From a virus: a stretch of DNA of 25,655 bases. The notes beneath the pieces were generated by a model. It made no database searches and was not told where the DNA came from. It worked only from the letters and a program-made list of their open reading frames with translations. Below, piece by piece: positions 1 to 25,655 of this stretch. Both the position numbers and the translations under genes were made by a program. The stretch spans positions 1 to 25,655 of the IMG/VR virus record IMGVR_UViG_3300025120_000488; one strand, given 5' to 3'. Every line of letters begins with the position of its first letter. Position 1 is the stretch's first letter.

Positions 1-1580
1 CCAATAATAGACACGTTGTTTGCCAGCATACTGAAGCCAAACGTAAACGGAGGCCCCGTAAACCGCATGGCGTGTAGCGACGTATCCGTCCAAATCAGCA
101 TTTCCTGACGAGTCTTTTGCGCCGATATAATTTCGGAACCAGAAGATATTCGCTGTGAACCAGCCGTATTCGTTGCGGTAGGCGTCCAATCAACAGGATT
201 CTCCTGGTCGGACCAGCGAACCATTAACAAGTCTTGGTCCGCTTCACCCAAAGGATTACAGCCAAAACAGACAACATGCCTGTCCGCACCGGAAACCATA
301 ATCCGGCGTGTTATTGTCGGTGCATCTGAAGCACCTGATTGAGAAGCAAGGTCCGTGGCCCGTGAACCAAGGCCCAGTGTTTTGTCCCAGTAGTACGGAG
401 TTCCGTCATAAACGTTTAGGAGAAGGTCTTCTCCCCAATTGTCTTGGCTATACAGGCGAATGTTAAGGCCCGCGTTAGCAGCAGTACTGGAAGACTCGCC
501 CCATCCTACAAAGTCGTTCGCTTCCTTAACATTTACGCCGTCATCGTGTGCCGCTGCCGTAGTGCCTCGAACACCGCGAACAACGCCTGCGTTAATCGTA
601 TTGGTAGACTTTCCTGTGTATTGGATTAACTCGCTGTCGATTAGCATCAGCCCAACGAAGGTCACTGAATCTCCGCTGGATGACGTTGCCGCAGTGGTGC
701 CATCGTCAGCGCGGGTAAGATCTCCAAATACGTTACTTACATTGGTGCCGTACCGTATCTTCTCGCTACCAATTAGTATCGTACCCTTGCTTGGAAACCC
801 GCTGGAGTCCGCAACCGGTATTGAAGAACTTAGGACCGTTAAGTTTGCGCTGGTAGTGGTTGCAGCAGTTTCAAAAGAAGCTGCACTTGTAAGCGTAAAT
901 GAAGTAACGCTAGCGTCTATACCACCAGCGTCATTAAGCGTGGTCTGGGCGTAACCCGTAGACAAACCGCTCCAGAGACCCGCGCCAAAACCTGTGCCAC
1001 TAACAACCGTGTTAAGACCCGTATTGATTTGGTAGGTAGCAATAACCGAAGAACCGCCTCCTGCCGTACTTCCGGAAGAAGCTGTTCCAGCCGTGGTGAT
1101 CTGGTAGCTGTTAGAATCAACGACAGTGACTTGATGTTCTTTGTTTAACTGCGTGGCACTTATGCCATCCGTGGTGGTCGCACCGCTAAAAGTAACGAAG
1201 TCACCTGTCGCTGCTCCATGCGCTATTGCGGTTACAGTGACTACAGCGGAACTTGCGGCACCTGTTTTCAATGGGTTGGACCCAAGCGTAGCCGTAGACC
1301 GTATCGGGGTAACGTCGTTGTAACCACCACCCTCTTCAATGTAGAACTTGGTTTCCGTGCCAAGGCCCATGAATTTAGATCCGTCGAGCGCCGCCCAGAC
1401 GTGCAGGGAACGACCCGTGCCGTCTATGGTGTTGCTGCTCAGACGCTCCCAGCCGCCCATCTTCTCAGGACGACCCTTACGAAACCGTATCAAGTCAGAA
1501 TTAAACCAGCCGTTCTCGTCACCGTAGGACGTAGTCTCGCGGTTTACTCCAGGTCTAAACTGTATTTTAGACAGAGGCAT
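1..1580 (-). CDS. Tail nozzle / DNA-stabilisation-like protein (partial)
   Basis: This open frame runs leftward from an ATG at 1578-1580 and is still open at the window edge, giving at least 526 residues with the C-terminus missing. The N-terminus (MPLSKIQFRPGVNRET) is followed by a segment ending in RFRKGRPEKMGGWER. Later come RWSDQENPVDW and a stretch around EMLIWTDTSLHAMRF. This order resembles P22 gp10-type packaged-DNA stabilisation or 'nozzle' proteins, which close the portal channel and form the tail tip of short-tailed phages. An inserted Ser/Thr/Gly-rich beta region occupies roughly residues 115-330. The start lies 3 nt after the upstream stop, with GGGAAG as ribosome-binding site inside the upstream gene. 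Family assignment is from remembered motifs; the reading frame is certain. Alternative: another tail-hub protein. Confidence 0.7.
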   Translation of the reverse strand, partial: MPLSKIQFRPGVNRETTSYGDENGWFNSDLIRFRKGRPEKMGGWERLSSNTIDGTGRSLHVWAALDGSKFMGLGTETKFYIEEGGGYNDVTPIRSTATLGSNPLKTGAASSAVVTVTAIAHGAATGDFVTFSGATTTDGISATQLNKEHQVTVVDSNSYQITTAGTASSGSTAGGGSSVIATYQINTGLNTVVSGTGFGAGLWSGLSTGYAQTTLNDAGGIDASVTSFTLTSAASFETAATTTSANLTVLSSSIPVADSSGFPSKGTILIGSEKIRYGTNVSNVFGDLTRADDGTTAATSSSGDSVTFVGLMLIDSELIQYTGKSTNTINAGVVRGVRGTTAAAHDDGVNVKEANDFVGWGESSSTAANAGLNIRLYSQDNWGEDLLLNVYDGTPYYWDKTLGLGSRATDLASQSGASDAPTITRRIMVSGADRHVVCFGCNPLGEADQDLLMVRWSDQENPVDWTPTATNTAGSQRISSGSEIISAQKTRQEMLIWTDTSLHAMRFTGPPFTFGFSMLANNVSII

Positions 1581-1583
1581 TTG

Positions 1584-2147
1584 CTAGCTTCCCAACACAG
1601 GCCAATCATAAAGAATACCAGACTTATTGCCGTCCGCGTCCCACGCTAGGAACAGCGCAGCTACGGCATCCGTGTTTGCAGCGCCGTCAATGGCATCTTC
1701 CATCGCGGTGGCTTTAGCGCGGATTGCATCGCGCCAAGTCTGGATGTTGCTAGGAATGGCGGTAGTCTTTTCAGACTTGCGCGTCACCACCCAATCGGTC
1801 TGTGCAAGCAGAGAACCCTGCTGCTTTTTAACTTCTGCCTTTAGCTCAGACTTTACCCCTAATTTAACAGACTGATTGCCGTTATCATCAAGAATAGGCT
1901 CTCCATCGCCATCAACCTCGTTGACATCGGTCATGCTTCTAGCTGTCTTGGAGATCGTCACACCGTCAGCTTCATAGCCCCATGTGTATAGACGACTATC
2001 CGGCGGCGTCTCTGGTGTAACCTCAGTTAGACCAGCAGCAGCTTTGTCGCTAGGCGACCAGATGTGCCAGTTCTTAGGGTGCGTGATGCCATCGTCATTG
2101 ATCCACGGTTTATGCTCGCGGATGGTTTTACTGCCGTATTTCCACAT
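1584..2147 (-). CDS. Tail fibre assembly chaperone-like protein
   Basis: This is a 187-aa protein starting MWKYGSKTIREHKPW. I chose the ATG at 2145-2147 because AAGGATAAG lies just upstream and the previous gene stops at 2158. The longer frame from 2243 would run 86 nt into that gene with no need. The C-terminal third has the pattern LLAQTDWVVTR ... IQTWRDAIRAKA, close to the LLa-TDW-R ... W--yRq-lR signature of phage tail assembly chaperones (Phage_tail_APC type). An acidic segment (DVNEVDGDGEPILDDNGN) precedes it. Position directly after the fibre genes fits a fibre-folding helper. The first ~95 residues are not recognised. Function is inferred from motif and position. Confidence 0.6.
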   Translation of the reverse strand: MWKYGSKTIREHKPWINDDGITHPKNWHIWSPSDKAAAGLTEVTPETPPDSRLYTWGYEADGVTISKTARSMTDVNEVDGDGEPILDDNGNQSVKLGVKSELKAEVKKQQGSLLAQTDWVVTRKSEKTTAIPSNIQTWRDAIRAKATAMEDAIDGAANTDAVAALFLAWDADGNKSGILYDWPVLGS

Positions 2148-2157
2148 AATCTTATCC

Positions 2158-4503
2158 TTATCTTGCTGTCGCTGGTGCTGCGCCGTCACCGCCAAAGGGG
2201 TTCTCTGCGAAGGCCATGTATATGTATGTACTGCCGGACGCATTCATGCCGCCGTTAGCTTGTCGCAACTTAAATCCATCGCTCAAAAAATCTAAATTGT
2301 TGTCACCTGTCAAAATGCTTTCGGCACCGCTAGAGTTCGCCTCAAGTTTATGATTAGCAACATTGAATGGATCACGCTGCGTGTCGTACATCTGCCATTC
2401 TTGGGTAGCGTTAGTTCTTTTTAGTAGGACAAAAGCGGGTTTGAATCCGGTAGATACAAAAGTACCATCTGTCGATCCATTGCCCGTGTAACCCCCGAAG
2501 CTGCTATAGCCTTCGACTTCAGCAAAGCAGTAGGCTACGTGTACCGCTGAAGCCTTGTTAACACCGTCTGTTGTGCCAATAGAAAATACGCTGCTGGTTG
2601 GGGTGGTATTTTGGAAAACTGCTTGCGTTGCTTTTGCATTTGTTAAATTTAAGTACAGATTGCCGTCATTTCCAACAGCCTCATGGTATACAATCCAGCT
2701 TTCAGTATTGGTTGTGTCTTTAATCAAAATCATCTTAGGCACTGCGCCCAGCCCATGACCTACCGTGGCGTTCGATTTTGTGCCTGTATATGTGTTGATG
2801 CTAAAGCCAGCCGTTTGGTTAACTGAAGTTGTCGTTGTATTAATTGATCCGTCAGTATTGCTGCTGCCAGCGCCGCCTTGAGTTTTCCACTGCCACGCGA
2901 CATACGTCCTACCTGAGCCGTTATAGTTAGGGTCCGTAGTGTCGAGGTCAAAGCCGTCTGCCTCAAACGTAAGCTGCGCGGTGCCATCTACATCTGCCGG
3001 ATCAGCTTTATTGGAATAAATCCGTGAGGTGGTCCCTCTAGCTACATCCCACATCACATGATTGTCGCCGTTTGATCTGGGGGCAAGCCACAAAAAATCT
3101 GGTTGAAAATCTCCTGCGTTCGCATCATTAGTGATGGCGTGTCCGCTGCTACCGTTGCCTGTGTAAAGTTGAGTGTGAAAATACTTTGAACCATCTGTGA
3201 TCGATGGTTCGGGGAGGTTCGCGGTGTTGAGTGCGTTGAAGCCGGTGGGCGGGGTGTACTCAAAACCAGACTGTCCGAAATTAAAAACAGTAACGCCCGT
3301 CTGAGCTTGAGAGTCAGCAGGAACATATTTCCCCGCTTCTTGTGAGATACTGCTGTATGCGACTCCCTGCGTTGAGTTGTTTTTAAAAAATGTTATTTCG
3401 CCATCATCGCTATTCCATGCAACGCCAATAATATCGCCGGAAGTAAATGTTGCTCCATACGAGGCCGATGTCCCACCGCTTACTTTAGCCGCGCTGCTTC
3501 GATAAATAAAATCACCTGCGCGACTACCAATTTCAGCGCCAGCAGCCGGAAGCTGGGGGTTATTAAGTATATTAGCTACACCTATGGCCTCGTTGTTTCC
3601 GCCCGTTGCAGCCGCCGTAACTTCCCAGTACCACTTGCCAGTGGTGGGCAGCGTAAAAGACGCACCTACACTGCCATGTGCCGCTGTGCTTCCTCGTGTG
3701 TAGTCGAGATTTCCGTTAGAAATTGTTCCTGACGGGACAGGAATCAATGGAGTCAACGTTGCATAGTTCTCAGTCGGAGTGTCTGTGACCTGATCGTCAG
3801 CGGCAAGGCCAGATGAGGTAAAGTCGTTACCGTTGCCGCTCTCATCGTCTCCAAGATCAGAACTATCCCTGCCGTCAATAAAGAAACCATTAGTGCCATA
3901 AGCACCGCTGTACTTCTTTGGAATCCATACGCCATCGTCGTTGGTCTCGCCAAAACTAGAAGCAGCTAACTGTGTACCGTCAACAAGCTGAATTTCAGCT
4001 ACATACGCATCAAGATAATTACTACCTTCTTTACCGATATTTTGCGCTGTATTATCATTAACATCAAAAGTAAAATCTTGAGCAACAGTAGGACCAGAAA
4101 CAAAACTAGTAACCTGAGAACCGTTAATATACAGTTTAACTCTGTCCCCAGCCGTTGAATCAGTTGTATCTACCGCAAGAACAATATGCTGCCATGCTGT
4201 GGTGTCACGAAATACCTGAGTAGTTTGAAAAATTACACTGCCATCTATTAAATATAAATTGTCGTTAGAGTCTGACCACCCAAACTCTGTACTATTAGCT
4301 TGAAGTATCCTGTATCCAGCACCTGTAGCACTTGCTAAGGTGTTAACCTTCCACCAGAAACTAAATGTCCAAGTCTTACGATTTGAAGAGCTTCCCGGTG
4401 TTCGAGTTAGATACGCGCTGTCGTTATCATTAAATCGGATCGACTGCTCAATCTCGTAGGATGCCCCAGCGTTAGCCAGCCATTGTGAGCCAAACATAGT
4501 CAT
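2158..4503 (-). CDS. Tail fibre / receptor-binding candidate with LamG-like and SPRY-like domains
   Basis: This 781-aa protein has no signal peptide. Residues ~20-190 look like a LamG/concanavalin-A type jelly roll (WTFSFWWKV, then WQHIVLAVD, then VKLYINGSQV). Residues ~288-412 look like a SPRY domain (GKWYWEV, GVAWNSDDGEITFFKN, FNFGQSGFEY). Residues ~430-781 form a repeat-bearing C-terminal module common in marine phage tail proteins; GHGLGAVPKMILIKD and STGFKPAFVLLKRTN are paired half-repeats. Both beta-sandwich types bind sugars or proteins, so host-surface recognition is plausible. The ATG at 4503 shares one base with the preceding stop (TAATG); a second in-frame ATG at 4497 is possible. 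Domain calls are by eye. Confidence 0.75.
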   Translation of the reverse strand: MTMFGSQWLANAGASYEIEQSIRFNDNDSAYLTRTPGSSSNRKTWTFSFWWKVNTLASATGAGYRILQANSTEFGWSDSNDNLYLIDGSVIFQTTQVFRDTTAWQHIVLAVDTTDSTAGDRVKLYINGSQVTSFVSGPTVAQDFTFDVNDNTAQNIGKEGSNYLDAYVAEIQLVDGTQLAASSFGETNDDGVWIPKKYSGAYGTNGFFIDGRDSSDLGDDESGNGNDFTSSGLAADDQVTDTPTENYATLTPLIPVPSGTISNGNLDYTRGSTAAHGSVGASFTLPTTGKWYWEVTAAATGGNNEAIGVANILNNPQLPAAGAEIGSRAGDFIYRSSAAKVSGGTSASYGATFTSGDIIGVAWNSDDGEITFFKNNSTQGVAYSSISQEAGKYVPADSQAQTGVTVFNFGQSGFEYTPPTGFNALNTANLPEPSITDGSKYFHTQLYTGNGSSGHAITNDANAGDFQPDFLWLAPRSNGDNHVMWDVARGTTSRIYSNKADPADVDGTAQLTFEADGFDLDTTDPNYNGSGRTYVAWQWKTQGGAGSSNTDGSINTTTTSVNQTAGFSINTYTGTKSNATVGHGLGAVPKMILIKDTTNTESWIVYHEAVGNDGNLYLNLTNAKATQAVFQNTTPTSSVFSIGTTDGVNKASAVHVAYCFAEVEGYSSFGGYTGNGSTDGTFVSTGFKPAFVLLKRTNATQEWQMYDTQRDPFNVANHKLEANSSGAESILTGDNNLDFLSDGFKLRQANGGMNASGSTYIYMAFAENPFGGDGAAPATAR

Positions 4504-5930
4504 TAGCCGAACGCCAACTGCGGTGCGCCGAGTTGAATACTGCCGGACGCTTTTACAAAGTAGGGCACAACATCAACCGCACTTGCTGCGGTGCTAAGTG
4601 TAATGCCGCCCGAAGCGGGACTTTCATAGTCCGTCCCAAGACTGAGAGTTCGAGAACCCGTCCCGTCTTGGATGAACACGAACACGCCAGCCTGACCCAC
4701 TGATTCCGTGCTTGGGTTAGCCAAGGTCACGTTACCCGTAAGAGTAAGCACAAAGTTCTGATGAGCAGAGAAGTCAATCGTTACACTGCCCGTGTTTGAC
4801 GTATCCGTATCCGTCTCTGCAAGAATAATCGTGCCACCGTTAAGCTGCCCAGCGACCGTTACATTCGTAGTGCCTGTCGGAATCTCGATGACATCTGCAT
4901 CGGCATCGTTCTTGATTGTGACATCGTTGGTCGAACCTTGGCCCGTAAGAATCAAGCCCTCCGCTGCTGTATAGCCCATTGCAGCGTTATCACCGGCAGA
5001 GGTGTCACCGTCAGCGTTTACTGTAGCGGCAGTTACGTCGCCCACAATATCAACGTCAGTGCCACCAGTAGCAACGGATAAAACCGTTGCATCAGCATCG
5101 TTAACAATCGTAACGTCATTGGTCGAGCCTTGTCCCGTTAAGATAAGGCCTAGAGCAGCCGTGTAACCTATAGCTGCGTTGTCTCCGGCAGAAGTATCCC
5201 CCGCTGGTTCGACAGTACCTGTAGCAATTAAGTTACCCCCCGCCGAAACGTTTCCTACTACCGTGACATCTGTGCCTCCAGTAGGAATCTCCAAGACATC
5301 GGCGTCGGCATCGTTTTTAATCGTAACGTCATTGGTCGAACCTTGCCCAGTAAGGATAAGCCCTTCGGCAGAAGTATAACCTATTGCAGCCTTGTCGCTG
5401 GCTGCGGTATCCCCCAAAGCATTGAGCGTACCGCTTGCGGTAACGTCTCCGGACGCGGTTAACGTGGCAATTTGCAAGTCCGATAGCGCATTTACAACTG
5501 CCGCACCGGAACCCGCGCCATCCATATAGACAACCGCCGACTTTCCGTTGGCTACGGTTATATTTGCACCGGAACCCTGCGTCAGAATTACGGAATAGGG
5601 TCCGCTAGATCCAGAATCTGTGGTGGCGTTTATGATTATGAAGAAAGCGGACGTTGTATTTGGGGCTACCGTAACCGTGTTGTTCGCTCCAAGAGCCCCC
5701 GTAAACTTTATAACACGGTACATGCCGTCCTGAAGATTTTCGGTGCCTGAACCAGGAGAAGCTTCTCGAACAGTCAGTGTATGGGTAGATCCAGAAAGCC
5801 CCACTGCTTTATAGGAGGCAATGCGGTCCAGAATATCTATGTTGTGATTCGTGGTATCTCCCCAAGCTCCGGATTGTTCTCCGGAGCCTATCTTTTCGAT
5901 ACCAAAACTTGTTGTGTATGATGATGCCAT
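4503..5930 (-). CDS. Tail fibre protein with three ~60-aa internal repeats
   Basis: This 475-aa protein opens MASSYTTSFGIEKIGSGEQ followed by SGAWGDTTNHN, an N-terminal block I remember from many marine phage fibre proteins and which probably attaches it to the tail. Residues ~173-232, 244-301 and 308-366 are three near-identical units, each with GDT-A-D-AA-GYT, LILTGQGSTNDVTI and NDADA. The C-terminal ~100 residues contain a beta-rich end (VTIDFSAHQNFVLTLTGNV) typical of fibre tips. Low-complexity Ala/Gly/Thr/Asp beta repeats suit a trimeric shaft. The ribosome-binding site AGGAATAG lies upstream, overlapping the end of the 22-aa-repeat gene. The next gene starts in its stop codon, implying coupled translation. 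Exact receptor role unknown. Confidence 0.75.
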   Translation of the reverse strand: MASSYTTSFGIEKIGSGEQSGAWGDTTNHNIDILDRIASYKAVGLSGSTHTLTVREASPGSGTENLQDGMYRVIKFTGALGANNTVTVAPNTTSAFFIIINATTDSGSSGPYSVILTQGSGANITVANGKSAVVYMDGAGSGAAVVNALSDLQIATLTASGDVTASGTLNALGDTAASDKAAIGYTSAEGLILTGQGSTNDVTIKNDADADVLEIPTGGTDVTVVGNVSAGGNLIATGTVEPAGDTSAGDNAAIGYTAALGLILTGQGSTNDVTIVNDADATVLSVATGGTDVDIVGDVTAATVNADGDTSAGDNAAMGYTAAEGLILTGQGSTNDVTIKNDADADVIEIPTGTTNVTVAGQLNGGTIILAETDTDTSNTGSVTIDFSAHQNFVLTLTGNVTLANPSTESVGQAGVFVFIQDGTGSRTLSLGTDYESPASGGITLSTAASAVDVVPYFVKASGSIQLGAPQLAFG

Positions 5931-5940
5931 AATACTATTC

Positions 5941-7248
5941 CTATGCCGCTATTTCCGTCCAATCAGGCGTTTGATCTGCGTCTATTTCTAAGAATCTTGA
6001 AGTTTGCGAGGTGTCTATAATAGTCCATATGTTTGGATTGCTTACAAGACCTTTGGCAGAAACTCCCTCAACGGTGAATGCAAAGTTAGTTTGGACAGAA
6101 CCAACTTCACTAGCCGCAGAAACTCCAGTAACACTAAATACAGTTGGAAGATCTACCGTAACCGAGCCAACCAAACTGGATGCAGAAACGCCTGCAACCG
6201 ATAGGACAGCGTTTGCTACAAGAGTAGGTAATCCTACTGCACTAGCCGCAGAAACTCCAGTAACACTAACGCTAATCCCCCCAGAAGTAGTAACCGAACC
6301 AACTTCACTGGCAGCAGATACGCCCGTAACCGTTACTACAGCCTTCCCAGAAGTAGTAACTGATCCTACTCCACTAGCTGCTGATACCCCCGTAACGCTT
6401 ACAGTAACCGGAAGATTTACCGACCCTATTCCGCTGGCTGCGGAAACGCCCGTAACCGGTAGAATAGCGTTTGTTACAAGAGAGGGTGAACCTACTCCAC
6501 TAGCCGCAGAAACGCCTGTGACACTTTGTGCTACGGGTACGATTACCGTAACAGACCCTAGCCCACTAGCCGCAGAAACGCCTGTGACACTAACACTAGT
6601 GGGAAGACTTATTGTAGCAGACCCTATTCCGCTGGCTGCGGAAACTCCCGTAACCGTTACTACAGCCTTTCCAGAAGTAGTAGCTGACCCTACCCCACTA
6701 GCAGCAGAAACACCTGTGACACTAACCACAACTCCCAGAGTAACTGAGCCAATCTCACTAGCCGCAGAAACCCCACTTGCCGTTACTACAGCCTTTCCAG
6801 AAGTAGTAACTGACCCTATTCCACTAACCGCAGAAACGCCGGTAACCGATAGAATAGAGTTTGTTACAAGGGTGGGTGACCCTATTCCGCTAGCGGCAGA
6901 TACGCCCGTGACCGCTACTACAGCCTTTCCGGAAGTAGTAACTGACCCTACCCCACCAGCAGCAGATACGCCCGTGACCGCCACTACAGCCTTTCCGGAA
7001 GTAGTAACTGACCCTACTCCACCAGCAGCAGATACGCCCGTGACCGTTAGAATAGAGTTTGTTACAAGAGAGGGTGACCCTACTCCACCAGCGGCAGAAA
7101 CGCCTGTGACACTAACACTAACCGGAAGACTTATAGTAACCGAGTCAACCGCACTGGCCGCAGAAACACCGGTAGCCTCAACGGGAATAGGACTATTCCA
7201 CGCTCCAGCGTTCCAGGTGCTTCTATTCCAGCCAGTAATTAACGCCAC
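5941..7248 (-). CDS. Repeat-built virion/tail protein (about eighteen 22-aa repeats)
   Basis: This 435-aa protein has a GTG start at 7246-7248 overlapping the previous stop by one base (TAGTG). A short leader, MALITGWNRSTWNAGAWNSP, precedes a run of tandem units GVSAASGxGSVTTSGKAVVT from residue 27 to ~405. The C-terminal 30 residues are unique and carry ISO-like Trp/Asp-rich sequence (NIWTIIDTSQ ... DWTEIAA). The pattern is a regular beta-strand/turn alternation, as in beta-solenoid or stacked beta-hairpin shafts. The unit recurs without frame slips and with two- or three-position substitutions, so it is protein-level selected rather than simple DNA slippage. Similar repeat proteins occur beside fibre genes in marine phages (from memory). 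No enzymatic motif is seen. Confidence 0.7.
   Translation of the reverse strand: MALITGWNRSTWNAGAWNSPIPVEATGVSAASAVDSVTISLPVSVSVTGVSAAGGVGSPSLVTNSILTVTGVSAAGGVGSVTTSGKAVVAVTGVSAAGGVGSVTTSGKAVVAVTGVSAASGIGSPTLVTNSILSVTGVSAVSGIGSVTTSGKAVVTASGVSAASEIGSVTLGVVVSVTGVSAASGVGSATTSGKAVVTVTGVSAASGIGSATISLPTSVSVTGVSAASGLGSVTVIVPVAQSVTGVSAASGVGSPSLVTNAILPVTGVSAASGIGSVNLPVTVSVTGVSAASGVGSVTTSGKAVVTVTGVSAASEVGSVTTSGGISVSVTGVSAASAVGLPTLVANAVLSVAGVSASSLVGSVTVDLPTVFSVTGVSAASEVGSVQTNFAFTVEGVSAKGLVSNPNIWTIIDTSQTSRFLEIDADQTPDWTEIAA
6034..7170 (-). repeat. Tandem ~66-bp coding repeat array
   Basis: Seventeen full units of 22 codons (three of them shortened to 20 codons) plus one partial unit encode the GVSA-initiated repeats of the surrounding gene. 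Sub-families alternate: units ending in TTSGKAVV, units with SPSLVTN or SPTLVTN, and units with ISLP-type centres. Some neighbouring units are nearly identical (for example the two with GVSAAGGVGSVTTSGKAVV), which suggests recent duplication. The opposite strand also stays open over the whole array, because repeated codons avoid stops in that frame. Confidence 0.9.
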
Positions 7249-7757
7249 TAGGCAATCCTGATTATCGCATTATTAGCGTCGTTTGCCGGATACTGAATCG
7301 TAAAGTCACCCGCACTGGACGACTTGTCTCCGCCAAAGTTAATTACTGCTACAGCAGGATCTGCCGCGTGATTTGTAGTAGAGCCTGTTCCAGCAGTGCC
7401 TAACGTGCTGTTATAGATCAAAGCGCCTCGCGCATCGCTGATGGTGGACGAAGAAAATGTCGTATCAGCAAAATCAACAAAAGCCGTAGGAACAGAACTA
7501 CTGTTATCCCCAAGTCCAATGGTCACACTGCCAAGAGCGGCTCCCCCAGCGGAGTAATTTGTGCCAGAAACCTCATTGCTGGTTGTGTAGCCAGTAGTGT
7601 CCGCGTCGATGGACGAACTATTGGTAAACATAGCAACCTTAAAGGTGTCCGCTGAAATAGCACTAGATCCCGTTCTCGTGTGAGCGGTCAAAAAATGTAT
7701 CCCGGCAAGTATTTCTCTTTTGAAAGTTCCGCACATTGCGGATGATCCAACAGCCAT
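7248..7757 (-). CDS. Conserved phage structural protein, unknown role
   Basis: This 169-aa protein (MAVGSSAMCGTFKREILAG ...) is rich in Ser, Thr, Ala and Asp, with no transmembrane segment and no catalytic motif. The text 'DTFKVAMFTNSSSIDADTTGY' and the later GGAALGSVTIG and VAVINFGGDKSSSAGDF blocks recall a family of marine phage virion proteins of unknown function (memory only). It has a very good ribosome-binding site (AAGGAG, 10 nt before ATG). It is followed immediately by the repeat protein through a TAGTG overlap, so it is likely made with the tail proteins. A beta-rich tail or head accessory subunit is the best guess. Confidence 0.65.
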   Translation of the reverse strand: MAVGSSAMCGTFKREILAGIHFLTAHTRTGSSAISADTFKVAMFTNSSSIDADTTGYTTSNEVSGTNYSAGGAALGSVTIGLGDNSSSVPTAFVDFADTTFSSSTISDARGALIYNSTLGTAGTGSTTNHAADPAVAVINFGGDKSSSAGDFTIQYPANDANNAIIRIA

Positions 7758-7758
7758 T

Positions 7759-8049
7759 TTATAGTCTCCTTATAATTTCAGCCAAGTCATCTTGACCTTG
7801 CTTCTTCATCAAAGCCCAAATTGTGGTTCGTTCGCTCTGGGCCATCCTATTCATATAAAAAATAAGAATTTCCTTCAACTTATCTCTATGTGCTATCGCT
7901 TGATCCCGTATAACCGGAGGAGCGTCATTAGACACAACCATGATCTTGTTCATAGCCATTTCAGCCATTTCTTCGGGAGAATGTCCTCTATCAGTTGTCG
8001 TAAACACCAAAGCGTCTGGTATCGCCGTATGACTTTCACTATCTAACAT
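7759..8049 (-). CDS. Small conserved hypothetical protein (96 aa)
   Basis: A predicted mostly helical, soluble 96-aa protein (MLDSESHTAIPDALVFTTTD ... AEIIRRL). The N-terminal 25 residues look extended; residues ~25-96 look helical with charged faces (PEEMAEMAMNKIMVV, VIRDQAIAHRDKLKEIL, MAQSERTTIWALMKKQG). There is no recognised domain. It starts inside the stop of the adaptor gene (TAATG) and ends one base before the start of the next gene, so translation is coupled to the head-tail genes. A virion assembly factor or connector accessory is possible, but nothing in the sequence proves it. Confidence 0.65.
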   Translation of the reverse strand: MLDSESHTAIPDALVFTTTDRGHSPEEMAEMAMNKIMVVSNDAPPVIRDQAIAHRDKLKEILIFYMNRMAQSERTTIWALMKKQGQDDLAEIIRRL

Positions 8050-8693
8050 TAAGCAACGTCCCTCCTAACGCGGTCATATCTATACTGGTCTCTAGTCTGG
8101 AGACCCTCGCCCAGATTCTTGAGCCATTGCAAGGCTTCTTGAAATCTTGCGTTGTAAAGCTGCAATATATCCGCTTCACCTTTCATAAATGTGTAGGCTT
8201 CCACCAAACTACCGTACAAGAGTGCTAGTTCCGCGTTGGTTCCTAGCCAGCTTGTTCCGTCAGCACTAGTTGTAATAGAGGTAGGCCGATAAAAATAATG
8301 AAGTTCTACCGAATAGTTACTATCGGGCGTAGGAGCCAATAAAAACGTATCTTCATTCCAATCCGCGTAATAAATAGGAGTTCCTGTAGTAGCAGGGTTT
8401 GGAGTGTAGTCTTGTAAAGACGTTACCTGTTTATAAAGAAGAAACTCTTTGTTTGAGGAATTGATAATACTAAGAGAGTTCTGAGACAAAAAATCGGTAG
8501 GTTTAGAAAGATACTGATTTCCAGAAGATGTAACGCCCTGCGAGTTTTTCCTAAAAACATCAAGCTGGCACTCTTTTAGAATACGTTCTTCTGAGTTAAG
8601 AATGAATCGAGGCAACTGACTCACGAATGTCGTCTCAGTGCTTTGAACGTAATCCTGTATCGCTGTTTTTAGCGTGGTAAATGTGTATGCCAT
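8049..8693 (-). CDS. Head-tail adaptor-like protein
   Basis: This 214-aa protein has the order seen in short-tailed phage adaptor proteins of the SU10/P22 gp4 kind: an N-terminal helix (TFTTLKTAIQDYVQ), a helix with LPRFILNSEERILKECQLDVFR, a beta insertion (QYLSKPTDFLSQNSLSI ... PIYYADWNEDTFLLAPTPD, VELHYFYRPTSIT), and a C-terminal helical pair (AELALLYGSLVEAYTFMKGE, ARFQEALQWLKNL). Such proteins form a dodecameric ring under the portal and extend the DNA channel. GGAGAA sits upstream of the start. The next gene begins in its stop codon. The call rests on fold-level resemblance and neighbourhood. Confidence 0.65.
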   Translation of the reverse strand: MAYTFTTLKTAIQDYVQSTETTFVSQLPRFILNSEERILKECQLDVFRKNSQGVTSSGNQYLSKPTDFLSQNSLSIINSSNKEFLLYKQVTSLQDYTPNPATTGTPIYYADWNEDTFLLAPTPDSNYSVELHYFYRPTSITTSADGTSWLGTNAELALLYGSLVEAYTFMKGEADILQLYNARFQEALQWLKNLGEGLQTRDQYRYDRVRRDVA

Positions 8694-8706
8694 CTAGAGT
8701 TCTCCG

Positions 8707-9267
8707 CTAGGTTATGTATCCATTACCCAAATCAACGACAGGCAACGCGGGTAGGGTTACGGGACCAGCAGAAGAAACTCCTCCTCCGCCACTTAAATTT
8801 CCAACGGTTGCTGTTCCGCTTGAGGCGGAAAATGTATAGAAATCAGCGTCGGGGTCACCGTCGCTGTCAGTCGGAACGGTTATGGAATATCCACTAGCAG
8901 ATTCTATAACGGCTTCTGTAAACCCATCAAAGGCTTCAACGGATCTAAATCTAACTGTGTCTCCTGTAGACCTTCCATGGCCTGGTTCATTAACGGTTAT
9001 AATTGCCGATCCGCTGGACCCAGATCTAAAGGCGTTTAGAGGTAGAACAGCAGCCACCTCCGGTTCTGTTCTTGCTGGCCGGCTCACACGCAAAGCTTCT
9101 GGATCCGCCCTAACTCTCTTTGGCGCTAGTTGAGGCTGTTTCGATTCATACTCGTCAGGTCCTACGAGCATTCCATTCCATTCTATAAGCATACGCCGAA
9201 GAGGGTATGCTCTACCGGAACGGTCGGATACTCCTTTTGCATATTTTCCTGAAGCGTATCGAGACAT
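8707..9267 (-). CDS. Conserved marine phage virion protein with a C-terminal beta domain
   Basis: This 186-aa protein begins MSRYASGKYAKGVSDRSGRA, then YPLRRMLIEWNGMLVG and YESKQPQLAPK. That N-terminal block recurs in marine phage genomes next to adaptor genes (memory). Residues ~75-150 form a small beta domain (ITVNEPGHGRSTGDTVRFRSV ... SYTI-like strands, TDSDGDPDADFYTF). A similar 'H-G-TGD-V-F-G' strand pattern occurs in the partial nozzle gene at the left edge (HGAATGDFVTFSG), suggesting the same small module was inserted in both. The C-terminus is Gly/Pro-rich. Its stop lies 13 nt before the adaptor gene start. Precise role unknown; probably at the head-tail interface. Confidence 0.65.
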   Translation of the reverse strand: MSRYASGKYAKGVSDRSGRAYPLRRMLIEWNGMLVGPDEYESKQPQLAPKRVRADPEALRVSRPARTEPEVAAVLPLNAFRSGSSGSAIITVNEPGHGRSTGDTVRFRSVEAFDGFTEAVIESASGYSITVPTDSDGDPDADFYTFSASSGTATVGNLSGGGGVSSAGPVTLPALPVVDLGNGYIT

Positions 9268-9268
9268 T

Positions 9269-10177
9269 TTAGATACTTAACGACGAGAAGCTGGGAACCA
9301 AACGAAGACCTGTTCTTTCGCTATCCTCTGACGCGGCTCTTTGAAACTCCTCATCATAAATAGCTTTCAAAAATTGGATTCTGTCCGGAGACCTTTTGAT
9401 AGCAAGATAGTAGGATAACCCAGCTGTTAAGCACGGTAGAAAACGAAAAGGAATATCCGGATTGTTTACACCAGCATCGGCGTCTTGGATTCTTTTCACC
9501 CGATAATAAATTAACTGATCCGTGGAGTTTTCCGGAGACGGCCAAAGGCTAATTCTAGGAGTGATCTGACGGTCAATATAAAATTGAGATGGACGACCCT
9601 GTGTGGTTTTGTCAGGCGTATCTATGTAATCGCCTCTGCTTATTCTACTAATTCCTATATCAGATCCGCTTCGTCGTACCACAGCCTCGAGAATGTCAAC
9701 CGTAGCCTGCACATCAGCTAAACTGGGATCAGCCGAGATAGTTGTAGAAACGCCAGACTCATCGCTTGCTGCGCTTGTAATGGTCTCTCCGGCAGTGAAT
9801 GAGCCAGATGGAATAGTGATTGTTATGGTAGTAGAACTAGGCTTTGATATAACTTGAGCCGTTGTTCCGCTAGCTGATCCGGTTATGGTTCTTCCGACAA
9901 GAAGATTTGTTGAAGACCCAACCGTAGCCGTTATTACTCCCAGAGGATATGTGGCTACGGAAGAGCTCGTAGAGTATTGAGCAAGGGACTGCGTGATCTC
10001 TTCAACAGTCCATAAATTAAGACCTCTATTTGCCCACTCTGCGAATAAAAGGTTTAAAGATCGACGCGCTGTCTTAGCGTCATACCCTGTTCTGAACTCT
10101 AGACCACAACGTTCAAAGGCCTCTTCGGTTATCTCGGCCATGTCTAGGTTAAAATCAACCGAACCAGAAGTTGCCAT
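9269..10177 (-). CDS. Head-tail interface protein (tail tubular/gp4-like)
   Basis: This 302-aa protein opens with a strongly helical segment (DMAEITEEAFERCGLEFRTG, ARRSLNLLFAEWANRGLNLW) that I recall from connector-associated proteins of marine short-tailed phages. Residues ~75-155 are a Thr/Ser-rich beta insertion. The core resumes with VDILEAVVRRSGSDIGISRI and a C-terminal helix-rich region (LIYYRVKRIQDAD, FRFLPCLTAGLSYYLAIKRS). Ending with helices that contact the portal is typical of gatekeeper/adaptor rings. Ribosome-binding site AGGAA lies 9 nt upstream. The stop overlaps the leader of the following gene (TAAAATG). Exact placement in the tail (adaptor versus tubular protein) cannot be settled from sequence. 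Confidence 0.65.
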   Translation of the reverse strand: MATSGSVDFNLDMAEITEEAFERCGLEFRTGYDAKTARRSLNLLFAEWANRGLNLWTVEEITQSLAQYSTSSSVATYPLGVITATVGSSTNLLVGRTITGSASGTTAQVISKPSSTTITITIPSGSFTAGETITSAASDESGVSTTISADPSLADVQATVDILEAVVRRSGSDIGISRISRGDYIDTPDKTTQGRPSQFYIDRQITPRISLWPSPENSTDQLIYYRVKRIQDADAGVNNPDIPFRFLPCLTAGLSYYLAIKRSPDRIQFLKAIYDEEFQRAASEDSERTGLRLVPSFSSLSI

Positions 10178-10186
10178 AATTAATTC

Positions 10187-10399
10187 CTATCCAAAAAGAG
10201 CCAACCGTACACCAACAGCTAGTTGACCTAGTATCAAAATACCTACACCCCACAGAATCCTGGTAATGAGGTCAAGAGACTTCTGAACGTGATGAAGATC
10301 ATTCGTCTTTATGATATGTATCCTCTCCGAGAGGAGCTTTATATCCCCCTGTATCTTGACAAGCTCTAGCTCATTCTTTCTGTCAAGATTATCAGACAT
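10187..10399 (-). CDS. Small coiled-coil plus single-TM protein (possible holin-like)
   Basis: A 70-aa protein with a charged helical N-terminal half (DRKNELELVKIQGDIKLLSE) with heptad-like spacing, then one hydrophobic segment at about residues 45-67 (ITRILWGVGILILGQLAVGV) and a short tail. This topology resembles small XhlA/hemolysin-type phage membrane proteins. It lies among structural genes rather than with the lysis module, so a role in DNA entry or membrane interaction is equally possible. It has a weak ribosome-binding site; the start is only 5 nt after the preceding stop, so coupled translation is likely. Confidence 0.6.
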   Translation of the reverse strand: MSDNLDRKNELELVKIQGDIKLLSERIHIIKTNDLHHVQKSLDLITRILWGVGILILGQLAVGVRLALFG

Positions 10400-10404
10400 A
10401 GCAC

Positions 10405-10809
10405 TTAGTACTGCTTCAAGCAGTGTAGAACAATCGAGTACGTGTCCCCGGCTGTGTGTCCTACCGTAGTAAGTTGAATGTCTCCTGTATTGCCGCCAGC
10501 GGCTGCAACATTAGGAAGACCGCTCATGTCTGAATAATCCAAGGTGTCCGAATAATCTGCGGGAAGTTGCGCTGCGATAACATCCGTAGTCGCATCCCAA
10601 AGAAGTTTTACTCCCATACCCACATTGGCGAAAGTTATCTTTTCAATACGAACTTTCGTGCAAGATGTTCCATCTTGCAGCGAAGAAAGAGCAGAAACAT
10701 CTATTTTAGTAACCGCAGCTTCGCCGTTTCCGTCACTAGTGTTCGTGAGATAAAAGATCGCTCTTTTAGGGCCGTCTTCAACTGTGGTAACCGTTACAGC
10801 ATCAGCCAT
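10405..10809 (-). CDS. Conserved hypothetical virion protein (134 aa)
   Basis: A 134-aa, acidic, beta-rich soluble protein (MADAVTVTTVEDGPKRAIFY ... GDTYSIVLHCLKQY). VEDGPKRAIFYLTNTSDGNG and the C-terminal AGDTYSIVLHCLKQY recall small marine phage proteins encoded after the capsid genes (memory). No catalytic motif, signal peptide or membrane segment. It is the first gene after a likely terminator at 10831-10859, with AGGAG 9 nt before the ATG. The downstream 70-aa gene starts 5 nt after its stop. Could be a head completion or decoration protein. Confidence 0.65.
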   Translation of the reverse strand: MADAVTVTTVEDGPKRAIFYLTNTSDGNGEAAVTKIDVSALSSLQDGTSCTKVRIEKITFANVGMGVKLLWDATTDVIAAQLPADYSDTLDYSDMSGLPNVAAAGGNTGDIQLTTVGHTAGDTYSIVLHCLKQY

Positions 10810-10830
10810 ATCTGGATTCTCCTACGTAAG

Positions 10831-10859
10831 TAAAAGGCAGGGAGAATAACTCCCTGCCT
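10831..10859 (-). terminator. Rho-independent terminator
   Basis: On the minus strand a perfect 10-bp stem AGGCAGGGAG / CTCCCTGCCT with a 5-nt loop is followed by TTTTACTTA. It begins 6 nt after the stop of the 242-aa gene and lies before the next ribosome-binding site. It is probably leaky or partial, since the tail genes downstream need expression and no clear promoter is visible between it and 10809. Confidence 0.75.
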
Positions 10860-10865
10860 AAACCG

Positions 10866-11594
10866 TCAGCCATTATCAAAATCAACATTCATACCAGTAA
10901 TACGAATCCAAATTTTACCCGCTGTATACGCAGCGTCTGTTACAGCACCTTGAGTGAGGTACACGAACTTCTTAGACAAGGCGGCCATAATAGCACCAGA
11001 ATCAACAGCGTTATAGTAACCTAGAGTCAAGTCACCGTTGTTCATCATTACAGTTGATGCCGAAACCGCAGCACCAGAAGCAGTAGTTCCTGTAGCAGAA
11101 ATAACCAAGTTAATGTCTGGGTCACCACCAGTTGGTACTTCTACGCAACCAAACTCAAGAAGAATAGGAATACCATTAACTTCTTTAGTAAGCTCTGCAA
11201 TGTAAGCGTTTGCATCCGTGCCATTACCAATAATTCTATCAACCGTTCCAGAACCATCAAAGCCACCATGAAGGTCAATGAGGATTGAAGTTACAATGGT
11301 TCCACCAACCTTATTTACAAAAGTGTTGATGGCTGCGTCTGGAATACCAGAACCATGAGCATTAGGGGTAATACCAAAAATGGTAGCACCAGTATCCAAA
11401 CTAGCGTTATTGGCACCGGCAGCAGTCGCCGTTCCTGAAAAACCATTCGTATCAACAACATTGTTGATCCCAGAAGTGGCAACTGTCTGAAGCTCAAACT
11501 GCTTCTGCGTTACCGTTCCAGTAGTGGCATTTGTTGTAATCTGTTGAAAGCCGTTTTGGGAACGGACGGGACCGTTAAAAGTCGTATTAGCCAT
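10866..11594 (-). CDS. Conserved structural protein beside the major capsid gene
   Basis: This 242-aa protein starts MANTTFNGPVRSQNGFQ, an N-terminus I recall from proteins just downstream of the capsid gene in marine phages. It is Ala/Gly/Thr-rich, and the C-terminal two-thirds is beta-strand-like (ILLEFGCVEVPTGGDPDINL, AGKIWIRITGMNVDFDNG). It has a strong AAGGAG ribosome-binding site, and its own short transcription neighbourhood: hairpins stand before (11683-11704) and after it (10831-10859). That suggests separately set, high expression like the capsid protein. Candidate for a capsid decoration or abundant virion protein; not proven. Confidence 0.65.
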   Translation of the reverse strand: MANTTFNGPVRSQNGFQQITTNATTGTVTQKQFELQTVATSGINNVVDTNGFSGTATAAGANNASLDTGATIFGITPNAHGSGIPDAAINTFVNKVGGTIVTSILIDLHGGFDGSGTVDRIIGNGTDANAYIAELTKEVNGIPILLEFGCVEVPTGGDPDINLVISATGTTASGAAVSASTVMMNNGDLTLGYYNAVDSGAIMAALSKKFVYLTQGAVTDAAYTAGKIWIRITGMNVDFDNG

Positions 11595-11709
11595 TTGGGT
11601 TCTCCTTACAAGAGTGTGCCCTAGAGTCTTTGTAAGCGTCTGCTGGGACAGTCGCTAGGGCTATGATTCCCAGAAATAAGTTGGGGGAGAGTTTCCCCTC
11701 CCCCTAGTC
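11595..11709 (-). promoter_or_regulatory. Intergenic stretch with a GC-rich hairpin after the capsid gene
   Basis: This 115-nt gap is unusually long for the head operon. On the minus strand a stem GGGGGAG / CTCCCCC (11683-11704, 8-nt loop) begins 6 nt after the capsid stop and is followed by AACTTATTTCT, only mildly U-rich. It may be a weak terminator or a 3' protecting hairpin for capsid mRNA. A 7-bp inverted pair GCCCTAG/CTAGGGC also occurs in the gap. No convincing promoter is visible, but one could sit here. Confidence 0.45.
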
Positions 11710-12618
11710 TTATGCGCCTTTGGATCCGTACACGCAACGAGGATCAGAGTAACCGTAGCTGTAACGCTCACGGGCTTTGAACCGAACATTGCCTGTATCA
11801 AAGTCGCCCTCCATCTTCGTAGACATCGGCATACGCTCAAAGTGAACGAAACCGCGAGGAGCATCCGTCTTAATGAAAAATGCATCCGTGTCCGTCAGAT
11901 AGTGGTTAACAACATAACCCTGCGGGAGCATACCCATGTTACGCATTGCGTTAACATCGTTGTCCGCAGAACCTGGGCGAAGAGTAGACTCAAGAAGACG
12001 ATCCGCCACAAACTGAAGTGCGGGAGGGATAATCAACTTCTGTCCACGAACCGAGACTTTAAGGCCGCGCTCATCAACAAAAGCTGCAATGTCAATAAGA
12101 GCATTCTCAAGGCTGGTTTCGTTCAGGTCAGCATCAGTGCTGGGCTCATTACGAAGCGAACCATTATTCACCAGGGGATGGTCAGTAGCGCAAAGCTCCT
12201 TACCATCGCCGCCAGCGAACGTGCTATCAAAAGCGTTGTTCAGCGTAGCTGCACCCTTCACCTGTTTGGTGTTGGCCATGCTGCGTGCCAAAGCTTTCGT
12301 ATAGCGAGAGGCAAGGCGATCATAAAGATTATCCTCGATTGCTTCTTCCGTAATGGAGAAAGCAAGCGCGATAGTCTCATGCGTGTACCGTGCCGTATAC
12401 GCTTCTTGGGCATCGTCAAAGGTAATCGCTGAACCTTCTTGCTTAACGGGTGCTGACCCAAAGCCTGAAAGCATTACTTCTTCTTCAAAGGCACGCTCTG
12501 AAGATTCAGTGTCATAGATTTCCGAAGACTCATCATCATACCGGGCATACTCAAGGCCAAAAAGGGCGTTGAGACCGGGCTCTAGCTCTTTCGCTAGTTG
12601 GGCTCTACTAATAGCCAT
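11710..12618 (-). CDS. Major capsid protein (HK97-like)
   Basis: This 302-aa protein has the texture of HK97-fold capsid proteins of the Mu gpT-like group. It has an N-terminal helical/acidic segment (LEPGLNALFGLEYARYDDES, SERAFEEEVMLSGFGSAPVK), then QEAYTARYTHETIALAFSIT and EEAIEDNLYDRLASRYTKAL, an extended region with FAGGDGKELCATDHPLVNNG, and a P-domain helix and A-domain strand (DERGLKVSVRGQKLIIPPAL, NVNAMRNMGMLPQGYVVNHY-type text). It ends with FKARERYSYGYSDPRCVYG. Position after scaffold and before a structural protein, with a strong AGGAGAGG ribosome-binding site, supports the call. No protease domain is fused. The HK97 fold is inferred. Confidence 0.85.
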   Translation of the reverse strand: MAISRAQLAKELEPGLNALFGLEYARYDDESSEIYDTESSERAFEEEVMLSGFGSAPVKQEGSAITFDDAQEAYTARYTHETIALAFSITEEAIEDNLYDRLASRYTKALARSMANTKQVKGAATLNNAFDSTFAGGDGKELCATDHPLVNNGSLRNEPSTDADLNETSLENALIDIAAFVDERGLKVSVRGQKLIIPPALQFVADRLLESTLRPGSADNDVNAMRNMGMLPQGYVVNHYLTDTDAFFIKTDAPRGFVHFERMPMSTKMEGDFDTGNVRFKARERYSYGYSDPRCVYGSKGA

Positions 12619-12632
12619 TTTTCAATCCTCTC

Positions 12633-13277
12633 CTATACGCCAGTGGTTGAAGGTGTACCCGAAGCAATGGACCCAGTAGGTGCATTAAACGAGTTATTCA
12701 ACCTAACAATTACGCCAACGCCAGCAGCTGCAAAATCCTCGTTCTCAGGATCTTCCTGCCAACCCATGACGCGAAGCGCCAACGAATTGGTAGTTGCCAG
12801 CGTACTAACAGCCAGACGACCCAAAGAAACGCCAGTAGCGTCAGTTCCCGTGATGCCCGTAGAAAGATTCGCGTTCAGGAAGACACTTGCACGCGCATTT
12901 GCCTTACTTGTCAGAGACGCATCAGATGCAATTAAATACAACTGATTTGGGTCATCGTTGATAAAGGCCTTTACGGGGTGGTTACTATCCGCTCCGGATC
13001 CAGGCCAGTAGTTACTAAACGTAGTTTTTCCAGTGACACTAGAGACATACTCACATCCCTGAAATACGCCCAGATGACTGACTGTACCACCGGCAGCGTT
13101 AGCCGTGTGATCGATAAACCCTGAAGCAAGAGGAATAACCAATTGCCCATGGTAAATTTTGTCAGTGTTACCGTTAGCGATTTCGTAAGGAGTATATCCC
13201 GTAAGGCCAGTGGAATTGGTTCCGCCACCTAGCTTAGAGATGGGACGAAGACCAAAGCTTCCATTACTGTTAGCCAT
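12633..13277 (-). CDS. Head-associated protein, possible capsid decoration
   Basis: This 214-aa protein opens MANSNGSFGLRPISKLGGG and continues with YTIANG-like text, LGVFQGCEYVSSVTGKTTFS, NYWPGSGADSNHP and FINDDPNQLYLIASDA. The same block order (LGVF-GC-Y, YWP, DDP) recurs in a family of marine phage proteins coded next to the major capsid gene (memory). It is soluble and beta-rich. Its tail is Pro/Gly/Ser-rich. Ribosome-binding site AGGAG is well placed, and it sits directly before the capsid gene (14-nt gap), fitting co-expression at high level. A decoration or head-stabilising role is inference; no experimental family function is known to me. Confidence 0.65.
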   Translation of the reverse strand: MANSNGSFGLRPISKLGGGTNSTGLTGYTPYEIANGNTDKIYHGQLVIPLASGFIDHTANAAGGTVSHLGVFQGCEYVSSVTGKTTFSNYWPGSGADSNHPVKAFINDDPNQLYLIASDASLTSKANARASVFLNANLSTGITGTDATGVSLGRLAVSTLATTNSLALRVMGWQEDPENEDFAAAGVGVIVRLNNSFNAPTGSIASGTPSTTGV

Positions 13278-13287
13278 TTTCTATCTC

Positions 13288-13773
13288 CTAGTCCTCGTTT
13301 TGAGGACCTCCAAAAGTTACACGAGATTGCCTATCAGGATTATTGATAGGCATTGCCGGATGCTGCTCACGAGCTAAGTCGTTATCAACAGCGGCCATTT
13401 GATTGCGTGTCATGCCACGAAAATGTTCGTCGCGTTCTTCAACAATCTCAAGAGGAATCCTTGCAAGTAAAAGACCACCTACGCCTATTACACCAGCATG
13501 TTTACCATCTTCAACGGTCGGGACCTCAAAGTCAGGGTATTCTTCACCACGTACCAGTTCCCATCCCTCTCGAGATCGTGCTGCTACGTTTTTGCGGTCA
13601 TCAAAACCCATTACTTCGGACCTGATCCATCGATGCTTGTAACCATCTGGAGCGGGTGGTGCGTCCAACATGGACGGGGGCTTCCAAGGTTGCCTGCGTG
13701 CTTGCCCTGCACGATTTTGGTTGGCTCTCGGCGTTCTTGTAGACTTTTGGCGAGATGTGTTCTCAGTATTCAT
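13288..13773 (-). CDS. Conserved hypothetical protein between scaffold and capsid genes
   Basis: This 161-aa protein has a basic, disordered N-terminus (NTENTSRQKSTRTPRANQNR) followed by a compact part: GYKHRWIRSEVMGFDDRKNV, AARSREGWELVRGEEYPDFE, then GGLLLARIPLEIVEERDEHF. The tail includes NDPDRQSRVTFGGPQ-like text. It resembles a frequent marine phage protein coded in this slot (memory), unknown in function. GAGGGAAT serves as ribosome-binding site. Position inside the prohead cluster suggests a minor head protein or scaffold partner. No enzyme motif is visible. Confidence 0.65.
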   Translation of the reverse strand: MNTENTSRQKSTRTPRANQNRAGQARRQPWKPPSMLDAPPAPDGYKHRWIRSEVMGFDDRKNVAARSREGWELVRGEEYPDFEVPTVEDGKHAGVIGVGGLLLARIPLEIVEERDEHFRGMTRNQMAAVDNDLAREQHPAMPINNPDRQSRVTFGGPQNED

Positions 13774-13783
13774 GGCTATTCCC

Positions 13784-14644
13784 TCACTTCACGTATTTTG
13801 CATATTCATCAAGAGGCACGTTAAGCTTCTTAGCTATAGCTACCTGAGATGGGGTTAACCGCACAGTTTTCCGTCCACTCTTTTTGCGGGATGCGGAAGA
13901 TTCAGCCGACGCAACTTTTCTTCCCCCGGTCGATCTAGCCTTAGAATCAAACTTGTTTGGAAACTCGTTTCTAAGTCTACTATCAAGTTCAGTGTAGTAT
14001 TCATCAGAAGATGGGTCAAACCCCTCATCTTCCACCATGCGACGATGGATGCCAAAAGCACCATATGTCATAACTTCGTCTTGACCGAACCAATCGTTGT
14101 CTTGCGCCCATCTCTCTGCTTTTGGGTCTGGGGCCGGGGCCGGAGCCGGGGCAGCTGCCGGAGCTTCTGCTTGGGATATTTCCTGCCCTTCGGGTTTCTC
14201 TCTAGCAACTCTAGAGTTGGTCTTTTGAACCGTTAGATCCGCTAAAGACTCTTGAGCGTTAACAATCGCATCAACATCACCCGTTTCGTGGGCTTCTTTA
14301 AGAATACGTTTAGCGGACTCAATCTCGGAAGTTACTCGTCCGTCGAACTGCTCCATGTAACCCCTGTCCAAGGATTCCATACGCTGTTTGAGGGACTCGT
14401 TCTCTTTACGAACGTTCTCAGCAAACTGAACAGCTGTCTGCTTCTGACGCTCTTCTTCACGATATTTTTTGGTTAATTCGTTGATACGGCTCTTAACACC
14501 AGAACTGTATTCATCTAGTTCGTCATCCGTTTCCGGCTGTACGCTTACTCCTTCAGCCGGTTTTTCCTCCGACTCTTCGGAAACATTTACATCAACCGAA
14601 TTCTCTTCGGAATCTCCAACATCAATATCAGACTCAGTAGGCAT
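13784..14644 (-). CDS. Capsid scaffolding protein
   Basis: This 286-aa protein has the classic scaffold layout. Residues 1-48 are very acidic. Residues ~50-145 are a long charged helix or coiled coil (SRINELTKKYREEERQKQTA, VRKENESLKQRMESLDRGYM). Residues ~160-174 are an Ala/Pro linker. A compact segment follows (ERWAQDNDWFGQDEVMTYGA). The C-terminus (~250-286) is basic and helical (RKKSGRKTVRLTPSQVAIAK), where scaffolds bind capsid subunits. It directs prohead assembly and leaves or is degraded before packaging. The gene precedes the capsid cluster, as usual. GGAGAA ribosome-binding site. No separate prohead protease gene is recognised nearby. Confidence 0.8.
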   Translation of the reverse strand: MPTESDIDVGDSEENSVDVNVSEESEEKPAEGVSVQPETDDELDEYSSGVKSRINELTKKYREEERQKQTAVQFAENVRKENESLKQRMESLDRGYMEQFDGRVTSEIESAKRILKEAHETGDVDAIVNAQESLADLTVQKTNSRVAREKPEGQEISQAEAPAAAPAPAPAPDPKAERWAQDNDWFGQDEVMTYGAFGIHRRMVEDEGFDPSSDEYYTELDSRLRNEFPNKFDSKARSTGGRKVASAESSASRKKSGRKTVRLTPSQVAIAKKLNVPLDEYAKYVK

Positions 14645-14673
14645 GGCTTTTCTCCATGGTTAATTTCTTCTTT

Positions 14674-15141
14674 CTAAACGTGTTTAATGTCGTCGGGCTC
14701 TAGAATTGTGGCAATGACCTCATCATCGTTAATGACGCGGACCTCGCCCCCCTCAATCTTAAATCGGGATCCTGCGTATCTTCCAATACACACCCAATCG
14801 CCCTCGTTGCACCAATTGCGATCTTCATCGTCACCAAATTTAGACGAATCCTGATAAGCCAGAGGACCTACCTTTAGAACGTAGGCAACAACTGTCGCCA
14901 ACGCTTCACGATCTCTAACTGCATCAGGAATAAGGATACCACCTTCGGTGGCAGCTTTGCCCATGTAAGGCATCACAAGTAAACGCCAGCCTGTGGGCTG
15001 CGGCAGTCTCTCTTTAAGGTTCTTACTTACAAGAGAGGGGTCGAGCACTTTCTCACTTTTATCTATGTATGCAGACGATTCGGCTTTCGGGGCTTTCTGG
15101 GACTCTAGTACGTGGTCTGGAACGTATAAAGTTTTGGTCAT
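14674..15141 (-). CDS. GroES-like co-chaperonin
   Basis: This 155-aa protein carries a ~45-residue N-terminal extension, then a GroES/Cpn10-type beta barrel at residues ~49-148: PTGWRLLVMPYM, the mobile-loop-like GKAATEGGILIPDAVRDREA, ATVVAYVLKVGPLAYQD, WCNEGDWVCIGRYAGSRFKI and EVRVINDDEVIATI. GroES caps the GroEL folding cage; phage versions (T4 gp31, other marine phage forms) adapt the host GroEL to fold the capsid protein. The location immediately upstream of scaffold and capsid genes fits. The ATG overlaps the preceding stop (ATGA). The short GGIL-P motif for GroEL binding is present; the barrel is divergent from cellular GroES. Confidence 0.8.
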   Translation of the reverse strand: MTKTLYVPDHVLESQKAPKAESSAYIDKSEKVLDPSLVSKNLKERLPQPTGWRLLVMPYMGKAATEGGILIPDAVRDREALATVVAYVLKVGPLAYQDSSKFGDDEDRNWCNEGDWVCIGRYAGSRFKIEGGEVRVINDDEVIATILEPDDIKHV

Positions 15142-15332
15142 TCTTCCTCCGTGGATTGCAGGAGATCCTTGATCTCCCGTTCTGCGAACTCTAATCCCTG
15201 TAATTCTCCCACGAGATGTTTGTAAGACTCCATGTCTTTCGGGCTCCCATGGAGGATTGAGTCCTGGGTTAATTCTATGCGACTTTGTATAGCCCTTAAT
15301 AAGGTATATGCAAACGTCGTTGGGTCAGCCAT
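15138..15332 (-). CDS. Small conserved hypothetical helical protein (64 aa)
   Basis: A short, mostly helical soluble protein (MADPTTFAYTLLRAIQSRIE ... LLQSTEEE), with predicted helices at residues ~5-25 and ~33-60. No recognised domain. It overlaps the GroES-like gene by 4 nt (ATGA) and starts 2 nt after the preceding stop, so it is translated as part of the run of small genes. Its ribosome-binding site is weak, so it may rely on re-initiation. Similar short proteins occur before the co-chaperonin gene in related phages (memory). Confidence 0.6.
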   Translation of the reverse strand: MADPTTFAYTLLRAIQSRIELTQDSILHGSPKDMESYKHLVGELQGLEFAEREIKDLLQSTEEE

Positions 15333-15334
15333 TC

Positions 15335-15661
15335 TTAAAAGCTGCCTTTAAAATCTCGGCCTTTAATGGCACCGCCCTTGGAATACTTGATAGGGCCGCG
15401 CTTCTCTTCTTTCATGCCGCCGCGTGTGTAGCCAAGAGTTTCGTCCATCATGCCGCCGCCCATGTAACCGGGCATATCCTGCATCATGCCGCCCATGTTG
15501 CGCCCCGTTTCCGGAGGCTTTTCAAAATAATCTCCAATGGGCGCCGGATCAGCTGCAACCACGGCAAAACCACCTTCAACTTCAATAACTTTTCCGGCCT
15601 TCTCTTCAGCAGCTTTTTCTGCGGCTTTACGAGTCTTATAGGTTGCTCCTCCATCAGGCAT
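15335..15661 (-). CDS. Gly/Met-rich small protein (108 aa)
   Basis: The first half is a basic helix and small beta segment (KTRKAAEKAAEEKAGKVIEV, then EGGFAVVAADPAPIG). The second half is repetitive: RNMGGMMQDMPGYMGGGMMD, TRGGMKEEKRGPIKYSKGGA. The start shares a base with the preceding stop (TGATG). The Gly/Met pattern is shared with the next upstream gene, suggesting a common function or origin. The sequence looks like a disordered virion-internal protein. No enzyme motif. Confidence 0.65.
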   Translation of the reverse strand: MPDGGATYKTRKAAEKAAEEKAGKVIEVEGGFAVVAADPAPIGDYFEKPPETGRNMGGMMQDMPGYMGGGMMDETLGYTRGGMKEEKRGPIKYSKGGAIKGRDFKGSF

Positions 15662-15930
15662 CAGAAAGTCCCCTTTCCACTGTTATCGTTATAAGTAAGG
15701 CCCTTCACTTGAATGGGAGGAGCGCCCTTGATACGAGCCATTCCGCCGTCAGCCATATTCATTTCATAACCGCCCATCCCTGGGGCAGGCATTGGCCGGC
15801 GCTTCATGCCACCCATGTTCATGCCTTCGGCATCATTCATACTCTTTGCCTTTTTCATAAGACCACCTGCCTCCTTTTTAGAGATGTCCATCTGATCAGA
15901 CATCTGGTTAACCATTCTACTTTTAGCCAT
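15661..15930 (-). CDS. Met/Gly/Lys-rich small protein (89 aa)
   Basis: This 89-aa protein begins with a charged helix (QMSDQMDISKKEAGGLMKKA) and continues with GMNMGGMKRRPMPAPGMGGY and MADGGMARIKGAPPIQVKG. It has 14-15 Met residues. Gly/Met and basic composition suggests a disordered, DNA-associated or virion-filling peptide. It starts in the stop codon of the preceding gene (TAATG) and ends in the start of the next (TGATG). No family function is known to me. Confidence 0.65.
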   Translation of the reverse strand: MAKSRMVNQMSDQMDISKKEAGGLMKKAKSMNDAEGMNMGGMKRRPMPAPGMGGYEMNMADGGMARIKGAPPIQVKGLTYNDNSGKGTF

Positions 15931-16235
15931 TAGAAGACCCTCACTTTCATCATCCCGCCACGGTTGGCACGTTTTACAGACTGTACCCTACGGGGTTTAC
16001 CAGCAGGTTGGCCTAAACGTCTCTTTTGAGCAACCCTAGATTTCTTTTCAGACGCTGTTAACTCTCCAGAAGTTTTAGGAGTCTTCTTGGAAATACGTTT
16101 GCTAGGCCTGCAATAAGGCGTGCCCCTCTTCTCGCCTTTCTTCCTACCGCAAGGTTTACCTGTTCTCACATCGATCCAATCTTCCTTGAACCAACGTTTG
16201 AGAGAGGCACCCTTCTTTGTCTTGCGGACAGCCAT
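15930..16235 (-). CDS. Very basic DUF5872-like protein (101 aa)
   Basis: Strongly basic: about one third of residues are Lys or Arg. It carries the block LKRWFKEDWIDVRTGKPCGR, then KGEKRGTPYCRPSKRISKKT and PKTSGELTASEKK. This matches a conserved small domain I remember as DUF5872, with two Cys that may pair or bind a metal. The C-terminal KPRRVQSVKRANRGGMMKVR is also basic. Such proteins may condense DNA or RNA in the virion or act just after entry; this is inference. Start is coupled by TAATG to the upstream gene. Confidence 0.7.
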   Translation of the reverse strand: MAVRKTKKGASLKRWFKEDWIDVRTGKPCGRKKGEKRGTPYCRPSKRISKKTPKTSGELTASEKKSRVAQKRRLGQPAGKPRRVQSVKRANRGGMMKVRVF

Positions 16236-16447
16236 TAGTATATCTTGACCTCACGGCCACCATGACGAGGCATCACGGCTCCGCAACCATTAGTCCGAAC
16301 AGTGCCGCCAACGGCTCTTTTAGTCTTGTTGCCCCAGTTACTAGCGCCAACCTTACGACATTTAGCTATCGCTCCAGACGCATACGCAGACGGAAACACC
16401 TTATAACGTGCCTTAACCTTTCGATAACAAGCGTCTTTCGTAGCCAT
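16235..16447 (-). CDS. Small basic Cys-containing protein (70 aa)
   Basis: I chose the ATG at 16445-16447 (MATKDACYRKVKARYKVFPS), because it overlaps the previous stop as TAATG, like its neighbours; the frame is open 12 nt further upstream. It contains YASGAIAKCRKVGASNWGNK, a block common to a family of short marine phage proteins (memory). Three Cys and many Lys/Arg suggest a nucleic-acid-binding mini-protein. The tail (GCGAVMPRHGGREVKIY) resembles the C-terminal end of neighbouring small proteins. Unknown function. Confidence 0.65.
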   Translation of the reverse strand: MATKDACYRKVKARYKVFPSAYASGAIAKCRKVGASNWGNKTKRAVGGTVRTNGCGAVMPRHGGREVKIY

Positions 16448-16728
16448 TAGCACTTCCACCTTCTACGAGCTTGCCTGATACGCGAATTGGGATTGTTACG
16501 CGTCTTGGCAGAACTACGTTTGAGTTGACCCAAAGAACGAGCGCAGTAACTCTTCCGACGTTTTGCCGCTGCGCTGCCCTTCTTAACTTTTCCGGTGACC
16601 GCTGTTTTAAGCTTAGACCCAGGATTGGCTTTACGATAAGCGGCAACGCCCTTCTTCGTCATTCCAGCACCCTTGCTGGTCTTACGATAGTTGGCGCTTT
16701 TGCCAGTAGTAGTGCGTCTAATGGCCAT
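16447..16728 (-). CDS. Very basic DUF6321-like protein (93 aa)
   Basis: A highly basic 93-aa protein with MTKKGVAAYRKANPGSKLKT, AVTGKVKKGSAAAKRRKSYC, ARSLGQLKRSSAKTRNNPNS and RIRQARRRWKC, matching the pattern I remember as DUF6321. Two Cys close the array. It would bind nucleic acid through charge. Its start lies only 2 nt from the parS-like palindrome at 16731-16746, and no Shine-Dalgarno sequence lies in front of the ATG: the palindrome occupies that space. Translation would then depend on re-initiation after the upstream stop. Confidence 0.7.
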   Translation of the reverse strand: MAIRRTTTGKSANYRKTSKGAGMTKKGVAAYRKANPGSKLKTAVTGKVKKGSAAAKRRKSYCARSLGQLKRSSAKTRNNPNSRIRQARRRWKC

Positions 16729-16730
16729 AT

Positions 16731-16746
16731 TGTTTCACGTGAAACA
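16731..16746. promoter_or_regulatory. Perfect parS (ParB-binding) palindrome
   Basis: The sequence TGTTTCACGTGAAACA is a perfect 16-bp palindrome identical to the conserved bacterial chromosomal parS consensus (TGTTNCACGTGAAACA), the loading site of ParB. It abuts the stop codon of the 59-aa gene and ends 2 nt before the next ATG, filling 16 of the 18 intergenic bases. By chance a defined 16-mer should occur far less than once in 25 kb. I saw no second copy and no ParA/ParB gene in this window. ParB binding itself is inferred from sequence identity. Confidence 0.8.
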
Positions 16747-16926
16747 TCACACCCTCTTCCTAGCCTTCTTCTTTGCAGAAGCAGACGGTAGCTCCGAATA
16801 GTGATAAAGCCTTTCGCTATTAGGCCCGTGTTTAGCTCCGCTATGAAGATCGCCGTTGGGCATCTTGTGTGTCCCACCAGGATGCTTAGTTCCATCCCTA
16901 AAGTAATGGGTCATGTTCTTGGCCAT
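16747..16926 (-). CDS. Small conserved phage protein (59 aa)
   Basis: Reading leftward from the ATG at 16924-16926 gives MAKNMTHYFRDGTKHPGGTH, then KMPNGDLHSGAKHGPNSERL, YHYSELPSASAKKKARKRV and a TGA at 16747-16749. The gene starts 2 nt after the portal stop. The His/Gly-rich beta text with 'HKMPNGDLHSG' and the basic tail recall a short family coded after the portal in marine phages (memory). The longer frame 16659-16895 on the same strand is the wrong frame. Its stop is immediately followed by the parS-like palindrome. Function unknown. Confidence 0.75.
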   Translation of the reverse strand: MAKNMTHYFRDGTKHPGGTHKMPNGDLHSGAKHGPNSERLYHYSELPSASAKKKARKRV

Positions 16927-16928
16927 AA

Positions 16929-19325
16929 CTAATTACCCCTTCCGGGTGCGCCTTGGTTGATACGTTCGCGATTAACCTCGGCTCTTAGCAGGGCGATATC
17001 CTCCTGTGAGTCTATCTTGTCTGCGGCCAACTCTTCCTTAGATTCTTCCTTCGCCATATCAAACATCAGGCGTTGGTCGAATTCAGCAGCCTTGCGCTCC
17101 AAGTCTGCCGCCTTGATATCAAGTTCCTTGGACCGAAGCTCAACCAAGGGGTCTACTTCACCCTCTGGCGGTGGCATAAGAGCCGCCATAACTTCTTCGG
17201 TGTACTGAGCTATAAGTTCAGCGACCTTGGACTCTACGTCTATCTGGGGAGGTTGCTGGCCTGTCTGCATAGACTGCTCCATCATGGCCCTCATTTCTGC
17301 ATCAGCAACGCCTCGAGCCTTAAACGCGATATGTTCGCAGAGATGCGCCTGCAACAAAGCAAACACTGGCGGAGACGCCGCCGGAACTGGCGTTTTCATA
17401 AATATGATGTGCGCCGTCATGTGTGCATCATGATCCTGCGTCGGGAACGCCTGCAAATTCTCTTGAATAATCGATTTTGCGTTTTCTATGGCCGGATCAG
17501 TGGGCTGCGGTGGCGTAGGTGTCGGTAGCAGCGCCTCAATGTTATGCACGCCTATCGCTTCATAGATTCTGCGATACGCTTCGTGGAGATTATGCATCTG
17601 CGGATTAGTCTGCGCCAGCTGAAGCTGCGTTTGTGCGAGTGCCAGCCTTTGTGACATGGAGTAGATATTTGGATCAGACACAGGTATAACATCGACACGC
17701 TCATCAAAATCTGCCTGTTTTACGGTTGCCTCGGCACCGTACACATTATACGGGTACATGGGCGGGAGAGATTCAGCAAAAACACGAGCTAACATCCGGA
17801 ACTCTTGTTTCTGTGCGTAGTGAAGCCGCTTGTGAATTGCGGACATGACCTTGGAACCACGCTCAAGAAGAGCCACGGTAGTTCCAACAGCCGCTTGCTG
17901 GTTACCATCACCAACCTGAAGATCCGCAATCGCTGCAAAACGACGACCTGCATCCACAATAAATCCAAGAAGACTCATCAGAGTCTGGCTAGGTTCCTTG
18001 TATGGGAGCGGCATAATGCTTTCGCGCAGAGCGCCACCGGGAACATCAATATCACGAAACTCGCCAGGAGACAGAGGCTCATCAGAATCACGAATGCGAA
18101 TACCACGAGCCTTAAAGCCAGCGGGAAGATTAGCAAGTGTACCAGCATCAATCAGCTGCCTCAGAATAGAGGTGGCAGAACGACCAAGGCCACCAATCAT
18201 ATGAAGAAGACCAAATCCGTAGAAGCCTAAACCCGGCAAGAACTTGTAGTGAGAGAAATACTGCATCTTCTTGTAGTACTCGTCACCCTCTTTCCAATTT
18301 CTACGAATGGCAAGAACTTTGGAACTGCCTTCATCAACTGTAACAATGTAAGGGAGCTTAATACCCGTTTCTTCGCCGTCGATAGGACTTACGTGTTCAA
18401 AACCGGGAAGATCTAGGTCTGTGTGGATTTCGAGCAGAGTACAATCCTGATTGTCTCCTCCGCCTTGTTCTATTCCTTGAAGCTCTCGCTCCTTCTGACG
18501 AACTTCGTCATCATCGGTATACGCGAGAATGTCTATGTCTCTATAGAAACCTGCCGCTTGGTTCTTTCTTACATCATTCGTATTCATCCGGATGACGTGT
18601 GTAACTCTGGATGCCGAAGACAAATCCGTTGCATTATACGGAACCAGAAGATCGTCAGCGGGAACAAACTTGGAAACAGCCCTGTCGAGCATGTCGTCAA
18701 AGTACACTTTCTTAAACGCACTGCCTGCCAACGGCAGATAGAAGAGAAGTCGATCCATCTCAGGGTCGTACTCGTCCATAACGTTCATAATCTGGAAATT
18801 CATAAACTCCTGAACACGCTGAGACTGCATCTCTACGTCGGGAGTAGATGCGCCAACGACCTGAGTCCTTACGGGGCCGGAAGAAGGTAGAAGTTCCTTG
18901 TACGCCTGCGCTTGGAACTGGGTTACGGCTTCTGCGATCAAGGGATGGGTTACACCGCTGGATCCACGAAAAGGCTCGTCGCGGTTCTCATACTTTATGC
19001 CTAGAAGCTCAAGACCCTCTGTGTACGCATCTTCCCACTCTTGTCTTCCGCCTTTGTCATCCTCGTAATACCCAACAAGCTCTGAAGCAATGTCCATCAA
19101 GACACGCTCGTCCATAATTTCTGCTAAGTTAGCATCCGGATCTGCTTGAAGCTCCTTCGCTACAGCATCCTCAAAATTTATTATGACGGACCCATCTTCT
19201 TCCTCAATCATCTCGGTGGGATCTTCAATCTCCTCCACCTCAATTTCTTCTTCGGACATGCCTCCAAGAGGCATACCTGAAGCAGGCATACCACCGTCTA
19301 TCAAAGATGTGGGTTCATCAGCCAT
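16929..19325 (-). CDS. Portal protein (P22-type)
   Basis: This 798-aa protein forms the 12-subunit ring through which DNA enters and leaves the head. It has a very acidic N-terminus (SEEEIEVEEIEDPTEMIEEE), then EWEDAYTEGLELLGIKYENR, PFRGSSGVTHPLIAEAVTQF and QAQAYKELLPSSGPVRTQVV, a typical portal opening. RLLFYLPLAGSAFKKVYFDD and GLGFYGFGLLHMIGGLGRSA, then QVGDGNQQAAVGTTVALLER follow. The long C-terminal helix (ELDIKAADLERKAAEFDQRL ...) suits a barrel extension as in P22. It is longer than P22 portal (725 aa). Start lies 3 nt after the o-spanin stop. Position between terminase and scaffold agrees. Confidence 0.9.
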   Translation of the reverse strand: MADEPTSLIDGGMPASGMPLGGMSEEEIEVEEIEDPTEMIEEEDGSVIINFEDAVAKELQADPDANLAEIMDERVLMDIASELVGYYEDDKGGRQEWEDAYTEGLELLGIKYENRDEPFRGSSGVTHPLIAEAVTQFQAQAYKELLPSSGPVRTQVVGASTPDVEMQSQRVQEFMNFQIMNVMDEYDPEMDRLLFYLPLAGSAFKKVYFDDMLDRAVSKFVPADDLLVPYNATDLSSASRVTHVIRMNTNDVRKNQAAGFYRDIDILAYTDDDEVRQKERELQGIEQGGGDNQDCTLLEIHTDLDLPGFEHVSPIDGEETGIKLPYIVTVDEGSSKVLAIRRNWKEGDEYYKKMQYFSHYKFLPGLGFYGFGLLHMIGGLGRSATSILRQLIDAGTLANLPAGFKARGIRIRDSDEPLSPGEFRDIDVPGGALRESIMPLPYKEPSQTLMSLLGFIVDAGRRFAAIADLQVGDGNQQAAVGTTVALLERGSKVMSAIHKRLHYAQKQEFRMLARVFAESLPPMYPYNVYGAEATVKQADFDERVDVIPVSDPNIYSMSQRLALAQTQLQLAQTNPQMHNLHEAYRRIYEAIGVHNIEALLPTPTPPQPTDPAIENAKSIIQENLQAFPTQDHDAHMTAHIIFMKTPVPAASPPVFALLQAHLCEHIAFKARGVADAEMRAMMEQSMQTGQQPPQIDVESKVAELIAQYTEEVMAALMPPPEGEVDPLVELRSKELDIKAADLERKAAEFDQRLMFDMAKEESKEELAADKIDSQEDIALLRAEVNRERINQGAPGRGN

Positions 19326-19328
19326 ATT

Positions 19329-19727
19329 CTAGTTACCTTTCTTTCCACTTTCGGGATTCGGCGTGACGGCTTTTTCATAGTAAACTATAAGCTGTTTCTG
19401 CTGTTCAATAAACCGCTTTATCTCAGCCATGTTTAAGGCAAGCGTCTCGTAGTCCCTAACACTTATCGCGTAAAACAACAGATCGCCGTTCTCTTTCTCA
19501 AAACGCTGCTTAAAAGATGCAAACGTGTCCTCTGTCACAACATAGAAATGTATCTTGTTTAACGATACAGGACGAGGACGACTCTGAGTCGGTATCTTTC
19601 GCTCAACTTCTACCGTTTTAATCTCAACGGGAAGTACCTTCTTAAACTCCGCGCAGCTACTTAGCAACGGCAGGAGCGGGAGCGCCAGAAATAGCCTCCA
19701 ACGACTCAAACAGCTTAGATGTTCCAT
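19329..19727 (-). CDS. Outer-membrane spanin lipoprotein (Rz1-like, o-spanin)
   Basis: This 132-aa protein has a lipoprotein signal (MEHLSCLSRWRLFLALPLLP, then LLSSCAEFKK) with lipobox LSSC and acylated Cys25. The mature part starts with VEIKTVEVERKIPTQSRPRP, Pro-containing as in Rz1-type o-spanins, then FYVVTEDTFASFKQRFEKEN and FYAISVRDYETLALNMAEIK. The gene starts 71 nt inside the preceding membrane-anchored coiled-coil gene in another frame, the classical overlapping spanin arrangement. Spanins fuse inner and outer membranes at the last step of lysis, implying a Gram-negative host. The conserved central domain is larger than in lambda Rz1, so the assignment rests on lipobox and arrangement. 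Confidence 0.7.
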   Translation of the reverse strand: MEHLSCLSRWRLFLALPLLPLLSSCAEFKKVLPVEIKTVEVERKIPTQSRPRPVSLNKIHFYVVTEDTFASFKQRFEKENGDLLFYAISVRDYETLALNMAEIKRFIEQQKQLIVYYEKAVTPNPESGKKGN

Positions 19728-20055
19728 TGTTAATCTTCTTTTCTACCAGAAGGGGCTTTTTAAGGCTCAATTTTGCAAGATCGTGCTTACGTAGCTTACC
19801 TATCAAAACGTCTTTATAGGCGTTTGCTGCATTTATCTTGGTCTGAAGATCTTTAGTTAACTCTTCAAACTTCTCACGGTCTTCGATCATTGCATTTATC
19901 GTGTCGTCTTGAAGCTGCTTCGCTGTTTCCAGCTTTGCTGTGTTCTCTGTTAGGATGCGAATGCGATCTTGGCTATCCTTATAGTAGTAATACGCTCCGT
20001 AGGCAGAGCCGCCCACAAACCCCAGCACTAAAATTAGAAGATAGATCTTTAGCAT
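19657..20055 (-). CDS. Inner-membrane spanin (Rz-like, i-spanin)
   Basis: A 132-aa protein with an N-terminal membrane anchor (MLKIYLLILVLGFVGGSAYG) and a long periplasmic charged helix or coiled coil (SQDRIRILTENTAKLETAKQ, IEDREKFEELTKDLQTKINA). The tail has Lys, Ser and Pro (LEAISGAPAPAVAK). I chose the ATG at 20053-20055, which overlaps the preceding stop as TGATG and follows AAAGG; a GTG one codon upstream is possible. Shape, size and overlap with the lipoprotein gene fit a Rz-type i-spanin that pairs with the o-spanin across the periplasm. Confidence 0.7.
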   Translation of the reverse strand: MLKIYLLILVLGFVGGSAYGAYYYYKDSQDRIRILTENTAKLETAKQLQDDTINAMIEDREKFEELTKDLQTKINAANAYKDVLIGKLRKHDLAKLSLKKPLLVEKKINNGTSKLFESLEAISGAPAPAVAK

Positions 20056-20366
20056 CACTTACCTTTCGCCATGTAAGCGGTCATGCCCATGTAGGCACCT
20101 ACAACACCAGCCTGTCCTATGTAAAACAAGCCAAACAGGTCGCTCAAAGCTTTGATTCGAGCATCGGGAAAGATGGGTAGAAACACTGCCAGTGTAAACA
20201 CTATCATAGACCCCATAGCGACCCAGGCCATTCTGCGCTGGGCGTCTGCTTTCTCATGCTTAGACAACGCTTCAGCGGTAGCAAGTTCTGCATCCGAGAC
20301 CACACCATCGCCATCTAAATCTAGATCGTTATAGACGCTGCCCTTTTCTAATTTTTTCTGTGCCAT
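20055..20366 (-). CDS. EF-hand plus two-TM holin-like protein
   Basis: A 103-aa protein with a canonical 12-residue EF-hand calcium loop at residues 16-27 (D16, D18, D20, S24, E27), then a charged linker (EKADAQRRMAW) and two hydrophobic segments: residues ~47-67 (WVAMGSMIVFTLAVFLPIF) and ~76-98 (DLFGLFYIGQAGVVGAYMGM). The two-TM layout before the spanins suits a class II holin, which triggers lysis by permeabilising the inner membrane. The N-terminal loop would face the cytoplasm if both ends are inside. Similar EF-hand membrane proteins occur in marine phages (memory). Calcium binding and holin activity are untested inference. Confidence 0.65.
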   Translation of the reverse strand: MAQKKLEKGSVYNDLDLDGDGVVSDAELATAEALSKHEKADAQRRMAWVAMGSMIVFTLAVFLPIFPDARIKALSDLFGLFYIGQAGVVGAYMGMTAYMAKGK

Positions 20367-20367
20367 T

Positions 20368-20901
20368 TTAGTTCCTCAGTAAGGGGTTATCCAAAGCCCT
20401 TTGGAGTTTCTTGTCCTGACGCTTTTCAAAAGCGTCTAGTTTTGAGTCAATACCGTTTATTTTAGCGTCAAAACGCGCCGATGCCGAAGAAACAATGTCG
20501 CGAATTGTCTTTTCGGCCTGTCTCAACGACTCTCTTGTCTCTGCGTCCAGCGTTCGAGAACGTTTATCCACGCCAGAGAGGCCGGAATACAGTTTAGTAG
20601 CATCATCGCGCACATCTTGTCGTGTATCGCGCACAATTTCTTGTATTTCCTGCGTTCTGTCCCTTAAAGAAGACATTTCTCCGTCCAAAACTACCATCTT
20701 TTCATTCAAAACGGCTAGTTTTTTGTCAAATCCGCTCAAATCAGGTGCGGAATACGACGAAATCTTCTTTTTCATGTCCATGTAGTCCTTGTAGACCTCA
20801 AAAGCGCCGTACAAGCCACCAACCAGCGTAGATAACGCCAGAAATACGGCTACCATCTTGCCGCCTTTGAATTTCACACCTGCAAATTCAATTTCAGCCA
20901 T
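20368..20901 (-). CDS. Membrane-anchored coiled-coil protein (177 aa)
   Basis: The N-terminus is MAEIEFAGVKFKGGKMVAVF, leading into one hydrophobic segment (residues ~16-35, VAVFLALSTLVGGLYGAF). The remaining ~140 residues are a charged helix with heptad-like spacing (DKKLAVLNEKMVVLDGEMSS, LRDRTQEIQEIVRDTRQDVR, QAEKTIRDIVSSASARFDAK). Topology resembles a second i-spanin-like or membrane-tethered structural protein. It lies between the exported Pro-rich protein gene and the holin-like gene, with stop/start spacing of a single base on each side. No enzymatic motif. Role in envelope disruption is a guess. Confidence 0.65.
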   Translation of the reverse strand: MAEIEFAGVKFKGGKMVAVFLALSTLVGGLYGAFEVYKDYMDMKKKISSYSAPDLSGFDKKLAVLNEKMVVLDGEMSSLRDRTQEIQEIVRDTRQDVRDDATKLYSGLSGVDKRSRTLDAETRESLRQAEKTIRDIVSSASARFDAKINGIDSKLDAFEKRQDKKLQRALDNPLLRN

Positions 20902-20902
20902 A

Positions 20903-22231
20903 TCAACGTTTCCAATCCAGATCTACAAGAGCATTGTGCGCTCCGTTTGATCTGCCAAACAGAGTATAATTCTGCATCCGGTCAACCATAGAAGGCCCAT
21001 CTGGAACTTTTGTTCCTGTAAAGAACCCTGGTGTATCTACCAATGCCGTTGGCGCCACGATTTTAGGCGATATCATGCCCATAGCCACCATAGTGGTGGT
21101 TTGAGACGCTGCTGAGTATCTCTGAGACGGAGCTATCTTTGCAACAGCCTTTTCAGCCGCCGCTTTAACCTTTTCCTGTCGGCTCTTGGGCTTTGGAGGA
21201 GCTTGCGCCTCTCTAGTCTCTGCCGGAGGTTCCGCCGAAGGCTCCGGCTCTGGTTCGGGCTCAGAGGGCTGGGACTCTGGCTGCGCTTCTGCTGGCTGTC
21301 CCTCTGGTTCAGGCTCTCCTTCAGAAGACTGCTCTGGTTCTGGTTCAGGCTCTCGTGCGCGAGGCTGCTCTACAGAAGGAGGCGCTATGTCCTGTTCTAT
21401 TTGAGCCTCAATGGTTGCTTCAGCTTGTGATTCCTGTTGCCGCTGTTCCATTGGAGGTGGGGGCAGATCAATCTGGATTGGCACAATCTCCGGAGGGGGA
21501 GGTGGCTCAGACGGAGCTTGCGGAGCAACGGCAACAACGATGGGGGCCGCTGCTGGCGGTGGCGGTAAGTCAACTGGAGGAGGAGGAAGGTTAATCTGAA
21601 CCGGAGGCGCAGCCGCTATAACGTCGTTCTGTACGATCTGATCTAAAATCTGCTGCTCTACAACCTGTTCATGCGTAAACGTCAGGCTGGGATCAGAAAA
21701 CTTTGGACCAAAGAACCCGGAATGAAACCCCGCGTCTATCCCAAATAGAGAGAAGCTTCCCGTCAAAATTCCAAAGTCGTTCTCCGCCATCGTGTCCGAG
21801 AACGAAAACAGTCTCCCCCCAGTAAAATCTAACTCCACTTCGTGAGTAAACTTCTTCGCTACGGTTTCCCCGCTCAAAAGCGTGATGCCTAACGTAAAAA
21901 GATCGCGGCAGTCCCCCACTTGCGTAACGCTCGTGCATGTAGCACGCCTAGCGTTACTCGGATGACTGTCCACGGTAACCGCGCTGTTGAGGGTAAAGCC
22001 TCTGCGAACCTCGTCCTCGGTCAAGGGGACATCAAACGTGCTTGTATAAGTTCCGCCACCCGCCGTAGCGTTACCTGTACAAAACTCTCCGGCAGTGCAT
22101 CCAGATGTCGAACTCGAAGTCGTTGAGCCACTCGTCGTAAACGCAGACAGATTTGGAAGGACATTGCTCGTCGTTACAGTTTCCGCCAACGCAGAAGACG
22201 ACATAAGCAGGAATGCAATAAGCCAACGCAT
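20903..22231 (-). CDS. Exported Pro/Glu-rich protein (442 aa)
   Basis: I start this at the ATG 22229-22231 (MRWLIAFLLMSSSALAET), which overlaps the preceding stop as TGATG and gives a clear signal peptide. An ATG at 22249 adds MVRKRL, a basic n-region, and is possible. Residues ~17-205 form a beta-rich part with four Cys (about 45, 51, 99, 108) and 'HEVELDFTGGRLFSFSDTMA ... NDFGILTGSFSLFGIDAGFH'. Residues ~209-346 are low complexity: PPPP clusters and then (EP)n-type repeats. A basic segment (KPKSRQEKVKAAAEKAV) and a compact tail end it. Long Pro/Glu stretches can span the periplasm, as in TonB. Conserved in marine phages by memory; function unknown. Confidence 0.7.
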   Translation of the reverse strand: MRWLIAFLLMSSSALAETVTTSNVLPNLSAFTTSGSTTSSSTSGCTAGEFCTGNATAGGGTYTSTFDVPLTEDEVRRGFTLNSAVTVDSHPSNARRATCTSVTQVGDCRDLFTLGITLLSGETVAKKFTHEVELDFTGGRLFSFSDTMAENDFGILTGSFSLFGIDAGFHSGFFGPKFSDPSLTFTHEQVVEQQILDQIVQNDVIAAAPPVQINLPPPPVDLPPPPAAAPIVVAVAPQAPSEPPPPPEIVPIQIDLPPPPMEQRQQESQAEATIEAQIEQDIAPPSVEQPRAREPEPEPEQSSEGEPEPEGQPAEAQPESQPSEPEPEPEPSAEPPAETREAQAPPKPKSRQEKVKAAAEKAVAKIAPSQRYSAASQTTTMVAMGMISPKIVAPTALVDTPGFFTGTKVPDGPSMVDRMQNYTLFGRSNGAHNALVDLDWKR

Positions 22232-22764
22232 CAATCGCTTCCGTACCATTCTTCTTGGTCGGGCCAATCCTGTTGAGGTTGAGGCTGAGAAGATACCGTT
22301 TCCGCTTTTACCTGCAACCGCACAATAGAACCTTCCGGCGCCTTCTTCGGGTTCTTGATCCATTCCTGTCTCGCCGCGTCCCCAATCTTGCCCATAAACG
22401 GACAAGGCGTCCCAGCCATCCAAAGACCGTCAAATACACGAACCTCCTGGCAAAGGATGCTAATGCCGGCAACCTTCAACCCCATACCAAACACAGACCT
22501 TGCCAGCTTGATCCTCTCGCAGTTCAAGTCTCGAGTGGTTGTGCCACCAGACACACCAAAAAGACCAGTTTGCAAAGCGCCACTGGTTCCAACTTGACAG
22601 ATGTCGTTATTGTTAACGACTATCGAAGGGCTGGACGCCGTAGGAGGCGTCTTGTCTACTACCGTTGAACTGCTGACCGTGGCACTTGTTACAGTGTCCG
22701 CCGCATTAGCTGTCACGGTAGACAGAACTAACGCAAATGCGACTAGCCCAATCCACCGTGACAT
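22231..22764 (-). CDS. Exported four-Cys protein (177 aa)
   Basis: An N-terminal signal peptide (MSRWIGLVAFALVLSTVTAN, cleavage likely after Ala21 or Ala22) precedes a Ser/Thr/Val-rich stretch and a compact domain with four Cys (56, 82, 105, 121): NNNDICQVGTSGALQTGLFG, LNCERIKLARSVFGMGLKVA, ILCQEVRVFDGLWMAGTPCP. A Gln/Pro-rich tail (VSSQPQPQQDWPDQEEWYGS) ends it. The Cys content fits oxidation in the periplasm. Its stop overlaps the start of the other exported gene, so they are probably partners. I do not recognise the family; lysis, envelope modification or exclusion are all possible. Confidence 0.65.
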   Translation of the reverse strand: MSRWIGLVAFALVLSTVTANAADTVTSATVSSSTVVDKTPPTASSPSIVVNNNDICQVGTSGALQTGLFGVSGGTTTRDLNCERIKLARSVFGMGLKVAGISILCQEVRVFDGLWMAGTPCPFMGKIGDAARQEWIKNPKKAPEGSIVRLQVKAETVSSQPQPQQDWPDQEEWYGSD

Positions 22765-22766
22765 AA

Positions 22767-22928
22767 CTAGATAACGCCTTTTTCCTTCAGTAGGAAACCG
22801 GCAGCGCCGCCAACAATGCCAATAATGATGACAACGGGCTGGCTGATAAGAACGCCAATTCCTACAACTCCACCGCCAAGAGCGGCATAACTGGAAGGCT
22901 CTTTCATTCGACTAAGGATCCAATTCAC
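22767..22928 (-). CDS. Small Gly-rich membrane peptide (53 aa)
   Basis: A GTG start at 22926-22928 follows a very good ribosome-binding site (AGGAGATTCCC) that overlaps the terminase stop. The peptide is VNWILSRMKEPSSYAALGGG, then VVGIGVLISQPVVIIIGIVG and GAAGFLLKEKGVI. It has one long or two short hydrophobic helices (about residues 14-46) between basic ends. The stop lies 2 nt before the next start. Small Gly-rich two-helix membrane proteins in this slot may be holins or antiholins; the sequence alone cannot tell. Confidence 0.7.
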   Translation of the reverse strand: MNWILSRMKEPSSYAALGGGVVGIGVLISQPVVIIIGIVGGAAGFLLKEKGVI

Positions 22929-22937
22929 GGGAATCTC

Positions 22938-24398
22938 CTAATAATACTGTCGGGGATGTACAACTGGCGTAGGTTCTTCTTCCTCATCGTCAGTGTCAAG
23001 ACGAACAAAACCCCCCTTACGATATCTAATGAGTGCCATAGACATGCTATCGCAGTAGTCATCGTAGTCCCCATGAGGGAACGCAGCGCACTCGTCAATT
23101 ACCTCTTCCGAAAAACGCTTGTCCGGAGCCCATACCCTCCCAGACTCAAACATCGGAGCCACCATATGCATCCGAGTATGCTTATCATTGCCCCTGGACG
23201 GTGTATAATTAACAACCGGAATACCCATCGTCCGTAACTCGTCCGTGAGCGGTGTTCCACTGGCCTTGGCCTCAATCAACACCATGTCCGGATCCCAGTA
23301 CTTGTACTCCTCCATCGCATTGGCCTTCAATTCCGGAAAGTCCCAACGACCCTTCTTCGCGTCCATAAGGATAATGTTGTCCGGTCCACCGTCCGTGGGC
23401 TTAAATACACCCCACGTCGTAATAGCCGAATAATCCGCCGTCTCCTTCTTCGAGAACGCCGTGTCATAACTCTGCATTACATAACTAATCTCAGGAATGG
23501 ACTCCTTCTCCCACTTTTTCCACCACTCCTTCTTAATAATCGCCCCCTCTTCAGCCGTAGGATTCTGCTGCCACTGTGCATTCCACTTGCCCAAAGACAA
23601 CGAAGCCTTGACCCTTAACAACTCATCCTTCTTCCAGAACTCCGGCCACAACACATTGTCACTCGGCAAGATCGCCGGAAACTCAACCACGTCCCACTGA
23701 TCAGACATCGAATCAGAAGCCTGCGCCTTAATCAGCTTTCCAGTAAGATCCTTCAAAGACCACCGCGTCATGACAACAACTATCGAACCACCGGGCTGCA
23801 AACGCTGACGAGGACCAGACGTATACCACTCATACGCACCCTCCATCGCCGTCTCCGATAACGCATCCTGCTCCGAATGAGGATCATCAATAATCAACAA
23901 ATCCGCACCACGGCCCGTGATCGCACCACCAACACCAGCAGCAAAATATTCACCACCCTGACCCGTCTCCCAACGACCAGCAGCCTTCGAGTCAGCCCTT
24001 AACTCAACCTCCGGAAATATCTCCTTGTAAATATCCAACTCCATAAGGTTCCTCACCTTACGACCAAACCGTATCGCCAACTCAGCCGTATGCGTCGTCT
24101 GGATAATCTTCAACTTGGGATTCTTGCCTATCAACCAAGCAGGCAACAGATAACTCGCAAACTCACTCTTCGTATGACGAGGCGGCATGTTGACAATGAT
24201 CCGTGAACCAGGGTTCTTGGCCAACTTTTCAAACTGCTTCGCTACCTGCTTATGATGCGAACCCTCAATAAAGCCCTCATACACATGCTTCGCGAAAACC
24301 ATGAAATCATCCTGCGCCCTCTCCCGCACAGAAAGAGTCTTCTTCGCCTGCTCCAAAGCAAGAACCTCACGAAGAACCTCGTCAGAAGCACTCAGCAT
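22938..24398 (-). CDS. terL: Terminase large subunit
   Basis: This 486-aa protein packages DNA by ATP hydrolysis and cuts genome units. The N-terminal ATPase shows an atypical Walker A (PPRHTKS, residues 72-78), Walker B (LLIIDDPH, D171-D172) and a coupling motif (VVMTRWS, ~208-214). The C-terminal RNase H-like nuclease shows D312 in QSYDTAFSKK, E376 in VLIEAKASG and D450 in YDDYCDSMSMA. The start at MLSASDEVLREV has GGGAG upstream. The tail is acidic (DDEEEEPTP). The gene sits first in the virion module, with the portal 3.6 kb downstream. I see no adjacent small terminase; one of the two unknown genes at 24664-25328 might fill that role, without evidence. Confidence 0.93.
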   Translation of the reverse strand: MLSASDEVLREVLALEQAKKTLSVRERAQDDFMVFAKHVYEGFIEGSHHKQVAKQFEKLAKNPGSRIIVNMPPRHTKSEFASYLLPAWLIGKNPKLKIIQTTHTAELAIRFGRKVRNLMELDIYKEIFPEVELRADSKAAGRWETGQGGEYFAAGVGGAITGRGADLLIIDDPHSEQDALSETAMEGAYEWYTSGPRQRLQPGGSIVVVMTRWSLKDLTGKLIKAQASDSMSDQWDVVEFPAILPSDNVLWPEFWKKDELLRVKASLSLGKWNAQWQQNPTAEEGAIIKKEWWKKWEKESIPEISYVMQSYDTAFSKKETADYSAITTWGVFKPTDGGPDNIILMDAKKGRWDFPELKANAMEEYKYWDPDMVLIEAKASGTPLTDELRTMGIPVVNYTPSRGNDKHTRMHMVAPMFESGRVWAPDKRFSEEVIDECAAFPHGDYDDYCDSMSMALIRYRKGGFVRLDTDDEEEEPTPVVHPRQYY

Positions 24399-24598
24399 CT
24401 ATATCTCCCATCAAAGTTAAAACACACTACCAAACGAAATTACAATTGCAAAAAATTGTGGCCGCTTTGCTTTTCAAATGAAGGTGGGGGGTCTGGCTGG
24501 AGGAGCACGGTTCGGGGTTCAATGGAAATTAGGCCTGATTATATTTCTAAAACAGTATTTCACCCCTCGCTCTGCTCGGGGTGCGGCGCGCCCGACGT

Positions 24599-24620
24599 GG
24601 GCGGGCGGGCGGCGGGCGGG
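24599..24620 (+). other. G-quadruplex-forming motif
   Basis: Five GGG runs separated by C, C, CGGC and C lie within 22 bases, plus flanking GG pairs. Four runs with one- to four-base loops satisfy the usual parallel quadruplex rule on the plus strand, which is the template strand for leftward transcription. It partly overlaps the 9-bp hairpin beginning at 24618. Confidence 0.6.
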
Positions 24621-24643
24621 CGGAGGTCAATCGGCCTCCGCCC
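24618..24643 (-). terminator. Strong GC hairpin, possible terminator
   Basis: A perfect 9-bp inverted repeat GGGCGGAGG / CCTCCGCCC with an 8-base loop lies about 20 nt after the stop of the 100-aa gene. There is no U-run after the stem on the minus strand, so intrinsic termination is doubtful; it could act with the adjacent GC-rich tract as an attenuator or structural signal. Confidence 0.4.
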
Positions 24644-24663
24644 TAAGTACCTAGCCCCCGACG

Positions 24664-24966
24664 CTACCAGTGTGTGAGCTGTTCGCCATCATTCAATTGT
24701 TCAATGCAAAGCTTGCGCTTGCGATGGCGTGCGAGGTCACAAGTTAAATCATCCAACACGCGAGACAATGCTTTAACGTCAGCATCGCTCATGCCATACA
24801 AATAGTCGGCAGTCATTTGGCGCGATGCGTGCGAAGTCTTAGCATACCATTTTAGGAAATCGGCTGCGGTCCAATTGCGTGATCTATTATATCTATCGCG
24901 TTGGCTATCACTCAGCCCTAGTTGATGGATCATATCGTTAATACCTTGTTTCATTAAATCGCTCAT
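24664..24966 (-). CDS. Conserved-looking hypothetical protein (100 aa)
   Basis: A helical, soluble 100-aa protein (MSDLMKQGINDMIHQLGLSD ... QLNDGEQLTHW) with a basic patch (CDLARHRKRKLCIEQLND) and text such as SQRDRYNRSRNWTAADFLKW, then YAKTSHASRQMTADYLYGMS. I do not recognise a family. A helical fold with a Lys/Arg patch could bind DNA. The leader is identical over 20 nt to that of the upstream gene. It may be an early or regulatory protein, or an unrecognised small terminase; the latter would need evidence of a helix-turn-helix. Confidence 0.6.
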   Translation of the reverse strand: MSDLMKQGINDMIHQLGLSDSQRDRYNRSRNWTAADFLKWYAKTSHASRQMTADYLYGMSDADVKALSRVLDDLTCDLARHRKRKLCIEQLNDGEQLTHW

Positions 24967-24983
24967 TGTCTTTCTCGCTTTCT
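24964..24983 (-). repeat. Direct repeat leader, copy 1
   Basis: On the minus strand these 20 bases, AGAAAGCGAGAAAGACAATG, include the start codon of the 100-aa gene. They are identical to the leader of the upstream gene at 25326-25345. GAGAAAG could serve as a weak ribosome-binding site. Confidence 0.85.
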
Positions 24984-24991
24984 TGGTTGGT

Positions 24992-25016
24992 GGGCGTGGC
25001 CACCATGGCCACGCCC
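24992..25016 (-). terminator. Intercistronic hairpin
   Basis: A perfect 11-bp stem GGGCGTGGCCA / TGGCCACGCCC with a 3-base loop sits between the stops and starts of the two small genes. The minus-strand sequence after it (ACCAACCAAGAAAGCG) has no U-run, so it is probably an attenuator, processing or stability hairpin rather than a full terminator. Confidence 0.5.
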
Positions 25017-25022
25017 TAGTGA

Positions 25023-25328
25023 TTACTTGGCCAGTGATACGCGTTTCGTTTCGCCGGACTTGGTGAGCTTGGCAATTTGCTGGTCGGTTGCGCCAAGCTC
25101 GCGCAGCAAGTCAATCGCGGCAGACTTGTCAAAGCTCGAAGTCTTTTGAGCCGTTAGCGCGATGCCATGACGAAACCATTCAAACGCGTCATTGTCTTTA
25201 ATGGTGGTTTTAAGCGTGGCCAAGTCTGACTTGGTTTCGTCATGCGTGGCATGAACAATGATGAAAGCTTCTGCCGCTTGTTTCTCACTGCGAATGGTAG
25301 TGCCATCGTTTAAGGTAAAGTGTTTCAT
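25023..25328 (-). CDS. Hypothetical protein (101 aa)
   Basis: A 101-aa soluble protein (MKHFTLNDGTTIRSEKQAAE ... KRVSLAK). It starts with a short beta hairpin-like text, then helices (AFEWFRHGIALTAQKTSSFD, KSAAIDLLRELGATDQQIAK). The end segment AIDLLRELGATDQQIAKLTKSG looks like a helix-turn-helix-type element, but this is only a by-eye impression. No family recognised. It is preceded by the 20-nt leader shared with the next gene and by a repeat-rich intergenic stretch. Confidence 0.55.
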   Translation of the reverse strand: MKHFTLNDGTTIRSEKQAAEAFIIVHATHDETKSDLATLKTTIKDNDAFEWFRHGIALTAQKTSSFDKSAAIDLLRELGATDQQIAKLTKSGETKRVSLAK

Positions 25329-25345
25329 TGTCTTTCTCGCTTTCT
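25326..25345 (-). repeat. Direct repeat leader, copy 2
   Basis: Same 20 bases as 24964-24983, ending in the ATG of the 101-aa gene. The two genes are not similar in protein sequence, so the shared leader is not just a gene duplication. Confidence 0.85.
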
Positions 25346-25655
25346 ATTGTTGTTCGTTGTTTTCGTTACAACATGACTGTTGTACCACGCTATCCCATGA
25401 TGGCGCAACCCATAAAATGCATTTAATTCAAATTAATTTTAGGCCTAGCGGCGCGGCAATAGGCGATAGGCGATAGGCGAAACCGGGTTGGAGCTCGGGC
25501 AGGATCCTGGCTAGAGCTCGAGCGCCAAGCCCAGGGTGCGGCGGCCCAGGGTGCGGCGGCTAGGCTCGAGTTATCCCGACCCGACCCGACCCGGCGCCCG
25601 ACCTGGCCCGACCTGGCCCGACCCGACCGGGCATAAAAAAAGGGCGACCCGAAGG
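25346..25655. repeat. GC-rich intergenic stretch with tandem short repeats
   Basis: No credible gene is seen. ATAGGCG occurs three times in tandem (25459-25479). CCCAGGGTGCGGCGG occurs twice in tandem (25530-25559). CCCGA occurs three times (25575-25589), CCCGACCTGG twice in tandem (25597-25616), then CCCGA twice more. GAGCTCG-like palindromes are scattered between. The left part (25346-25450) is AT-richer and may hold the promoter of the 101-aa gene. Repeat clusters of this kind occur at replication origins, terminal regions and regulatory sites; I cannot tell which. Confidence 0.6.
25635..25655 (-). terminator. Terminator with UUCG loop, cut by the window edge
   Basis: Read leftward, the edge begins CC TTCG GG TCGCCC TTTTTTT. 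This is the loop and right arm of a stem capped by a UUCG tetraloop followed by seven T. The left arm must lie beyond the window (expected GGGCGACC). It would end leftward transcription from genes outside the window, making the stretch 25346-25634 the start of a new transcription unit. Confidence 0.55.

Follow-up and report, generated by a model that had tools for sequence, protein, structure and literature searches.

The two exported four-Cys proteins A and B belong to a cassette of three to four genes, A-B-C and often D, that is common to many marine phages. The cassette is best read as mobile between phages, and we tentatively propose, at a little short of an even chance, that A, B and C form a late envelope complex, most likely aiding the breach of the outer layers at lysis. 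The window, i.e. the whole stretch of DNA analysed here, is the entire linear IMG/VR record IMGVR_UViG_3300025120_000488 of 25,655 bases and is therefore a fragment. In the available parts of the literature on these phages, which cover auxiliary genes and phage-borne curli, the cassette was not found. Within those parts the A-B-C-D gene set appears to be previously undescribed, an absence that is not proof.

Gene order and predicted proteins of the window

The genes lie on the minus strand in the order terminase, P7, A, B, C, D, Rz, Rz1 and portal (Table 1). Spacing from P7 to D is only -1 to 3 bases. The initial annotation had described signal peptides and four Cys in both A and B, and this was borne out: both are real, tightly packed genes. 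For B, a TTG start at 22423 in the mechanical ORF list made the frame too long and was rejected in favor of the ATG that overlaps the stop of A. The portal and adaptor fit SU10-type models by profile match. The region 19329-20058 is predicted from sequence to encode an Rz/Rz1 spanin pair, consisting of an Rz-like protein and an overlapping lipoprotein Rz1, so that the spanin-like genes seen in the initial annotation gained family support. Its holin-like genes fared less well. The shape of D fits this description, but D matches phrog_27150, to which no function is assigned there, and P7 matched holin phrog_20 at E 0.89 only. P7 is 98% identical to its counterpart in contig G001. CRP207_gp72 is a homologue of D, the D family comprises 32 ORFs located mostly two genes 3' of B, and the cassette has D-type genes alongside it in CRP-207 as well as in the window's group.

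Two further features were observed in the window. A GroES-type co-chaperonin gene (PF00166, phrog_3188) is located amid the head genes at 14674-15141, and the adjacent late genes at 5941-7248 and 4503-5930 are made of repeats (VTGVSAASGVGSV units and GDTSAGDNAAIGYTAALGLILTGQGSTNDVTI units, respectively). The repeats at 5941-7248 also give a 416-aa open frame on the opposite strand at 6011-7261.

Table 1. Coordinates of the cassette, neighboring genes and protein segments in the window.
Feature	Position	Strand	Basis or remark
Terminase	24398-22938	-	precedes P7
P7, 53-aa hydrophobic protein, GTG start	22767..22928	-	conserved upstream of A or before Rz
A, exported four-Cys protein, 177 aa	22231..22764	-	real gene; signal MSRWIGLVAFALVLSTVTANA; Cys 56/82/105/121
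B, exported, 442 aa, four Cys	20903..22231	-	signal MRWLIAFLLMSSSALA; ATG overlaps A stop
B residues 16-190, predicted beta-sandwich, Fbs1/CBM-like	21662..22186	-	AF2 and fold search
B residues 208-350 (about), Pro, Glu-Pro-rich	21182..21610	-	mostly low AF2 confidence (disordered)
B residues 351-442, basic helix and conserved C-terminal segment (SNGAHNALVDLDW)	20906..21181	-	predicted helix 351-366
C, N-terminal membrane helix, APDLSG motif, coiled coil, C-terminal NPL	20368..20901	-	sequence features
NPL motif of C	20380..20388	-	in 10/10 aligned named-phage C proteins
D, EF-hand-like motif and two hydrophobic helices	20055..20366	-	holin-like in shape only
Rz-like i-spanin	19657..20058	-	phrog_739 Rz-like, E 1.7e-13
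Rz1-like o-spanin lipoprotein	19329..19727	-	phrog_812 Rz-like, E 1.2e-11; lipobox LSSC; 71-base Rz overlap
Portal	19325-16929	-	after Rz1
Tail-gene junction	1581..1583		between tail-fibre-assembly gene (1584-2243) and next tail gene (3-1580)

Protein A has 272 tblastn-confirmed relatives in IMG/VR, and at least 598 were found by profile. The Cys gaps of 25-22-15 were retained in 202 of 219 A sequences, and the four Cys probably form two disulfides. In the AF2 model a hairpin between Cys56 and Cys82 was predicted with moderate confidence (about 71-80), while residues 80-159 were confidently helical. The residues between Cys56 and Cys82 show some alternation of hydrophobic and small side chains, yet a membrane-inserting hairpin is a suggestion only, because the confidence of the hairpin is moderate. 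A fold search of A against the PDB returned no match, a second fold comparison spanned only a small part of the protein, and the sequences of A and B gave nothing solid in the PDB. The structural relatives of A in BFVD were uncharacterised proteins. A matches phrog_20531 (E 1e-08), as does A of HTVC023P (E 2.8e-18), but this PHROG carries no function and no recorded link to B or C. A lipobox-like leader was detected by regex in 2 of 190 A proteins. Long Asn-Thr repeats in some A proteins, and Cys-rich repeats of the type CSxNPLYDxxCxGYxxAYxxQQC in B* partners, were observed at L067, L068, L078 and L061, L064. A weak, more distant relative of A was found in Achromobacter phage phiAxp-2 (L337:44598-45155), where the A-like exported Cys protein is encoded on the strand opposite to the adjoining late genes; this protein could lead to a culturable host.

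The long Pro and Glu-Pro stretch followed by a basic helix, also noted initially, was confirmed in B. The N-terminal region that the initial annotation had singled out for a fold search gave a well-defined model at residues 16-190, with AF2 means over 10-residue blocks mostly above 90 and lower values near residues 90-110; beyond the Pro/Glu region the model has only a few helices. The best fold match was 1umh, the Fbs1 domain that recognises sugars (Z 14.8, rmsd 3.1 Å, 148 aligned residues), and Z was about 11 for the modules of CBM16 and CBM61. On the basis of this model, B 16-190 is predicted to be a beta-sandwich of the carbohydrate-binding module or FBA type, suggesting putative sugar binding and a fold unlike that of a hydrolase. 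The likeness to the Fbs1/FBA domain and to CBM families 16, 61 and 4 is one of fold; identity is about 16%, and in B the domain is part of an exported phage protein with a Pro/Glu tether. The relative S28C10_57 had a weak CBM_4_9 match (E 0.0089).

The sequence of C comprises a hydrophobic N-terminal helix and then a coiled-coil-like region of variable length, and NPL was followed by 0-5 residues to the end in all ten aligned C proteins. No spanin PHROG was matched by C in the PHROGs search. Two annotated lysozymes, CRP-810 gp51 ('lysozyme', L115:6204-6626) and CRP-207 gp73 ('putative lysozyme', L132:3292-3873), are C-type membrane coiled-coil proteins ending in NPL, and these labels look wrong.

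Distribution of the cassette and its linkage to endolysin genes

A search of named phages located A in the Pelagibacter phages HTVC115P, HTVC023P, HTVC202P, HTVC033P, Baldr and the T4-like Mosig, as well as in roseophages CRP-207 and CRP-810, Autographivirus S28C10 and two Manatee Spring phages. Most of these phages have a B-type gene after A and a C-type gene after that. An NPL-ending C-type ORF was present within 4 kb of A in 115 of the 118 loci on fetched contigs with at least 4 kb downstream, while such an ending occurred in 167 of 10,391 ORFs overall, mostly the C genes themselves. A and B, and B and C, usually abut or overlap. The N-terminal part of the B* variants bears no relation to that of the window's B, and the gene retains its position between A and C. 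A host origin of the cassette was considered and rejected: all copies from the scan of bacterial genomes lie in metagenome bins or single-cell contigs and are probably phage sequence.

The position of the cassette varies between phage genomes and is often after the tail fibre genes. Since sugar-binding folds are also common in tail proteins, A, B and C could belong to the particle as structural or receptor-related proteins, i.e. virion or adhesin parts. We consider this improbable, because A and B carry Sec signal peptides, C has a predicted membrane anchor, and the cassette is common to podo-, myo- and autographivirus types whose tails are unrelated.

The initial annotation had found no recognised peptidoglycan hydrolase in the module, and the Pfam scan of the window genes agreed. 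None was detected among the listed module and structural-region genes, a set that leaves out the partial gene 3-1580, and PF00959 was absent from the whole 25,655-base record, itself a fragment. It had been suggested that either the endolysin is elsewhere or one of the two proteins is a novel envelope-active protein. The latter may still apply to A and B, now as members of a conserved cassette that adjoins the endolysin in several phage groups. Relatives of the window support the former for the system as a whole. A PF00959 phage lysozyme was found directly after Rz1 in L020 (E 2.6e-05), L027 (E 3.2e-08), L028 (E 6e-06), L091 (E 0.0047) and L098 (E 2e-07), and only the L091 match falls below the curated cut-off. 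In close relatives A-B-C-D-(P7)-Rz-Rz1-lysozyme forms a single run. Since the run continues into a phage lysozyme, the system is not endolysin-free. In L027, L028 and L037 a tail-fibre-assembly gene and the tail gene after it flank the block from A-B-C-D to the lysozyme. The window has these two genes side by side, and its lysozyme-free block is located between terminase and portal.

Other arrangements were also found. The A and B proteins of G001 are 91-93% identical to those of the window, and an M15 peptidase (E 2e-21) is encoded upstream of Rz/Rz1 on this possibly chimeric contig. In G001 (L121-L123, IMGVR_UViG_3300030061_000976) the A-B region occurs twice with 92% DNA identity, one copy is near a podovirus-type portal, and siphovirus-type tail genes are located elsewhere; the contig may be a chimeric assembly or a true transfer between phage types. 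In G002 the cassette is about 18 kb from a lysozyme, which adjoins a GTA-type holin. LYZ or M15 families were present in 38 of 114 well-covered loci. Among the named phages, an endolysin was found within 2.3 kb of A in three, and the nearest recognised one is at least 10 kb away in HTVC115P, HTVC202P, Baldr and S28C10. In the rest it was either unrecognised, as in Mosig, CRP-207 and CRP-810, or present only as a domain in a 740-aa frame. The cassette is linked to spanins and endolysin in many phages, not in all.

These observations also bear on the proposal that A or B is a new peptidoglycan hydrolase replacing the endolysin. The absence of a hydrolase from the window agrees with it, but relatives carry the cassette together with a lysozyme, M15 peptidase or amidase, the B domain has a predicted sugar-binding fold, and neither A nor B matched a hydrolase family in Pfam, PHROGs or NCBIfam. 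A hydrolase role is therefore not supported, and we regard it as very improbable.

Exchange of the cassette in HTVC023P-type pelagiphages

The locus of HTVC023P has the order PurM-A-B-(gp47)-C-M15. In its sister HTVC027P the same place is occupied by PurM-(gp12)-X13-X14-gp15-gp16-M15, where X13 has a membrane helix and a coiled coil and X14 is exported with four Cys. On fetched contigs with PurM and M15 at most 8 kb apart, this slot contained X13 and X14 in 19 loci, A in 8, neither in 1 and both in 0; the loci were collected via A or X14, which under-counts 'neither', and related genomes are non-independent, while the zero for 'both' is unaffected. Six loci which apparently had both A and X14 were single A genes matched through the leader. 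Some A and X14 proteins share a nearly identical leader while their mature parts are not related, consistent with a swap at a single locus. Homology of A and X14 was considered and rejected, since the first profile match (51%) was to the signal peptide and the mature parts alone gave a probability of 0.3%. In Skadi-1, X13-X14 is about 0.7 kb from the M15 gene (M15-to-X14 distance).

A permissive lipobox scan of HTVC023P, 027P, 033P, Baldr and 202P gave no plausible o-spanin. The scan covered 60.0 of the 60.9 kb of HTVC023P and recovers three known genes (window Rz1, T7 18.7 and lambda Rz1), while a stricter regex recovers 1 of 21 Rz1. In several HTVC023P-type contigs a lipoprotein-like gene of 51-56 aa (family 36, LSACSVGKKC; L160, L164, L165, L184 and others) adjoins A and could be an o-spanin candidate.

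The main rival to a lysis role is superinfection exclusion or surface masking, in which the exported proteins would cover or modify the infected cell's envelope and block binding or injection by later phages, with the variable B domain recognising host glycans. Exported disulfide proteins serve in superinfection exclusion, for example T4 Spackle. The cassette is facultative, being present in HTVC023P and replaced in HTVC027P, it moves around genomes, and the N-terminal domain of B is swapped for unrelated domains in B* with its operon position retained; this facultative and swappable nature fits exclusion nearly as well as a lysis role. However, many phages have the cassette in a lysis run beside Rz/Rz1 and endolysin, and the PHROG links to exclusion proteins are weak (E 0.01) and located on signal-peptide regions. 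We judge exclusion rather unlikely.

A possible late envelope complex

The lysis reading is preferred because C follows A, the cassette is linked to endolysin, the slot is exchanged in pelagiphages, no plausible o-spanin was found in five of them, and B has its predicted fold. In the proposed complex, C would provide the inner-membrane anchor and a periplasmic coiled coil. The exported B would contribute a sugar-binding beta-sandwich, attached through a long Pro/Glu tether, and a conserved tail segment, and A, a small protein that is likewise exported, would add four Cys at invariant spacing. Together they may span the inner membrane, the wall and the outer membrane. Acting late, after a normal endolysin has cut the wall, they would help to breach or destabilise the outer layers. 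Pelagiphages apparently without spanins would use them instead, and in the window's group they would work alongside Rz/Rz1. Several observations count against a lysis role. The window phage already has Rz/Rz1, leaving a second outer-membrane step there unexplained, A and B of the window lack a lipobox, and the endolysin is distant or unrecognised in seven named phages. The lengths of B and C did not rise jointly (Spearman -0.22) and therefore do not point to a shared reach across the periplasm.

The closest known systems are the two-component spanins, such as lambda Rz/Rz1 and T7 18.5/18.7, whose combination of an inner-membrane protein having a periplasmic coiled coil with exported partners is also predicted for the cassette; like the cassette, they are often in the lysis region near the endolysin. 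An o-spanin is a lipoprotein with a lipobox, whereas the signals of the window's A and B are of the cleavable type and carry no lipobox, therefore no classical outer-membrane anchor is present, and the window's A-B-C set contains no outer-membrane lipoprotein. The cassette also adds a putative sugar-binding subunit and a four-Cys exported protein, and the window has a true Rz/Rz1 pair in addition. A unimolecular spanin combines an N-terminal lipobox and a C-terminal membrane helix in one protein (PMC6139136), and neither A nor B has an N-terminal lipobox. A phage-borne curli pore (CsgG/CsgF) in pelagimyophages and Melnitz has been proposed to act in lysis (PMC9004378). It resembles the cassette in being an exported multi-gene set of marine phages, found across phage families and with a suspected lysis role. 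The proteins are different, and A, B and C had no curli family match in the general family scans.

A more specific proposal, which we consider unlikely at present, treats A-B-C and the X13-X14 pair replacing it as a third outer-membrane disruption system that is related neither to the two-component nor to the unimolecular spanins. Here an inner-membrane coiled coil, a tethered glycan-binding protein and a disulfide protein would open the outer membrane of marine bacteria including SAR11. In a survey of 677 phages about 13% lacked an identifiable spanin, and the existence of another outer-membrane route was posed as an open question (PMC6139136). At stake is how pelagiphages open the outer membrane, given that no plausible lipoprotein spanin was found in five of their genomes. 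If the outer-membrane role is true, the cassette would add a route to outer-membrane disruption, a possibility raised in that survey.
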